The notes beneath the pieces were generated by a model. That model made no database searches. It was not told where the DNA came from and saw only the letters and a program-made list of their open reading frames with translations. Positions 1 through 59,283 of a stretch of DNA of 59,283 nucleotides are shown here, in pieces. The stretch spans positions 1 through 59,283 of the forward strand of contig JAAWBG010000050.1 of assembly GCA_022792535.1 (NCBI GenBank), read 5' to 3'. Position 1 is the first letter of the stretch. Each line of letters begins with the position of its first letter. The position numbers were made by a program, and so were the translations under genes. The DNA comes from Lachnospiraceae bacterium. GTDB lineage: Bacteria; Bacillota; Clostridia; Lachnospirales; Lachnospiraceae.

Positions 1-552
1 ATTGTATACCAATCCGCCGCCGGCGCCGCCCATAGTATAAGCCGGACGAAGCACCACTGGATAGCCCAGCTCTTCTGCAATCTCCAATGCCTCTTCTACG
101 GAGTAAGCAACTTCGCTGCGGGCCATTTCAATACCGAGACTGTCCATGGTCTTCTTAAATTCAATTCGGTCTTCTCCTCGTTCAATGGCATCTACCTGTA
201 CGCCGATTACCTGCACGTTATATTTTTCAAGCACGCCTGCCTTGGCAAGTTCAGAGCATAAATTAAGACCCGACTGTCCGCCAAGATTCGGCAGCAATGC
301 ATCTGGTCTCTCTTTCTCAATAATCTGTTCTAACCTCTCAACGTTGAGAGGTTCAATATAAGTAACATCGGCTGTCTCTGGATCTGTCATGATGGTAGCT
401 GGATTGGAATTCACCAGTACGATCTCATATCCCAGATTTCGAAGGGCTTTACACGCCTGTGTACCGGAATAGTCAAATTCACACGCCTGACCAATCACAA
501 TGGGGCCAGAACCTATGATCAGCACTTTATGGATATCTTTTCTTTGAGACAT
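1..552 (-). CDS. carB: Carbamoyl-phosphate synthase large subunit, N-terminal part (cut by window edge)
   Basis: About 184 N-terminal residues are present; the gene runs off the left edge. The start reads [20 protein letters not shown], followed by [17 protein letters not shown] and [12 protein letters not shown], which are hallmark sequences of the CarB carboxyphosphate domain and its ATP-grasp fold. CarB makes carbamoyl phosphate from glutamine-derived ammonia, bicarbonate and two ATP, in the cytoplasm with CarA, feeding pyrimidine and arginine synthesis. The start at 550-552 is preceded by a strong AGGAGG. A candidate promoter lies at 675-703. With argH and asd upstream on the same strand, a role in arginine supply is plausible but not shown; carA is not in the window. 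Confidence 0.95.
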
Positions 553-623
553 TCTCGTTCCTCCTGTTGTATCAATGTTCATTCTGTTCCTGTTCACTTC
601 ATAATCAGGAATTTCAAGCTGCT

Positions 624-657
624 TTACAGGTCTCCCGATAAGGAAAAAATCCTGTAA
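624..657 (-). promoter_or_regulatory. Inverted repeat in carB leader
   Basis: TTACAGG (624-630) and CCTGTAA (651-657) are complementary across a 20-nt loop, between the candidate carB promoter and the carB start. A poly-T segment lies in the loop rather than after the stem when read on minus, so this does not look like a normal terminator. A leader structure is possible, but no known riboswitch or PyrR site is recognised. Confidence 0.3.
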
Positions 658-674
658 GCAAAATTTTCTATTCT

Positions 675-703
675 ATTATACAGGAAAGGAGGCGTACCCG
701 CAA
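675..703 (-). promoter_or_regulatory. Candidate sigma-A promoter for carB
   Basis: On minus a perfect TATAAT (675-680) is preceded by TTGCGG (698-703) at a 17-bp spacing. The -35 is only a partial match and overlaps the loop of the asd/carB intergenic hairpin. Confidence 0.45.
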
Positions 704-722
704 TAAAAAGATACGTCCTCCT
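687..722 (-). terminator. Hairpin after asd, possible terminator
   Basis: AGGAGGCGTA (687-696) pairs with TACGTCCTCCT (712-722) with one bulged base, beginning 9 nt after the asd stop codon. A clear T run after the stem is missing, so termination strength is uncertain. Confidence 0.35.
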
Positions 723-730
723 AATATTAA

Positions 731-1816
731 TTATTTTGCAGCAATATATCCCTGGGCTTTCAGCAGTTCTGCACAGAGAACTGCACCTCCTGCGGCTCCT
801 CTTACCGTATTGTGAGAAAGTCCGATAAATTTCCAGTCATAGACGGTGTCCTCTCTGAGGCGGCCCACGCTGATTCCCATTCCATTTTCATAATTCACAT
901 CTTCCGTTACCTGAGGACGATTATCCTCCTCTAAATATTGAATAAAATGCTCCGGCGCACTGGGCAGTTTCCATTCCTGAGGCGCTCCGCTGAAATTTCT
1001 CAATTTCTCAATAAGCTGCTCTTTGGTCGGTTTTTTCTTAAATTTTACAAATACTGCCGCGGTATGTCCGTTCAATACCGGCACCCGGATACATTGGCAG
1101 GTGATTACCGGACTCTCTGCCGGAACAATCACGCCATCTTTAATCTCTCCCCAGATACGGAGAGGTTCTTTTTCTGACTTTTCTTCCTCTCCTCCAATGT
1201 AGGGGATGATATTGCCTTCCATTTCCGGCCAGTCTTTAAAGGTCTTGCCTGCACCGGAGATGGCTTGGTAAGTGGCTGCCACCACTTCATATGGCTCAAA
1301 TTCTTTCCAGGCAGTTAATACCGGGGCATAGGACTGAATCGAACAATTAGGCTTTACCGCCACAAATCCTCGTTCCGTTCCCAGACGTTTTTTCTGGAAA
1401 TCAATGACTTTCATATGATCTGGATTGATTTCCGGTACTACCATAGGCACATCCGGCGTCCAGCGGTGAGCGCTGTTATTGGAAACCACCGGCGTCTCTG
1501 TCTTTGCATAAGCTTCTTCAATGGCCTTGATCTCTTCCTTGGACATATCCACCGCGCTGAATACAAAATCTACCTTTGAGGCCACTGCTTCCACTTCATT
1601 GACATTCATAACTACAAGATCTTTTACCGCCTCCGGCATCGGCGTATCCATCTTCCAGCGGTCTCCCACAGCTTCTTCATATCTTTTACCAGCGGAGCGG
1701 GGACTTGCCGCAATGGTGGTCACTTCAAACCAGGGATGGTTCTCCAGCAAAGCGATAAAACGCTGTCCCACCATTCCAGTTCCGCCGAGAATTCCTGCTT
1801 TTAATTTCTGATTCAT
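731..1816 (-). CDS. asd: Aspartate-semialdehyde dehydrogenase
   Basis: 361 residues. It reduces aspartyl phosphate to aspartate semialdehyde with NADPH, the branch point to lysine/diaminopimelate, threonine and methionine. The N-terminal Rossmann motif GILGGTGMVGQRF and the active-site Cys in KPNCSIQS are visible, together with SNNSAHRW. The motifs and length fit the archaeal/fungal-like Asd branch found in many Clostridia rather than the E. coli branch. An in-frame ATG lies 15 nt upstream at 1831, but its first codons contain the sequence AGGAGA that serves as SD for the ATG at 1814-1816, so the shorter start is preferred. The 5' region to 2004 holds a TTGTCCG/CGGACAA hairpin (1871-1891) of unknown role. 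Confidence 0.95.
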   Translation of the reverse strand: MNQKLKAGILGGTGMVGQRFIALLENHPWFEVTTIAASPRSAGKRYEEAVGDRWKMDTPMPEAVKDLVVMNVNEVEAVASKVDFVFSAVDMSKEEIKAIEEAYAKTETPVVSNNSAHRWTPDVPMVVPEINPDHMKVIDFQKKRLGTERGFVAVKPNCSIQSYAPVLTAWKEFEPYEVVAATYQAISGAGKTFKDWPEMEGNIIPYIGGEEEKSEKEPLRIWGEIKDGVIVPAESPVITCQCIRVPVLNGHTAAVFVKFKKKPTKEQLIEKLRNFSGAPQEWKLPSAPEHFIQYLEEDNRPQVTEDVNYENGMGISVGRLREDTVYDWKFIGLSHNTVRGAAGGAVLCAELLKAQGYIAAK

Positions 1817-1870
1817 GATCAATCTCCTCACTTTTCCCCTTCTGTCTATCTTTTCTCACATTTGGGTTTT

Positions 1871-1891
1871 TTGTCCGTTTCATGCGGACAA
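1871..1891 (-). other. Small hairpin in asd leader
   Basis: TTGTCCG (1871-1877) and CGGACAA (1885-1891) form a 7-bp stem between argH and asd. There is no T run, so it is not a convincing terminator, and no riboswitch class is recognised. Confidence 0.3.
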
Positions 1892-2004
1892 TTGTCTTTC
1901 TGAATCAATATACTAATATATTTTCCACAAAAAAGCAATCCCAAATATTGTACAAATTTGCTGAAACATCACTTTCAATTCTGTGTATTCTACACGAAAT
2001 ATTC

Positions 2005-3426
2005 CTATTTTAACAGCTCTGTTTCCCAATCTTCTAAGGTCTGTTTCCAGTCATGGCTTAAGTATTCTCTTTCCAGAGCAATTACTTCTTTCATGGCTTC
2101 TTGTCCCGGCGCGCCAATGGTCAGACGCTTTTTCACACAGGTTTCCATAGACACTGCCTCAAAAATATCTTCCTCAAACACAGGACTGATCTCTTTTAAC
2201 TCTTTTAAAGACAGATCGTCAATGGCTGCCTGCTTCTCAATACAATAGAGGACCAGTTTCCCCACGATTCCATGGGCATCCCGGAATGGAACCCCGTGAT
2301 TTACCAGATAATCAGCCGCATCGGTGGCATTGGTAAATCCATGTTTGGCGCTGGCCTCCATCTGTTCTCTGCAGAATTTCATGGTGGACAGCATTCCTGT
2401 GAAAAGTGCAAGACACCCCTTCACGGTATCCATAGCGTCAAAGGTAAGCTCCTTATCTTCCTGCATATCCTTATTGTATGCCAGCGGGATTCCTTTCATG
2501 GTGGTGAGCAGAGAAATCAATGTGCCGTAAACCCGTCCTGTTTTTCCCCGCACCAGCTCTGCAATATCTGGATTCTTTTTCTGCGGCATAATACTGCTTC
2601 CAGTACTGTAGGCATCGTCAATCTCCACAAACTGATATTCATTGCTGTTCCAGATAATCACTTCCTCGGAAAACCTGCTTAAATGCATCATAATCGTAGA
2701 CAGCGCCGAGAGAAACTCAATGAGATAATCACGATCTGACACTCCGTCCATACTATTTAAAGTGGGCCCTGTAAATCCCATCTGCCTTGCAGTGTCATAC
2801 CGGTCCAGATCGTAAGTGGTTCCTGCCAAGGCTCCCGATCCCAGAGGACAGTAATTCATCCTCCGGTAAATGTCTTCCATGCGCTGACGGTCCCGCTTGA
2901 ACATCTCAAAATAAGCGCCCAGATGATGAGCCAAAGTAACAGGCTGCGCTTTCTGTAGGTGTGTAAAGCCAGGCATATAGGTATCTACATTATTCTCCAT
3001 AATTGTTAAAATTACATTTAATAATTCATTCAGCAATTCATCAGTCTCCAAAACCTCTTGTCTGGTAAAGAGACGCATGTCCAGAGCCACCTGATCATTC
3101 CGGCTTCTTCCTGTATGCAGTTTTTTCCCGGTATCTCCCAAACGTTCGATCAAGGCTGCCTCCACAAAACTGTGAATATCCTCATACTCATGGGAAATCT
3201 CTAAAGTACCTGCCTCTACCTCTTTAAGAATCTCCCGGATGGCAGTTACAATCTCCCGGCTCTCCTGTTCTGTGAGGATTCCCTGTTTCCCCAGCATTTT
3301 CACATGGGCAATGCTGCCCTCCATATCCTGTCTGTAAAATTTCTTGTCAAATTCTATGGACGCATTAAAATTGTAAACCAACTGATCTGTCTCCTTTGTA
3401 AAGCGTCCGCCCCATAACTGTGCCAT
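2005..3426 (-). CDS. argH: Argininosuccinate lyase
   Basis: 473 residues, normal for the family. It splits argininosuccinate into arginine and fumarate, the last step of arginine synthesis. The fumarase/aspartase superfamily signature GSSIMPQKKNPD contains the catalytic serine of the flexible loop; HTGRSRNDQVALDMRL and TYMPGFTHLQKAQPVT are ArgH-specific blocks. The start MAQLWGGRFTKETD is typical, with GAGGTAGG as SD. The gene stands about 25 kb from the main arginine cluster and 27 nt downstream of queH, so it may be read from the queH side. No ArgR box was recognised in front of it. Confidence 0.97.
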   Translation of the reverse strand: MAQLWGGRFTKETDQLVYNFNASIEFDKKFYRQDMEGSIAHVKMLGKQGILTEQESREIVTAIREILKEVEAGTLEISHEYEDIHSFVEAALIERLGDTGKKLHTGRSRNDQVALDMRLFTRQEVLETDELLNELLNVILTIMENNVDTYMPGFTHLQKAQPVTLAHHLGAYFEMFKRDRQRMEDIYRRMNYCPLGSGALAGTTYDLDRYDTARQMGFTGPTLNSMDGVSDRDYLIEFLSALSTIMMHLSRFSEEVIIWNSNEYQFVEIDDAYSTGSSIMPQKKNPDIAELVRGKTGRVYGTLISLLTTMKGIPLAYNKDMQEDKELTFDAMDTVKGCLALFTGMLSTMKFCREQMEASAKHGFTNATDAADYLVNHGVPFRDAHGIVGKLVLYCIEKQAAIDDLSLKELKEISPVFEEDIFEAVSMETCVKKRLTIGAPGQEAMKEVIALEREYLSHDWKQTLEDWETELLK

Positions 3427-3453
3427 ATCCTACCTCTTTCCTCTTGCTAACCG

Positions 3454-4155
3454 TTATTCTTGTATCTGCTGTGCTCTCTGTTTTTTCTGCCGTTCCCGTT
3501 CCTCCATAGAAAAAATGCATCCACAGTAATCCTGCCGGTACATTCCGTATTCCTCAGATAGTTCTACGGAACGTTTGTAGCCGTTTTTTTTCTTAAAATC
3601 TGAAACCAGATAAGGAACTCCGTATTCCTGGGCCAGCTCCTCTCCAATCTGATTCAATTTTTCTGCATTTTTCAAAGGGCTGATGGACAATGTGGTGGTA
3701 AAATAGTCCATCTTCTGCCCCTTAGCCTGGCGGGCTGCTTCTTCCAACCGCAGTCTGTAGCAGCGAAAACACCGCTCGCCTCCTTCTGGAACAGTTTCTA
3801 ACCCCTGTGCCATCTGATAGAATCTTTCTTTTTCATAAACACCTTCCTGAAAAGCAATTTCATAAAAAAAAGTCTGCCTATCCTGTTGGAACTGGCGGAT
3901 AAACTGCCTCTGTTCCTCCACACGTTTCTCATATTCTTCTTCTGGATAAATATTGGGATTATAATAGAAGACAGTAATCTGAAAATAACAAGACAGATAT
4001 TCCAGCACGTAACTGCTGCAGGGCGCGCAGCAGCTATGCAAAAGCAGCTTGGGAGCCTGCTGTCCTTTTGCCTCTTCCTCTCCTCCTTGCCCTTCTCTCT
4101 GTCTTTGCTGTTTTTCGATAATCTTTTCTAGTTCTTTCTGATAATTTCGTTTCAC
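3454..4155 (-). CDS. queH: Epoxyqueuosine reductase QueH (DUF208)
   Basis: 233 residues. QueH reduces epoxyqueuosine to queuosine in tRNA anticodons and is the non-cobalamin alternative to QueG. Visible motifs are LLLHSCCAPCSSYVLEYL near residue 37 (tandem cysteines), FYYNPNIYP, GERCFRCYRLRLEEAA, and DFKKKNGYKRS followed by YGMYRQDYCGC. These cysteine pairs fit the family's iron-sulfur and metal ligands. The first 35 residues are charged and low in complexity (K/E/Q-rich), so the exact start is less certain. It lies 27 nt upstream of argH on the same strand. Confidence 0.92.
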   Translation of the reverse strand: MKRNYQKELEKIIEKQQRQREGQGGEEEAKGQQAPKLLLHSCCAPCSSYVLEYLSCYFQITVFYYNPNIYPEEEYEKRVEEQRQFIRQFQQDRQTFFYEIAFQEGVYEKERFYQMAQGLETVPEGGERCFRCYRLRLEEAARQAKGQKMDYFTTTLSISPLKNAEKLNQIGEELAQEYGVPYLVSDFKKKNGYKRSVELSEEYGMYRQDYCGCIFSMEERERQKKQRAQQIQE

Positions 4156-4399
4156 GTTCTCTGCCTGTCTTTCGAGTGTAACGGAACAATATTTTTCTGC
4201 CGACTGCCAGAATGATTCCGCCGCTCAGATGTCCTCTCACAATAATGGCATTATTTTAACTGATTTTATCGGAAAATGCAAGTTAAGGTCCAGATCACTT
4301 TCTCTAAATCAAGCATGATTCTCTAACTCTTTAGAATCTACAGAAAGGAAGAGGCCGACGCATGGATTCCTGAATGCGACAGCCCAGCAGCATGGCTAG

Positions 4400-4427
4400 A
4401 TTTTGTAAAAGTATACTTTTACAAAAT
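4400..4427. repeat. Perfect 28-bp palindrome
   Basis: The sequence from 4400 to 4427 is its own reverse complement without a mismatch; its half-site is ATTTTGTAAAAGTA and its centre is GTATAC. It lies in the gene-poor stretch 4156-4572, about 145 bp upstream of the broken gene at 4573. With no loop it is more like a dimeric protein binding site or a recombination remnant than an RNA hairpin. The rest of this gap shows only a weak GATTCT/AGAATC repeat near 4319-4339. Confidence 0.7.
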
Positions 4428-4572
4428 GTTATATTTCTGTTATGTCTGTCTGGTAGCATATCATAGAATCAATTGTTTGGCAATAAAATTTCATGGCTGA
4501 TGGGGAAAGGGAACAGTTTGCAAAAGTACAGAATCTGTATTTGTCTACTTTAATTTTTAGGGAGTGTGGAAA

Positions 4573-5472
4573 ATGAAATTGAAATTATGAACAGCAGGAT
4601 ATCTGATCTTGGTTGTGGGGGCACTTGCCATAATCGGAAAAAAGGTATATGATATGGACCCTTTTTTCCATTATCATCAGCCAAATACCAAGGAATATTT
4701 CTACGTCTTAGATAATCAGAGAAGTCAAAACGATGGCATCAGCAAACATTTTGATTATAATGCTCTAATCACCGGAACTTCCATGACTGAGAATTTTAAG
4801 ACCAGCGAAATGGACGCCATCTTCGGCACAGTTTCCATTAAAGTACCTTTTTCCGGCGGTTCCTTCAAGGAAATTAACGATCACCTTAAAGCAGCTTTGG
4901 AGCACAATCCAGATCTTAAGATCATCATCCGCGGATTAGACATGGACAGGTTTTTTGATTCCAGTGATGCTATGCGGTTCGACCTTGGAACCTACCCAAC
5001 GTATCTATATGACAAAAACCCTTTCAATGATGTGCACTATTTATTTAATCGAAATATAATTTTTGATCGAATATATCCAATGATACTGGAAAAGAACAGT
5101 GAGCATTTCACATACAGCGCAGTCTGGTGGGGAAAACAGTGGGAAGGCGGAAATATTTACCGCAAGATCGAAGCAGAACAATATGTGATTGAAAAGATCC
5201 TTCCCTGCAGGAACATCAAATTATATTCTTTCAATAATCGGACTGATTTGACCACTAACCTTAATCATTACAAAGACGAGATTCATTACGTCCAATGGGT
5301 GAACAACTCCATTCTTCAATGGATCCATGACGGACAATATCTGCTCACCCTTGAAAATTACCAATCCTACCTACAGGAAGAACTTGCTTTCTATTCTACC
5401 TTTGATTACCTGTCTCTGAATGCACAGGAAGACTATGAAGATGATTTTAATGCAGCCACATTGCTGCATTAA
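4573..5472 (+). pseudogene. Probable broken gene of an unassigned family (early stop codon)
   Basis: An ATG at 4573 follows a good SD (GGGAG, about 8 nt away), but codon 6 is TGA (4588-4590). Beyond it the same frame continues without a stop to 5472. The reading before and after the TGA would give one hydrophobic N-terminal segment (TAGYLILVVGALAIIG), so the TGA looks like a nonsense mutation in a signal-anchored protein. A rescue start at TTG 4609 would give 287 residues and lose half of the anchor. Conserved-looking blocks are NALITGTSMTENFKTSEMD, DLKIIIRGLDMDRFF, SAVWWGKQWEGG and NLNHYKDEIHY. From memory, related clostridial proteins are longer and contain an extra segment before the WW block, so an internal deletion is also possible; this is inference. 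Function unknown. Confidence 0.55.
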
Positions 5473-6206
5473 AATTTAACAGCAGGGAAGATTCCCTGTT
5501 TCGTCTGCATCTGACGATTTTGTATCCGCTCTACTTTCTGCTTTAACCGATCCATATACTTTGCCTCCCTGGCCGAGAGGTATTCCTGTTTTGTTTCCTC
5601 ATAGATCTTTTGGGCAAATTTGTGATCTCCGCGGAATTTCGCCATCTCTCTGGCGCTGGCTGCCTGAAATTCTGCAATGCTTTCATAAGCTTCATCCAGA
5701 ATCTTAATCTCCTCTTCTGCAGTCATCAAATGGGCTGTCACCCCGTCTTCCTCCACCACAATAGCTGGTTTGTAATCTGGGTCTGCATAACGTGCAACAA
5801 TCTCTTTCCGAAGGATGTCATAGGCGCTTCCCATCAGACCAGCTCCTCTTTCCTGGCCTTTTGTCAGCAGTTCTTCTCCAACCTCCGTCAGTCTTGCAAC
5901 ATAAGTTACCGTCCCTGTCATATTCATAGAAAAGGGCTTCACCCATTCCATATCTTCTGTGGTTTTTCTGTTTTCCTGCATCTCCTTCATCATCGCCAGA
6001 CCTTCCTCCGACAGGAAAACTTGATCTCTGTTTCCCTGTCCCAGGCTTATCTGTTTTAGTTCCTGCTCCTGTTTCGCCGGCTTTCCCAGAAGACCGCATC
6101 CTTGAAACCGTCCATATTCTTCCCAATTTCTGACAGCCTGCTGATACCGCTTATAATCAAAGGTTCCATCTTCTCTCATCAAACTCTGTATTGTAATCTC
6201 TCCCAT
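5469..6206 (-). CDS. Hypothetical protein with charged C-terminal helix
   Basis: 245 residues, not assigned to a family. The start MGEITIQSLMREDG has a clean GGAGG SD. There is no signal peptide or membrane segment. The middle reads ARYADPDYKPAIVVEEDGV, and residues from about 165 to 235 are rich in E, K, R and A with heptad-like spacing, suggesting a long helix or coiled coil. The stop codon overlaps that of the convergent broken gene by two bases. It lies downstream of the LytTR/GHKL pair on the same strand, separated by 167 bp holding a short tandem repeat. A structural or phage-like role is possible, but nothing in the sequence proves it. Confidence 0.65.
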   Translation of the reverse strand: MGEITIQSLMREDGTFDYKRYQQAVRNWEEYGRFQGCGLLGKPAKQEQELKQISLGQGNRDQVFLSEEGLAMMKEMQENRKTTEDMEWVKPFSMNMTGTVTYVARLTEVGEELLTKGQERGAGLMGSAYDILRKEIVARYADPDYKPAIVVEEDGVTAHLMTAEEEIKILDEAYESIAEFQAASAREMAKFRGDHKFAQKIYEETKQEYLSAREAKYMDRLKQKVERIQNRQMQTKQGIFPAVKF

Positions 6207-6330
6207 AACTCTATTCCTCCATTCTCAAACAACGGGTTGCTGGACCTTATGTAACAGTATATCGGTATCTTTTCCGGCTTTCCGTACCCAGCTAATGATA
6301 AAACCACTCTCTTTCTTATAAAAACTCTTA

Positions 6331-6378
6331 TTCCAATATCCTTAACTTCCAATAGCCTTGAGTTCCAATATCCTTAAC
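6331..6378. repeat. Three tandem 16-bp units overlapping a kinase stop codon
   Basis: Units at 6331-6346 and 6363-6378 are identical (TTCCAATATCCTTAAC); the middle unit 6347-6362 differs at three positions. A degenerate fourth copy follows at 6379-6394. The last perfect unit supplies the TAA stop of the kinase gene, so copy-number change could move or extend its C-terminus. Confidence 0.7.
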
Positions 6379-7870
6379 CTTCCATATCCTCAGCCACGTC
6401 CAAAGACTCCATCCCCTTCAGCATTACAGTAAGGCAAAAAAGATCCTGTCTGAGTTCTATGTCAATGGCTCCGTGATACTTTTCCGCCACCTGACGAATA
6501 TTTTTTAATCCCAGCCCATGACAAAAAGCATCCTTTTTGGAGGAAAGAGGAAGGTCTTCTTTCTCCTCCCACTGAAGAGTTCCAGTAAAGGTATTTTCCA
6601 CTTCGATCAAGAACATTTGTTTCCTGCAAAAAGAACGGATCTGAATCTTTCTCAGTTTTTCCTCTTTCTGACCCAATTCTTCCTGCTGTTCTATTTTCAC
6701 TGCCTCCAAAGCATTCTCCAAAGCATTATTTAAGATCACACTAATATCAAAGGCGTTTATCCCCATAGTATCTGGAAAATAAAATTCTGATTTAAAAAAT
6801 ATTTTTTCTTTTGCCGATTGATTATACTTTTCGTTGATAATCACATCTGTCACAGGATTTCCTGTCTTGCATACTTGTTCCATCTGCTCTAAAGCATTCT
6901 CCATAGAAGCTAAAAAGTTTTCTGCTTCCTGGTATTCTCCTTTGGCCATCAGCTCTGTCATCACTGCAATGTGATTCTTCACATCATGTTTCATTCCCCG
7001 TATTCCACTGTAAAGCCCCTCAATTTCCCGAATATGGGACTGTATCTCTCCTATCTGCTGCTCTAAAATCTCCTGCCTTTTCTCTTCCTCTCGTTTCTCT
7101 TCCAGATTCCGAAATAATTTCAGCGCCAGCAAAATGGGGGACAGGCTTATCACATTCAAGAATAAAGTAATCAGCCAGATTTCCCCATTTTCCAAAACTC
7201 CCTGCCATCCAAACAGATTCTCCTCTCTTCGATAAAGCCAGTGAATCATAAGATAACACAGCATTCCAGAAATCCCCGGAATCAGCAAAAGGAGCGTCTC
7301 TCTATCTGTCTGCCTTCTGCCGGGCAAAAATGTATTTTTCAGCATAAATTTTATCACAAGGGAAAAGGACAAATAGATGATCCCTAAATTTATCGCCCCA
7401 TAGACTCCAATATGCACCATAGCATACTGCCATACTTGCAGATACCGGCCATCTGTCAGACGATGGAATAAGATCGTTTCCAGATCGAACAATGTAATAT
7501 GGACTTGATTGATCATAGACATAATGTGAAATCTGATAGAAAAGAAGGTGATACAGACAAAAATTTTAATGAAGATATCTTCTTTCCCAGGATGGCCTTT
7601 TTGCCTTTCACAGGGAAAGAAAAAAAGAACCAGAAAAACGCCCAGGGCTCCTATCAAATGCGCCCAAAAAGATTCTAATTCTATGGGAATCAGTTCCAGA
7701 ATCGTCATAATAAGATAATAGGTTACGAGAACTGCCGCATCCGTCTGAGTCTTGTCCTTTAAAAATCCAGCGGCTAGTTTTCCGAAAAAAAATGCCGCAA
7801 TCAGCGCGCCAAGATTCATTTCCAGAAAAACCACTAAGTTAAAAACCTGATCGGAAGACAAACCTCTCAT
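6374..7870 (-). CDS. GHKL-type sensor histidine kinase (AgrC/LytS-like)
   Basis: 498 residues from the ATG at 7868-7870, which has GGAGGGAG as SD and overlaps the stop of the response regulator gene by 4 nt (ATGA). A longer in-frame start at 7984 would lie inside the regulator gene and is rejected. The N-terminal ~240 residues contain about six to seven hydrophobic segments, the usual peptide-sensing layout. The dimerisation/phosphoacceptor region reads GIRGMKHDVKNHIAVM, with His in KHDVKNH. The ATPase part has SVILNNALENALEAV (N box) and HGLGLKNIRQVAEKYHG (G box). It probably phosphorylates the adjacent LytTR regulator. No peptide precursor or AgrB-like protease gene is visible nearby. Confidence 0.88.
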   Translation of the reverse strand: MRGLSSDQVFNLVVFLEMNLGALIAAFFFGKLAAGFLKDKTQTDAAVLVTYYLIMTILELIPIELESFWAHLIGALGVFLVLFFFPCERQKGHPGKEDIFIKIFVCITFFSIRFHIMSMINQVHITLFDLETILFHRLTDGRYLQVWQYAMVHIGVYGAINLGIIYLSFSLVIKFMLKNTFLPGRRQTDRETLLLLIPGISGMLCYLMIHWLYRREENLFGWQGVLENGEIWLITLFLNVISLSPILLALKLFRNLEEKREEEKRQEILEQQIGEIQSHIREIEGLYSGIRGMKHDVKNHIAVMTELMAKGEYQEAENFLASMENALEQMEQVCKTGNPVTDVIINEKYNQSAKEKIFFKSEFYFPDTMGINAFDISVILNNALENALEAVKIEQQEELGQKEEKLRKIQIRSFCRKQMFLIEVENTFTGTLQWEEKEDLPLSSKKDAFCHGLGLKNIRQVAEKYHGAIDIELRQDLFCLTVMLKGMESLDVAEDMEG

Positions 7871-8589
7871 CTTTCTCCCTCCGATCTTTTCAGATATTTC
7901 AGATATTGCTTTACAAATTCTCCATACCTCTGTTTTGCCAGCAGAATCACAGTCCCGTCTTCTAATGTAATTTCTGCGGCGCAATATTTTTGCACATAGC
8001 GAAAATGAATCAGATAACTGCGGTGAGGACGGATAAAATCTTCTCCCAGCTTCCGTTCCAGTTCTGAGAGCTTTCCATAAAATTCTATCTTATCCTTCCA
8101 TGTGTAAAGAGTCAGTTTACGATTTCTCACTTCCACATAGATAATCTCATCCACTATAATTTTTCGGGAAGTTCCTCCTGTTTTGATTACAATACTTCTT
8201 TTCTCCTCCCCTTTTCCCTGAAATAAAATGTTTTCTTTCACCCTGTTTACCGCCGCCTCCAAAACCTGATAAAATTTTTCCTTTTTCAAAGGTTTTACCA
8301 GATAGTGAAAGGCATCCACATCAAAGGCCTGAAACACATACTCCTCCCAGGCGGTCAGAAAGACCAGTACTGCTTGAGAATTGTGCTTCCGCAGCTGTTT
8401 TGCAGTCTCTATCCCATCCATTCCCTCCATCTGAATATCCAAAAAAATCAGATCATTTTCCTCTGGATCTTCCAGCAATTGTTCTCCTCTTTCATATTTC
8501 ACGATCTGATAAGATGGATAAAATCTCTGGATTCTCTGGGCAATGGTATCCCGCATCACTTTTTCATCATCACATACTGCAATCCTCAA
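7867..8589 (-). CDS. LytTR-family response regulator
   Basis: 240 residues. A receiver domain (MRIAVCDDEKVMRDT; phosphoacceptor Asp in LIFLDIQMEGMDG; Lys in YLVKPLKKEKF) is followed by a LytTR DNA-binding domain (IIYVEVRNRKLTLYT; FIRPHRSYLIHFRYV). The start codon is TTG at 8587-8589, 8 nt after GGAGG; no better ATG exists that keeps the receiver N-terminus. It overlaps its partner kinase by 4 nt, so the two are surely co-translated. The gene begins 25 nt after hemW on the same strand. LytTR regulators usually bind paired direct repeats; target genes cannot be named here. Confidence 0.93.
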   Translation of the reverse strand: MRIAVCDDEKVMRDTIAQRIQRFYPSYQIVKYERGEQLLEDPEENDLIFLDIQMEGMDGIETAKQLRKHNSQAVLVFLTAWEEYVFQAFDVDAFHYLVKPLKKEKFYQVLEAAVNRVKENILFQGKGEEKRSIVIKTGGTSRKIIVDEIIYVEVRNRKLTLYTWKDKIEFYGKLSELERKLGEDFIRPHRSYLIHFRYVQKYCAAEITLEDGTVILLAKQRYGEFVKQYLKYLKRSEGER

Positions 8590-8614
8590 GTCTCTCGCCT
8601 CCGCATATGAAAAT

Positions 8615-9871
8615 TTATTGGTCAGATAAAGGGTTCAAAAAACCGCTCATCACATAATTACTCACATCAATCCCCTTTTCAGTCAAAAAGACTCGGCTCC
8701 CTCTCTGCGCTAACAACCCCTGGCTTTGAAATTTTTTCAGCTCTTCTCCATAGACCTCCGCCAGCTCTCTGCCGAATCTCTTAAAAAATTCCTTTTTTGA
8801 AACGCCTTCCATCACACGCAGTCCCAAAAACATAAATTCTTCTATCTGCTGTTTTTGATCCAGTACCTGTACTCTTTCCCTCTTTAAAGTCTCTGGATCT
8901 CTCTGTAAAATTTTTCCCAGATCTCCAAACTCTCCTTTTAGATAATCTTCCAGGCTGTCTGTATTCAAAAAACGCATCTCTTCCATCAAGGAAGCGCTTC
9001 CCAATCCAAGGCCCAGATAAGAGACGCACTGCCAATACCCCAGGTTATGCCGGCATTCTTTTCCCGGCATGGCATAATTAGAAATCTCATAACGCTGATA
9101 ACCTTTTTCCTCCAGCAGCTCTCTGGTCATCTCATACATCTTTCGTTCTGTCTCTTCTCCTGGCAGAACCTTAGGTTCTTCTCCCTGGGCCCGGCGTTTT
9201 TCATCTTCCCCATACCATTCATAAAATGGCGTCCCCTCTTCTACGATGAGACTATAAGCAGACAGATGTTCCGGTCTCAACTCCAAAACCCTCCGCAGCG
9301 TATACTCCCAGTTCCATATATTCTGCCCTGGGAGAGCAGATATTAAATCTACATTTATATTTTCAAATCCTTTCCGGCGAGCCAGGGAAAAGTTTTCCAA
9401 AAACTGTTCTACCGTATGTACTCTCCCAAGCCGCTTTAACTCTTCATTGATGGCGGACTGCAGGCCGATGCTGAGGCGGTTGACGCCGGCCTCCCGGTAA
9501 CAGGCAAGTTTTTCTTCTTCTAAAGTTCCCGGATTACATTCCAAGGTAATCTCTGCCTCTGGTTCCAAAGAAAAATTCTTTCTTAAAGATTCCATTAACT
9601 CCTGGACTTGTTCCCCAGATAAAATAGAAGGCGTTCCTCCTCCCCAAAAAACAGAAGAAATCTGATATTCTCTGCAGAACGCAGCTTTTCTTTTGATCTC
9701 CTCCTGTAATACATTTACATAATGCCTGCGGACTTTCTCCTCCACAGGCATTGATAAAAAATCACAGTAATCGCATTTTCTTATACAGAATGGAATATGC
9801 AGGTACAATTCCAGTTTCTTTTGATTCTCGTCTTCTCTTCCCATGACAATTTCATTCCCTATAGTTATCAT
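8615..9871 (-). CDS. hemW: HemW-like radical SAM protein (heme chaperone family)
   Basis: 418 residues. The radical SAM motif CIRKCDYCDF (CxxxCxxC) lies near residue 33, followed by SVFWGGGTPSIL, ITLECNPGTL, VNRLSIGLQS and NVDLISALPGQ, all typical of HemW/YggW, formerly called oxygen-independent coproporphyrinogen III oxidase. The HemW C-terminal domain is present. HemW proteins bind heme and probably insert it into targets; they are not proven coproporphyrinogen oxidases. The start at 9871 has a weak SD, and an in-frame ATG 27 nt downstream is an alternative. In many Firmicutes hemW follows lepA directly; here two other genes lie between. It begins 8 nt after the chemoreceptor gene. Confidence 0.92.
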   Translation of the reverse strand: MITIGNEIVMGREDENQKKLELYLHIPFCIRKCDYCDFLSMPVEEKVRRHYVNVLQEEIKRKAAFCREYQISSVFWGGGTPSILSGEQVQELMESLRKNFSLEPEAEITLECNPGTLEEEKLACYREAGVNRLSIGLQSAINEELKRLGRVHTVEQFLENFSLARRKGFENINVDLISALPGQNIWNWEYTLRRVLELRPEHLSAYSLIVEEGTPFYEWYGEDEKRRAQGEEPKVLPGEETERKMYEMTRELLEEKGYQRYEISNYAMPGKECRHNLGYWQCVSYLGLGLGSASLMEEMRFLNTDSLEDYLKGEFGDLGKILQRDPETLKRERVQVLDQKQQIEEFMFLGLRVMEGVSKKEFFKRFGRELAEVYGEELKKFQSQGLLAQRGSRVFLTEKGIDVSNYVMSGFLNPLSDQ

Positions 9872-9879
9872 TTTATCTC

Positions 9880-11589
9880 TTATATTTTAAAAGTGCGTAC
9901 ACTGCCGGAAAGATCTTCCGCCATCTCTTTCAGTCCATCCGAAGCTGTCAGCATATCGCCCACCGCCTCCTTTACCACATGGGCAGATTCCAGCGTAGTG
10001 GTGGTATTTTCCTCGCTTTCCCTGGTGGCCCTGGTCAAGGTCTGGATCAGATTTACAATGGAGGCTTTGGCCTCTTCCAAATGATTGACCGAATTCCAGA
10101 TTCGCTCAATTCCCTTCATGGAACTGTCAATCCCTGTTTCTACGCTGTCAAAGATCTGTTCCGTCTGTACAATATCTTCACTTTGTTTGTTAATCACTTC
10201 CTGCACATGGTTCATAGTGCGGACAGACTGGTCTGAACTGCTGCTGAGCCGCTCCACAATTTTATTGATCCGATCTGAGGAAGCCCCTGATTGTTCCGCC
10301 AGCTTCTGAATCTGAGAAGCCACAACTGCGAACCCTCTTCCGCTTTCTCCTGCCCTGGCCGCCTCAATGCTGGCGTTCAGCGCCAAAAGATTCGTCTCCT
10401 CTGCAATCTCCATAATCACTGCCACTGCTTCCCTGATATGGTCTGCCGCCTCATTGGTCATATTCGTATCTTTCTGGATCTGTCCCACAGCCTGCAGAAC
10501 TTCTCTATTGACTGCATTCAAACTCTCCAGATGCTCAGAAGCCTGTTGGCCTGCCTGGTGCATGGACTCTGCCGAAATTCCCAGTTCTTTTGCTTCCCTT
10601 GTGGTATCTCTTATCATCCTGTCAATCGTGTCAATTCCCTGAGACGCCTCTTCCGCCGCCTGGGACTGGTAACGTATTCCCTCTGCAATATCCCGGATGG
10701 CCTGTTCCATGGTTGCAATCTCCTGAGAAGTTCCCTCCAGAAGTTCATTGATATGAACGGAAGATTCCCCCAGCTCTCTGGTATTTCCTGCAAGCCCGGA
10801 TACAATCGCCACAAGACTGTCTTTTAGACGACAGGTACTCTGTAAAAGTTCTCCCACTTCATCTGTGTGCTCCATATAATCCCCGTCAATGTCCATGGTT
10901 AGATTTCCATCTGCAATATCCGTCAAAGTACTGATTCCAGACCGGATGGCAATACTGATCCGATTAGAAACCAGAGTCACCACAATAATAGTGCACACCA
11001 GTGCAGCCAGAAGAATCAGGCCGATCATCATACATACCTTGGAAATCTTTCCTGTCACTTCTTCTTTGGGGGTTCCCACAAAAATCATTCCAACAATCTC
11101 TTCCTCAGAATTATTCTGATACACGGGAATATAATACCCCAGATACCAGACGCCTTCCACGGAAACTTGACTGGAAAAGTAAGAATTCCCCTGCTCCAAC
11201 ACCTTTTTCCGAATCAATTCCCCTGCCGGAGAGCCTAAGATCCTTCTTCCCTCCTGGTCCTTTAAGGAAGTGACGATCCGTCTGTCTCCATAGAAAAAGG
11301 TCACCGCCATTCCAGTATTCTCACTGATGTTGTCAATCAAAGACTCTGACATGGAAATATTGTAGCCGCCTTTCCACACATCTCCATTGTCATTTTGAAA
11401 ATAATCTCCAGAATTCTGATTATAGGCAGCTGACACTGCCTCCGCAGCCGCTTCCAGAGAATTTTCCGTTTCCGCCAATATGGTCTTATACAACTGTCCA
11501 AAAGATACCACTGCCAGTAAAATACCTACCACAAAAATCGGTATAATGGCAAGCACCATAATCTTTGTTCTCAATTTTGCATTTTTCAT
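9880..11589 (-). CDS. Methyl-accepting chemotaxis protein with Cache-type sensor
   Basis: 569 residues. TM1 is at about residues 10-30; an extracytoplasmic region to about 185 contains [20 protein letters not shown] and [12 protein letters not shown], the pattern of a single Cache domain. TM2 lies at about 188-208, followed by HAMP ([11 protein letters not shown]) and a long methylation/signalling coiled coil. The hairpin tip reads [18 protein letters not shown], the invariant MCP signature that contacts CheA/CheW. There is no C-terminal CheR-binding pentapeptide. The gene lies 14 nt after a BMP lipoprotein gene, suggesting a shared ligand, but direct contact is only inference. No flagellar or che genes are in the window. 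Confidence 0.95.
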
Positions 11590-11603
11590 CTGAACTTCCC
11601 CCT

Positions 11604-12818
11604 TTATTCCAGCACAACGACATTTTTATAATACCAGTCGATCTCGCCAGTAATCACATCGTCCGCTAAGGTCTGTCCTTGTATTCCAATCTTTCTTCCG
11701 TCGTTGGTCTCCATTACCCCCTCAAACACCTGGAGTTCTCCCTTTAGGATCTTCTGTTCTGCCTCCTGAATCTTTGCAAACGCTTCTTCCTGGTTAAAGT
11801 CTGCCAGATCAGAAAGCTGCAGCAATCCTTCTTCCATTCCTCCGTAATAATCCTCTCCGTCATAGCTTCCATCTAAAATACTTTGTATGTAGGCTGTGTA
11901 ATAAGCGCTCCAATTCCACAGAACGGAAGTAAGGGTAGCCTGAGGCGATTCTTTGCTCATATCAGAATTATAGCCAATTCCCCAGACGCCCTTTTCCTGA
12001 GCTGCTTTCTGGGGCTTTGTGGTGTCACAATGCTGGGCCAGCACATCGCATCCTTCCGCCAGCAGAGCCTGAGCTGCCGCCTCCTCCGCCTCTGGATCAA
12101 ACCAGCTGTTGGTCACCTTCACATAGACTTTCGCCTCTGGATTGACCGATTCCACACCCATGGCAAAGGCGTCAATTCCCCCTGTCACCTCTGCATTGTC
12201 CTGATTCTGAGCTGCCACATAGCCGATCTTCCCGCTTTGTGTTTTTAACCCTGCTGCAATCCCAGACAAATACCTGGCCTGATAAATTCTTCCAAAATAA
12301 TTGGTAAAGTTTTTTCCATTGCTCAGATATCCGCTTCCATGGGCAAAATAGATATCTGGATATTGCTCTGCAAACTGTTCCATCGCTTCCATAAATCCAA
12401 AACTAGTGCCGAAAATTATATTGCAGCCTGCATCTACGCATTCCTGCAAAGCCTGTGTAATCTCTGCTGGTTTGGAATCGTCCAGCTCTTCCTTCCGCAG
12501 AATCTGATCTTCCTCCAATCCCAGATTTCCAGCCATAGTGCTGATTCCCAGCTCATGAGCATAAGTATAACCAGAACTGTCCTCCTTACTTCCAATATAA
12601 AGCACTCCGATTTTCAGATCTTCTTTGGCTATCACTTTGGTACCAGCCTTTGTCTCTGTTCTCTCTGAAAGCGTCTCATCCTCCGCCGATACCTGTCCCA
12701 GCTCTTCCTCATATCCCTCGTTGGTAACAAGATCATCAACCTGAGTACTGCTGCCGCATCCTGCCGCCCCCGCAAGAACGGACAACAGCAGACAAGCTGC
12801 TGCCAGTTTCTTTTTCAT
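11604..12818 (-). CDS. BMP-family substrate-binding lipoprotein
   Basis: 404 residues. The signal peptide ends in LAGAAGC, a lipobox with the lipid-modified Cys near residue 21. The mature part has the BMP/PnrA periplasmic-binding fold: [70 protein letters not shown] and [17 protein letters not shown]. Family members usually bind nucleosides and serve ABC importers, but no ABC ATPase or permease is adjacent. Instead the gene is 20 nt downstream of lepA and 14 nt upstream of a chemoreceptor. A ligand-presenting role for chemotaxis is possible; an importer encoded elsewhere is equally possible. Confidence 0.92.
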
Positions 12819-12838
12819 ATCCCCGCTCCTCCTTTGTT

Positions 12839-14653
12839 CTATTTATCATCTAGCTTTAGTACGCTCATAAATGCCTTCTGCGGAATCTCCACATTTCCGA
12901 TCTGACGCATTCGTTTCTTTCCTTCCTTCTGCTTTTCCAATAATTTCCGTTTTCTGGAAATATCGCCCCCATAACATTTTGCAAGTACGTCTTTTCGCAT
13001 AGCCTTTACCGTCTCTCTGGCAATGACTTTGCTTCCGATAGCTGCCTGAATGGGGATCTCAAAAAGATGTCTTGGAATCTCTTCTTTTAATTTTTCACAC
13101 ATTTTTCTGCCCCGCTCGTAAGCAGTTCCGCTGTGTACAATAAAAGATAAAGCGTCCACCTCTTCCTTGTTGATCAAGATATCCAATTTCACCAATTCTG
13201 ACCGGGTATAGCCTTTCATCTCATAATCAAAAGACGCATATCCTCTGGAACGTGATTTCAGAGCGTCAAAAAAGTCGTAAATAATCTCGTTCAAGGGAAG
13301 TTCATATTTCAGCAGCGCCCGCGTCTCCTCCATATACTCCATGCTGATATAAGTTCCCCTGCGTTCCTGGCACAGATCCATAATGGCCCCTATGTACTCA
13401 CTGGTAACCATAATCTCTGCGCTGACTACTGGCTCTTCCATATATTCGATTTCCGCCGGATCCGGCAGATTCGAAGGGTTGGTCAATTCAATCACTTCCC
13501 CATTGGTTTTGTGTACTTTATAGATAACGCCTGGGGCAGTGGTCACCAGATCCAGATTGTATTCCCGCTCTAACCGTTCCTGAATAATTTCTAAATGCAG
13601 TAATCCCAAAAATCCGCACCGAAATCCAAATCCTAAGGCAACGGAGGTTTCCGGTTCAAACTGCAGAGCCGCATCGTTCAGCTGGAGTTTTTCCAAAGCG
13701 TCCCGCAGATCGGGATATTTCGCCCCGTCTGCCGGATACATGCCGCAGTACACCATAGAATTCACTTTCTTATAACCAGGCAGAGGCTCCTTGCAGGGAC
13801 AATCAGCATCTGTCACTGTATCCCCCACCTGGGTGTCTCTCACATTTTTAAGGCTGGCAGTAATGTAACCTACCATGCCGGCGCTTAATTCCTCGCAGGG
13901 AATAAACTGACCGGCGCCAAAATACCCCACTTCCACCACATCTGCAGAAGCGCCTGTGGCCATCATCCGAATGGTTGTCCCTACTCTTACTCTTCCTTCT
14001 TTTACCCGGCAGAATACAATCACTCCTTTATAAGAATCGTACAGGGAGTCAAAGATCAGCGCCTGTAACGGGTGATCCGGACTTCCTCCCGGCCCAGGAA
14101 TCTTTTCTACAATCTGTTCTAATACCTCTTCAATATTTACTCCGGTCTTGGCTGAAATCTGAGGAGCATCCTGGGCTTCCAGTCCGATTACATCCTCAAT
14201 TTCCTCAATAACCCGCTCTGGATCTGCACTGGGAAGATCAATCTTATTGATCACCGGAAGCACGTCCAGATCGTGATCTAATGCTAAGTATACATTGGCC
14301 AAAGTCTGAGCTTCAATTCCCTGGGCCGCATCCACCACCAGGATTGCCCCGTCACAGGCAGCCAGACTTCTTGATACCTCATAATTAAAATCCACATGTC
14401 CCGGCGTATCAATCAGATTAAAGATATATTCCTCTCCGTCTTTTGCCTGATATACAATACGAACTGTCTGGGCCTTAATGGTAATCCCTCGTTCCCGCTC
14501 CAATTCCATATTGTCAAGAACCTGGGCCTGCATTTCTCTGCTGGTCAAAAGCCCTGTTTTCTCAATGATACGATCCGCCAATGTGGATTTCCCGTGATCT
14601 ATATGTGCGATAATACAAAAATTTCTGATTTTACTTTGGTCGATGGCTGCCAT
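12839..14653 (-). CDS. lepA: Elongation factor 4 (LepA)
   Basis: 604 residues from the ATG at 14651-14653, which has AAGGA and AGGAGG upstream; the longer in-frame start at 14722 would add 23 unconserved residues. GTPase motifs are visible: [15 protein letters not shown] (G1), [14 protein letters not shown] (G2), [20 protein letters not shown] (G3), [10 protein letters not shown] (G4). The LepA-specific C-terminus reads [20 protein letters not shown]. LepA acts on ribosomes stalled or mispositioned during translation. A candidate promoter lies at 14765-14793 and bmp, mcp and hemW follow closely, so these may be co-transcribed. Confidence 0.97.
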
Positions 14654-14764
14654 AATCCTTGAAAAGTCCTCCTGTGTTCTATTTAATTCCATGAGCAATA
14701 GGCCCTGCAGAGAACATTCCAAACTGTTCTGGCTGCCGGGATGTTTCCTTATTTTCTCTGTATT

Positions 14765-14793
14765 AGTATATACTTTCGGCTATACATTCGCAA
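14765..14793 (-). promoter_or_regulatory. Candidate sigma-A promoter for lepA
   Basis: On minus TTGCGA (14788-14793), a 17-bp spacer and TATACT (14765-14770) precede lepA by about 105 nt. The rest of the corA-lepA gap (14654-14913) shows no gene and no clear terminator. Confidence 0.5.
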
Positions 14794-14913
14794 CCCATTT
14801 TTCATTTTAAGTTTTGATAAAGCGACAGTTTATTTATACAAACATGATCTGTCCATTCTATTAGACGATGGCTGAACCGTTCCTCTTGCATTTGCGCAGG
14901 CGCCGCCATGGAA

Positions 14914-15837
14914 TTAGAACAGCTTTTTCCGCTTAAAAAACCAAATGCACACCAGCACCACAAGAGCGCTTAAAATTCCCACAAAGACATAGCCATACTT
15001 CCACTGAAGCTCCGGCATAAACACAAAGTTCATTCCGTACCACCCTGCAATCAGCGACAGGGGCATAAAGACGGTAGTCACTGTGGTAAATACTTTCATA
15101 ATCCGATTCTGTTCATAAGAGAGAGCCGCATCCAACGCCTCCCGGATATGGACTAGTTCTTCGTAGAGAAACTGTGTCTCCTCGGTAAGCCTTCTCAACT
15201 TGTTTTCGTATACGCGAAAATAACAGGCAGACTCTTCACTTAGAATCTGCCCCTGATCTTCTTTTTTTTTCTGTTCCAGTCCATTGATACTCTCCACTAA
15301 ATTTAAAAATTGTGCGTAATCATTTTTCCACACAGCCAGAGAACGTTTGCACTCGAAGATGGTCTGATTTCGATTTCGATTGATTTTTCCTTTTACAATC
15401 TCCTGTTCCACATCCATCAAGTATTTTTCCATCTGCTCCACTTTCTGCTGCCCTTGTTTTAAAATTCCTTCAAATAAAGCCTCCAGCCCTTCCTCCATCT
15501 TGGGCTCTTCTCCATTTTTCTGGAGATCTTCTTTCTGCAGACTTTCCTCCATCTGCTTTCGGATCTCACTTTCTCCCTTCAGAACTGCCAGAACAAATTT
15601 CTGTTCGTTCAGTAAAAAGGCTCCTGTAAGAATCTGGCTTTCTCTTTTCCTCTCTTCATGAAAGCGAAAGGCTCCGTACAGATAATCCTCCACCAGTTTC
15701 ACGCCGCTCCAATATTCTGGCTCCAGCTTACCGATAGATTGCAGCAATAATTCTTGCGAAGGATTTCTCTCGCACTTTTTCAAATCCTCCCATCCTATCA
15801 TTTCTATCGTCCCTTTTTCCTCTTTTCTTTCTTCCAT
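14914..15837 (-). CDS. CorA-family divalent cation transporter-like protein
   Basis: 307 residues. The C-terminal pair of membrane helices carries the family signature YGMNF (in IAGWYGMNFVFMPELQW), which lines the pore of CorA magnesium channels. The soluble N-terminal part is a long, charged, helical region with several K/E stretches. CorA proteins form membrane pentamers gated by intracellular Mg2+. The normal family length is about 310-350 residues, so this copy is complete. Whether it carries Mg2+, Co2+ or another ion cannot be read from the sequence. It sits between spoIIP and lepA, where the gene order is otherwise the standard Firmicute one. Confidence 0.88.
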   Translation of the reverse strand: MEERKEEKGTIEMIGWEDLKKCERNPSQELLLQSIGKLEPEYWSGVKLVEDYLYGAFRFHEERKRESQILTGAFLLNEQKFVLAVLKGESEIRKQMEESLQKEDLQKNGEEPKMEEGLEALFEGILKQGQQKVEQMEKYLMDVEQEIVKGKINRNRNQTIFECKRSLAVWKNDYAQFLNLVESINGLEQKKKEDQGQILSEESACYFRVYENKLRRLTEETQFLYEELVHIREALDAALSYEQNRIMKVFTTVTTVFMPLSLIAGWYGMNFVFMPELQWKYGYVFVGILSALVVLVCIWFFKRKKLF

Positions 15838-15918
15838 CTGTATCTTCTTCCTTCCGCTTCGTTTTGTCCTCTGATTCTCACTAAAAATTATCTTTACTTT
15901 TGATTAAAGTATTACTAT

Positions 15919-17277
15919 TTACTGAGGCGCCAGCACTTTATGTAAAATATCTGCCAATGGTTCCATCGCGTTCATGGCTTCCTCCAATGTATTGGTCTGG
16001 GCTCCCACTTCCACCAGCAGGCTCTTTGGCCGATAATGAAGATTATAGCGATACCCTTTCAGATAATTGGAACGGGCAAATCCTGGATAATATTCTTCTG
16101 CCGCCAGCTTCATCTGAAAAGAGAATGCCAGATTGTCTTCCAGATAAGGATTCTTCAGATAGGAAATCTCTCCATTTTTTGTGGTTCTGCTCAACCCATT
16201 GAAAAACATAATCTGAGCGGTCTGTTTTCCATTTACCTCTGAAACCAGATGGGTGGTATCTGCCACTCCGTCTCTGTGCAGATCAATCACCACTTCAATA
16301 CTTGGATGTTCCGCCAAAATCTGTTCTAACGCCGGCCCTGCGTAAGAATAGGCATTGTCCCGGTCTTTGACATCGTAGGTTCCTGTGTGGTGCATTACGT
16401 TAAATCCATACTTTTCCTGAAGCAGTTTGGTCAGATATTCCGCCACGCCCACCACTCCGGTATTGATATCCCCTGGCGTAGAATCTATGTATCCTTCCTG
16501 GGAATGGGTGTGGTAGATCAAGATCTGCACATCCTCTTTTCCCCCTTCTAATTTCATGCTCTTTTCTAAAAACTTCTGTGCGTTCAATTGACTTCCGTCT
16601 ATGGTGGTGGTACGGTCAACCTGATAAAAGTTCTGTACCAGATAGTCAAAATCTTTCAGCTTTTCTCTGGAGATCTCCACTGCTTTTTCCCCTGGCTGGG
16701 CGGCAGTCTCTTTTGGCTCCTCTGTCTTTTTCTCTTTTTCCTGTTTCTTCTTTTTACTTTTTTTCTCCTGCTCTTTTTTCTGTTCCTTTGTCTCTTCTTT
16801 TTTTTCTTTTCCCTTCTCTTTCTCCTGCTCTTTTTCCTCTTCCCCTTCTTTTTCCTGTTCTAATCTCTGATCTTCCCGCTTATTTTCTGCCAAAAGTTCC
16901 TGGCTTAAGTCGCTCTCAATCTCCGTATCATAATCTGTCAATGTCTCGCTGAACCCATAAATCGGATAGAAAGACTCCAATTGTCTCAACAGATAATTTT
17001 GAAGGGTAATATTTTCTTCCTGCTCCTCTTTTGCCACCATAACCATCATGCAGTTTTTCCAGGCTCTTACTGCTGTCTCTTCCTTAAGATAAGACAAGAT
17101 ACGTCCCATTGCCGGCATTTCCCCCGCTTTGGCCATATTCTGCCAGCACACAAACACGAACAGCACAGCAGCACCACAAAGAAACAACTGCATGTGTCTT
17201 CCTGATCTTTTTTTTCGCTTTATCTGATTTCTTCTCATTCTCATTTTTTTGGTCAAATTGTTTTCCTTTTTCAGCAT
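15919..17277 (-). CDS. spoIIP: Stage II sporulation protein P
   Basis: 452 residues. A cytoplasmic basic N-terminus and one membrane helix (about 29-47) are followed by a linker at about 135-195 made almost only of K, E and Q, then the SpoIIP amidase/endopeptidase domain with ILIYHTHSQEGY, VVIDLHRDGVAD and SLLVEVGAQTNTLEEA. SpoIIP works with SpoIID and SpoIIM to degrade septal peptidoglycan during engulfment. The KE-rich linker is longer than I expect for the family and gives the gene a strongly purine-biased stretch. The start at 17277 lacks a good SD; an ATG 33 nt downstream is an alternative. It follows gpr by 36 nt, so the two are probably co-transcribed. Confidence 0.95.
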   Translation of the reverse strand: MLKKENNLTKKMRMRRNQIKRKKRSGRHMQLFLCGAAVLFVFVCWQNMAKAGEMPAMGRILSYLKEETAVRAWKNCMMVMVAKEEQEENITLQNYLLRQLESFYPIYGFSETLTDYDTEIESDLSQELLAENKREDQRLEQEKEGEEEKEQEKEKGKEKKEETKEQKKEQEKKSKKKKQEKEKKTEEPKETAAQPGEKAVEISREKLKDFDYLVQNFYQVDRTTTIDGSQLNAQKFLEKSMKLEGGKEDVQILIYHTHSQEGYIDSTPGDINTGVVGVAEYLTKLLQEKYGFNVMHHTGTYDVKDRDNAYSYAGPALEQILAEHPSIEVVIDLHRDGVADTTHLVSEVNGKQTAQIMFFNGLSRTTKNGEISYLKNPYLEDNLAFSFQMKLAAEEYYPGFARSNYLKGYRYNLHYRPKSLLVEVGAQTNTLEEAMNAMEPLADILHKVLAPQ

Positions 17278-17313
17278 TTACGAATACTTAAATATATGCC
17301 TGTACGAAAACAT

Positions 17314-18264
17314 TTATGCAAAGGCAATATTCAATCCCTCTGAAATGGTATAACTCAACCGTTTGACCGACTCGTCAATATCCTTTGGCGTCACAAACAT
17401 CGTATTGAGCTGAGGGGACAAAAGTTCTCGGATTAACTCGTATTTTTCCATATCATTTAGAGCGTTCAGCCCTGTGCTTAAGGTTTTCAGGTGGGTGTTT
17501 TCTTCCATGGCCTGAATCAAAGTATGCATGGTATCATTGACAATGGTGGCCGCGTCCACCACCGTAGGCACTCCGATGGCAATCACAGGAATTCCTATGG
17601 TTTTTTCTGACAGCCCGTGACGGTGATTTCCCACCCCAGATCCAGGGTTGATGCCTGTATCTGTGATCTGTATGGTGCGGCTTAACCTCCGGGTGCTTCT
17701 GGCCGCCAAAGCGTCTATGGCGATCATCACGTCTGGCTTTGTCTCATCCACCACACCTCGGATAATCTCCTGGCTTTCCATTCCAGTCTGGGCCATCACT
17801 CCCGGGACAATTCCGCTGACCGCGTTTACTTCCTCTTCTCCGAAGGCATATCTGCCAAATTCTTTCAGCACATGTCTGGTAATCATCATATTGTCCACCA
17901 CGCGGGGCCCTAAGGCGTCCGGCGTTACTTCCCGATTCCCAAGACCTGCAACCAGCACCGATAAAGTCTCTTTGGACGCAGGCAATAATTTCCGGATAAT
18001 TCTAGCCAATTCCAGGGAGATTTCCCGATGGTAATCTTCATCCTGATCATCCATACTATCTGCCTCTAACGTGATATAGGTTCCTTTTGGCTTTCCCATA
18101 GTTTTTGCCCCGTTTTCCGTCTCAATCACCATCGTTGTGATCTTAATCTCTGAAGACTCACGGTATTCTTCCTCCACTCGTACTCCTTTAATCTCTACAT
18201 TGTCCTCCTCAAATTTTTCACGGGCCTCCAATGCCAAATCTGTACGTACCTGAAACTGACTCAT
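17314..18264 (-). CDS. gpr: Germination protease GPR
   Basis: 316 residues from the ATG at 18262-18264, preceded by GGAGGGAAG; an in-frame start at 18306 would add 14 residues without a good SD. GPR is the aspartic-type endopeptidase that degrades small acid-soluble spore proteins at germination. Its zymogen is auto-processed in the spore; the N-terminal FQVRTDLALEARE resembles the propeptide and SASP-like cleavage region. Conserved blocks include VAGLGNREVTPDALGPRVVD, VSGIVPGVMAQTGMES and GINPGSGVGNHR. It is divergent from rpsT and runs into spoIIP. A SigG-type promoter was looked for upstream but none is convincing. Confidence 0.96.
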   Translation of the reverse strand: MSQFQVRTDLALEAREKFEEDNVEIKGVRVEEEYRESSEIKITTMVIETENGAKTMGKPKGTYITLEADSMDDQDEDYHREISLELARIIRKLLPASKETLSVLVAGLGNREVTPDALGPRVVDNMMITRHVLKEFGRYAFGEEEVNAVSGIVPGVMAQTGMESQEIIRGVVDETKPDVMIAIDALAARSTRRLSRTIQITDTGINPGSGVGNHRHGLSEKTIGIPVIAIGVPTVVDAATIVNDTMHTLIQAMEENTHLKTLSTGLNALNDMEKYELIRELLSPQLNTMFVTPKDIDESVKRLSYTISEGLNIAFA

Positions 18265-18348
18265 AATCTTCCCTCCAAGAGTGTATTTTCCGTCACCATT
18301 TATCAATCGTGTACTAACTATTTTTTACAAAAAATAGGGGAATATGTA

Positions 18349-18377
18349 TTGACAGACAGAAAATTTGGGACTAAAAT
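18349..18377 (+). promoter_or_regulatory. Sigma-A promoter for rpsT
   Basis: A perfect TTGACA (18349-18354), a 17-bp spacer and TAAAAT (18372-18377). Transcription would begin near 18385 and leave a leader of about 120 nt before the rpsT start, with short complementary segments (for example TCCG/CGGA near 18403-18414). Confidence 0.75.
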
Positions 18378-18508
18378 ATATGAGTATGTTTACATTAGAA
18401 CGTCCGTGTCCGGATTTAATGGAACAACTGTAAAGCACAGTACAATCCTTTTTCCGCATAACAGTCAATTGGATTGTCACAATTTTCACAAAAATGGAGG
18501 TGTATGGA

Positions 18509-18772
18509 TTGGCTAACATCAAATCAGCGAAGAAAAGAATCCTGGTAACTGAGACCAGAACAGCCCGGAATAAATCAATCAGATCCGCTGTTAAGACTTC
18601 TATCAAAAAAGTAGAAGCTGCTATTACAGCAAACGACAAGGAAGCTGCTCAGACAGCATTATCTGCTGCTATTTCTGAGATCAGCAAGGCTGCTTCCAAA
18701 GGTGTATATCACAAAAACACCGCAGCCAGAAAAGTTTCCCGTCTGACCAAAGCGGTAAACAAACTTGCTTAG
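18509..18772 (+). CDS. rpsT: 30S ribosomal protein S20
   Basis: 87 residues starting MANIKSAKKRILVTETR, a standard S20 N-terminus, followed by ARNKSIRSAVKTSIKK and a C-terminal GVYHKNTAARKVSRL. S20 is a primary 16S rRNA binder. The start is TTG at 18509-18511, 8 nt after GGAGG (18496-18500). An in-frame ATG at 18494 would contain the SD itself and add five unrelated residues, so it is rejected. In E. coli rpsT also starts with TTG and is autoregulated at translation; the same may hold here. This is the only plus-strand gene in the comEA-lepA block. Confidence 0.95.
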   Translation: MANIKSAKKRILVTETRTARNKSIRSAVKTSIKKVEAAITANDKEAAQTALSAAISEISKAASKGVYHKNTAARKVSRLTKAVNKLA

Positions 18773-18795
18773 TATTAAAAAGATTTTCTCATAGA

Positions 18796-18830
18796 AAAAA
18801 GAAACCGATCCCGTCAGTCGGTTTCTTTTT
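18796..18830. terminator. Bidirectional terminator between rpsT and holA
   Basis: A 13-bp stem, left arm 18796-18808 and right arm 18818-18830, with a 9-nt loop. The arms end in A and T runs on both sides, so it can stop rpsT on plus and holA on minus. Confidence 0.9.
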
Positions 18831-18845
18831 ATTTTCTCCGATTTC

Positions 18846-19817
18846 CTACATTCTGACAATCAAAAGCTCCACTGCCATCTTATCATTCATATTTCCCGTT
18901 TTGACATCCTCCTCTGCCTGCACACAGGCTGTCACCGCCTCTTTCAGCTGCTTCTTTGTAAATCTCTTGGCCTGGGCCAGATGCTTTCTCAAAGCAAATT
19001 CCGGGACTTTCGCCTTAGAAGCCATGGTTTTTCTGTCATACCCCTGTCTTTCCAATTCCTTTACCTGCAGAAGAATCTGAAACTGCCTTCCGATTAAAAA
19101 CAGAATCCGCATAGGCGGTTCCCGCAAGGTCAGCAGATCATAATAGAGTTCCAGGGCCTGTTTCTGTTTTCCCTCTGCAATCTTATCCACCATCTGAAAA
19201 ATCTTCCCTGTGATCTGTCCCACACAAACTGCCTCCACATCTTCTTCCGTGATGACCTCTCTTCCCAGAGTATAGCAAAACAGCTTTTCCAGTTCTCTGT
19301 CAATGTTTTCCATATCATTTCCCGCCTTTTCCAGAAAAAGCTGCATGACAGAACGGGTAATCTTTTTCTCCTCTCGTTTCAGCCGCCCTAAAATCCATTG
19401 GGTCAAAATCTCTTCTTTCTGCCTTGTAAATTCTACAATCCGTCCATTCTTTTTTACTTTGTTATACATCTTACTGCGCTTATCTATTTCATTCTCCACA
19501 AAAACAAGACAGGTAAACTCTGGAATATGATCTAAATAGGCTGCCAGCGTCTCGGCAGAATGCTTGAATGCGCCGCTGTTCTCTATCAGAATCAACCTGT
19601 GGTCTGCAAAAAAAGGAACCGTGTCCGCCAAATTGACAATCTCTTCCTGGTCAATATTTTTTCCTTCATAATATGCTAGATTCATTGTATCTTCTTCTTT
19701 TATTAAGGCATGTTTTAATTTTTCTTTGTACTGCCTTTTCAGATAATTTTCTTCGCCATATAATAGATAGACAGACCTGAATCTATTTTCTTTGATATCT
19801 TCCTCTATGTGTTTCAT
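18846..19817 (-). CDS. holA: DNA polymerase III delta subunit
   Basis: 323 residues. HolA opens the beta clamp within the clamp loader. Typical blocks are SVYLLYGEENYLKRQYKEKL at the N-terminus, FFADHRLILIENSGAF, MENIDRELEKLFCY and the C-terminal helical domain with REPPMRILFLIGRQFQILLQ. It follows comEC by 25 nt and is the last gene of the comEA-comEC group, as in B. subtilis. The SD is weak (GAGAAAA), in keeping with translational coupling at low level. Confidence 0.95.
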   Translation of the reverse strand: MKHIEEDIKENRFRSVYLLYGEENYLKRQYKEKLKHALIKEEDTMNLAYYEGKNIDQEEIVNLADTVPFFADHRLILIENSGAFKHSAETLAAYLDHIPEFTCLVFVENEIDKRSKMYNKVKKNGRIVEFTRQKEEILTQWILGRLKREEKKITRSVMQLFLEKAGNDMENIDRELEKLFCYTLGREVITEEDVEAVCVGQITGKIFQMVDKIAEGKQKQALELYYDLLTLREPPMRILFLIGRQFQILLQVKELERQGYDRKTMASKAKVPEFALRKHLAQAKRFTKKQLKEAVTACVQAEEDVKTGNMNDKMAVELLIVRM

Positions 19818-19842
19818 CCATATTTTCTCGCTTTCTATCGTT

Positions 19843-22257
19843 CTATCTCTCTCTTCTCATGAAGTATATCACATCATGTTTGGCCAGGCAACTGCAGGGT
19901 CTTGTCACACAGATCTTCTCTTTTTCCGGCCTTATGGTAATCTGTCCCTGATCCATGGTACAAAACACCCGGCTTCCTGTGCCTTTGATCCGCTCTAAGG
20001 CTTCTTTCCCTGGATGTCCATAGGAATTGCCTTCTCCGCAGGATAAAACAGTCAATTGGGGAGAAAGGATTTCCAGAAATTCCAGGCTGTTAGAGTGATC
20101 AGAGCCATGATGGGCTCCTTTGTAACAATCAATCTTCTCCATTCCACACCCTTCCATCCATCTTTCCTCTATAAGCTGCCTCTCCTGCTTGGTCCCAATA
20201 TCTCCGGTAAACAGAGCTGTAAATCCCTGGTATTCCAGAGAGACCACAAGAGAGGCTCCGTTTCGGTCCTGGTCTTCTCCTCCTTCTGCCGGAGGATGCC
20301 AGACGGTAAAGACTGCCTTTCCGGCTCCAAATTCCATGCCTGGCCGCACAAAAAGAAGTCTGCAGCCATTTTTTTCCGCCAGCTCTGCCAACTCTTCGGC
20401 CTTTTCATCCCATACCATTCCTTCCGCCAAAATCAGATACTTAATGGAATAGCCGGCCTTTAACACTTCCTCCAGTCCGCTGATATGATCTTGGTCTCCA
20501 TGAGACACAATCCAGCCTTCCACAGAGGAAATTCCTCTGGCTTTCAAAAAAGGAAGAATCCGATAAGTTCCCACCTGGTCCACATCACTGCTTCCTCCAT
20601 CTATAAAAAAATGCCTGCCTTCTTCTGTCTGTATGAAGATCCCGTCTCCTTGTCCCACATCCAGCACATGGATCTCAAAGCAGGGACCTTCACGCAGAAA
20701 CAACACCAATCCAAGAGCCATTCCCAAAACTGCCAGCCATTTTTTTCCCCAGCCTTTCCAAATCAGATACAGCACCATAGCAAGAATTCCATAATAAAAA
20801 AGGATCAGCTTTATTTCCGGCTTTCCACCTTGAAATAAAGCCCCCGGCAATTCCAGGACTCTTTGACAAATCCATTGATTTCCAGCTAAAATCCAGCCTG
20901 CCGGCTTCAAGATCATCCTGCCCGCCCAAAGATGATAACTCCCGGCAAAAGCCCCCAGCACTCCCAGAGACAACAAGATTCCCAAAACAGGCAGAACGCA
21001 CAGGTTGACCAAAATCTGATAACTGGGAATTTCATAGTAAAACCAGAGCGATAAGGGCAGAATGGCAAATTGAATGCAAAGATTAACGCCAAACATATCC
21101 CATAATCTGTGATGTGATCTCTCTTCCGTTTCCCTTCCGCCATTCTCCCGAAGCGCTGTCCTCTCTCCTCTGAGAATCCCGGCAATTACAACGACGCCCA
21201 GAACTGCTCCATAGGAAAAGAGAAATCCTGCATAATCTGTCAAAAAAGGATTTTCCCAGAGTTGAATCATTCCACTGATCCCAAGGGCTGTCAGAGAATC
21301 ATAGCTGCATCTTGCTGTTTTTGCCATCATCAGCAGAAAAAACATGCAGACTGCCCGAAAAGTGGAAATTTCCATTCCTGAAAGGATTCCAAAGCTATAC
21401 ACACTTCCCACCGCCAGCAATCTGCTGATCCCATCAGAACAGAAACATCTTCTACACAGACGAAACACCCCCATCCCAAACAGTGAAATATGGAGACCGG
21501 AAATGGCCAGAATGTGAGAAATCCCTGCCTGCCGGTATAATTCCTTGACTTCCTGGTCCAGAACAGACTTATCCCCCAGTGTCAAAGCCGCCATCAGACC
21601 TGCCTCTTGCTTGGACATACACTGAAGATACACATTTTTCAGCTTTTGGCGCAGATTTCCTAAGAATACTGCATAAGCATTCTCTTTTTCCGAGAGACAG
21701 ACCATCTCTTTTGCATATAATCGAAATTCTATTTTTTTGCTTTGATAATATTGTTTTTCATTGAAATTCCCTTCATTCCGGGAACTTTGAAATGGTACAT
21801 ATCTGCCGGACACTCTCAACAAATTCCCCGGCTGCATATGTATCTCAGAACTAGAAATAAGAATCCCATAGCTGGGATAGACATGATCACCCACAAGTAC
21901 CTGGGTGTCGGTTAAATAATATAGGCACTGCTCTGTTTTCATTTCCTTCTTATGGATTTTCCCTTGGACCACAATCTGATCCTGTTCCTGCACTCGTTCC
22001 AGTTCGTGTTCCAGATCCGCGCGGACCTTCCACTCTGACTGAAAATGCCAGGTTCCGCTGCAAAATGCCAGCAGATACACACCGTTTCGCAGCAAGATCA
22101 CTTTCCATGCTTTTTGATGGCAGATTCTGACCGTTCTGCTGCCCGTATAGAGCAGCAGCAGAACAAATCCAGCCCCAAACCAAAAGCTCCCATATTTTCC
22201 AAATAAGATTCCCATAAGAAGAGAAACCGTCAGACAGCAGACGATTCGATCAGTCAC
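19843..22257 (-). CDS. comEC: ComEC/Rec2 DNA uptake channel protein
   Basis: 804 residues. The order is an N-terminal ComEC domain with membrane segments and a soluble OB-like part (residues ~1-190), the Competence membrane domain (ALTLGDKSVLDQEVKELYRQ, AGISHILAISGLHISLFG), and a metallo-beta-lactamase domain (LDVGQGDGIFIQTEEG, FIDGGSSDVDQ, SHGDQDHISGLEEVL, KGAHHGSDHSNS). ComEC carries single-stranded DNA across the membrane during transformation; the hydrolase domain may degrade the second strand. The start is GTG at 22255-22257 with GAGGAGGGG, lying inside the end of the GerMN gene (8-nt overlap). Full length and intact motifs suggest function; comG-type pilus genes are not in this window. 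Confidence 0.96.
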   Translation of the reverse strand: MTDRIVCCLTVSLLMGILFGKYGSFWFGAGFVLLLLYTGSRTVRICHQKAWKVILLRNGVYLLAFCSGTWHFQSEWKVRADLEHELERVQEQDQIVVQGKIHKKEMKTEQCLYYLTDTQVLVGDHVYPSYGILISSSEIHMQPGNLLRVSGRYVPFQSSRNEGNFNEKQYYQSKKIEFRLYAKEMVCLSEKENAYAVFLGNLRQKLKNVYLQCMSKQEAGLMAALTLGDKSVLDQEVKELYRQAGISHILAISGLHISLFGMGVFRLCRRCFCSDGISRLLAVGSVYSFGILSGMEISTFRAVCMFFLLMMAKTARCSYDSLTALGISGMIQLWENPFLTDYAGFLFSYGAVLGVVVIAGILRGERTALRENGGRETEERSHHRLWDMFGVNLCIQFAILPLSLWFYYEIPSYQILVNLCVLPVLGILLSLGVLGAFAGSYHLWAGRMILKPAGWILAGNQWICQRVLELPGALFQGGKPEIKLILFYYGILAMVLYLIWKGWGKKWLAVLGMALGLVLFLREGPCFEIHVLDVGQGDGIFIQTEEGRHFFIDGGSSDVDQVGTYRILPFLKARGISSVEGWIVSHGDQDHISGLEEVLKAGYSIKYLILAEGMVWDEKAEELAELAEKNGCRLLFVRPGMEFGAGKAVFTVWHPPAEGGEDQDRNGASLVVSLEYQGFTALFTGDIGTKQERQLIEERWMEGCGMEKIDCYKGAHHGSDHSNSLEFLEILSPQLTVLSCGEGNSYGHPGKEALERIKGTGSRVFCTMDQGQITIRPEKEKICVTRPCSCLAKHDVIYFMRRER

Positions 22258-23248
22258 CTGTCCCCTCCTCTTCTTTTATAATCACTTTTTCTCCCCCTTC
22301 TTCTATCTGCTTTTCCTGTGTCTTAGCGCTTTCATCCAGGTAATCCAAATTCCGTTCATACATGGTATTCAAGTCTAATTTTTCACGGTATACCAGATTG
22401 CTGTCTCCATTGACAGAAATCTGAACTTTATTGATATTAGGCAGCTCTGCCAAAGAATTGACAATGGAATAGATCACCACTGGCTCGGCAATCTCATAAT
22501 TCTGATTGAGAAATCCTTCATTGAGATTCACAAATCCAACGCCGTCTAACACCGATACGCTGACCAGTTTCGTACCATCTGGAATCGCAGAACGTGCTCC
22601 TTTTCCTTTTGGTCCTTTCAGCAGCTGCTCCATCACCAATTTTTCCAGGGAAATATTACTGCTATAGTGTACCTCCTGTACTTCTGGAATCAGACCTGTT
22701 CCCTCTTTATTAGAAAAATACAAGGTAATGCTGTTGGTCTGTATGGTGTTGATCTGTTCTCCTGGATTCTCAATAAAGCTCTCTGCCGTCATCAATCCGA
22801 TCAAGGTTCCATTGGCATCCATCAGAGGGGAATCCGCCACATAGAAAGAAATACACTCCACTCCCTCTACCTGGGTCAGGGTTCTGACCAAGGCGGCCCT
22901 GCCCAGCACCTCGCTTACATTGTCCATCTCCATATATGCGCTGTTAAAATAGAGATACAATTGGGAATTATCCAGTTTCCAGGACTCTAGTTTCACTCCC
23001 TTTGGAACCGCCCTGCGGTAATCAGGATGTTCGATATTCCGAAACAGCTCTCCTAAAAATTCCTGTATCATCTCCTGACTGCCCTTTGCCTTAGGTTCAT
23101 AACCTACTGCCACGGTCTTTGTGACCTCTTTATTGACATAGTAAACCTTATATTCTGAAGTATCTTCTTTTCCTTTTCCGCATCCGGCAGATATCAGACC
23201 AAGCAGAAAGAAAAACAGCAGACACAAACTTATCTTTTTTCTTCTCAT
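22250..23248 (-). CDS. GerMN-domain lipoprotein
   Basis: 332 residues. A signal peptide ends with the lipobox ISAGC (Cys near 23). Two GerMN domains follow, seen as repeated patterns: YLYFNSAYMEMDNVSEVLGR with VRTLTQVEGVECISFYV, and GVGFVNLNEGFLNQNYEIAE with YSIVNSLAELPNINKVQISV. GerM of B. subtilis is needed for sporulation and germination, probably at the engulfing membrane. Here the gene is placed between a two-component pair and comEC and overlaps comEC by 8 nt, so it is part of that operon. The C-terminal 30 residues are acidic and probably disordered. Confidence 0.88.
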   Translation of the reverse strand: MRRKKISLCLLFFFLLGLISAGCGKGKEDTSEYKVYYVNKEVTKTVAVGYEPKAKGSQEMIQEFLGELFRNIEHPDYRRAVPKGVKLESWKLDNSQLYLYFNSAYMEMDNVSEVLGRAALVRTLTQVEGVECISFYVADSPLMDANGTLIGLMTAESFIENPGEQINTIQTNSITLYFSNKEGTGLIPEVQEVHYSSNISLEKLVMEQLLKGPKGKGARSAIPDGTKLVSVSVLDGVGFVNLNEGFLNQNYEIAEPVVIYSIVNSLAELPNINKVQISVNGDSNLVYREKLDLNTMYERNLDYLDESAKTQEKQIEEGGEKVIIKEEEGTGD

Positions 23249-23256
23249 CTATCCTC

Positions 23257-24672
23257 CTACGCAAGATACATCAAGGGAATACGCACCGTAAAGATTGTGC
23301 CCTCACCTTCCTTGCTGTGGGCTTTGATGGCTCCCCGGTGCATTAAAACTGCATTTCTGGTAATGGCCAGGCCAAGGCCGGTTCCGCCGATTTCTCTGGA
23401 ATGAGACTTATCTACCCGGAAGAATCTCTCATAAATATGCTCCAGGGAATCTTCTGGTATTCCGATCCCAGAATCCTCCACCCGCACAAAGAAATACTTG
23501 TGATCTGCATTTAAGGATACGTGCACCCATCCTTCCGGTTTGTTATACTTAATGGCATTTTCCACCAGATTAGACAATGCCAGGGACAATTTCACCTCAT
23601 CTACTTCTGCACTTACCGGGCGGAAACTTTCCAATACCAATTCTACATTTTTCTTCTCTGCAATGGGACGCAGACGTTTCATCAAAATCTCCAGCAGTTC
23701 ATTGACATTTACCACGGAAACGTTTAAGTCTCCTGCAGACCGGTCCATCTTTACCAAAGACAGCAAGTCATTGATAATCTTATTTTCCCGTTCAATCTCC
23801 TCGGCAATATCCCCCATAAACTCCTTATACAGCTCTACGGGAACATCTCCCTGAGCCAGCAGAGAATCTGCAAGAACTTTCATGGAAGTAAGAGGCGTCT
23901 TTAACTCATGAGACACATTGGAGACAAACTCCTGCCTGGAATCGTCAATCACCCGCATTCTTCCCCGCATTTCATTGAAGGCTTCCGAGATAGATTCTGT
24001 CTCCGTATAATCAGAGATCATCAACTCCTCTTCATCCTCTGTCTGCACTCGTTCTAAATACTGGGTCAATCTTCCAAAAGGGCGCACCAGACGACTTGCC
24101 CAGAACAATGCAATCCCAAGAATTACAACCACATTGGCCAGCTCAATAATCATGGCGTTATCTTTTAAATAATCATAATTCAGCATAATGCTGTCGGTAG
24201 ATACGCTGATCAGCATTACCCCCTGGCTCTCTTCTGTCTTTGTATCCTTCAGAGGAATCGCCAGCTCAATATAACGGTTATGAGAGTCATATTTCGTAAT
24301 CTCTTCCCCTCGAAAGCTCTTTACCACTTCCTCGGAAATAATGGTTTTTCCTGTATCCAGCCCGTAAGTATCTTTTACAATCTGAAAACTGCTGTTTGTC
24401 ACCAGGATTCTTCCATCGTAAATATTAGACAGCATGTCCAGCTGTGCGTTGATCATCTCCACAGAGGTGTCTTTGATGTAATTGTATGTAACCACCTGAT
24501 TACCCAGCATCTTTGCCTGTCCTAAAATATCAATGCTCCGGTTGGATACTGCCCGTTTCTGATAGCTGGCAAGAATTCCCACCCGCAGCACAACATTTGG
24601 AAGGATTCCCACCACAGCAATCAGTACAATCAGCCGGAATTTCAGGCTGTGTAAAAATTTCAGTCTTTTCAT
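23257..24672 (-). CDS. Sensor histidine kinase (PhoR/WalK-like)
   Basis: 471 residues from the ATG at 24670-24672, preceded by AAAGGA. A longer start at 24717 would overlap the response regulator gene. TM1 is at about 13-33, an extracytoplasmic sensor to about 165, TM2 about 170-190, then HAMP (RPFGRLTQYLERVQ), HisKA (FVSNVSHELKTPLTSMKVLA, His phosphoacceptor) and HATPase (LVENAIKYNKPEGW; VEDSGIGIPEDSLEHIYERF; GGTGLGLAITRNAV). It pairs with the OmpR-type regulator 14 nt upstream and shares an operon with com and germination-type genes. The signal is unknown. Confidence 0.95.
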   Translation of the reverse strand: MKRLKFLHSLKFRLIVLIAVVGILPNVVLRVGILASYQKRAVSNRSIDILGQAKMLGNQVVTYNYIKDTSVEMINAQLDMLSNIYDGRILVTNSSFQIVKDTYGLDTGKTIISEEVVKSFRGEEITKYDSHNRYIELAIPLKDTKTEESQGVMLISVSTDSIMLNYDYLKDNAMIIELANVVVILGIALFWASRLVRPFGRLTQYLERVQTEDEEELMISDYTETESISEAFNEMRGRMRVIDDSRQEFVSNVSHELKTPLTSMKVLADSLLAQGDVPVELYKEFMGDIAEEIERENKIINDLLSLVKMDRSAGDLNVSVVNVNELLEILMKRLRPIAEKKNVELVLESFRPVSAEVDEVKLSLALSNLVENAIKYNKPEGWVHVSLNADHKYFFVRVEDSGIGIPEDSLEHIYERFFRVDKSHSREIGGTGLGLAITRNAVLMHRGAIKAHSKEGEGTIFTVRIPLMYLA

Positions 24673-24686
24673 CTTTGTCCTTTTGC

Positions 24687-25376
24687 CTATCCCTGATAAT
24701 AATATCCCACGCCCCATTTTGTATGAACGTATTTCGGTTCGCTGGGATTGCTCTCAATTTTTTCTCTCAGGCGGCGGACATGGACATCCACTGTGCGCAC
24801 ATCCCCTGGATATCCATGCCCCCATACCAGATTCAGCAGATTCTCTCTGCTGTACACTTTATTGGGATTCAGCACCAAAAGCGCCAAAAGGTCAAACTCC
24901 CTGGCGGTCACATTGATCTCTTTTCCCAAAATAAACAATCTCCTGCTCTCACAGTCTAATCTCAAATCTCCATTTTCCAAAATCTTCGACTTTTCCTTCT
25001 TGGGCTGATTGGGAGAAGTCCTTCGCATAATCGCCTTAATCCTGGCTTTTACTTCCAGGATATTAAAAGGTTTCGTTATGTAATCATCTGCACCGTATTC
25101 CAGGCCCAGAATCTTATCCATATCATCTCCCTTGGCTGTAAGCATCACGATAGGCACAGAAGAAAATTCCCGAATATGCTGACATACCTCGAATCCGTCC
25201 ATTTTCGGAAGCATAATATCCAGCAATATCATATCGTAGGAATTAGAAGAGGCAAGATTCAATGCTTCCTCTCCATCATAGGCACAGTCCACTTCCATGC
25301 CATCCTGCTCCAGGCTGAAACGAATCCCTTTTACAATTAACTTTTCATCATCTACTACAAGAACTTTCTTTGCCAT
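24687..25376 (-). CDS. OmpR-family response regulator (PhoP/WalR-like)
   Basis: 229 residues. The receiver domain has KVLVVDDEKLIVKGI, the phosphoacceptor in MILLDIMLPKMDGFEV, the T switch residue in VPIVMLTAKGDD and Lys in DDYITKPFNI. The winged-helix domain has ITAREFDLLALLVLNPNKVY-type sequence (here starting NVTAREFDLL) and the recognition segment GDVRTVDVHVRRLREKIE. It lies between a ComEA-like lipoprotein gene (10 nt upstream) and its cognate kinase. Regulation of competence or envelope genes is a reasonable guess from position only. Confidence 0.96.
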   Translation of the reverse strand: MAKKVLVVDDEKLIVKGIRFSLEQDGMEVDCAYDGEEALNLASSNSYDMILLDIMLPKMDGFEVCQHIREFSSVPIVMLTAKGDDMDKILGLEYGADDYITKPFNILEVKARIKAIMRRTSPNQPKKEKSKILENGDLRLDCESRRLFILGKEINVTAREFDLLALLVLNPNKVYSRENLLNLVWGHGYPGDVRTVDVHVRRLREKIESNPSEPKYVHTKWGVGYYYQG

Positions 25377-25385
25377 CTCTTCACC

Positions 25386-26021
25386 TCAGTCAACTTTGAC
25401 GCTGTCCTTTATTTTGGAAAATACGCCCTCTTTGATTCCCTCTATTTTCATCAAATCTTCTACCTGATGAAAGCTGCCATGTTCTTCCCGCCAGGCAATG
25501 ATACTCTTTGCCTTTGACGTTCCAATTCCAGGCAGCGTCATCAACTCTGCTTCTGTGGCAGTATTCAGATCCACTCTGCCATCTTTCTCTTTTTCTTCTT
25601 TTTGAGGCTCTCTGACCTCTCCCTGGCTTAAGACATAGATCATCTGGCCATCCTGCAGAATCTCTGCCTGATTCAAACCGCTGACATCTGCAGATTCCGT
25701 AACGCCTCCAGCCAGTTCCACTGCCTGAAAGATACGGCTGCCTGACTCCAGCTCATATACGCCTGGACGGTTCACCGCCCCATTGACCTGTACATAGATC
25801 TTCTGGTCTTTCAAAGATTCCGCCCTGCCGGCGGCCTCCTCTTCTGCAGTTTTTGCTTTCCCAGCTTGAGCTTCTTCCTCTTTCTTCCAGGAATCTTTTT
25901 TGAGCATATCTTTTTCTTCGTCCTCTGCCCAAAAATTCTCTTCTCTCCCTGCCTCTTTACATCCTCCGGCAAAAGACAGGAGCCACAGCAGCATGATAAA
26001 ATATATGATTTTCTTTTTCAT
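25386..26021 (-). CDS. comEA: ComEA-like DNA-binding lipoprotein
   Basis: 211 residues from the ATG at 26019-26021, with GGAGG five nt before it; longer in-frame starts up to 26099 lack an SD. The N-terminus is a signal peptide ending FAGGC, a plausible lipobox, so the protein is probably lipid-anchored rather than held by a membrane helix as in B. subtilis. An SLBB domain follows (KIYVQVNGAVNRPGVYELES), then a helix-hairpin-helix ComEA domain: VDLNTATEAELMTLPGIGTS and KAKSIIAWREEHGSF. ComEA binds incoming double-stranded DNA outside the membrane and hands it to ComEC. It is the first gene of the operon. Confidence 0.93.
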   Translation of the reverse strand: MKKKIIYFIMLLWLLSFAGGCKEAGREENFWAEDEEKDMLKKDSWKKEEEAQAGKAKTAEEEAAGRAESLKDQKIYVQVNGAVNRPGVYELESGSRIFQAVELAGGVTESADVSGLNQAEILQDGQMIYVLSQGEVREPQKEEKEKDGRVDLNTATEAELMTLPGIGTSKAKSIIAWREEHGSFHQVEDLMKIEGIKEGVFSKIKDSVKVD

Positions 26022-26110
26022 GTTTTCCTCCATTCTTTTATTTTCTTTCCACAGATTCCTCTGATCTGAAAACTTTAAGAATGAGAAAAATTTATTCACG
26101 AATCTTCTAT

Positions 26111-26139
26111 ATTGTAACGAAATTCATGATTTATTACAA
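26111..26139 (-). promoter_or_regulatory. Promoter for the comEA operon
   Basis: On minus TTGTAA (26134-26139), a 17-bp spacer and TACAAT (26111-26116), about 85 nt before the comEA start. No ComK box was identified. Confidence 0.6.
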
Positions 26140-26178
26140 GAGTATTTCAAAAATATTGAGAAAGATTTCATATTTTTA

Positions 26179-26613
26179 TCAGGATTCCCATTTAAACAGA
26201 ATAATCCCGCCGATACAGACTGCCATGCCGATGACTCTGCGCCATAGAAAAGGCTGCTTCTCTACCCCGAACATCCCAAACAATTCAATCAGATAGGCCA
26301 CCAAAAGCTGAGCTACCACAATGAGCATCACAGCCTGGGCCGGCCCTAAGGTATCCATGCTCTTGATCACCGTATAAGTGATAAAAGCGCCGATCACACC
26401 GCCCAGCAGCATATATTTAGGCTGTATCTCCAAAATCCCTCCAAAGCTTGTCCGATCTGTAAAAAACCAGGTGACAAGACAGATCACCAGGGCTGAAAAC
26501 TGTACCCAGCTTGTACTCACCCACATACTGGTATTTTTTGTCACCTCTGTATTAAAAACTCCCTGAATACTCATCAATGCTCCTGACAAAAGAGCAATAA
26601 AAATTCCAATCAT
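26179..26613 (-). CDS. Small DMT-superfamily membrane protein (YdcZ/DUF606-like)
   Basis: 144 residues from the ATG at 26611-26613, with AGGAGG as SD; the longer start at 26637 is rejected. Four to five hydrophobic helices are visible. Conserved-looking blocks are SGALMSIQGVFNTEVTKNTS, GPAQAVMLIVVAQLLVAYLI and GMAVCIGGIILFKW, which resemble the YdcZ (DUF606) half-size transporters of the drug/metabolite superfamily. Such proteins often work as pairs, but only one is present here. Substrate unknown. It stands 63 nt downstream of the hemerythrin-receiver gene on the same strand. Confidence 0.82.
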   Translation of the reverse strand: MIGIFIALLSGALMSIQGVFNTEVTKNTSMWVSTSWVQFSALVICLVTWFFTDRTSFGGILEIQPKYMLLGGVIGAFITYTVIKSMDTLGPAQAVMLIVVAQLLVAYLIELFGMFGVEKQPFLWRRVIGMAVCIGGIILFKWES

Positions 26614-26676
26614 GGCTTTTCCTCCTGACACTTGCATTTTTATGTAGGATATACCATAATTGGAATTTTTATACCG

Positions 26677-28458
26677 CTAACCAAGTTTCTTTTTAAAGTA
26701 ATTATCAATCTCTTTTTTAATATCTGCAGGCTTCAGCGTTTTCAGAAGATAGCCTGCCGGTTTTAGAGCCAGCACCTTTTGCACGCTCTCCCTGTCCACT
26801 CTGCCGGTTAAAAAAATAACTGGAATATCTGTAAACTCTTTTTCTCCACGGATCATCTCTAATACCTGGCTTCCGTCACACACCGGCATCTCATAATCTA
26901 AAAGAATCAGATCCGGCCGTTTCAATGTAATACACCGAATTGCGGATAAGCCTGAGTCTGCTCCTTCCACCTCATAATCCTTCCCCAGCAATTCCTTCAT
27001 GGCCTGCCTCATCAATTCTGAGTCGTCTACCACAAGTATCTTCTGTTTGGGGACAGCCTGGTCTCCAGCTTCCCGCTTTTCATCCAGTCCTTTCTTTTTA
27101 AAGTAATCGTCAATTCCCTTTTTAATCTCTGCAGGCTGCAAGGTCTTTAGAAGATAGCCTGCCGGTTTTAGAGCCAGCACCTTTTGCACGCTCTCCCTGT
27201 CCACTCTGCCGGTTAAAAAGATAACCGGAATATCTGCAAACTCTTTTTCTCCACGGATCATCTCTAATACCTGGCTTCCATCACACACCGGCATCTCATA
27301 ATCTAAAAGAATCAGATCCGGCCGGTCCAGTGTAAGGCATCGGATTGCGGATAAGCCTGAATCTGCTCCCTCCACTTCATAATCCTTTCCCAGCAATTCC
27401 TTCATGGCCTGTCTCATCAATTCTGAGTCGTCTACCACAAGTATCTTCTGCTTCTGGCCTGCCTGTTTTTTGATCTCCTGATTCCGGTTCAAATATTTCT
27501 GAACTTCTGTCATGGCATTCTCTGGTTTAATAGCAACTTCGCCTCTGACAGCCTTTCCGGTTCCCTCTTCCATCAGATGAGGAGCCACCGCGCAAAAAGC
27601 AAAATATCCTTCTCCGGTATCAAACAACAGACTAAATTGCAGTTTCTCTCCCTCTACTTTTCTCTGAAACTGCTCGTAACTTAACAGATTTTCTTCCTTC
27701 AATTCATACAAATCCAAAGAAATAAACCGCTCGCTAATACAATTCACAAATTGCTGCGCGGTATACCTTGCGGCATTTACCACCATAACGCTCACTTCTT
27801 CAGATTGAATCCCCAGCATAGTCCCAATGGTATTGACAAGAAGTTTTTCCTCAAAAACCAGAATAATCTCCCATCTCTCCTTTTGACTAGATTCATAGAT
27901 CAGGCGGTAATAAATTCCTTCTCCAAACTTTTCCCCGCCATAACATTCACTGAGCAGACGTGAATTTAACTGGAACATATCATCCATCAGACGGATAATC
28001 GTCTGCTTCATAGCTGCCTGTTCTTCTTCTGGTAAAAGGTTTTCCCATTTGCTGACGCCTTTTCCGGTAATTGCCCGATCCTCCATTAAAGTGTGGCCGA
28101 TCAGCCACCCTGCGCAGACACCTAGAAAATGGTTGATTGCCTCCTCAGAATAGTTTTCCTGATTCAGTTCCCTTTCCAACTCTGGAAGGGTCTTTTTGCG
28201 AAAATTATCATGGAGGCGTCTGTGCATGTCAAAGCCTCCATAAGAAATAGAAGCCATATAAACTTCCTCTTCTGCAAAATGCTTTGTGGCATGCTCCTTA
28301 AAATACTTGATACCTTCCTGACAGAGCCATACGCCCCGCTCGTCCTGGGTCCGGTTCGTAAACAGCTTATTTAAAATGCCAAAAAGTTTTCTGTGTTCCT
28401 TATCAATCACCTCTACGCCTATGTTAAAGCGGTCCTGCCATACTAATTGATTTCCCAT
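26677..28458 (-). CDS. Bacteriohemerythrin fused to a CheX-like region and two receiver domains
   Basis: 593 residues. Residues 1-135 form a bacteriohemerythrin: WQDRFNIGVEVIDKEHRKLF, HATKHFAEEEVYM, HRRLHDNF and GHTLMEDRAI supply the His/Glu/Asp ligands of a diiron site that binds O2. Residues ~175-310 are a second domain shared with the protein at 46248-47126, ending LFDTGEGYFAFC; I find it reminiscent of CheX/CheC but cannot prove this. Two receivers follow, from about 336 and 471, each with ILVVDDSELMRQ, the phosphoacceptor in LLDYEMPVCDG, FLTGR and YLLKT. The receivers are nearly identical and arise from a 405-bp in-frame duplication. No output or DNA-binding domain is present. It has its own promoter (28584-28613) and a hairpin-rich leader. 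Confidence 0.9.
   Translation of the reverse strand: MGNQLVWQDRFNIGVEVIDKEHRKLFGILNKLFTNRTQDERGVWLCQEGIKYFKEHATKHFAEEEVYMASISYGGFDMHRRLHDNFRKKTLPELERELNQENYSEEAINHFLGVCAGWLIGHTLMEDRAITGKGVSKWENLLPEEEQAAMKQTIIRLMDDMFQLNSRLLSECYGGEKFGEGIYYRLIYESSQKERWEIILVFEEKLLVNTIGTMLGIQSEEVSVMVVNAARYTAQQFVNCISERFISLDLYELKEENLLSYEQFQRKVEGEKLQFSLLFDTGEGYFAFCAVAPHLMEEGTGKAVRGEVAIKPENAMTEVQKYLNRNQEIKKQAGQKQKILVVDDSELMRQAMKELLGKDYEVEGADSGLSAIRCLTLDRPDLILLDYEMPVCDGSQVLEMIRGEKEFADIPVIFLTGRVDRESVQKVLALKPAGYLLKTLQPAEIKKGIDDYFKKKGLDEKREAGDQAVPKQKILVVDDSELMRQAMKELLGKDYEVEGADSGLSAIRCITLKRPDLILLDYEMPVCDGSQVLEMIRGEKEFTDIPVIFLTGRVDRESVQKVLALKPAGYLLKTLKPADIKKEIDNYFKKKLG
26686..27458 (-). repeat. Intragenic 405-bp tandem duplication of a receiver domain
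   Basis: The DNA at 26686-27053 matches 27091-27458 almost base for base at an offset of exactly 405 bp (135 codons). Most differences are scattered single bases. The units encode the second and first receiver domains of the hemerythrin fusion protein. Confidence 0.9.
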
Positions 28459-28479
28459 GATTATCCTCCTTCTGTATCA

Positions 28480-28532
28480 CTGCCGTCTGTCTAGACAGCG
28501 GACCTTTCGGTCCTTTCATACGATGAAAGCAG
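28480..28532 (-). other. Cluster of small hairpins in the leader of the hemerythrin-receiver gene
   Basis: Between 28480 and 28532 three compact hairpins follow each other: CTTTCAT/ATGAAAG (28513-28529), GGACC-GAAA-GGTCC on minus (28500-28513) and the palindrome CTGTCTAGACAG (28487-28498). CTGC and GCAG at the two ends can close the whole. A GNRA tetraloop is present. It ends about 10 nt before the SD. The fold matches no riboswitch class I know. Confidence 0.5.
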
Positions 28533-28583
28533 TTTTTTCATAACAATTGGTTTTCATCCCCGCATTTCAGACATATCGTTTTT

Positions 28584-28613
28584 ATTATACAATAATGATT
28601 CCATCTCTGTCAC
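28584..28613 (-). promoter_or_regulatory. Promoter for the hemerythrin-receiver gene
   Basis: On minus GTGACA (28608-28613), an 18-bp spacer and a perfect TATAAT (28584-28589). It leaves a leader of about 120 nt. Confidence 0.6.
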
Positions 28614-28659
28614 TATGTTTTCCATCTTTTTCAGAACAATTTTCCTACAATTTTACGCA

Positions 28660-29874
28660 TTATTTTTTCTCATTACTTACGCTGTCAAAAATCTTTTTCA
28701 AGATTTCCACCATCTCGTCTACATGTTCTCGTTTAATAATCAAGGGGGGAACCATCCGCAGTACATGACTTCCTGCTGTAATGAGGATCAATCCTTCCTC
28801 CAATGCCTTTGTGCTGATCTCTCCCGCTGACAAATCAGACCGCAGCTCTAAGCCTTGCATCAGGCCTTTCCCTCTCCTTATTGTAATATATGCATATTTC
28901 TCTTTTAATGTTTCTAACTGCTCTTCCAGATAGGCTGAAATCTCCCGTACGTGTTCCGTAATTTTTTGTTCCTGAAAAATATCCAGTACCTTGCTGACAG
29001 CCGCTCCCACAAACGGATTTCCTCCATAAGTAGTGCCGTGATCCCCTGGCTTTAAGGATGCCGCCGCAACTTGATCCGTCATCAGAAAAGCTCCCACCGG
29101 AACTCCGCATCCCAGAGCCTTTGCACAAGTCATAATATCCGGTTTTATCCCGTACTCCTGCCAGGCAAACATGAATCCTGTCCGTCCCATTCCGCATTGA
29201 ATCTCATCTAAAATCAACAAGATATCCCGCTCCTGACAAATCTGTTTGATTCCCATAAGAAATTCTTCTGTAGCCGGGTAGATTCCTCCTTCGCCCTGGA
29301 TGGTCTCTAAAATAACTGCGCAAGTCTTTTCGTTGATCTGTGAGACCACACTTTCCAGATTATTGTATTCTGCAAATTTTACAATTCCAGGCAGAGGCTC
29401 AAAAGGCGCACGATAATTGGCATTCCCGGTTACCGCTAAAGCTCCCAAACTTCTTCCATGAAAGGAATGCTCCATAGCGATGATCTCATGGTCCGTCCTG
29501 CCATCTTTCTCGTAAGCATACTTTTTCGCCGCTTTGATGGCTCCTTCAATAGCTTCTGTTCCGCTGTTGGTAAAAAATACACGCTCCATGCCGGAAGCTG
29601 CGCAGAGCTTCTCTGCCGCCTCAATAATCGGCGGATTATAATACAAGTTGGAAGTATGAAGCAGCCGATCTATCTGCTCTTTCAAGGCATTGTTATATGC
29701 CTGGTTCCCATATCCCAATGCCTGTACTGCAATTCCTGCCGCAAAATCCAAATACTTTTTTCCCTCTGTATCATAGAGATAAACTCCCTCGCCTCGTTCC
29801 AACATAACTGGATACCGATTATATGTATGTAAAATATGGCCTTCTGCCTGTTCCATCCATCCGCTGGTTTCCAT
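28660..29874 (-). CDS. argD: Acetylornithine aminotransferase
   Basis: 404 residues. A PLP-dependent class III aminotransferase converting N-acetylglutamate semialdehyde to N-acetylornithine. Visible are FFTNSGTEAIEGAIKAAKKY (PLP phosphate binding), EHSFHGRSLGALAVTGN, LILDEIQCGMGRTG with the PLP-contacting Asp, and the catalytic Lys in MTCAKALGCGVPVGAF. The start at 29874 has GGAGAGG. It is the last gene of the argC-argJ-argB-argD set, 94 nt after argB. Confidence 0.96.
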   Translation of the reverse strand: METSGWMEQAEGHILHTYNRYPVMLERGEGVYLYDTEGKKYLDFAAGIAVQALGYGNQAYNNALKEQIDRLLHTSNLYYNPPIIEAAEKLCAASGMERVFFTNSGTEAIEGAIKAAKKYAYEKDGRTDHEIIAMEHSFHGRSLGALAVTGNANYRAPFEPLPGIVKFAEYNNLESVVSQINEKTCAVILETIQGEGGIYPATEEFLMGIKQICQERDILLILDEIQCGMGRTGFMFAWQEYGIKPDIMTCAKALGCGVPVGAFLMTDQVAAASLKPGDHGTTYGGNPFVGAAVSKVLDIFQEQKITEHVREISAYLEEQLETLKEKYAYITIRRGKGLMQGLELRSDLSAGEISTKALEEGLILITAGSHVLRMVPPLIIKREHVDEMVEILKKIFDSVSNEKK

Positions 29875-29968
29875 CTTTCCTCTCCTTCTTTTCTGACTTC
29901 TGGTTCTCCGTTCCCGGCAACTTATTTTTCAACACTTTTACGCCATTTCCCGGCGCTTTTCGAAAGGT

Positions 29969-30868
29969 CTATTTCTGATAAAACCGCTCTTCGCTGTCTC
30001 CTAAGATCGCTGTTCCGATTCCTCTGTTTGTAAAGATCTCTAACAACAGGCAATGAGGGATCCGGCCATCCAAAATATGCACTCTCGACACTCCGTTTTC
30101 AATGGCGTCAATACAATTATTCAGCTTCGGAAGCATCCCGCCGCCGATGTTTCCATTTCCAATCAGCTCATGAGCTTCTGAAACAGACAGTTCTGAGATC
30201 AGCGTAGCTTTATTCTGAGGGTCTTTGTAAACGCCTTCAATATCTGTCAAAAAAGCCAGTTTTTCTGCATTTACCGCCCTTGCAATGGCGCAGGCCGCAT
30301 CATCCGCATTGATATTATAAGTCTCAAAATGATCGTCAAGCCCTATCGGACAGACAATGGGAAGAAAATCTTTTTCTAGCAGATCAAACAGCACTTTTGG
30401 ATTCACCTCTTTCACATCTCCCACAAATCCAATATCCTGTCCTTTTGAATATTTCTTATCAACTTTCAAAAGACCGCCGTCTTTGCCGCTGACGCCAATC
30501 GCATTGACCCCTAATTCCTGTACCATCTGCACCAGCGATTTGTTCACCTTTCCCAGAACCATCTCTGCAATCTCCATGGTCTCTGCATCTGTCTTGCGAA
30601 GACCGTTGACAAATTCCGGCTCCATTCCTGATTTTTCCACCCATTTGCTGATCTCTTTTCCGCCTCCATGGACAATGATAGGCTTAAATCCTACCAGCTT
30701 TAACAAAGTCACGTCCTGGATCACGCTCTTTTTCAATTCCTCGTCTATCATAGCGCTTCCACCGTACTTTACTACTATAATTTTGCGGTTAAACCGCTGA
30801 ATATATGGCAGTGCTTCAATCAAAACTTCTGCTTTCTGCAGGATTTCCTGCATATTTTTCTCTTCCAT
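29969..30868 (-). CDS. argB: Acetylglutamate kinase
   Basis: 299 residues. It phosphorylates N-acetylglutamate with ATP. The amino-acid kinase fold is shown by [56 protein letters not shown], and [20 protein letters not shown]. The start [20 protein letters not shown] includes the extra N-terminal helix found in arginine-sensitive hexameric kinases, so feedback inhibition by arginine is likely from family knowledge. It begins 63 nt after argJ. Confidence 0.97.
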
Positions 30869-30931
30869 CTTTTCTTCCTCTTTCTACCTCTTCTATTGTT
30901 TTATTTCCTGCTGTTATCTCTCTAAAACCTC

Positions 30932-32155
30932 TTAAGACCGGTAATCCGCATTGATTTTTACATAGTCATAAGTCAGGTCGCATCCCCAGGCTGCCGCCTC
31001 TGCTTCCCCCATTTTCATGTCTACCAAAACGGTCACTTCTTCCTCTGACAAAATCTTTGCGGCCTCTTCTTCACTGTAATCAGCAGCCACGCCATTCTGA
31101 TAGATCTGAATTCTGCCGAAACTGCTCTGGAAATACAATTCAATTGCCTCTGGGTCAAATTTCACGCCAGAATATCCCAGGGCGCACAGAATCCTTCCCC
31201 AGTTGGCGTCATGACCGTAAATCGCCGCCTTGGTCAGAGAAGAACAGATCACAGATTTTGCCAGAATTTTTGCATGTTCTTTGGTATCTGCATGGATGAC
31301 TTTCGTCTCAAACAATGCAGTTGCTCCCTCTCCGTCTCCTGCCATTTTTTTTGCAAAGGCAGTGTTGATGTAATTCAATGCCTCTATAAATTTATCATAA
31401 TTTTCATCTTTTTCTGTGATCTCTGGATTGCCTGCCATACCGTTAGCTAAAAGCAGCACCGTATCATTGGTGGAGGTATCTCCATCTACTGAAACCATAT
31501 TGTAAGTATCCTGTACATCCATCTTAAGGGCTTCCTGCAGCAATTCCTTAGAAATTGCCAGATCTGTAGTCACAAAGCTCAGCATCGTGCACATATTGGG
31601 ATGGATCATGCCAGACCCCTTGCACATGCCTCCTATGGTCACTGTTTTTCCCTCTATCTCAAAAGTCACCGCCGCCTCTTTTGGCTTAGTATCTGTAGTC
31701 ATAATGGCGCAGGCCGCCTGATGCCCCTTTTCTATGGAATCTTTTAACTCTGAAGCCATAGCCTCCACCCCAGCCTGAAGTTTTTCTATGGGAAGCTGCA
31801 TGCCGATTACACCGGTGGAGGCCACAAGTACCTGATCTGCCGGGATATCCGTACACTGTTCCACTGCCTCTGCTGTTTTCCGGCAGCATTCCATTCCTTC
31901 TGCTCCAGTACATGCATTGGCAATTCCTGCATTCACTACAATAGCCTGGGCGCATCTTTGTTCTGCAACCATCTGCCTGTCCCATTTTACCGGGGCGGCC
32001 TGTACCACATTAGTAGTAAAAGTACCTGCCGTCACCGCCGGAACCTGGCTGACAATCATGGCCATATCCATTCTGTCCTGATATTTTATGCCGGCCGCTG
32101 TGGCTGCCGCCTGAAATCCTTTTGCCGCGGTTACTCCGCCTGTTATCACTTCCAT
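30932..32155 (-). CDS. argJ: Glutamate N-acetyltransferase / ornithine acetyltransferase
   Basis: 407 residues. ArgJ transfers acetyl from N-acetylornithine back to glutamate, closing the acetyl cycle; bifunctional members also use acetyl-CoA. The self-cleavage and nucleophile site reads HPNMCTMLSF: the Thr is present, while the residue before it is Cys where Ala or Gly is more usual. Other blocks are GVTAAKGFQAAATAAGIK, ASTGVIGMQLPIEKL, DGDTSTNDTVLLLANG and HDANWGRILCALGYSG. AGGAGG precedes the start at 32155. A GNAT gene lies just upstream. Confidence 0.96.
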   Translation of the reverse strand: MEVITGGVTAAKGFQAAATAAGIKYQDRMDMAMIVSQVPAVTAGTFTTNVVQAAPVKWDRQMVAEQRCAQAIVVNAGIANACTGAEGMECCRKTAEAVEQCTDIPADQVLVASTGVIGMQLPIEKLQAGVEAMASELKDSIEKGHQAACAIMTTDTKPKEAAVTFEIEGKTVTIGGMCKGSGMIHPNMCTMLSFVTTDLAISKELLQEALKMDVQDTYNMVSVDGDTSTNDTVLLLANGMAGNPEITEKDENYDKFIEALNYINTAFAKKMAGDGEGATALFETKVIHADTKEHAKILAKSVICSSLTKAAIYGHDANWGRILCALGYSGVKFDPEAIELYFQSSFGRIQIYQNGVAADYSEEEAAKILSEEEVTVLVDMKMGEAEAAAWGCDLTYDYVKINADYRS

Positions 32156-32166
32156 ATACGTTCCTC

Positions 32167-32631
32167 CTACTGAAATGTGGTAATATTCTCATCGTTCAAC
32201 ACAAAATCATAGTAATTCAGATCCTCCCGAAAGGTCCATCCTACACTTTTCCAGAAAGAATTTCCCACTTCATTTTTCTTAAATGCAATCAGGCACACTT
32301 TGTTGATCTGCTCTTCCTGCAGCGCTTTCATGGCCTGAACTGCCATACGTTTCCCAATTCCCTGTTTTCGATAATCCTCCCGGACGCATACATGATAAAA
32401 ACAGCCTCTCCTGCCATCGTGCCCGCAGAGAACAGCTCCTACAATCTCTCCTTCTGCCTCCGCCACCATACTGGTAGAGGGATTCCGGCGGATAAACCGC
32501 CCGACCCCTTCTCTGGAATCATCCACACTTCGTATTCCAAATCCTTTGATTGTCTTCCACAGGCCATAAACTTTCCTGTAATCTTCCTCTTTCATCGGAC
32601 GAATCTTCACTTCTGTTTTCTTTTCTTCCAT
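32167..32631 (-). CDS. GNAT-family N-acetyltransferase within the arginine operon
   Basis: 154 residues from the second in-frame ATG (32629-32631), which has GGAG at a good distance; the first ATG at 32643 has no SD. The GNAT fold is clear: VKIRPMKEEDYRKVYGLWKT at the start, acetyl-CoA binding VREDYRKQGIGKRMAVQAM (R-x-x-x-G-I-G-K), and SFWKSVGWTFREDLNYYDF at the end. It lies 18 nt after argC and 11 nt before argJ. Position suggests a role in acetyl transfer for arginine synthesis, for example priming N-acetylglutamate, but GNATs of this kind modify many substrates, so the role is inference. Confidence 0.88.
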   Translation of the reverse strand: MEEKKTEVKIRPMKEEDYRKVYGLWKTIKGFGIRSVDDSREGVGRFIRRNPSTSMVAEAEGEIVGAVLCGHDGRRGCFYHVCVREDYRKQGIGKRMAVQAMKALQEEQINKVCLIAFKKNEVGNSFWKSVGWTFREDLNYYDFVLNDENITTFQ

Positions 32632-32649
32632 TTTCGTCTCCATGTTTTT

Positions 32650-33717
32650 CTATGGGAACATCGGCACAATCTGCAATCCTTCCTGTTCTGGAAGTCCAAA
32701 CAACAGGTTCATATTCTGTACTGCCTGCCCTGCAGCTCCCTTCACCAGATTGTCAATGGCTCCCATCAGAATAACCCTTCCGGTACGTTCATCTATCTGA
32801 AAACCAATATCCACAAAATTACTTCCTTCCACCCATTTAGTCTCTGGGCATACCCCTTCTTCTAAGATACGGATAAAATATTCATCCTTGTAATATTTTT
32901 CATAGGCCGCCCTGATCTGGCTGTCAGTGGGAAATGATTCTGTTCCGTCCGCCTGCACTATTTTTTTCAAGGAGGCATACTCTGTGGCCAGAATACCTCG
33001 ATTCATTGGCACTAAATGAGGGGTAAAGTTGATGGTTACCTGCTCTCCTGCCGCATATCCTAATTGTTCTTCAATCTCCGGCGTGTGACGGTGAGAAGCC
33101 ACCCCATATGCCTTCATATTCTCATTGACTTCACAGAACAGATTGGGAAGTTTCGCCCCTCTTCCCGCCCCGGAAGTTCCTGACTTTGCGTCTACAATCA
33201 AGGTATTGGGATCAATCAGCCCTTCTTTTACCAGAGGATAGGCTGTTAAGATAGAACAGGTGGTATAACATCCTGGATTCGCCACCAGCCTTGCCCGTTT
33301 TACCTTTTCCCGATTAACCTCACACAACCCATAAACCGCCTCTTCCAAAAACTGAGGACTTTTGTGCTCGATTTTGTACCATGACTCATATACCTGCACG
33401 TTTTTCAGTCGATAATCTGCACTCAAATCCACCACCTTTGTATTCTGCAGGATTTCCTCTGTCAGAACCCCTGCTAGAAATCCCTGAGGAGTTGCTGTAA
33501 AAATTACATCTACTTGTTTTGCCAGCTCTTCTATGTTGTCGTCCAGACAGGTATCCTCCACCAACTGAAACATATTTCCATATACTTTCCCATACTTTTC
33601 ATCAATATAACTTCTGGAACCATACCATTTGATCTCCACTTCTCTGTGTCCCAGCAAGAGCCTTACCAGCTCCGCGCCTGCATATCCCGTTGCCCCAATA
33701 ATTCCTGCTGTTATCAT
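32650..33717 (-). CDS. argC: N-acetyl-gamma-glutamyl-phosphate reductase
   Basis: 355 residues, the long type. It reduces N-acetylglutamyl phosphate with NADPH. The Rossmann motif GIIGATGYAGAELVRLL opens the protein; the catalytic Cys is in VANPGCYTTCSILTAYPL; GTSGAGRGAKLPNLFCEVNE and the His-containing HRHTPEIEEQL follow. The start at 33717 has AGGAAGG. It is the first gene of the operon, about 95 nt downstream of a promoter covered by an ArgR-type box. Confidence 0.97.
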   Translation of the reverse strand: MITAGIIGATGYAGAELVRLLLGHREVEIKWYGSRSYIDEKYGKVYGNMFQLVEDTCLDDNIEELAKQVDVIFTATPQGFLAGVLTEEILQNTKVVDLSADYRLKNVQVYESWYKIEHKSPQFLEEAVYGLCEVNREKVKRARLVANPGCYTTCSILTAYPLVKEGLIDPNTLIVDAKSGTSGAGRGAKLPNLFCEVNENMKAYGVASHRHTPEIEEQLGYAAGEQVTINFTPHLVPMNRGILATEYASLKKIVQADGTESFPTDSQIRAAYEKYYKDEYFIRILEEGVCPETKWVEGSNFVDIGFQIDERTGRVILMGAIDNLVKGAAGQAVQNMNLLFGLPEQEGLQIVPMFP

Positions 33718-33809
33718 CTTTCCTTCCTCTCTTTCTCTTTTACCGCAGTACGATAAACACTAACTTTTATAGTAATATATCTTTCTCCATTCGTAAAGCC
33801 CCTTTTCCT

Positions 33810-33827
33810 TTTGCATAATTATACATT
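33810..33827. promoter_or_regulatory. ArgR-type ARG box 1
   Basis: The 18 bases fit the ARG-box pattern TNTGNATWWWWATNCANA at all but the last fixed position. The box covers the -10 of the argC promoter, where ArgR with arginine would block transcription. Confidence 0.7.
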
Positions 33828-33846
33828 TATTTCTCGTTTTATGCAA
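33818..33846 (-). promoter_or_regulatory. Promoter for the argC operon
   Basis: On minus TTGCAT (33841-33846), a 17-bp spacer and a perfect TATAAT (33818-33823), overlapping ARG box 1. Confidence 0.7.
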
Positions 33847-33883
33847 GAATAATATCATTAGCAAGGAATTCTTTGGCATTTTG

Positions 33884-33901
33884 TATGCATATTTGTATTT
33901 T
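33884..33901. promoter_or_regulatory. Weak ARG-box-like site 2
   Basis: The left half TATGCAT fits the ARG-box half-site; the right half is degenerate. It lies midway between the two divergent promoters and could support cooperative ArgR binding. Confidence 0.4.
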
Positions 33902-33912
33902 TATTATTTCAT

Positions 33913-33930
33913 TATGTATATTTTTTCACT
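33913..33930. promoter_or_regulatory. ArgR-type ARG box 3
   Basis: The left half TATGTAT and right TTCACT fit the ARG-box pattern with two departures. It touches the -35 of the argG promoter. Confidence 0.6.
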
Positions 33931-33958
33931 TGTCTTTTCCTTTTTATTATTATATAAT
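33930..33958 (+). promoter_or_regulatory. Promoter for argG
   Basis: TTGTCT (33930-33935), a 17-bp spacer and a perfect TATAAT (33953-33958). ARG box 3 abuts it upstream. Confidence 0.7.
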
Positions 33959-34021
33959 ACCAGGTAGCATATCAAAAGATTTGATATTTTCACTAATTTT
34001 GTAAATAACGGAGGAAAAATC

Positions 34022-35245
34022 ATGAAAGAAAAAGTAATTTTAGCTTATTCTGGAGGTCTCGATACCACCGCTATCATTCCATGGCTGAAAGAAAATTACG
34101 ACTATGACGTTGTCTGCTGCTGTATCGACTGCGGTCAGGAAGAAGAACTGGACGGCTTGGAAGAACGGGCCAAATTATCCGGCGCTGCCAAATTATATAT
34201 TGAAGATATTACAGATGAATTTGCAGAAGAGTACATCCTTCCCTGCGTGCAGGCAGGCGCTGTGTATGAAAACAAATATCTGCTGGGAACTTCCATGGCG
34301 CGTCCCGGCATCGCAAAACGTCTGGTGGAAATCGCAAGAAAAGAAGGCGCTACCGCCATCTGCCACGGCGCTACCGGAAAAGGAAATGACCAGATCCGTT
34401 TTGAGCTTGGCATTAAGGCTCTTGCCCCTGATTTAAAGATCATTGCCGCATGGAGAAGCGATAAATGGGATATGCAGTCTCGCGAAGATGAAATTGCATA
34501 CTGCAAGGCCCATGGCATTGACCTGCCTTTCTCTGCAGACAGCAGTTACAGCCGTGACCGCAATCTGTGGCATATCAGCCATGAGGGATTAGAACTGGAA
34601 GATCCTGCCTGCGAGCCGAACTATGATCACCTTCTGGTACTTGGCGTATCTCCAGAAAAAGCTCCTGATGAAGGAGAATATGTTACCATGACTTTTGAGG
34701 CCGGCGTACCTAAGACTATCAATGGAAAATCTATGAAAATTGCCGATATTATCCGGGAGTTAAACCGTCTGGGCGGAAAGCACGGCATCGGCATTGTTGA
34801 CATTGTGGAAAACCGTGTGGTAGGCATGAAATCCCGCGGCGTCTATGAAACCCCTGGCGGAACCATTCTCATGGAAGCACAGCAGCAGTTAGAAGAACTG
34901 GTATTAGACCGGGCTACCATGGAAACAAAAAAAGACCTGGGCAACAAAATGGCTCAGATCGTATACGAAGGAAAATGGTTCACCCCCCTCAGAGAAGCGG
35001 TGCAGGCTTTCGTAACCTCCACCCAGCAGTATGTGACTGGCGAAGTGAAATTTAAGCTTTACAAAGGCAATATTATCAAAGCCGGAACCACTTCCCCATA
35101 CTCTCTGTACAGTGAATCTCTTGCCAGCTTCACCACCGGCGATCTCTATGACCACCACGATGCAGAAGGCTTTATCACCTTGTTTGGCCTTCCATTGAAA
35201 GTCCGGGCTATGAAAATGGCTGAACTAGAGAAAAACAGCAAGTAA
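34022..35245 (+). CDS. argG: Argininosuccinate synthase
   Basis: 407 residues. It joins citrulline and aspartate with ATP. The PP-loop reads ILAYSGGLDTTAIIPWLKE; further blocks are YLLGTSMARPGIAKRLVE, CHGATGKGNDQIRFELG, FSADSSYSRDRNLWHISHE and ESLASFTTGDLYDHHDAEGF. GGAGG precedes the ATG at 34022. It is transcribed away from argC through a shared 304-bp regulatory region. Together with argC, argJ, argB, argD and argH, only the ornithine carbamoyltransferase (argF) of the pathway is missing from this window. Confidence 0.98.
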   Translation: MKEKVILAYSGGLDTTAIIPWLKENYDYDVVCCCIDCGQEEELDGLEERAKLSGAAKLYIEDITDEFAEEYILPCVQAGAVYENKYLLGTSMARPGIAKRLVEIARKEGATAICHGATGKGNDQIRFELGIKALAPDLKIIAAWRSDKWDMQSREDEIAYCKAHGIDLPFSADSSYSRDRNLWHISHEGLELEDPACEPNYDHLLVLGVSPEKAPDEGEYVTMTFEAGVPKTINGKSMKIADIIRELNRLGGKHGIGIVDIVENRVVGMKSRGVYETPGGTILMEAQQQLEELVLDRATMETKKDLGNKMAQIVYEGKWFTPLREAVQAFVTSTQQYVTGEVKFKLYKGNIIKAGTTSPYSLYSESLASFTTGDLYDHHDAEGFITLFGLPLKVRAMKMAELEKNSK

Positions 35246-35272
35246 TAAACTAATGGATTTCCTATAAAAAAA

Positions 35273-35307
35273 GAGAGGCAGCAATCAGCACTGTCTCTCC
35301 TTTTTTT
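35273..35307. terminator. Bidirectional terminator between argG and the MORN lipoprotein gene
   Basis: GAGAGGCAG (35273-35281) pairs with CTGTCTCTC (35291-35299), one G-T pair included, with an A run before and a T run after the stem. It can serve both convergent genes. Confidence 0.88.
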
Positions 35308-35330
35308 GTTTTGCATTATCTTTTTCTGAT

Positions 35331-36239
35331 TTAATAAAAATGCTTTACGCCTTTTGTGGCATCCTCCGCATATACCATCGTACAACTCTTCAACTCTCCT
35401 GCTTCGTTATACAAAAAGGCAATGGCAAGATGAGCCTCCTCTGGTACCACAAAATTGTTTTTCTCTAGCTCCTCGTCAGAAATCGTCACATATTTTCCTT
35501 CTTTTAATTCATATTTTCCGCTTACTTCTGTTCCGTCTTCTAACTTATCTTTGATCTCGTAACTTCCTTCAAAAAGACCGTTTTTTACCTGGAAATCCTG
35601 ATCTGTGTCTACCTTATCCCCTAACACAATCAGTTGATGGCCTTTTCCGTTGGGCGCGTCGCCGCTCCACTGGCCATTGTACACTTCTTTGTAAAGATTT
35701 CCATCTTCTGTATGACTGCTAGCATAGTACCAGATTCCATTTCCTTCCCGTTTTCCCTGATCGTAATCTCCATAATACCACTGATCGCACTCACAGTCCT
35801 TGAATGTATAGAATCCAATTCCCTTTCCGCTGGTTCCGCCGGAAGGCAGATAGATATAACTCCCTGTCTCCTTTGCCAGCTCTGCCAGATCTCTTCCGGC
35901 CTGGCTTTCCTGCAGCTCATCCAACGCCTTAGCGTCGTCTGCCTCAATAGCCTTGATAGCTGCTTCCATGGTCTCATTGTAAGGTTTCATCTCTTCTGCT
36001 TTTTTATTCAGCTCTTCTGCAGCAGCCTGCAGCTCTTTGTCCTTGGGCGTCTGCTCTAAGGCTTTCTCCATAGCTTCCTGCGCTTTCTCGTAATTATTTC
36101 CTTCCACATAAGTGTCTGCTTCTGCCTGGTACTGCTTTGCAGCTTCCTTCTGCTCTTCCGTTGCGCATCCGGTCAGGCAGATCATCGCAAACATCCCAAC
36201 TGTTAACCCTGCTGTTAAAAATTTTGTGTTTTTTTTCAT
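35331..36239 (-). CDS. Lipoprotein with helical repeat and MORN-like repeats
   Basis: 302 residues. A signal peptide ends in the clear lipobox LTGC (Cys near 25). Residues ~30-100 are helical and TPR-like (YVEGNNYEKAQEAMEKALEQ). The C-terminal half has MORN-like motifs: WYYGDYDQGKREGNGIWYYA, EVYNGQWSGDAPNGKGHQ and LFEGSYEIKD. MORN repeats in bacteria are linked to membranes and envelope enzymes, but no reaction is implied. It has its own promoter at 36307-36335 and ends at a shared terminator. Function unknown; surface anchoring is well supported. Confidence 0.85.
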   Translation of the reverse strand: MKKNTKFLTAGLTVGMFAMICLTGCATEEQKEAAKQYQAEADTYVEGNNYEKAQEAMEKALEQTPKDKELQAAAEELNKKAEEMKPYNETMEAAIKAIEADDAKALDELQESQAGRDLAELAKETGSYIYLPSGGTSGKGIGFYTFKDCECDQWYYGDYDQGKREGNGIWYYASSHTEDGNLYKEVYNGQWSGDAPNGKGHQLIVLGDKVDTDQDFQVKNGLFEGSYEIKDKLEDGTEVSGKYELKEGKYVTISDEELEKNNFVVPEEAHLAIAFLYNEAGELKSCTMVYAEDATKGVKHFY

Positions 36240-36306
36240 CTCCTGCCTCCAATTACTCTCATACTTATGACCATGTTATGAAAACCAATTTGATCATATT
36301 ACATAA

Positions 36307-36335
36307 ATGTTACATAATTATTACGCAATTGTCAA
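36307..36335 (-). promoter_or_regulatory. Promoter for the MORN lipoprotein gene
   Basis: On minus a perfect TTGACA (36330-36335), a 17-bp spacer and TAACAT (36307-36312), just downstream of the DUF2225 stop codon. Confidence 0.6.
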
Positions 36336-36341
36336 ATACTT

Positions 36342-37157
36342 TTATCGTTTTAGTCTGCTGACAATATCTTCCTTCAAATCCAACGCCATATCTTTCATAC
36401 GATGGCTAGCTGTGGCTGAGACCAGCACGCCGGACAGGAACCGGGATGCCATCTCATACTTTTCAAAATAGTAGGACATATAGGCAAGCAGATAATCCAT
36501 GGTGCTCTCATCCATGCCGCAGATTGGAAACATTTCCTGAGAAATGGCTTTGTTGAACCCTTCATATGCCTGGAGATAAAAATTCTTTTCTTCTTTCTGG
36601 CAGGCTTCCTTGGCCTTTTTCTCTTCTGGGGTATTTTCTGACATGGTATCTGCTTTTCCCCGCAGCAGCCAGGAAATTTTCAGACAGATATAAGCTTTTT
36701 CGCTTTCCTTCCCCTTTTTCACAACCGTATTTAGAAGGGCCAGTTTATATCGGTCAATGGCATTTTCATAAGAATAAACGGTAGGTTCTGTTCCTGTTTT
36801 CCTATGGTACTGAGCTGAAATATTCTCCCGAATCATCTTTGCCTGGGTAGAGGTCAGTCTGTCAAAATCGCGGCTTAAGGCTGCATAGCCGCATTCCGGA
36901 CAGGCTGTCACATCGTATTTCAGAGTATCAATATACTGAAATCTGGGACGCAGATCCCGGTCTGGCTGCAACCTCCGTACTTTCCCGCTTTTTACCGTTT
37001 TTGTCTTAAATTCATAGTCGCATACTTTACACTGCACTTTTTTCTCTAAGATCAAGGTCTCTTCTGCTGGTATCTCTGCTTTTTTTCCACCCACAACCAC
37101 CTTTGCAGATGTCTCTGATCCCAAACCGGATTTCTCTGTTCCTGAAACTGAATTCAT
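36342..37157 (-). CDS. DUF2225 family protein
   Basis: 271 residues. An N-terminal zinc-ribbon-like region has VQCKVCDYEF and ACPECGYAALSRDFDRLT (two CxxC pairs), followed by FKTKTVKSGKVRRLQPDRDL and a C-terminal helical, TPR-like part. This is the pattern of DUF2225, common in Clostridia and Bacilli and without a proven function. The start at 37157 has AGGAGG 10 nt away. It follows glnS by 30 nt and is probably co-transcribed with it. Confidence 0.85.
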   Translation of the reverse strand: MNSVSGTEKSGLGSETSAKVVVGGKKAEIPAEETLILEKKVQCKVCDYEFKTKTVKSGKVRRLQPDRDLRPRFQYIDTLKYDVTACPECGYAALSRDFDRLTSTQAKMIRENISAQYHRKTGTEPTVYSYENAIDRYKLALLNTVVKKGKESEKAYICLKISWLLRGKADTMSENTPEEKKAKEACQKEEKNFYLQAYEGFNKAISQEMFPICGMDESTMDYLLAYMSYYFEKYEMASRFLSGVLVSATASHRMKDMALDLKEDIVSRLKR

Positions 37158-37187
37158 ATTTCATTTTCCTCCTCTTGTGCGCTGCTG

Positions 37188-38858
37188 TCACTGCGTTGGC
37201 AGCTTATAAGAACTTTTTAAAGATACGATCCGGTTGAATACTAATGCATCCGAGCTGGAATCCTTTGCATCCACACAGAAAAATCCCTGTCTTACAAACT
37301 GATAACTATCATATGGTTTCGCCTCTGTTAAGGCAGGTTCTACATAACATTCCTTCAAAATCGTCAGGGAATCCGGATTCAAATTCAAGGTTCCATCTTC
37401 CTTGTTATACACCCCTTTTTCCTCGTCCACCAGATTCTCATACAACCGGACCTGGCATTTTTTTGCAAAAGGCGCCGGAACCCAGTGAATGGTCCCCTTC
37501 ACTTTCCGTCCAGTAAAACCGCTCCCCACTTTGGTCTCCGGATCATAAGTACAGTGTACCTCCAAAATATTTCCTGCTTCGTCTTTGACGTAACTTTCAC
37601 ATTTTACAAAATATCCATGCATCAGGCGCACTTCATTCCCTGGAAACAACCGGAAATATTTCTTAGGCGGCTCTTCCATAAAGTCTTCCCGTTCAATATA
37701 CAATTCCCGGCAAAAGGGAATCTTGCGGCTTCCCAATGATTCATTTTCCAGATTATTGGCCGCGTCTAAATATTCCACCTGACCTTCTGGATAATTATCA
37801 ATGATTAATTTGATGGGATTCAATACCGCCATCATGCGGGAACGTTTTAATTTCAAATCTTCCCGAATACAGTATTCCAGCATGGCATAATCCACGGAAC
37901 TGTTTGCCTTGGAAACACCGCATAATTCTACAAATTTCTGAATAGATTCCGGCGTAAATCCTCTCCGGCGCAGCGCCGCAATAGACACCAGTCTTGGATC
38001 ATCCCATCCGTCCACAATTCCATCTTCCACCAATTTTTTGATATAGCGTTTTCCAGTTACCACATTGGTCAAATACAATTTGGCAAACTCAATCTGTCTG
38101 GGGGGATTCTCATACTCCAGCTCGCGAACCACCCACTCATATAAGGGTCTGTGATCCTCAAATTCCAAAGTACAGATAGAATGGCTGATTCCCTCAATAG
38201 CATCCTCAATGGGATGAGCAAAATCATACATGGGATAGATACACCATTGATCTCCTGTATTGTGATGGGTCATGTGAGCTAACCTGTAGAGTATAGGGTC
38301 CCGCATATTGATGTTGGGAGAAGCCATGTCAATTCTGGCCCGAAGCACCAATGCTCCGTCTTCGTATTTCCCATTTTTCATATCCTCAAACAATTGAAGA
38401 TTTTCTTCTATCGTTCTTCCTGCATTGGGATCCTCCCGGCCCGGCTCTTTTAAAGTTCCGCGGTACTCCCGAATCTGTTCCGGGTTCAGATCAGAAACAT
38501 ATGCTTTCCCTTTTTTGATTAATTTCACTGCCGCCTCATACATCTGCTCAAAATAATCTGATGCAAAAAAAAGATGGTCTTTCCAGTCTGCTCCCAGCCA
38601 TTTGATATCTTCTTTTATTGACTCCACAAACTCTGTTTTCTCTTTTGTGGGGTTTGTATCATCAAAACGCATATGAAATTTTCCATTGTATTTTTGAGCC
38701 AGACCATAATTCAGCAAAATAGATTTGGCATGTCCAATATGAAGATAGCCATTGGGCTCCGGTGGAAAACGCGTACATACTGCTTCATATTTTCCCTCCT
38801 GCAAATCTTCTTCAATCTCCTGCTCAATAAAATTCCTGGAAACGATTTCATTTTCCAT
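37188..38858 (-). CDS. glnS: Glutaminyl-tRNA synthetase
   Basis: 556 residues. Class I synthetase motifs are [20 protein letters not shown] (HIGH) and the KMSKS-equivalent region [11 protein letters not shown]. The GlnRS-specific catalytic core includes [19 protein letters not shown] and [20 protein letters not shown], and a C-terminal beta-barrel anticodon-binding domain is present. Many Firmicutes lack GlnRS and make Gln-tRNA through GatCAB, so a full glnS is worth noting; it is known in part of the Clostridia. No T-box leader is visible upstream. AGGAGG precedes the start. Confidence 0.95.
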
Positions 38859-38934
38859 CTGTGTTCCTCCTGAGTTCTGTTCTTAATTTCTGTGGGCAAT
38901 CTTTGCACCGTATATGTTCTACATGCGCACTTAT

Positions 38935-38991
38935 AATCTTAGGGTGTCAAAAGCATCTATGTGCTGCAAATTCTTTTGACACCCTAAGATT
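38935..38991. repeat. Inverted repeat with 19-bp perfect arms
   Basis: The arm at 38935-38953 is the exact reverse complement of 38973-38991, with a 19-nt loop. Each arm carries the 15-mer TTAGGGTGTCAAAAG or its complement. The same 15-mer recurs at 47170-47184, about 8 kb away. It lies upstream of glnS, and no T run follows on either side. Confidence 0.8.
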
Positions 38992-39112
38992 GTGATATGC
39001 GGCGTTTTTACAAACCGCCCGATTCATGTATTTGGTAACCATTATAAATTCTTATCCTTCGTTTGTCAATGGACACCTTTTCTTGAATTCCAGCATTTCT
39101 CTATCCTTATCT

Positions 39113-39246
39113 CAATGTCAAAAGGTCTTGCTGCCAAAGGCAGCATAGACATCTTGCACATAAAAATATTTGGAAAACTAGTTTTCCATGACGTTTTTAT
39201 GTGCAAAGCGTTCACATCGCGTTGCGATGTGAACCTTTTGGCATTG
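39113..39246. repeat. Intergenic element able to fold as a four-way junction
   Basis: An outer stem joins 39113-39125 to 39234-39246 (13 bp, one G-T wobble). Inside lie three hairpins: 39130-39144 (6-bp stem GCTGCC/GGCAGC), 39154-39206 (13-bp stem, with a 16-nt palindrome GGAAAACTAGTTTTCC at 39172-39187) and 39210-39234 (11-bp stem, loop GTT). No open reading frame is convincing. The small hairpin ATTGCA-AAA-TGCAAT (39251-39265) follows. Together with 38935-38991 it fills most of the 426-bp gap between glnS and the rhomboid-like gene. Confidence 0.65.
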
Positions 39247-39284
39247 TGAAATTGCAAAATGCAATCATTCAAAACATTTTTTCC

Positions 39285-40124
39285 TCAACTGCGCTTGATA
39301 TGCTGATGGGTGAACAGATGATCCTGACAATATTCATAATTTCCTTCGCACTTAGAACAGAACCGAAATTCCAGATCTGCTCCGTCCCGTTCTGTTCTGC
39401 CGCAGATCGCGCATTTATGTCTGGTAATATTCTCCGACTGGCGCATCTGCTGACGGTAAACCTGCTTCCTGTGTATCTCCTTTGGGGACACCCTTTTATA
39501 ATTCCTGGTGCTGAAAAAGAAGATCAGAAAATTCATCAGAGAGGCAAGGATTGCTGTTCGTCCTGCTGCATTGGACACAAAGAACATAAAAAGCATCCAG
39601 ACTGCGTCCACAATTCCCATCCATTTGGCTTTGATGGGAAGGATAAAGTACAGGCGGAATTCCACATTGGGATAGATCACTGCAAAAGCCATAAACAGCG
39701 ACATGGTAATATACTCTGTACTGAAATAATACCCAATCCCCCGGACTGCAATTCCATTGACGATACGGTAATAACCATACAGCACAAAAGAGGCTAAAAT
39801 AGAGCACAGGATCCCGCCGATCAGATATACATTATAGCGAAAAGTTCCGATGGCCTGTTCAATGGAGATTCCGATAAAGTAATAACAGGATAGAAAAAAG
39901 ATCAGAAACAAGATGTTAACCGGCGGCGGTATCAAGATCCAGGAAATAATCCGCCATACCTGTCCTGTCAGAATCAATCCTGGTTCCAATGTAAGCATTC
40001 TCTGTACTTCCGGCATAGTATACTGAATGATAAATCCTAAAATCCAGGCTCCGATCAGCCAGAAAGTTAGATTTGGAATCGCATACTTTCCAAATTTCCG
40101 TTCCATTTTATTTAGAAAATCCAT
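39285..40124 (-). CDS. Rhomboid-like membrane protein with C-terminal zinc-ribbon-like tail
   Basis: 279 residues from the ATG at 40122-40124, with GGAGGAGG; the longer start at 40145 is rejected. About six hydrophobic helices span residues 14-215, starting NLTFWLIGAWILGFIIQY, with LTGQVWRIISWILIPP as in rhomboid-fold proteins. The GxSG catalytic serine motif is not visible; GIGYYFSTEY stands in the corresponding region, so protease activity is unlikely. The cytoplasmic tail carries CAICGRTERDG and FCSKCEGNYEYCQDH, a cysteine/histidine set that could hold zinc. Function unknown; the pairing of an inactive rhomboid fold with a metal-binding tail is the notable point. Confidence 0.75.
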   Translation of the reverse strand: MDFLNKMERKFGKYAIPNLTFWLIGAWILGFIIQYTMPEVQRMLTLEPGLILTGQVWRIISWILIPPPVNILFLIFFLSCYYFIGISIEQAIGTFRYNVYLIGGILCSILASFVLYGYYRIVNGIAVRGIGYYFSTEYITMSLFMAFAVIYPNVEFRLYFILPIKAKWMGIVDAVWMLFMFFVSNAAGRTAILASLMNFLIFFFSTRNYKRVSPKEIHRKQVYRQQMRQSENITRHKCAICGRTERDGADLEFRFCSKCEGNYEYCQDHLFTHQHIKRS

Positions 40125-40219
40125 AATATCCTCCTCCACAGACAAACAGCTTCTAGGTATTCATTATAGATTTTCATGATAGGTTTGTCAACGAAAGGGA
40201 CCATTCTTTCATAAAAAGT

Positions 40220-40573
40220 TTATATTTCCTCTTCCATTCTGTCCCTATCTTCCGGCTCCTCCATCTCCCGCCCCATTTCCTCCTCAAAGGATTCTGGCAT
40301 TTCTCCTACTGGTATTTCCTCTTCCATCATCCGTCCCTGAATCAGGTTTTCCTGATTTCTAGGCTGGATACTGATGGGAATACAGAGTTCATCTCCAATC
40401 TGCAAGTTGTATACGTTTACAAAGGGGTTGGCAAACATTAATTGTCCCACACTGACATGGTACCGCTTTCCCAATTGATATAAGGTGTCTCCCTTCTCAA
40501 TTACATGTACCATTCCCCGGCAGGGGCCTTCGTTGTATATCGGACCTATGGGAATCGGTATAACTTTAGCCAT
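40220..40573 (-). CDS. LysM-domain protein with acidic tail
   Basis: 117 residues. One LysM domain occupies about residues 22-68: MVHVIEKGDTLYQLGKRYHV, then SVGQLMFANPFVNVYNLQIG and DELCIPI. A C-terminal tail of about 45 residues is dominated by E, M and R. There is no signal peptide or membrane segment, so export is not evident; similar short LysM proteins in spore-formers can belong to spores. The SD is GGAGG. Function is uncertain. Confidence 0.8.
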   Translation of the reverse strand: MAKVIPIPIGPIYNEGPCRGMVHVIEKGDTLYQLGKRYHVSVGQLMFANPFVNVYNLQIGDELCIPISIQPRNQENLIQGRMMEEEIPVGEMPESFEEEMGREMEEPEDRDRMEEEI

Positions 40574-40738
40574 AAATCTATTCCTCCATACTTCTCATAT
40601 TCTCTTTCTCTTATTATATTCCAGATCAATGAATCTGTTCTATCTTATCATTTCCGGCATATATTGGACAAAGTAAAATAGAATGGAATCCAAAATAAAC
40701 TGAAATTCTAAACATTCTATTAAAATAAAAAAAATCAA

Positions 40739-40767
40739 TTGTTTTTTGTAATTTCCTGTCGTATAAT
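40739..40767 (+). promoter_or_regulatory. Promoter for the activator-like gene
   Basis: TTGTTT (40739-40744), a 17-bp spacer and a perfect TATAAT (40762-40767), about 90 nt before the start at 40859. The rest of the 40574-40858 gap shows nothing else clear. Confidence 0.6.
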
Positions 40768-40858
40768 AAGCGGTGTTTGATTTCAGAACACGTATATATA
40801 AATAAGAAGAAACAGTAAAATTTTACCATCCTTTTATTTTTTAATTGGAGGAATTTAT

Positions 40859-43800
40859 ATGAAACAATATACTTTACACAAATTGGGCATCGACATCGGC
40901 TCAACTACCGTAAAAATTACGATATTAAATGATAAGAATGAGCTTCTATTTGCAGATTATCAACGACATTTTGCAAATATTCGAGAAACCCTTTCTGATC
41001 TGCTGGCAAGAGCTCAAGATGAACTGGGAAATATTCTGCTCTCTCCTATGATCACTGGTTCCGGCGGATTGACTCTGGCAAAGCATCTGGACATTCCTTT
41101 TGTCCAGGAAGTAATCGCTGTGTCTTCTGCACTGCAGAACCACGCGCCCCAGACAGACGTCGCCATAGAACTTGGAGGAGAAGATGCAAAAATCATATAC
41201 TTTGAAGGTGGAAATGTAGAGCAGCGAATGAACGGTATCTGTGCCGGAGGCACCGGGTCTTTTATCGACCAGATGGCCTCCCTGCTTCAGACAGACGCCA
41301 CCGGGCTGAATGCCTATGCCAAAAGTTACAAGGCAATCTATCCCATTGCCGCCCGCTGCGGAGTATTTGCCAAATCTGATATCCAGCCCTTGATCAACGA
41401 AGGCGCTTCCAAGGAAGATCTGTCTGCCTCTATTTTTCAGGCTGTGGTCAACCAGACCATTTCTGGTCTTGCCTGCGGAAAACCCATTCGAGGCCATGTA
41501 GCTTTTCTGGGCGGCCCCCTTCATTTTCTGCCAGAGTTAAAGGCCGCCTTTATCCGCACCTTGAATCTGGACGAAGAACATATCGTTGCACCTGACCACT
41601 CTCATCTGTTTGCAGCCATGGGCTCTGCCCTCAATTGCAAAGAGGAAGTAACCGTAGAGCTGACAGAGATTTTGCAGAAGCTCTCTTCTGAAATCCACAT
41701 GGAATTCGAAGTGGAGCGGATGGAACCCTTATTTCCCTCCCAGGAAGATTATCAGAGATTCCAAAAACGTCATGAAAAGCATCAGGTTATGACTGGAGAC
41801 TTATCCACCTATCAGGGAAATTGTTACCTGGGGATCGACGCCGGCTCCACCACCACCAAAGTAGCTCTGGTGGGAGAAGACGGTTCTCTGCTGTACTCTT
41901 TTTACAGCAGCAATAATGGGAACCCTCTTGCCACCGCCACTTCCGCTATTCAGGAGATCTATTCCCTGCTGCCCAAAAAGGCTGTGATCGTCCACTCCTG
42001 CTCCACCGGTTATGGAGAGGCTTTGTTAAAGTCTGCTTTTATGCTGGATGAAGGGGAAGTGGAAACTGTGGCCCACTACTACGCAGCCGCATTCTTCAAT
42101 CCAGAGGTGGACTGCATCCTAGACATCGGCGGACAGGATATGAAATGTATCAAGATAAAAAACCAGACCGTAGACAGCGTACAGTTAAATGAAGCCTGCT
42201 CTTCCGGCTGCGGTTCTTTTATTGAGACTTTTGCAAAATCTCTGAATTATGAAGTGGAAGACTTTGCACAGGCCGCTTTGTTTGCCAAACATCCCATTGA
42301 CCTTGGCACACGCTGTACTGTATTTATGAATTCCAAAGTAAAACAAGCCCAGAAAGAGGGAGCGGAGGTCTCTGACATTTCTGCCGGGCTTGCTTATTCT
42401 GTTATCAAAAATGCTTTGTTTAAAGTGATCAAGGTGTCCGATGCCAAAGACCTGGGGAAACATATTGTGGTACAAGGAGGAACTTTCTACAATGACGCTG
42501 TGCTGCGCAGTTTCGAAAAAATTTCCGGCTGCGAGGCAGTCCGCCCAGATATTGCCGGAATTATGGGAGCTTTCGGCGCAGCTTTGATCGCCAGGGAACG
42601 TTATGAAGACCATCCTCACACTACCATGCTCTCTTTAGAAGAGATTGAAAACCTTCAGGTTGACACCAAACTGACCAGATGCCAGGGATGCACCAACCAT
42701 TGTCTGCTGACTATCAACCGTTTCTCCAAAAACCGTCAGTTCATCACTGGAAACCGCTGTGAAAAAGGTCTCGGCAAAGAAAAGAACACGAAGCAGATTC
42801 CCAACCTTTTTGACTATAAAAACACCCGTATCTTTGACTATGAGCCCCTTTCTGAGACAGAGGCTGTCCGGGGAACAGTAGGAATCCCCAGGGTTCTCAA
42901 TATGTACGAAAATTATCCCTTCTGGGCGGTCTTTTTTAAGGCGTTAAAGTTCCGTACTATGCTCTCCCCTCAGTCCACCCGGAAGATCTATGAACTGGGT
43001 ATTGAATCCATCCCCAGCGAGTCAGAATGTTATCCGGCCAAACTGGCCCATGGCCATATTTCCTGGCTGATCCAAAACCAGGCTGATTTTATCTTCTATC
43101 CCTGCATTCCCTATGAGCGCAACGAATTTCCGGATTCCAACAACCACTATAATTGCCCTATCGTTACCTCCTATGCAGAAAATATCAAGAACAATGTGGA
43201 TGAGATTACCTCTGGTGCGGTACAGTTTCTCAATCCTTTTCTCTCTTTTGCCTCCAAAGAAGCTCTGACCCAGCAGCTGACACTTGTATTTCAGAAAGAA
43301 TTTTCAATTGAACCATGGGAAATTCAAGCTGCTGCTGACGCTGGGTGGGAAGAACTTGCCCGTATGCGGGAAGAGATCCGCCGTAAAGGAGAAGAAACCT
43401 TAGCTTATATGGAAGAACAGGGACTTCGAGGCATTGTCCTTGCGGGACGCCCCTACCACATTGACCCGGAGATCCATCACGGAATTCCGGAACTGATCAA
43501 TTCCTATGGCATCGCCGTTCTCACAGAAGATTCCATCTCTCATCTGCAAAAGGTGGAACGTCCATTGATCGTTATGGATCAGTGGATGTACCATTCCAGA
43601 TTATATGCAGCGGCAAATTTTGTAAAAACCCGGAAAGACCTGGATCTGATTCAGCTGAACTCTTTTGGATGTGGATTGGACGCTGTAACCACAGATCAGG
43701 TGAATGACATTCTGACAAAATCCGGAAAAATCTACACCTGCCTGAAAATTGACGAGGTAAACAACCTGGGAGCCGCCCGCATCCGCATCCGCTCTCTTCT

Positions 43801-45130
43801 CTCTGCCCTGCGGGTGAAAGAGAAACAGAACGTATGCCCAAAGATCCTTCCTTCCAATTACAGACGCGTGGTATTTACTGAGGAAATGCGCAAAAGCTAC
43901 ACCATCCTCTGTCCTCAGATGTCGCCCATCCATTTTGAATTGCTTCAGCCAGCTTTTCAAGCTTCCGGCTACCATATGGTGGTTCTGGACAATGATGGAA
44001 AAACAGCTGTGGATACCGGACTAAAATACGTGAATAACGATGCCTGCTATCCTTCTCTGATGGTGGTGGGACAGATTATGGACGCCATTTTGTCTGGAAA
44101 ATATGATCTGACAAAAACAGCTGTGATTGTCTCTCAGACAGGAGGAGGCTGCAGAGCTTCTAATTATATCGGCTTCATCCGCCGGGCTTTGGAAAAAGCA
44201 GGCTATCCAGATATCCCTGTTATCTCCATCAATTTAAGCGGCTTAGAAGCGAATCCTGGATTTAAGCTCACCCTGCCATTACTCCAGAAAGGTCTGTATG
44301 CGCTGATTTTCGGCGATATTTTCATGCGCTGTCTCTATCATACCAGACCTTACGAAAAAGTTCCCGGCGCCGCCAACGCTCTTCACGAGCAATGGAAGAA
44401 ACGATGCATCGACCTTGTCTCTTCCCCTAAAAGATGTTCTCATAGAAAGTTCAAGAAATACTGCCGGGAGATCATCCGGGATTTTGACAATCTTCCTGTC
44501 ACAGAAGAACGAAAGCCTAAAGTAGGTATTGTGGGTGAGATCCTGGTAAAATTTCTGCCTGCCGCCAACAATTACCTGGTGGAACTTCTGGAGGCAGAAG
44601 GGGCAGAAGCCGTGGTCCCCGACCTGACTGACTTTCTGCTTTACTGCTTTTACAATCAAAACTTCCTTGTCAAACACTTAGGCTCCAAAAAGTCTTCCGC
44701 CCGAAATGCCAACCTAGGTATCTGGTTTTTAGAATGGCTGAGAAGCGCTGCACGAAAGGAATTTGAAAAAAGCCGCCATTTTGATCCCCCTGCCCAGATC
44801 GAGACACTGGCAAAGTATGCTTCCCCCATTGTCTCCATGGGAAATCAAACAGGGGAAGGCTGGTTTCTGACAGGAGAAATGTTAGAGCTGATCCATTCCG
44901 GCACCAACAATATCGTATGCACCCAGCCCTTTGGCTGTCTGCCCAACCATGTAGTGGGAAAAGGCGTAATCAAAGAAATCCGCCATCGCTATCCTCTTTC
45001 CAATATTGTGGCGATTGATTACGATCCAGGAGCCTCTGAAGTCAACCAGCTCAACCGGATTAAACTGATGTTATCCACAGCCCAGAAAAATCTTCAGAAA
45101 GAACAGAATTCAAAAAAAGAAAGCTCTTAA
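40859..45130 (+). CDS. Giant 2-hydroxyacyl-CoA dehydratase activator-like protein
   Basis: 1423 residues. Two BcrA/BadF-type ATPase domains lie in tandem: the first begins [14 protein letters not shown] and has [15 protein letters not shown]; the second, from about 322, begins [15 protein letters not shown] and has [15 protein letters not shown]. In activators such as HgdC the Cys in these motifs hold a bridging [4Fe-4S] cluster and ATP drives electron transfer. A DUF2229-like region follows with [15 protein letters not shown] and [10 protein letters not shown], then [13 protein letters not shown]-like sequence (here [13 protein letters not shown]) and a C-terminal region with [20 protein letters not shown] resembling dehydratase subunits. 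Such four-part proteins are frequent in gut Clostridia; the true substrate is not established. SD GGAGG, own promoter. Confidence 0.88.
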
Positions 45131-45227
45131 ATTTTATATTGTGATTGAAGTCATCCTCCTTCTTGTATCGTTATAGAGAGTAAGCAGATATTACACAGCT
45201 CATACATACATCGAAGGAGGAATTTTT

Positions 45228-46160
45228 ATGAGACGAAATAAATTTTTAGCCCTTATCCTAGGAATTGCCATTGCGGCCGGCCTCTTAGGTTCCGCGGCAA
45301 TCATTTTTACAGGCATACGAAGTCAAAGCACCGTTTCCGCCAGTCGCAATTCTGATCAGGTTAAAAAATCCCTGGAGCCCTATATTCTGGAGAAAACGAA
45401 ATTAGATGAATTTTCTGAAATCTCCATAAACCTGGATGAAGCCAATCTCTTTCTTCTGCCTGCAGATGGATTTTATTTGGAATACCGCTTAAGCAGTCTC
45501 TATCTGGAACCAGACTATGGCGTTTCCAATGGGAAATTCCATTTCCGGGAAGGATCTCTTCAGACGTCCTTCCATTTCTTGTTTGGAAATCCTGCCAGCC
45601 GCGGCCCCTTTTACTTAAACCTTTATGTTCCTGCCGATCAGTACTTCGACTTATTTCATCTGCATTTGGAAAGCGGGAATACAGAGCTGGAACAGCTAAA
45701 TGTAAAAAAAGCTGATCTCTCTTTAAGCTATGGCAATCTCACTCTGGGATCCTTTACCGGAGACACTCTAGATATCTCCATAGATTCTGGACATACAGAG
45801 TGGGACTCTGTCACTTGTAAGGAACTGAAAATTTCTGCTTCTTATGGAGATATCACAGGGGATGTTCTCTCTGTCTCCAACCATGCCGATCTGAACCTGG
45901 ATTCCGGCAGCCTGGATCTAAAAAATGCCAAACTAGAAAATACCGATATCTCTTCTGAGTACGGAAACATTACTTTAGACTTAGAAGATTCCTGCTCCGA
46001 TTACAACTATGATCTGAAAGCAGAATATGGAACCATTGAACTGGATGGAACAAAGATTGAACCTGCCGAAGACGATACTGTCCGCTACCAGACCCAAAAC
46101 AAAAAGAGAAAGAAAATGATACAGATCCGTTGTGACAGCGGAAATATTGAGATTCAGTGA
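45228..46160 (+). CDS. DUF4097-type beta-helix surface protein
   Basis: 310 residues. One N-terminal membrane helix (residues 7-29) is followed by a domain of short, regular beta repeats: LHLESGNTELEQLNVKKADL, SLSYGNLTLGSFTGD, ISASYGDITGDVLS, LDSGSLDLKNAKLEN, SEYGNITLDLEDS and KAEYGTIELDG. The repeating S-Y/S-G-x-I/L pattern is typical of DUF4097 (putative adhesin). The protein probably sits at the outer membrane face, anchored by its helix. AAGGAGG precedes the ATG, 97 nt after the activator-like gene. No function is proven. Confidence 0.82.
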   Translation: MRRNKFLALILGIAIAAGLLGSAAIIFTGIRSQSTVSASRNSDQVKKSLEPYILEKTKLDEFSEISINLDEANLFLLPADGFYLEYRLSSLYLEPDYGVSNGKFHFREGSLQTSFHFLFGNPASRGPFYLNLYVPADQYFDLFHLHLESGNTELEQLNVKKADLSLSYGNLTLGSFTGDTLDISIDSGHTEWDSVTCKELKISASYGDITGDVLSVSNHADLNLDSGSLDLKNAKLENTDISSEYGNITLDLEDSCSDYNYDLKAEYGTIELDGTKIEPAEDDTVRYQTQNKKRKKMIQIRCDSGNIEIQ

Positions 46161-46183
46161 CAAATACCATAAGGGCTGACACA

Positions 46184-46232
46184 GGCGGACCGCTCCCGCG
46201 GTTCATTTCCTTTCCGCCGCGGTGCGATAATT
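46184..46232. repeat. Dispersed repeat module B, copy 1
   Basis: This stretch aligns with 51562-51611 with about six mismatches in 49 positions; shared cores are CCGCGG and TTTCCGCCGC followed by GTGCGATAAT. It fills the gap between two convergent genes, where its GC-rich arms could act as a barrier or weak terminator. Confidence 0.75.
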
Positions 46233-46247
46233 CTATTTTCTCTCCTT

Positions 46248-47126
46248 TTACCGGGCCGTCACGCAAAATGCAAAATAGCCTTTCCCTGTATCAAACAACA
46301 GCGGGTAATCTGGATATCTATCTAAAAACATTTTTCTATATTGTTCATCATTCAAAACATTGTCTTTTACCAGCTCATATTTCTCCTGAGACTGGAAATG
46401 CTGGCCAATCCGGTGCATCAAAAGCTGAGCAAATTCCTTCGTGGCATCTACTGTCATTTTTGTCACTTTTTTCACCTGTACATCCAGTGTCTGTCCAATG
46501 GTGTTAAGAATCAGCTGCTCCTCAAAGGCCAGCACAATCTGTACCTTTTTTCCTTTCTGAGAAACGTAATTCAAACGATAATAGATACCGTTTCCAAAAT
46601 CCTCCCCCTTATATTTTTCACTGACTACCCACAGATTAACGTCAAAAACTTCTTTCATTCCCTGAATCACTACATTTTCCAGATTGACAACTTCTTCCTC
46701 CGCTGGATTATGCACCCATCTGCTGACGGCTTTGCCGGTAATTGCCCGGTCTTCAATCATAATGTGACAGTTCAGCCAGCCAAGACAGATTCCCAGAAAA
46801 TGCTGGACTGCTTCCATAGAATATTCTGATTTCTCCAAATCATTCTCCAGGGCCGGAATCGTCTTGTCCCTCATATTATCATGTAACTTTTTGTGAGTCT
46901 CATATTCCCCATAATCAATGGACTTCATATAAGCCTCTTCTTCCTCAAAATGTTTGATGGTATAACTTTTAAAAAATTTGATTCCTTCTGCGCATGCAAA
47001 TTTACTTTTCTCTTCATCCTCATTGAGCATTAACAGCTTTCCCACGATGGAAAAAAGCCTTTGATGCGCTTTGTCAATCTCCGCAATTCCTATCTTATAG
47101 CGATCATTCCACCGTATCTCTTTCAT
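46248..47126 (-). CDS. Bacteriohemerythrin with CheX-like second domain
   Basis: 292 residues from the ATG at 47124-47126, with GGAGG; the in-frame start at 47159 is rejected. Residues 1-135 are a hemerythrin: WNDRYKIGIAEIDKAHQRLF, HFEEEEAYMKS, THKKLHDNM and NCHIMIEDRAI carry the diiron ligands. Residues ~165-290 match the middle domain of the protein at 26677-28458 (GNGIYYRLNYVSQKGKKVQI; LFDTGKGYFAFC), but there are no receiver domains. It lies downstream of hydA on the same strand, after a hairpin that may stop most hydrogenase transcripts. Sensing or storing O2 to protect or regulate the hydrogenase is plausible, not proven. Confidence 0.9.
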   Translation of the reverse strand: MKEIRWNDRYKIGIAEIDKAHQRLFSIVGKLLMLNEDEEKSKFACAEGIKFFKSYTIKHFEEEEAYMKSIDYGEYETHKKLHDNMRDKTIPALENDLEKSEYSMEAVQHFLGICLGWLNCHIMIEDRAITGKAVSRWVHNPAEEEVVNLENVVIQGMKEVFDVNLWVVSEKYKGEDFGNGIYYRLNYVSQKGKKVQIVLAFEEQLILNTIGQTLDVQVKKVTKMTVDATKEFAQLLMHRIGQHFQSQEKYELVKDNVLNDEQYRKMFLDRYPDYPLLFDTGKGYFAFCVTAR

Positions 47127-47169
47127 ATTTCTTCCTCCAGTATCTTGTTTTCCTAACAAGATTAGAGCG

Positions 47170-47184
47170 CTTTTGACACCCTAA
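47170..47184. repeat. Third copy of the 15-mer CTTTTGACACCCTAA
   Basis: Identical to the right arm core of the inverted repeat at 38935-38991. Here it lies in the hydA-hemerythrin gap with only a short ATTAG/CTAAT partner. Confidence 0.6.
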
Positions 47185-47208
47185 TCCTAACAAATAAAAA
47201 TGTTTACA

Positions 47209-47234
47209 GGCTGGGAATTAAATGATTCCCAGCC
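47209..47234 (-). terminator. Terminator after hydA
   Basis: GGCTGGGAAT (47209-47218) pairs with ATTCCCAGCC (47225-47234), 10 bp, loop of 6 nt. On minus the stem is followed by a T-rich tract with A interruptions. Confidence 0.7.
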
Positions 47235-47248
47235 CTATCAAGCACTAT

Positions 47249-48949
47249 TTATGATTCCTGTTTATATGTCACATGAAGAAGCTCATGTTCTCGGTTTTTC
47301 AGCAGATCGTTGTAGAGAGTCTTTACCAATGGATTCTCCTCGCTGCGCTTGATCTGAAGAGCTTTGTCGTTCTTATAAAGTCCTTCCGCACGCATCCGCT
47401 TCTCTGTGGAACGGGCAAAGGGCTGCCCTGCTCCTGCCACACAGCCTCCCGGACATGCCATCACTTCCACAAAATCAAAATGTTCCTCTCCGCTCTCTAT
47501 CTTCTGAAGAAGCCTGTCTGCATTTCCCAGGCCGCTGACAATGCCGATCCGAACCTGACGGTCTCCTAATGGAAGCTCACAGACCTTAACTCCTTCCATC
47601 CCGCGGGCACCGATAAACTCAATCTCCTTCAAAACCTTAGGGCTCTTATCTGCCACTACCCGGCGCACTGCCGCTTCTGTCACGCCGCCGGTTGCTCCAA
47701 AGATTACGCCGGCTCCGGAATAAATGGAAAAGGGCATATCATATGCTTCCGGCTCCAACCGGTCAAACCGTATTCCAATCTCCTGCAGCATAGTGATCAC
47801 TTCCTCCGAAGTCAGCACATAGTCCACATCTGGAATGCCATTTCGCTTGAACTCTTCTCTGGAAGCCTCAAACTTCTTGGCAGTACAAGGCATAATAGCC
47901 ACTGATACAGTCTCTTTTCCTTCTTTTTTATCTTGTTTCTTATAGTACTCCTTGATCACTGCTCCAAACATTTCCATAGGCGACTTGGAGGTGGAAATGT
48001 ATTTCATCAGATGTGGATACTGGGTCTCCACAAAACGAATCCATCCAGGGCAGCAGGAGGTAAAGAGAGGATATTTCCGGTCTTTTTCTTCTAAAGCCTC
48101 TACCAGTTCTTCCGACTCTTCCATAATAGTTAAATCAGCGCCTACGGAGGTGTCAAAAATGGCATCCACGCCCAGTCTTCGCAAAGAAGCCACCAGTTTT
48201 CCAATGGTGTTCTCTCCTGGCTCGTATCCATAAGCCTCTCCAATTGCCACACGAACTGCCGGCGCAATCTGTACTACCACCCGTTTATTGGGATTGTGAA
48301 TTGCCTCCCACACATCATGGCTGTCCCGCTTAATGGTAATGGCTCCTGTAGGGCAGACTGCCGCACACTGTCCGCAGTTGACGCAATTAGTATCTGCAAT
48401 ATCCCTGCCAAAAGCAGTGGAAATTTCCATTTTAGAACCCCGGTGTGCAAAGTCAATAGCCCCTACATGCTGGATCTCGCTGCAGACCCGCACACAGTCT
48501 CCGCATAAAATACATTTATTGGGATTACGCACAATAGCCTTAGAAGAAGTATCAATGGGCCGGATCGGATTGGTATTTTCAAATCTTACCCCCGGAATAC
48601 CGAATCTGGTTGCCAGCTCCTGCAGTTTACACTTTCCATTTTTCTCACAGGTTGTACAGTCTCTGCAGTGGGCTGCCAAGAGCAGCTCTAAAATGCGTTT
48701 CCTGTGATAATAGAGCTGAGGCGTATTGGTGTGAATCTCCATCTCATGTTTAGGCGGTGTGGAACAGGAAGCAATAATACCGCCCCATTTGTCTTCCACC
48801 ACGCACATCCGGCAGGCGCCGTAAATGGACAGATCTGAATAGTAACAGAACGTCGGTAAGATAATTCCTGCTTTTCGAATGACTGCAAGAATATTTTTTT
48901 CATCGGTGAACTCCACACGTTCTCCGTCAATTATCATATATTTTTTCAT
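47249..48949 (-). CDS. hydA: [FeFe] hydrogenase catalytic subunit, NAD(P)-linked type
   Basis: 566 residues from the ATG at 48947-48949; a GTG three codons upstream lies in the SD (AGGAGGG). An N-terminal [2Fe-2S] domain (FCYYSDLSIYGACRMC), a His-ligated cluster motif (HCRDCTTCEKNGKCKLQ) and two [4Fe-4S] motifs (CILCGDCVRVCSEI; CVNCGQCAAVCPTGAI) lead to the H-cluster domain: L1 TSCCPGW, L2 MPCTAKKFE, L3 ACPGGCVAGAGQP. It reduces protons or oxidises H2. With NuoF- and NuoE-like partners it forms an NAD(P)H-linked, probably electron-bifurcating complex (HydABC/Hnd). It lacks the extra C-terminal [2Fe-2S] part seen in Thermotoga HydA. Confidence 0.95.
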   Translation of the reverse strand: MKKYMIIDGERVEFTDEKNILAVIRKAGIILPTFCYYSDLSIYGACRMCVVEDKWGGIIASCSTPPKHEMEIHTNTPQLYYHRKRILELLLAAHCRDCTTCEKNGKCKLQELATRFGIPGVRFENTNPIRPIDTSSKAIVRNPNKCILCGDCVRVCSEIQHVGAIDFAHRGSKMEISTAFGRDIADTNCVNCGQCAAVCPTGAITIKRDSHDVWEAIHNPNKRVVVQIAPAVRVAIGEAYGYEPGENTIGKLVASLRRLGVDAIFDTSVGADLTIMEESEELVEALEEKDRKYPLFTSCCPGWIRFVETQYPHLMKYISTSKSPMEMFGAVIKEYYKKQDKKEGKETVSVAIMPCTAKKFEASREEFKRNGIPDVDYVLTSEEVITMLQEIGIRFDRLEPEAYDMPFSIYSGAGVIFGATGGVTEAAVRRVVADKSPKVLKEIEFIGARGMEGVKVCELPLGDRQVRIGIVSGLGNADRLLQKIESGEEHFDFVEVMACPGGCVAGAGQPFARSTEKRMRAEGLYKNDKALQIKRSEENPLVKTLYNDLLKNREHELLHVTYKQES

Positions 48950-48962
48950 GTCAGCCACCCTC

Positions 48963-50852
48963 CTACACTTCTTTTACCGCGTGGAAATTGCAGCCTTCTT
49001 TGCAGGCTCCACACTTAATACATTTTGAGGTATCTATGGTAAACGGTTTTTTGATCTCGCCGGAGATTGCTTCTACCGGGCAAAGCCTTGCGCACTTGCT
49101 GCAGCCCTTACACAGCTCAGGGTCAATCTGAAGGGTTACCAATGCTTTGCACTGGCCGGCCGGACATTTCTTGTCCACCACATGAGTCAGATATTCTTCC
49201 CGGAAATATTTCATGGTACTTACCACCGGAGAAGCCGCCGTCTTGCCCAATCCGCACAATGCAGTGGCAGAAATCGTCTCCGCCAGCTCTTCCAGCAATG
49301 TGATGTGCTTCAAGGTTCCTCTGCCTTCACAGATATCATTCAGCAGTTCTAACATCCGCTTGGTGCCTTCCCGGCAGGGAATACATTTTCCACAGGATTC
49401 GTTCTGAGTGAAATTCATGAAAAATCTGGCCACTTCCACCATACAGCTCTTGTCATTCATCACCACAAGGCCGCCGCTTCCAATCATTGCTCCCACTTTT
49501 TTCAGAGAATCAAAATCCAGGTGCAGATCCAGATGATCTTCCGTAGGATTGATACAGAGACATCCGCCGGAAGGTCCGCCAATCTGTACCGCCTTAAATT
49601 CGCCGCCTTTGACGCCGCCGCCGATGTCAAAGATTACTTCCCGTAAAGTAGTTCCCATAGGAACTTCAATCAAACCAGTGTTCATAACGTTTCCGGTCAG
49701 GGCAAATGCCTTTGTTCCGTGATTCTTATCCGGTCCAATGGTTTTATACCAGGCTGCTCCTTTGTTGATAATGGGCGGAACATTACAGTAAGTCTCCACA
49801 TTGTTCAATACCGTAGGTTTCTCAAACAAGCCCTTTTCCACAGTACGAGGCGGTTTTACCCTTGGCATTCCCCGGTTTCCTTCGATGGAGGCAGTCAAGG
49901 CAGAACCCTCTCCACAGACAAAAGCTCCCGCTCCCTGGCTGATTCTCAGATCAAAATCAAACCCAGAACCTAAGATATTTTTGCCCAGCAGACCCTTTTC
50001 CAGCGCCTTATTGATAGCTGTCTGCAGACGCTCTACTGCCAGAGGATATTCTGCACGCACGTAAATATATCCGTAATGAGCTCCCGTTGCAATTCCGGCA
50101 ATTAACATTCCTTCGATCACCCGGTGAGGATCTCCTTCCATCATACTCCGGTCCATAAACGCACCGGGATCTCCCTCGTCGCCATTGCAGACCACATATT
50201 TTACTTCTTCCTTCTGGGCCAATACCTGGGACCATTTTCGGCCGGTTGGGAAACCGCCGCCGCCCCGGCCTCGCAAAGACGCCTCTGACACCTCGTCTAC
50301 CAGCTGCTGCGGCGTCATATCAAACAATGCCTTTGCCACTGCGCTGTAACCGCCTACCGCTATGTATTCTTTGATAGATTCCGCATTGATGCGTCCGCAG
50401 TCTTCCAACGCCACACGTGTCTGCTGTTTGTAGAAAGGAATCTCTTCCTGTTTCTGGTATGGCTTTCCTTCCTGATCGTGATATACCAGACGGTCAATGA
50501 TCCGGTCATTGACAATACTCTCTTCGATAATTTCTTCACAATCTTCCACTTTTACTTTAATATACAAAATTCCTTCCGGCTCAATCCGAAGCAGAGGTCC
50601 CATCTCACAGAAACCATGACAGCCGGATTTCTTCAGTCCTATGCTTTCATCGTGAGGTTCCTTTTCCAACCGCAGAGAACATTTGATTCCGCGCTCCATC
50701 ATGATCTCCTGCAGTCTTGCATAAATATTTAAAGACCCTCCGGCCACACATCCAGTTCCGGCACAGATTAAAATCTGTTTCCTCTGAGTCTTTAAAGAAG
50801 CTGCATACTCTTTTCTTCTGGCTTCTAACTCTTCCCTTGTATTAATTCTCAT
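48963..50852 (-). CDS. nuoF: NuoF-like hydrogenase subunit (HydB/HndC)
   Basis: 629 residues. A thioredoxin-like [2Fe-2S] domain (ILICAGTGCVAGGSLNIYA; KSGCHGFCEMGP) is followed by the NADH/FMN domain (SLRGRGGGGFPTGRKWSQV; NGDEGDPGAFMDRSMMEGDP), an SLBB part, the [4Fe-4S] site ESCGKCIPCREGTKRM and two C-terminal ferredoxin motifs (CKGCSKCARLCPVEAI; CIKCGACKEGC). Length and order match HydB of electron-bifurcating hydrogenases. It overlaps nuoE by 11 nt and ends 13 nt before hydA, so one complex is encoded. Confidence 0.94.
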   Translation of the reverse strand: MRINTREELEARRKEYAASLKTQRKQILICAGTGCVAGGSLNIYARLQEIMMERGIKCSLRLEKEPHDESIGLKKSGCHGFCEMGPLLRIEPEGILYIKVKVEDCEEIIEESIVNDRIIDRLVYHDQEGKPYQKQEEIPFYKQQTRVALEDCGRINAESIKEYIAVGGYSAVAKALFDMTPQQLVDEVSEASLRGRGGGGFPTGRKWSQVLAQKEEVKYVVCNGDEGDPGAFMDRSMMEGDPHRVIEGMLIAGIATGAHYGYIYVRAEYPLAVERLQTAINKALEKGLLGKNILGSGFDFDLRISQGAGAFVCGEGSALTASIEGNRGMPRVKPPRTVEKGLFEKPTVLNNVETYCNVPPIINKGAAWYKTIGPDKNHGTKAFALTGNVMNTGLIEVPMGTTLREVIFDIGGGVKGGEFKAVQIGGPSGGCLCINPTEDHLDLHLDFDSLKKVGAMIGSGGLVVMNDKSCMVEVARFFMNFTQNESCGKCIPCREGTKRMLELLNDICEGRGTLKHITLLEELAETISATALCGLGKTAASPVVSTMKYFREEYLTHVVDKKCPAGQCKALVTLQIDPELCKGCSKCARLCPVEAISGEIKKPFTIDTSKCIKCGACKEGCNFHAVKEV

Positions 50853-51351
50853 CTGCAGCCTCCTCTCCGGCCTCTGTCTCCCGGCCTTCTTTCAGCTCCT
50901 TGATCAGCTCTCTTGCCTTTTCCGGGGTCATGGCTGGATGTACCACATCATTTACAGTACACACAGGCGCAAGACCGCAGGCTCCCAGACAAGACACTGT
51001 CTCAACGGTAAACATCATATCGTCTGTGGTAGGCTTTTCTTCTGTCACGCCTAACAGACCTCGTATCTCATTTAAAATTGCTGTGGACTGCCTTACATGG
51101 CAGGCAGTTCCGTCACAGATCTTAATGACATATTTTCCCTTTGGCTCCAATGAGAAATTCTCATAAAATGTCGCCACCCCATACACTTTTGCCTCGCTTA
51201 AATGCAGCTTCTTTGCAATATAGCAAAGCATCTCCTCCGGCAGATAGCGGTATACTTTCTGGATATCCTGCATAATTGCAATAACCGCCGTCTGATTGTA
51301 ATCGTGAGATGACAAAATCTCATCTAATACTTTCTGATCTTTTGCTTCCAA
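50842..51351 (-). CDS. nuoE: NuoE-like hydrogenase subunit (HydC/HndA)
   Basis: 169 residues. Thioredoxin-like [2Fe-2S] protein: cluster ligands in CDGTACHVRQ and CLGACGLAPVC; upstream helical part with YRYLPEEMLCYIAKKLHLSE and VYGVATFYENFSLEP. It passes electrons within the hydrogenase complex. The start is TTG at 51349-51351, 8 nt after a strong AAGGAGG. A short glutamate-rich tail ends the protein. The gene is preceded by a leader of about 360 nt full of hairpins. Confidence 0.93.
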   Translation of the reverse strand: MEAKDQKVLDEILSSHDYNQTAVIAIMQDIQKVYRYLPEEMLCYIAKKLHLSEAKVYGVATFYENFSLEPKGKYVIKICDGTACHVRQSTAILNEIRGLLGVTEEKPTTDDMMFTVETVSCLGACGLAPVCTVNDVVHPAMTPEKARELIKELKEGRETEAGEEAADEN

Positions 51352-51381
51352 TCCTTCTCCTCCTTGTGATACATGATAAAA

Positions 51382-51404
51382 AGAATTTCGTTTTACGAAA
51401 TTCT
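51382..51404 (-). terminator. Terminator-shaped hairpin T1 in the hydrogenase leader
   Basis: AGAATTTCG (51382-51390) and CGAAATTCT (51396-51404) form a perfect 9-bp stem with a 5-nt loop. On minus a run of five T follows directly (CTTTTTATC). It lies about 30 nt before the nuoE start, so if active it would stop transcripts before the operon. Confidence 0.6.
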
Positions 51405-51458
51405 GCGCCGCAAATGCGTCGCTTTAGCGACTTATTTCCTTTGCATTTGCGCGTGCAT
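51403..51458. repeat. Structured module X, copy 1
   Basis: On minus this reads as a stem CGCAAATGC/GCATTTGCG, an internal bulge AAAGGAAATAA and an apical hairpin GTCGC-TAAA-GCGAC. Copy 2 (58830-58882) keeps the flanks GGCGCAG and ATGCrC, the bulge core AGGnAAA, and has different stems that still pair. Confidence 0.65.
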
Positions 51459-51463
51459 CTTTG

Positions 51464-51532
51464 CTTTTTCTCTTAGGAAAGGCACTTTCACATTTTAACG
51501 TGACAAGGTCTTTTCTAATATAAGAGAAAAAG
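51464..51532. repeat. Structured module Y, copy 1
   Basis: Long arms 51464-51480 and 51511-51532 pair around a core (51484-51517) that matches 58907-58940 at 29 of 34 positions. The core contains ACAAGGTCTTT and a small hairpin with a TTTA loop on plus (TAAA on minus). Confidence 0.7.
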
Positions 51533-51553
51533 AATCCTGCTTTACAGGATTCT
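51531..51553 (-). terminator. Terminator-shaped hairpin T2 in the hydrogenase leader
   Basis: AGAATCCTG (51531-51539) and CAGGATTCT (51545-51553), a perfect 9-bp stem, 5-nt loop, followed on minus by TTTTTCTC. Same size, loop length and closing AGAAT as T1. Confidence 0.6.
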
Positions 51554-51561
51554 CCGCCTGC

Positions 51562-51611
51562 GGCGGGCCGCTTCCGCGGCTCACTTCTTTTCCGCCGCAG
51601 TGCGATAATCT
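51562..51611. repeat. Dispersed repeat module B, copy 2
   Basis: Homologous to 46184-46232 and, in shortened form, to 58731-58766. Inner palindromes CCGCTTCCGCGG and the GCGGCGG/CCGCCGC pair make it hairpin-prone. Confidence 0.75.
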
Positions 51612-51618
51612 TTTTTAA

Positions 51619-51652
51619 TTCTATAGGAAATCCGAAAAAATTTCCTATAGAA
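51619..51652. other. Hairpin T3 in the hydrogenase leader
   Basis: TTCTATAGGAAAT (51619-51631) pairs perfectly with ATTTCCTATAGAA (51640-51652). A further 9-bp pair, TAAACGGGT (51653-51661) with ACCCGTTTA (51681-51689), follows and would be the first structure in the transcript. Confidence 0.6.
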
Positions 51653-51721
51653 TAAACGGGTATTTTCAAATGGAAACAGCACCCGTTTATGCCTTCACTC
51701 TATCTTGTCTGTTTCCCTCTT

Positions 51722-51750
51722 AGTATAACATTGTTAAATAATTAACTCAA
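51722..51750 (-). promoter_or_regulatory. Promoter for the hydrogenase operon
   Basis: On minus TTGAGT (51745-51750), a 17-bp spacer and TATACT (51722-51727). Transcription would begin near 51715, giving a leader of about 360 nt before nuoE. Confidence 0.6.
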
Positions 51751-51843
51751 TCAGTTTGCACGATTTTTTTCTTCTTTTTTTCATATTTTTCGTCATATTT
51801 TTCCTTTTGTACATTTTTTCTATGATAATTCTGCCACCGCTTA

Positions 51844-51872
51844 TTGAATCTTCACAGGAAAACCTGTATAAT
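51844..51872 (+). promoter_or_regulatory. Promoter for the DUF952 gene, with a palindrome in the spacer
   Basis: TTGAAT (51844-51849), a 17-bp spacer and a perfect TATAAT (51867-51872). The palindrome ACAGGAAAACCTGT (51854-51867) lies between the two boxes and could be an operator. Confidence 0.6.
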
Positions 51873-51913
51873 TTTATAAAAAATAGAGATTAGGGGAAAA
51901 CAGGAGATTTCAA

Positions 51914-52288
51914 ATGATTTTACATTGTATGAAAAAGTCCGCCTGGAATCAGCGGAAACAGAAAGAATTTTGGGGAGAAGAAGAATTGGAAGCGGAGGGT
52001 TTTATCCATTGCTCCACCATAGAATATTTTTGGCGGGTAGCGTCCAATTTTAAAGAAATCACAGATGAGATGGTCTTAATCTGCCTTGACGAGCGCAGGC
52101 TGACGGCAGAAGTACGCTATGAGGACGGGGATCACTGCGGCAGATCCTACCCTCATGTCTATGGTCTTATCAATAACGACGCAGTACTTCAGGTTCTTCC
52201 TTTCCTGCGCGATGAGGAAGGAAATTATCTGGAAAATCCAGAGTTTACCGGTAAGAACAAAGCGGACGAGTCCAATTCAACTCCCTAA
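51914..52288 (+). CDS. DUF952 family protein
   Basis: 124 residues. The family pattern is clear: an N-terminal strand ILHCMKKSAW, EAEGFIHCSTIEYFWRVAS, LICLDERRLTAEVRYED and SYPHVYGLINNDAVLQV. DUF952 proteins are small, soluble and of unproven function, with a fold suggested to be ADP-ribosyltransferase-like. GGAGA precedes the ATG. The last 12 codons (GKNKADESNSTP) lie in a repeat module also found at 58763-58800, so the natural C-terminus has probably been replaced by repeat-derived sequence. Confidence 0.85.
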   Translation: MILHCMKKSAWNQRKQKEFWGEEELEAEGFIHCSTIEYFWRVASNFKEITDEMVLICLDERRLTAEVRYEDGDHCGRSYPHVYGLINNDAVLQVLPFLRDEEGNYLENPEFTGKNKADESNSTP

Positions 52289-52291
52289 ATC
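52254..52291. repeat. Repeat module Z, copy 1 (in the end of the DUF952 gene)
   Basis: 38 bases identical to 58763-58800 at 33 positions. It starts AGAACAAAGCGGAC and ends CTCCCT-A-AATC; the TAA stop of the gene is inside it. Confidence 0.8.
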
Positions 52292-52309
52292 AAAACTGCT
52301 ATTATACTT

Positions 52310-52864
52310 TTATTCCAGCCCCTCAAAAATCTCGCCCAGTGTCATTTTTATATGAGGAAAGGCCTTTAAAGCAATCTCCTGTTCTGCATTATAATCCTCT
52401 TCCTCTTTATCATTCTGTAACATGTAATTCTGTTCCAAAATATATTTTCCATTTTCCAGATAATAAATTTCGACAGATCCCAGCGGTGATACAATCCAAT
52501 ATTCTTCCACCCCTGCCTGCTCATAAATATCCTTTTTTTCAGTTTTATCACGTTTCGCCGTTGACGGACTTAATGTTTCCACAATCAGCTTAGGAACTCC
52601 ACTGTAAAAACTTCCTTTTAAACCTTTCCGGTCACAGACAATCATAATATCCGGGCATAAATAATCATCATTAATATCTGGATGGTACTTAAAATCTAAA
52701 TTTTCCATAAATACCAGGCATAAACTATTTTTCAGTCCATGCTTTATACCAGCATGAATATTGCTATTAATGATCCCATGTTTAAATCCTGGTGCCGGCG
52801 ACATATTGTAAATCACACCATTTATTTTTTCGTCTTTTTTTCCTTCGCGTTCTGTCAATCCCAT
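52310..52864 (-). CDS. Uma2-family putative endonuclease (DUF820)
   Basis: 184 residues. The PD-(D/E)xK-like core reads YLCPDIMIVCD, then PKLIVETLSPSTAKRD, KKDIYEQAGVEEYWIVSP. This is the standard Uma2 layout with Asp, Glu and the downstream K/Y. Such proteins occur in many copies in some bacteria; nuclease activity is predicted by fold only. The N-terminus is short, with KINGVIYNMSPAPGFKHGII as expected. SD AAGGGA. It converges on the DUF952 gene with a 21-nt gap. Confidence 0.88.
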   Translation of the reverse strand: MGLTEREGKKDEKINGVIYNMSPAPGFKHGIINSNIHAGIKHGLKNSLCLVFMENLDFKYHPDINDDYLCPDIMIVCDRKGLKGSFYSGVPKLIVETLSPSTAKRDKTEKKDIYEQAGVEEYWIVSPLGSVEIYYLENGKYILEQNYMLQNDKEEEDYNAEQEIALKAFPHIKMTLGEIFEGLE

Positions 52865-52976
52865 ATTCCCACATCCCTTCTTACTATAAAGTGTAACATG
52901 AATGATTAACGATAGAAAGAATTAATTCATCCATTAAATTAAATAGTTATTTTATCTATATTTATTATTGAACATA

Positions 52977-54323
52977 TCAGATAATCTCCTTGGTCTTCCA
53001 TCCTCCCTGGAAATACCGGAACACTGCGATCAAAAGTCCCACTGCCCATCCGGCGGGATTTGCCCACATAATGATCATACCTTGCGTGGCGTCTGCCAGA
53101 GCATAGGTCAATCCTACCCGGACCAGCAGAATACACAGACTGCAGGATAAAAACCAGCCCATATCCGCGGCTCCCCGCAAGACACCATTGCTGACGTTCA
53201 TCAGGCCCATCATAAAATAAAACAGCGAAACCGTACTCAAATACTGCGCTCCAATAGAGATGGCTTCCTGGCTGGATGCGGAATCTAAAAACATACCTAC
53301 AAATCCATTTCCAGCAAAATGCAGAATCACTGCAATGGTAAGTCCAATTCCTGCCGCCATAACCAGACAGCTCCGATATCCCTGACTGATCCGGTCTAAC
53401 TTCTTCGCTCCCATATTTTGAGCCACATAAGTGGAAGCTGCATTTCCCACCGCCACCATAGGCACAATGGCAATTCCGTCAATTTTCGTGGCCGCTGTAT
53501 AGCCAGCTAAAAAGGTGGAGCCAAACCGATTGACCACAGACTGTATCAACACCATGCCGATCGATACAATTGACTGCTGTACAATGGTAGGAATGGCCAC
53601 CTTTACCATATTTTTCAGCATATTTTGATCAAACCGCTCATACTGCCCCGTCTCGATTCCCTTTAATTTTTTCATCAAAAATGCAAAGGACAGAACCGCC
53701 GAGATTCCCTGGGCAATCAAAGTAGCCCAGGCCACCCCCGGAACTCCCATCTGAAGTTCCGTCACAAAATACAGATCCAGCCCGATATTCAGCAAGGAAG
53801 AAAAAATCAGAAACATCAAGGGTTTCTTAGAATCTCCCAGGGCATTGAAAATCGCAGAGAAGGCATTGTACAAAAATAAAAATACAAAGCCAAAAAAATA
53901 AATCTGCATATAAGCCGCCGCATCCTCAAAAATATTCTCCGGCGTTCCCATCAGCCTCATCAAACTTCTGTTAATCAACAGCCCCAAAACGCTTAAAAAA
54001 ACGCTGAATCCCAAAATAGACAATAAAGCTGTGGAAATTGCCGTCTTCATCTTTTCTAACTGCTTTGCCCCAAATAACTGAGAGATCACTACGGAGCAGC
54101 CAATTCCTGTTCCTATAGCCACCATAACAAACAGCATTGTGATCGCGGTGGAAGCTCCCACCGCCGCCAATGCCTCTTCTCCTACCACATTTCCCACAAT
54201 CACAGAATCTATAATATTGTAAAACTGCTGAAACAGATTTCCCGCCACCATAGGCAGTGCAAATCCAATCAGAGCTTTTGTAGGATTCCCTGTTACCATA
54301 CTGCCTTTCATTTGTTCTGCCAT
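52977..54323 (-). CDS. MATE-family efflux transporter
   Basis: 448 residues from the ATG at 54321-54323 (AGGAGG upstream); the in-frame start at 54404 would add 27 basic residues and is rejected. Twelve hydrophobic helices are visible. MATE signatures are PTKALIGFALPMVAGNLFQQ, FYNIIDSVIVGNVVGEEALA, and in the second half KVAIPTIVQQSIVSIGMVLI. It exports drugs or metabolites in exchange for Na+ or H+; the substrate cannot be named. The stop is followed by a 112-bp gap without clear features. Confidence 0.93.
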   Translation of the reverse strand: MAEQMKGSMVTGNPTKALIGFALPMVAGNLFQQFYNIIDSVIVGNVVGEEALAAVGASTAITMLFVMVAIGTGIGCSVVISQLFGAKQLEKMKTAISTALLSILGFSVFLSVLGLLINRSLMRLMGTPENIFEDAAAYMQIYFFGFVFLFLYNAFSAIFNALGDSKKPLMFLIFSSLLNIGLDLYFVTELQMGVPGVAWATLIAQGISAVLSFAFLMKKLKGIETGQYERFDQNMLKNMVKVAIPTIVQQSIVSIGMVLIQSVVNRFGSTFLAGYTAATKIDGIAIVPMVAVGNAASTYVAQNMGAKKLDRISQGYRSCLVMAAGIGLTIAVILHFAGNGFVGMFLDSASSQEAISIGAQYLSTVSLFYFMMGLMNVSNGVLRGAADMGWFLSCSLCILLVRVGLTYALADATQGMIIMWANPAGWAVGLLIAVFRYFQGGWKTKEII

Positions 54324-54458
54324 AATCTCTGCGCCTCCTGTCCTTTTATTGAAAGAGATCCTTTGAGATCTTTTTCTAATGTTATTTTTTGACATTAACA
54401 GCACTATTATAGCAGTCTAAATGGAAACAAATCAAGATGTTTTTCCATTTGCACCTAG

Positions 54459-54539
54459 TACAGCTCAGTCATATTCAACATCAAGTCCACATTCATGCAA
54501 GCATGATTCGGACTTGATGTTGAATATGACTGAGCTGTA
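54459..54539. repeat. Inverted repeat with 30-bp perfect arms
   Basis: 54459-54488 is the exact reverse complement of 54510-54539, with a 21-nt loop. It lies in the divergent gap between the MATE gene and htpG, upstream of the CIRCE element. No T run follows the stem. Sequence is unlike the other repeats of the window. Confidence 0.85.
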
Positions 54540-54601
54540 ACAGTTTATAAACTTTTAATAATTCTTCAAACCTTTGATTTTACTGGATTTTCCGCGTTTT
54601 G

Positions 54602-54628
54602 TTAGCACTCATTTCAAAAGAGTGCTAA
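54602..54628. promoter_or_regulatory. CIRCE element (HrcA operator) upstream of htpG
   Basis: TTAGCACTC (54602-54610), nine bases, GAGTGCTAA (54620-54628): a perfect match to the CIRCE consensus. It ends 7 bp before the -35 of the htpG promoter, so HrcA would repress htpG until heat or misfolding stress. Confidence 0.95.
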
Positions 54629-54635
54629 TTTTCTA

Positions 54636-54664
54636 TTGACTTTTAAAAAAAGGGGGATTACAAT
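54636..54664 (+). promoter_or_regulatory. Sigma-A promoter for htpG
   Basis: TTGACT (54636-54641), a 17-bp spacer and TACAAT (54659-54664), right after the CIRCE element. Confidence 0.75.
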
Positions 54665-54712
54665 CTTCTTTAGATTGAGACAACCGGATTATTGAAAAGG
54701 AGTGTAGTGATT

Positions 54713-56800
54713 ATGAGCAACAAACATGGAAATCTTTCCATTAACAGCGACAATATTTTCCCAATTATAAAAAAATGGCTGTATTCAGACCATGATATTT
54801 TTTATCGTGAGTTGATCTCCAATGGATGCGACGCCATCACCAAATTGAAAAAATTAGATTTGATGGGCGAGTACGATCTCCCTCAGGATTTTGAGCCTAA
54901 GATCCAGGTTCTGGTGAATCCAGAAGAAAAATCTTTAAAATTCATTGACAACGGTCTTGGCATGACTGCCGGCGAGGTGGAAGAATACATCAACCAGATC
55001 GCCTTTTCCGGCGCCACCGATTTCCTGGAAAAATATAAGGACAAGGCAAGCGAGGAACAGATCATCGGCCATTTCGGTCTGGGCTTTTACTCTGCTTTTA
55101 TGGTAGCCGACGAGGTACACATCGACTCTCTCTCTTATCAGAAAGACGCGGTACCTGTTCACTGGGAATGTGACGGCGGAACGGAATTTGACATGTCTGA
55201 CGGTAACAAAGACACCGTCGGCACTGAGATCACCCTGTTTCTCAATGAAGACTGTCTGGAATTTGCCAATGAGTACCGGGCAAGAGAAGTGATCGAAAAA
55301 TACTGTTCCTTTATGCCCACTCCTATTTTCCTGAAAAAAGAAAATGCAGAGACGGAGTATGAGACGATTCCTGCAGAGGAAGTGACAGAAAAAGACACAG
55401 TTGTGGAAACCATTGTGGAAGAAGCCAAATTCGAGGAGCAGGAAAATGAAGACGGAACCAAGGAACAAGTGGAAGTGTCGCCTCGGACAGAGAAAGCTAA
55501 GATTATCAAACGCCCTGTGGCTTTAAACGATATTCATCCTCTCTGGGGAAAACATCCCAACGAGTGCACCGATGAAGAATACAAAACATTTTATCGGAAA
55601 GTATTCCAGGATTACAAGGAGCCTCTGTTCTGGATTCATCTGAACATGGACTATCCTTTCAACCTGAAAGGCATTCTGTACTTCCCTAAGATCAACACTG
55701 AGTACGATTCCATTGAAGGCACCATCAAATTATATAACAACCAGGTCTTTATCGCTGACAATATCAAGGAAGTCATTCCTGAATTCCTGATGCTGTTAAA
55801 AGGCGTTATCGACTGCCCGGACCTGCCTTTGAACGTATCCAGAAGCGCTCTGCAGAATGACGGTTTCGTACAGAAAATTTCTGACTACATTACGAAAAAA
55901 GTGGCGGACAAGTTAAGCGGCATGTGTAAGACCGACAAGGAAGCTTACGAAAAATACTGGGATGATATCAGCCCCTTTATCAAATTCGGCTGCCTGAAAG
56001 ACGAAAAATTCTGCGACAAAATGAACGATTACATCCTGTTTAAGAATCTGGAAGACAAATATCTCACTCTCCCAGAATGCCTGAAAACAGAGGATGAAAA
56101 AACTGAGGGTGAAAAAGATGCTGAGACAGACAGCCCCGTTGAATCTCCTGATACTCCAGACAGCGAAAACCTGGACGCTGAGGCAGAGGAAAAAGATACC
56201 CGCAAACCTGTCTACTATGTAACAGACGTGCAGCAGCAGGGACAGTATATCAAAATGTTCAAAGAACAGAACATGGATGCAGTAATCTTAGACCACAACA
56301 TTGACACCTCTTTCATCACACAGTTAGAGCGCAGAAATGAAAAGATCAAATTTGTCCGCATTGACGCAGATTTGACAGAATCTTTGAAGGAAGAAGTTTC
56401 CGAAGAAGACTTAAAAGAGGCCAAAGACAATCTGACTGAAACATTCCAAAAAGCCTTAGGAAATGAGAACCTGAAGGTATCTGTGGAAAAATTGAAAAAT
56501 GCAGACATTTCTTCTGTGATCACCTTGTCTGAAGAAGGACGCCGGATGCAGGATATGATGAAGATGTATGGTATGGCAGGCATGGATCCCTCTATGTTCG
56601 GCGGCGATCAGACTCTTGTGTTAAATGCAAATAACACATTGGTTCAGTATATCTTAGACAACAAAGATTCTGAACATGTGCCATTGTTCTGCCAGCAGCT
56701 CTATGATCTTGCCCTTCTGAGCAATCACCCATTGTCCACCGAGGCTATGAGTAAATTCGTGACAAGAAGCAATCAGATCATGCTGCTGCTTGCAAAATAG
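54713..56800 (+). CDS. htpG: Hsp90-type chaperone HtpG
   Basis: 695 residues from the ATG at 54713 (AAGGAG upstream); the in-frame TTG at 54692 is rejected. The GHKL ATPase domain shows YSDHDIFYRELISNGCDAIT, KFIDNGLGMTAGEVEEYINQ and HFGLGFYSAFMVAD. The middle domain has PFNLKGILYFPK and LPLNVSRSALQ. Two acidic stretches, about residues 235-262 and 462-500, are longer than in E. coli HtpG; the second is rich in E, D, T and P and may act as a flexible linker. HtpG folds and remodels client proteins. CIRCE control is predicted here, unlike B. subtilis htpG. Confidence 0.96.
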   Translation: MSNKHGNLSINSDNIFPIIKKWLYSDHDIFYRELISNGCDAITKLKKLDLMGEYDLPQDFEPKIQVLVNPEEKSLKFIDNGLGMTAGEVEEYINQIAFSGATDFLEKYKDKASEEQIIGHFGLGFYSAFMVADEVHIDSLSYQKDAVPVHWECDGGTEFDMSDGNKDTVGTEITLFLNEDCLEFANEYRAREVIEKYCSFMPTPIFLKKENAETEYETIPAEEVTEKDTVVETIVEEAKFEEQENEDGTKEQVEVSPRTEKAKIIKRPVALNDIHPLWGKHPNECTDEEYKTFYRKVFQDYKEPLFWIHLNMDYPFNLKGILYFPKINTEYDSIEGTIKLYNNQVFIADNIKEVIPEFLMLLKGVIDCPDLPLNVSRSALQNDGFVQKISDYITKKVADKLSGMCKTDKEAYEKYWDDISPFIKFGCLKDEKFCDKMNDYILFKNLEDKYLTLPECLKTEDEKTEGEKDAETDSPVESPDTPDSENLDAEAEEKDTRKPVYYVTDVQQQGQYIKMFKEQNMDAVILDHNIDTSFITQLERRNEKIKFVRIDADLTESLKEEVSEEDLKEAKDNLTETFQKALGNENLKVSVEKLKNADISSVITLSEEGRRMQDMMKMYGMAGMDPSMFGGDQTLVLNANNTLVQYILDNKDSEHVPLFCQQLYDLALLSNHPLSTEAMSKFVTRSNQIMLLLAK

Positions 56801-56806
56801 AATAAG

Positions 56807-56847
56807 AAAAGCGTTTCTGGCGTAAAGGACAGCCAGAAACGCTTTTT
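56807..56847 (+). terminator. Terminator after htpG
   Basis: AAAAGCGTTTCTGGC (56807-56821) pairs with GCCAGAAACGCTTTT (56832-56846) around a 10-nt loop, with T after the stem. The stem begins 7 nt after the stop codon. Confidence 0.92.
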
Positions 56848-56960
56848 CTGTCTTCTGAATCTTTCTGATTACCTTCGGATATTTTGACCATCAAATTATA
56901 TATAGAAATTCTTTTTTTCAGAATAAATCCTCTTCTCTCTCCTTCCTTCTGAAAAAGGGA

Positions 56961-56989
56961 TTGCATTCCGCAAAAATATCAAATATAAT
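56961..56989 (+). promoter_or_regulatory. Promoter for the EAL gene
   Basis: TTGCAT (56961-56966), a 17-bp spacer and a perfect TATAAT (56984-56989), about 50 nt before the start codon. Confidence 0.65.
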
Positions 56990-57043
56990 AATATTAATAA
57001 GTAAGTACACGAAAGAACAGCTTCTCGCAGGGAGGAAATGGAA

Positions 57044-58708
57044 TTGAATCAAGATTTTCAGGAAATTACCGTAGAACAGCTCAGCAGGGTTATTGATTTA
57101 CTGCACCCATGCATGGATGACTACCTTTATGTATATGATTTTATCAACGACTTTTACTATATCTCTCCACACGCCAAGAAACGTTTCTCTATTCCGGACA
57201 ATACTTTTCACGATGTTGTGCGCACCCACGAACTGTTTGTATATCCTTCAGACATTGGGATGCTGCAGGAGGATCTGAATGCATTGCTGGCTGGTGAACG
57301 AAGTTTTCACAATCTGGAATACCGCTGGCTGGATTTAGAAAGACAGCCGGTATGGATCAACTGCCGGGGCTATGTGGTACGCAGTAAAGAAAAAGCCTTG
57401 TATATGGTCGGATGTATCAATGAGATCGGCGCAAAGCAAAAGGCGGACAATGTCAGCGGCCTCCTTGGTTCTTCCAGCCTGCAATCCTTTCTCTACAAAA
57501 TTTCCGCTCCCTTTCCATCGGGATTTTTCCTACGTCTTGGATTAGATGATTTTAAAGAAATCAACGAAAAGCTGGGCATTGAATACGGTGATATGATACT
57601 GCGTCAGACTGCAGAATGCATTTCTAAATGCATCTCCTCTGAGCAAAAACTTTACCGGGTAGTGGCAGATGAATTCTTGATTTTGGATTTTCACGGCGGA
57701 ACATACAAGGAAGCCGGCAGACTATATAAAACGATTCAGCAGCAGATTGTAAGATTTGTGGAATCCAACCATTACGAAGCTGTATTTACCATTTCCGGCG
57801 GCATTTTGGAAACGGAGCAGATTACAGATCATACCTTTACCAACATAATGAAACTGTCTGAATTTTCTTTGAACGAGGCAAAGCGCCAGGGAAAGAACCG
57901 ATGCTACCGCTTCCATGGAAAGGATTATGAACAATTTTTAAAACGCAAAAAATTGACTCAATTTTTAAGACAGGCTGTCTACAATGACTGCCGCGGGTTT
58001 GAAGCCTATTTTCAGCCTCTATTTCATGCGGGCACTAATATGCTGTACGGTGCAGAAGCCTTGATGCGCTTCCACTCTCCTGAAGGAACCATGATCTCTC
58101 CCGGAGAATTTATTCCCATTCTGGAGGAAACCGGCCTGATCATCCCTGTAGGCCGCTGGATGTTACAACAGTCTTTAGCCGCCTGCAAAAAAATTGTGGC
58201 GCAGATTCCTGATTTTCGTATCAGCATCAACGTTTCCTATGTTCAGGTAATCAAAAGCGATATTATCAATGAGATTGTATCTGCGGCTGCCAGCCAGGAA
58301 GTTTCTCCATCCAATGTGATTGTGGAGCTGACGGAAAGCGGACTTTTAGAATCCAATCCCCATTTTACCCGGCTTCTGAAAAAGTTAAAGGAAAATGGCA
58401 TCCGGCTGGCCTTAGACGACTTTGGAACCGGCTATTCCAACTTCCACTATCTTAACGACCTGCGTCCGGATATTATCAAGATTGACCGCTCCTTTACCGC
58501 CAAAGCCCTGGCCAACGACTATGAATACAATCTTTTGGACCTGATCAGCGGCATGGTACATACCCTGAACCTGAATGTCTGTGTGGAAGGAATTGAAACA
58601 GAGGAGGAACGAAACCGCATTCAAAACCTCTCTCCTGACTATATTCAGGGATTTTATTTTGGAAAGCCCTGTCCTTATCAGCAGTTTACCGAGCAGTTTG
58701 TGAAATAG
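57044..58708 (+). CDS. EAL-domain c-di-GMP phosphodiesterase with degenerate GGDEF domain
   Basis: 554 residues if the TTG at 57044 is used: GGAGG (57031-57035) is 8 nt from TTG but only 2 nt from the ATG at 57038. The N-terminal ~130 residues look PAS-like (YVYDFINDFYYISPHAKKRF; LEYRWLDLERQPVWINCRGY). A GGDEF-type domain follows (LRLGLDDFKEINEKLGIEYG), but the signature is RVVADEF, so synthesis of c-di-GMP is unlikely. The EAL domain is intact: YGAEALMRF, SINVSYVQ, VELTESGL, LALDDFGTGYSN, IIKIDRSF, CVEGIETEEE and IQGFYFGKP. It should hydrolyse c-di-GMP, perhaps controlled by the PAS and GGDEF parts. No membrane segment. Confidence 0.92.
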   Translation: MNQDFQEITVEQLSRVIDLLHPCMDDYLYVYDFINDFYYISPHAKKRFSIPDNTFHDVVRTHELFVYPSDIGMLQEDLNALLAGERSFHNLEYRWLDLERQPVWINCRGYVVRSKEKALYMVGCINEIGAKQKADNVSGLLGSSSLQSFLYKISAPFPSGFFLRLGLDDFKEINEKLGIEYGDMILRQTAECISKCISSEQKLYRVVADEFLILDFHGGTYKEAGRLYKTIQQQIVRFVESNHYEAVFTISGGILETEQITDHTFTNIMKLSEFSLNEAKRQGKNRCYRFHGKDYEQFLKRKKLTQFLRQAVYNDCRGFEAYFQPLFHAGTNMLYGAEALMRFHSPEGTMISPGEFIPILEETGLIIPVGRWMLQQSLAACKKIVAQIPDFRISINVSYVQVIKSDIINEIVSAAASQEVSPSNVIVELTESGLLESNPHFTRLLKKLKENGIRLALDDFGTGYSNFHYLNDLRPDIIKIDRSFTAKALANDYEYNLLDLISGMVHTLNLNVCVEGIETEEERNRIQNLSPDYIQGFYFGKPCPYQQFTEQFVK

Positions 58709-58730
58709 AGAGCAATCTTTTATCAATATT

Positions 58731-58766
58731 GCTTCCGCGACATCATTCTTTTCCGCAGTGTGAGAA
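58731..58766. repeat. Dispersed repeat module B, shortened copy 3
   Basis: GCTTCCGCG and TTCTTTTCCGC-AGTG match module B copies at 46184 and 51562, with a deletion in the CCGCCGC part and several changes. Confidence 0.5.
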
Positions 58767-58800
58767 CAAAGCGGACAGGTCCGCTTCAACTCCCTGAATC
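58763..58800. repeat. Repeat module Z, copy 2
   Basis: 33 of 38 bases match 52254-52291. Here AAGCGGAC/GTCCGCTT pairs perfectly, whereas the copy in the DUF952 gene has lost part of the pairing. A CCCTCA/TGAGGG hairpin (58800-58815) follows. Confidence 0.8.
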
Positions 58801-58829
58801 CCTCACTCATGAGGGACCTGGACGGTTTG

Positions 58830-58882
58830 CTGCGCCGAGCACAATTGCGAAGCAATATTTTACCTCTTGTGCGAGTGCGCAT
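58830..58882. repeat. Structured module X, copy 2
   Basis: On minus: stem GCACAA/TTGTGC, bulge GAGGTAAAATA, apical TTGC-TTC-GCAA, flanks ATGCGC and GGCGCAG. Same plan as 51403-51458 with compensating stem changes. Confidence 0.65.
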
Positions 58883-58886
58883 ATTA

Positions 58887-58951
58887 TTTTTATCTTATAG
58901 GAATATACTTTCACGCTTTAGCGGGACAAGGTCTTTCCTATAAGATAAAAA
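58887..58951. repeat. Structured module Y, copy 2 (ends at tRNA-Gly)
   Basis: Perfect 17-bp arms 58887-58903 and 58935-58951 enclose the conserved core. On minus the right arm starts with a T run directly after the tRNA-Gly 3' end, so this copy may also serve as the tRNA terminator. Confidence 0.7.
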
Positions 58952-59022
58952 AGCAGATAACGGGAGTCGAACCCGCCTTTCCAGCTTGGGAAGCTAGCGT
59001 TCTACCGATGAACCATATCTGC
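58952..59022 (-). tRNA. tRNA-Gly (anticodon CCC)
   Basis: 71 nt without encoded CCA. Acceptor stem GCAGATA/TATCTGC, T discriminator, T arm GGCGGGTTCGACTCCCGTT, anticodon loop TTCCCAA in a CTAGC/GCTGG stem. Reads GGG codons. Upstream (59035-59079) is a GTAAGCATT/AATGCTTAC inverted repeat of unknown use. Confidence 0.93.
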
Positions 59023-59130
59023 TAATATAAATCCGTAAGCATTTTCTAATCAACAATATGGCCTGATTCCAATGCTTACAAATATTATCCCACACTCAGT
59101 CTGAAATTTCAAGACTCTGACACTATATTT

Positions 59131-59159
59131 AAAAAATCTGAACGATATGTTCAGATTTT
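59131..59159 (-). terminator. Terminator after tRNA-Leu
   Basis: AAAATCTGAAC (59133-59143) and GTTCAGATTTT (59149-59159), an 11-bp stem with loop GATAT; on minus it ends in six T. It begins 7 nt after the tRNA-Leu 3' end. Confidence 0.85.
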
Positions 59160-59166
59160 CTCAAAA

Positions 59167-59250
59167 TGCCGGCGACCGGAATCGAACCGGTACGATGTTG
59201 CCACCACAGGATTTTAAGTCCTGCGCGTCTGCCAGTTCCGCCACGCCGGC
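59167..59250 (-). tRNA. tRNA-Leu (anticodon UAA)
   Basis: 84 nt, class II with a long variable arm. Acceptor GCCGGCG/CGCCGGC with A discriminator, anticodon loop CTTAAAA in a CAGGA/TCCTG stem, T arm ACCGGTTCGATTCCGGT. Confidence 0.95.
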
Positions 59251-59255
59251 ACAAA

Positions 59256-59283
59256 TGGGACCTACAGGGCTCGAACCTGTGAC
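59256..59283 (-). tRNA. 3' end of a further tRNA (cut by window edge)
   Basis: 28 nt are present: T arm CAGGTTCGAGCCCTG and acceptor strand AGGTCCC with A discriminator. The anticodon is outside the window, so identity is open. It lies 5 nt from tRNA-Leu on the same strand and is probably co-transcribed. Confidence 0.8.

Follow-up and report, generated by a model that had tools for sequence, protein, structure and literature searches.

Three-hairpin repeats behind intrinsic terminators in Lachnospiraceae are probably small non-autonomous mobile elements

What are the hairpin-rich repeats in this Lachnospiraceae contig, and how did they come to lie where they do? By the window we mean the whole stretch of DNA that was analysed (59,283 nt). 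The initial annotation had described two copies of a two-module element, at 51403-51532 and 58830-58951 and in a common order and orientation, and had proposed a structured RNA or a REP-like DNA hairpin. Both copies were recovered, and the elements read on the minus strand. On this strand each copy consists of three hairpins, termed SL1 (the module previously called Y), X, and T (a terminal hairpin with a T-run). The third hairpin, with its T-run 3′ of X in each copy, had been overlooked, as had an extra unit with a simpler first hairpin that adjoins copy 1 directly upstream (51532-51656). Copy 1 is thus a two-unit array. The features, identified from the sequence and in the case of SL1 also with our model R1, are:

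51464..51532, minus strand: SL1 of copy 1 (= Y), a long stem with a conserved internal loop and a TAAA-loop hairpin, core 51484-51511
51404..51458, minus strand: X of copy 1, with an outer stem, the lower stem CGCAAATGC/GCATTTGCG, the 11-nt 5′ bulge AAAGGAAATAA and the hairpin GTCGC-TAAA-GCGAC
51378..51403, minus strand: T of copy 1, the hairpin GAATTTCGTAAAACGAAATTC (51383-51403) and then a T-run
51611..51656, minus strand: SL1 of the neighbouring unit, of the simple type W, a plain palindrome
51553..51605, minus strand: X of the neighbouring unit, of a GC-rich type (TGCGGCGG / CCGCCGCA)
51527..51552, minus strand: T of the neighbouring unit, the hairpin GAATCCTGTAAAGCAGGATTC (51532-51552) and a T-run, directly 5′ of copy 1 SL1
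58887..58952, minus strand: SL1 of copy 2 (= Y), which begins within the T-run that follows the tRNA-Gly gene directly; core 58907-58934
58831..58881, minus strand: X of copy 2, with the lower stem GCACAA/TTGTGC, the 11-nt bulge GAGGTAAAATA and the hairpin TTGC-TTC-GCAA
58764..58828, minus strand: T of copy 2, of a long type, its final hairpin GCGGAC-CT-GTCCGC followed by TTTGTTC

The unpaired parts are conserved between the copies, as had been noted, in the X bulges (AAAGGAAATAA and GAGGTAAAATA), the Y core (AGACCTTGTC-10nt-GTGAAAGT) and the TAAA loop. The paired arms differ and still pair, again in keeping with the earlier description: the lower stem of X is CGCAAATGC/GCATTTGCG in copy 1 and GCACAA/TTGTGC in copy 2, and its apical hairpin is GTCGC/GCGAC in the one and TTGC/GCAA in the other. 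Model R1 scores SL1 at 66.4 bits (E 1.6e-14) in copy 1 and 92.5 bits (E 2.4e-21) in copy 2, each copy being itself part of the model's alignment, and matches the neighbouring unit at 51600-51661 with 29.7 bits. In general a unit runs from SL1 through an A-rich linker to X and T and is roughly 70-190 bp in size. SL1 is found as type Y1 (AGACCTTGTC-10nt-GTGAAAGT), Y2 (ATACCGTGTTACTGTGAAGTGCTAAAGT) or W, a simple palindrome whose loop is, for example, ATTCCTCCGGAT. The right arm of SL1 is complementary both to the left arm and to the T-run, the T-run being the foot of the SL1 stem.

Some modules have peculiarities of their own. X modules carry a constant, purine-rich 5′ bulge of 10-12 nt, often AGGAAAT, that resembles a ribosome-binding stretch. 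The long T module (58764-58828 and sister copies) has two mutually exclusive pairings, AGGTCC/GGACCT or GCGGAC/GTCCGC, which both change consistently between copies and recall an antiterminator/terminator pair. Another short repeat, with the ends GATTAGGGTGTCAAAAG / CTTTTGACACCCTAATC, lies within SL1 stems, to the left of SL1 at loci L009 and L032 and in the right arm at L013 and L040. At L032 it is bordered on either side by CTTATAG, as by a 7-bp target duplication, so that SL1 stems themselves appear to be a MITE target.

That the stems change together holds over many copies. The SL1 alignment started from 198 segments, 101 of them distinct, of which 78 were used and 23 left out (mostly without a clear right arm); seven more rows, one of them on the wrong strand, were dropped before the final alignment, in which both window copies were kept (n = 74). 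There, 88.7% of cells are paired (83.5 when shuffled) and in 106 cells both partners have changed and the pair is preserved, compared with 41 ± 6 in shuffles (0/500 as high) and at most 28 when the structure is slid along the alignment, figures that are flattered by the prior dropping of rows. In two less selected tests the result is alike. The own right arm beats the arms of other copies (141/149 copies tested; mean pairing score 14.0 vs 11.8), and just 26/141 copies beat 95% of arm swaps because many copies share arms. Among the 101/149 copies with parsable arms, the six bases outside the TATAGG arm are paired in 5.15/6 positions vs 4.25 when shuffled (maximum of 2000 shuffles, 4.60). X behaves alike in 19 types, chosen by eye, a choice that favours paired cases, mostly from 43 clusters of which many were not X. 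The 5′ arms of their stems come in 16 lower and 12 upper versions, with Watson-Crick pairs at 119/122 lower and 93/93 upper positions (arm swaps average 0.68 and 0.71, and reach at most 0.83 and 0.84 in 500), and a 5′ bulge of 10-12 nt in 19/19. Both strands beat dinucleotide shuffles in folding, the minus strands with z −3.7 for copy 1 and −6.2 for copy 2 and the plus strands with z −7.8 and −5.2, and folding alone therefore cannot tell which strand matters.

The repeat is common in this genome and its relatives. The SL1 core pattern AGACCTTGTC-N{4,20}-GTGAAAGT has 43 matches in the window's genome and none in a backward control, which argues against chance. For 12 of these 43 a contig end is less than 300 bases away, so that 43 is probably an undercount; the element also breaks assemblies. 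Inside the window, allowing up to 2 mismatches gives 29 matches vs 25 expected, the informative ones being the 2 exact ones only. Units can stand head to tail, e.g., with four cores at 601, 745, 925, and 1069 of contig G000:C8 of the window's genome, and near-identical units are found at different genes. The initial annotation had named a lack of further copies in related genomes as evidence against its reading, and this did not come about: the core pattern is present in 18/61 genomes, comprising 17/29 of the genus (own included), 1/8 from other genera of the family, and 0/24 from other families. Eubacterium sp. 14-2, Lachnospiraceae bacterium A2, and Lachnospiraceae bacterium 3-1 are among the matches listed in a wider contig scan.

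Across the order, model R1 (E ≤ 1e-3) has matches in 27/392 genomes and 20/174 genera. The scan was strictly filtered and scored no more than 11 candidates in any genome, so it undercounts the own-genome copies as well. We read by eye 19 R1 loci fetched from outside the window's genome. Eleven have SL1 and an X-like hairpin behind a T-run, most with a T-like end; among these, L357 (from another family) has a Y-like core and the remaining ones are of type W. Of the others, four have a palindrome without X, L360 has an SL1-like hairpin alone, L375 is doubtful, and at L361 and L372 the stretch inspected missed the match. The SL1-X-T layout is probably older than the genus, though type W is simple and the relatives were judged by eye. 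No named family had been recognised in the initial annotation, and Rfam agrees: at gathering score it returned two tRNAs only over the window, with the element unmatched, and at E ≤ 1 on eight element loci it returned RNase P and three sub-threshold matches only. Sub-threshold matches to L20_leader and sR52 overlap with the element at L366 and L357, on the opposite strand. In searches of the open-licence literature, no title or abstract opening describes the element. A phage or plasmid origin was considered and rejected, with 0 exact core matches in viral contigs; blastn with 195 nt of copy 2 as the query matched no plasmid or phage.

Copies sit behind intrinsic terminators. A hairpin of −6 kcal/mol or better with a T-run (an in-house rule, not a published terminator finder) lies directly 5′ of SL1 in 125/145 copies vs 16/144 random positions at the same loci; by this rule 20/145 copies have no terminator. 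Some of the upstream terminators are the T end of a preceding unit, and in copy 2 the T-run is directly at the 3′ end of tRNA-Gly. Only 3/116 cores fall within an ORF of 100+ aa, compared with 94/116 random 28-mers at the same loci (116/149 copies had enough flank). A common gene context was not noticed in the element flanks read. A unit behind a terminator would be transcribed by read-through, giving an RNA that ends at T. The gene beside the window array is, we presume, nuoE, the start of a hydrogenase/NADH-dehydrogenase-like cluster, and the array lies between a conserved promoter-like stretch (51722-51750) and this gene. The two T hairpins in the presumed leader (window 51351-51750), between the promoter-like stretch and nuoE, could lower its expression. 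Among relatives, G017 and G028 carry a unit upstream of the promoter-like stretch and G024 a T-like hairpin only; no element was noticed in the 420-nt stretches of 20 others.

Copies come and go between close genomes. G028 and G017 are 97.1-100% identical over the long matches of their shared loci, and above 99.4% in most of them. Out of 20 G028 copies, 18 have an SL1 copy at the matching place in G017, one is replaced and one absent (one of the 18, at 3364653, was compared via the whole-locus match only, and at L191 and L209 the G017 contig runs out). Movement is thus rare. At the empty site G024 and G017 read TTTATTT-ATC-ATACAAAA and G028 has 90 extra nt; between TTTTTTATTT and ATACAAAAATTACTG the former have ATC, the latter 93 nt beginning ATC. 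The 90-nt junction allows three placements within 2 nt, each with the A on the target's side. There is no clear target-site duplication, with at most 2 ambiguous bases, in this sole base-precise comparison of filled and empty site. The G028 insert runs from (TC)TTATAGGAAAG to CACTTTGTTC(TC), and its ends, by eye, are not inverted repeats. G024 is the cleaner empty site because G017 also lacks some 48 nt slightly downstream.

Other sites show replacement of one variant by another. Behind the tRNA-Gln terminator, L211 (G028) and L208 (G017) have identical flanks, and stem, X, and T are all different; this is a hot spot with a different unit per genome behind the same terminator, also at L310 (G021), L333 (G003), and L334 (G012). 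For G021, the left flanks of 25 loci were searched, and we read 10 of these loci beside the 19 stretches orthologous to them in G003 and G012. At L317 and L311 neither relative has an element, and both keep the terminator. At L312, L310, and L302 the terminator is shared, and what follows it in the relatives is another variant or a remnant. At L306 and L307 one relative has a decayed copy and the other shows none clearly, and at L318, L308, and L303 the relatives have neither the element nor a clearly shared terminator. Five orthologous pairs with flank matches were found between G028 and G024, and four were read (L199 was left out). L201 is empty in G024 with the terminator kept, and the window's genome also has no element there; L197 and L217 have different units behind the same terminator; at L213 both the element and the same terminator are missing from G024. 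Four Ts adjoining SL1 at L201 are missing from the empty G024 site, which makes the left boundary of the element unsure. An initial comparison, of 8-kb loci, yielded few usable empty sites, as the genomes were not close enough. The replacement of variants could be recombination between repeats.

The flank itself may take part. We could parse 123/172 distinct Y1-type SL1 copies for the base left of TCTTATAGG. Behind host terminators (n = 99) this base can form a Watson-Crick pair with the right arm in 78% (36% expected), whereas behind the element's own ends (n = 24) it matches in 33% (33% expected), and such a chance-level match speaks against a strict pairing requirement. At the empty G017/G024 site the base is already A and matches the right arm of the G028 copy. 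At the L317 site, G003 (L331) has a C that matches the L317 right arm and G012 (L330) has an A; at the L311 site the base is A and the L311 right arm is lost. The data fit pairing between target and element, perhaps with the SL1 right arm as a guide. A template switch once the element is in place, or a left boundary that lies further out (as L201 raises), could also account for this match.

We conclude that both window copies probably belong to a small non-autonomous mobile element that inserts immediately 3′ of intrinsic terminators. SL1 starts in the T-run of the target and the unit ends in T, which makes a new terminator-like site, and this fresh site would explain the head-to-tail arrays. 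Position and movement rest on direct observation; how the element moves we infer as follows. The SL1 core may be the recognition structure for a mobilising protein whose substrate would be a folded single strand of RNA or DNA, and the choice of site may be helped by pairing of the SL1 right arm with the target flank. The place just behind a terminator is a safe landing place, and insertions would be harmless thanks to landing there. From the earlier proposal of a structured RNA or REP-like DNA hairpin the hairpin stands, and a REP-like repeat is closer than a discrete regulatory RNA since copies come and go between close genomes, are intergenic, and follow terminators, not one particular gene. 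We do not call it a REP, because it is longer and three-part and PF01797 was not found in the 92.7% complete draft of the window's genome.

How else could these repeats arise? They could descend from an insertion sequence without target-site duplication (TSD), with the transposase supplied in trans, which we regard as unlikely. The lack of a clear target duplication and the hairpins near the ends of our element are in keeping with the IS200/IS605, IS91, and IS110 groups. As to enzymes, the Y1 transposase (PF01797) is present in G028 but had no match in six element-rich genomes (the window's own, G024, G021, G011, G002, and G017), and the Y2 transposase (PF04986) had none in the own genome, G028, and G017. 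IS110 (PF01548) is over the cut-off in 19/29 genus genomes, including the own, G024, G028, and G021, but is unmatched in G002, G005, and G016 (14, 9, and 9 copies) and is found in 11/14 genomes with at least 3 copies vs 8/15 with fewer, which speaks neither for nor against it. Among 12 IS110 loci read, SL1 units were seen at L390 only, outside the transposase ORF. IS110 as the mobiliser fits only loosely. At L390 (G012:C22) the IS110-type transposase gene starts shortly after the W palindrome that ends the unit array, and the repeat may there serve as an IS110 landing site. We regard it as highly improbable that the element derives, much reduced, from a class C group II intron, or is an RNA that the intron's reverse transcriptase moves. 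It has the same address behind terminators and a similar pairing with the flank (PMC3522654), but Rfam finds no group II intron in the window or the eight loci, and RVT_1 (PF00078) is unmatched in G024, G002, G005, and G016 despite 18, 14, 9, and 9 copies. G024 is 99% complete in 4 contigs; G002, G005, and G016 are 82-92% complete. The sole RVT_1 match of the own genome (G000:C80:3882-4514, L292) has no SL1 core near it; it is a 430-codon frame beside other large frames and gives the impression of a defence-type reverse transcriptase. Around 60 Y1-transposase and RVT_1 loci the core pattern was not found, with TATAGGAAA-type arms at five and a T-like end at two, and a looser search gave one variant SL1 inside the Y1-transposase locus L261. 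No autonomous copy with an ORF between SL1 and T was noticed in an unsystematic look at the element flanks read. No mobilising enzyme was found among the Y1, Y2, RVT_1, and IS110 families. Several of these genomes are drafts, draft assemblies lose transposons, and the burst of the element in the own genome may predate loss of the enzyme.

There are two further readings. A structured RNA with a host function (an sRNA or 3′-UTR element), its copies multiplied by ordinary duplication, seems quite improbable to us. The covariation of SL1, the loops and bulges kept while stems vary (also across the 19 X types picked by eye) and the fixed orientation relative to the upstream terminator speak for it. 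However, no common gene context was seen in the flanks read, copies behind terminators would be transcribed mainly by read-through, presence and variant differ among near-identical genomes, and the complementary strand folds equally well. We give even less credit to the idea that nothing moves at all and that terminator regions change by replication errors, units being multiplied by slippage or recombination. Template switching in quasi-palindromes would rewrite one arm from the other, and stems would then change together. Such switching is reported to create and maintain RNA hairpins (PMC8794818). T/A runs invite slippage, and at L325 the right arm departs from its subfamily at several neighbouring bases and matches its own left flank. 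Against this, a 28-nt core is common to unrelated loci in 17 genus genomes, one genome has a 90-bp unit where another, with identical flanks, has none, and near-identical units stand at different genes.

Within the preferred reading, a mobile element, we tentatively raise the possibility of a new class of this order. It would use two cues (the terminator hairpin with its T-run, and SL1 right-arm/flank pairing as a built-in guide), act through a folded single strand and an enzyme other than Y1, Y2, or RVT_1 proteins, and rebuild its own target at its 3′ end. In any case, a second, unrelated, and much smaller element that shares the habit of class C introns would point to a new terminator-recognising integration activity in abundant gut bacteria. 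If so, many repeated intergenic hairpins of gut bacteria would be explained. The element also makes a question testable, namely whether covariation across repeats reflects function, guiding, or template switching.

Several known systems resemble the element in part. MITEs are likewise short, non-coding, high in copy number, and presumably moved in trans, whereas the ends of our element are not terminal inverted repeats and the one precise comparison gave no clear target duplication. REP/BIME sequences are repeated intergenic palindromes with conserved unpaired parts, sometimes in arrays, as are our units; unlike REPs with their RAYT, the element is three-hairpin and terminator-bound, and PF01797 is unmatched in the own (92.7% complete), G024, and G021 genomes. 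It shares the lack of a clear target duplication and the subterminal hairpins with IS200/IS605, but the Y1 transposase is missing from six element-rich genomes (drafts may miss copies), and it differs from IS91 in that the Y2 transposase is unmatched in the own, G028, and G017 genomes. Pneumococcal BOX elements are modular intergenic repeats with exchangeable parts, and in this the element is like them, by description and not by sequence; we know of no terminator targeting by BOX. In integrons folded attC sites are recombined by IntI, and the arrays of units each ending in a hairpin recall attC cassettes by analogy only. To our knowledge, class C (IIC) group II introns are the only elements known to land just behind terminators. 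Our element is far shorter, has no Rfam intron RNA (domain V) and, judged from G024, needs no reverse transcriptase. Class C introns insert downstream of Rho-independent terminators, where IBS1 is read by pairing with EBS1 (PMC3522654). The element shares with them the insertion just 3′ of intrinsic terminators (125/145 vs 16/144) and a pairing with the target flank.
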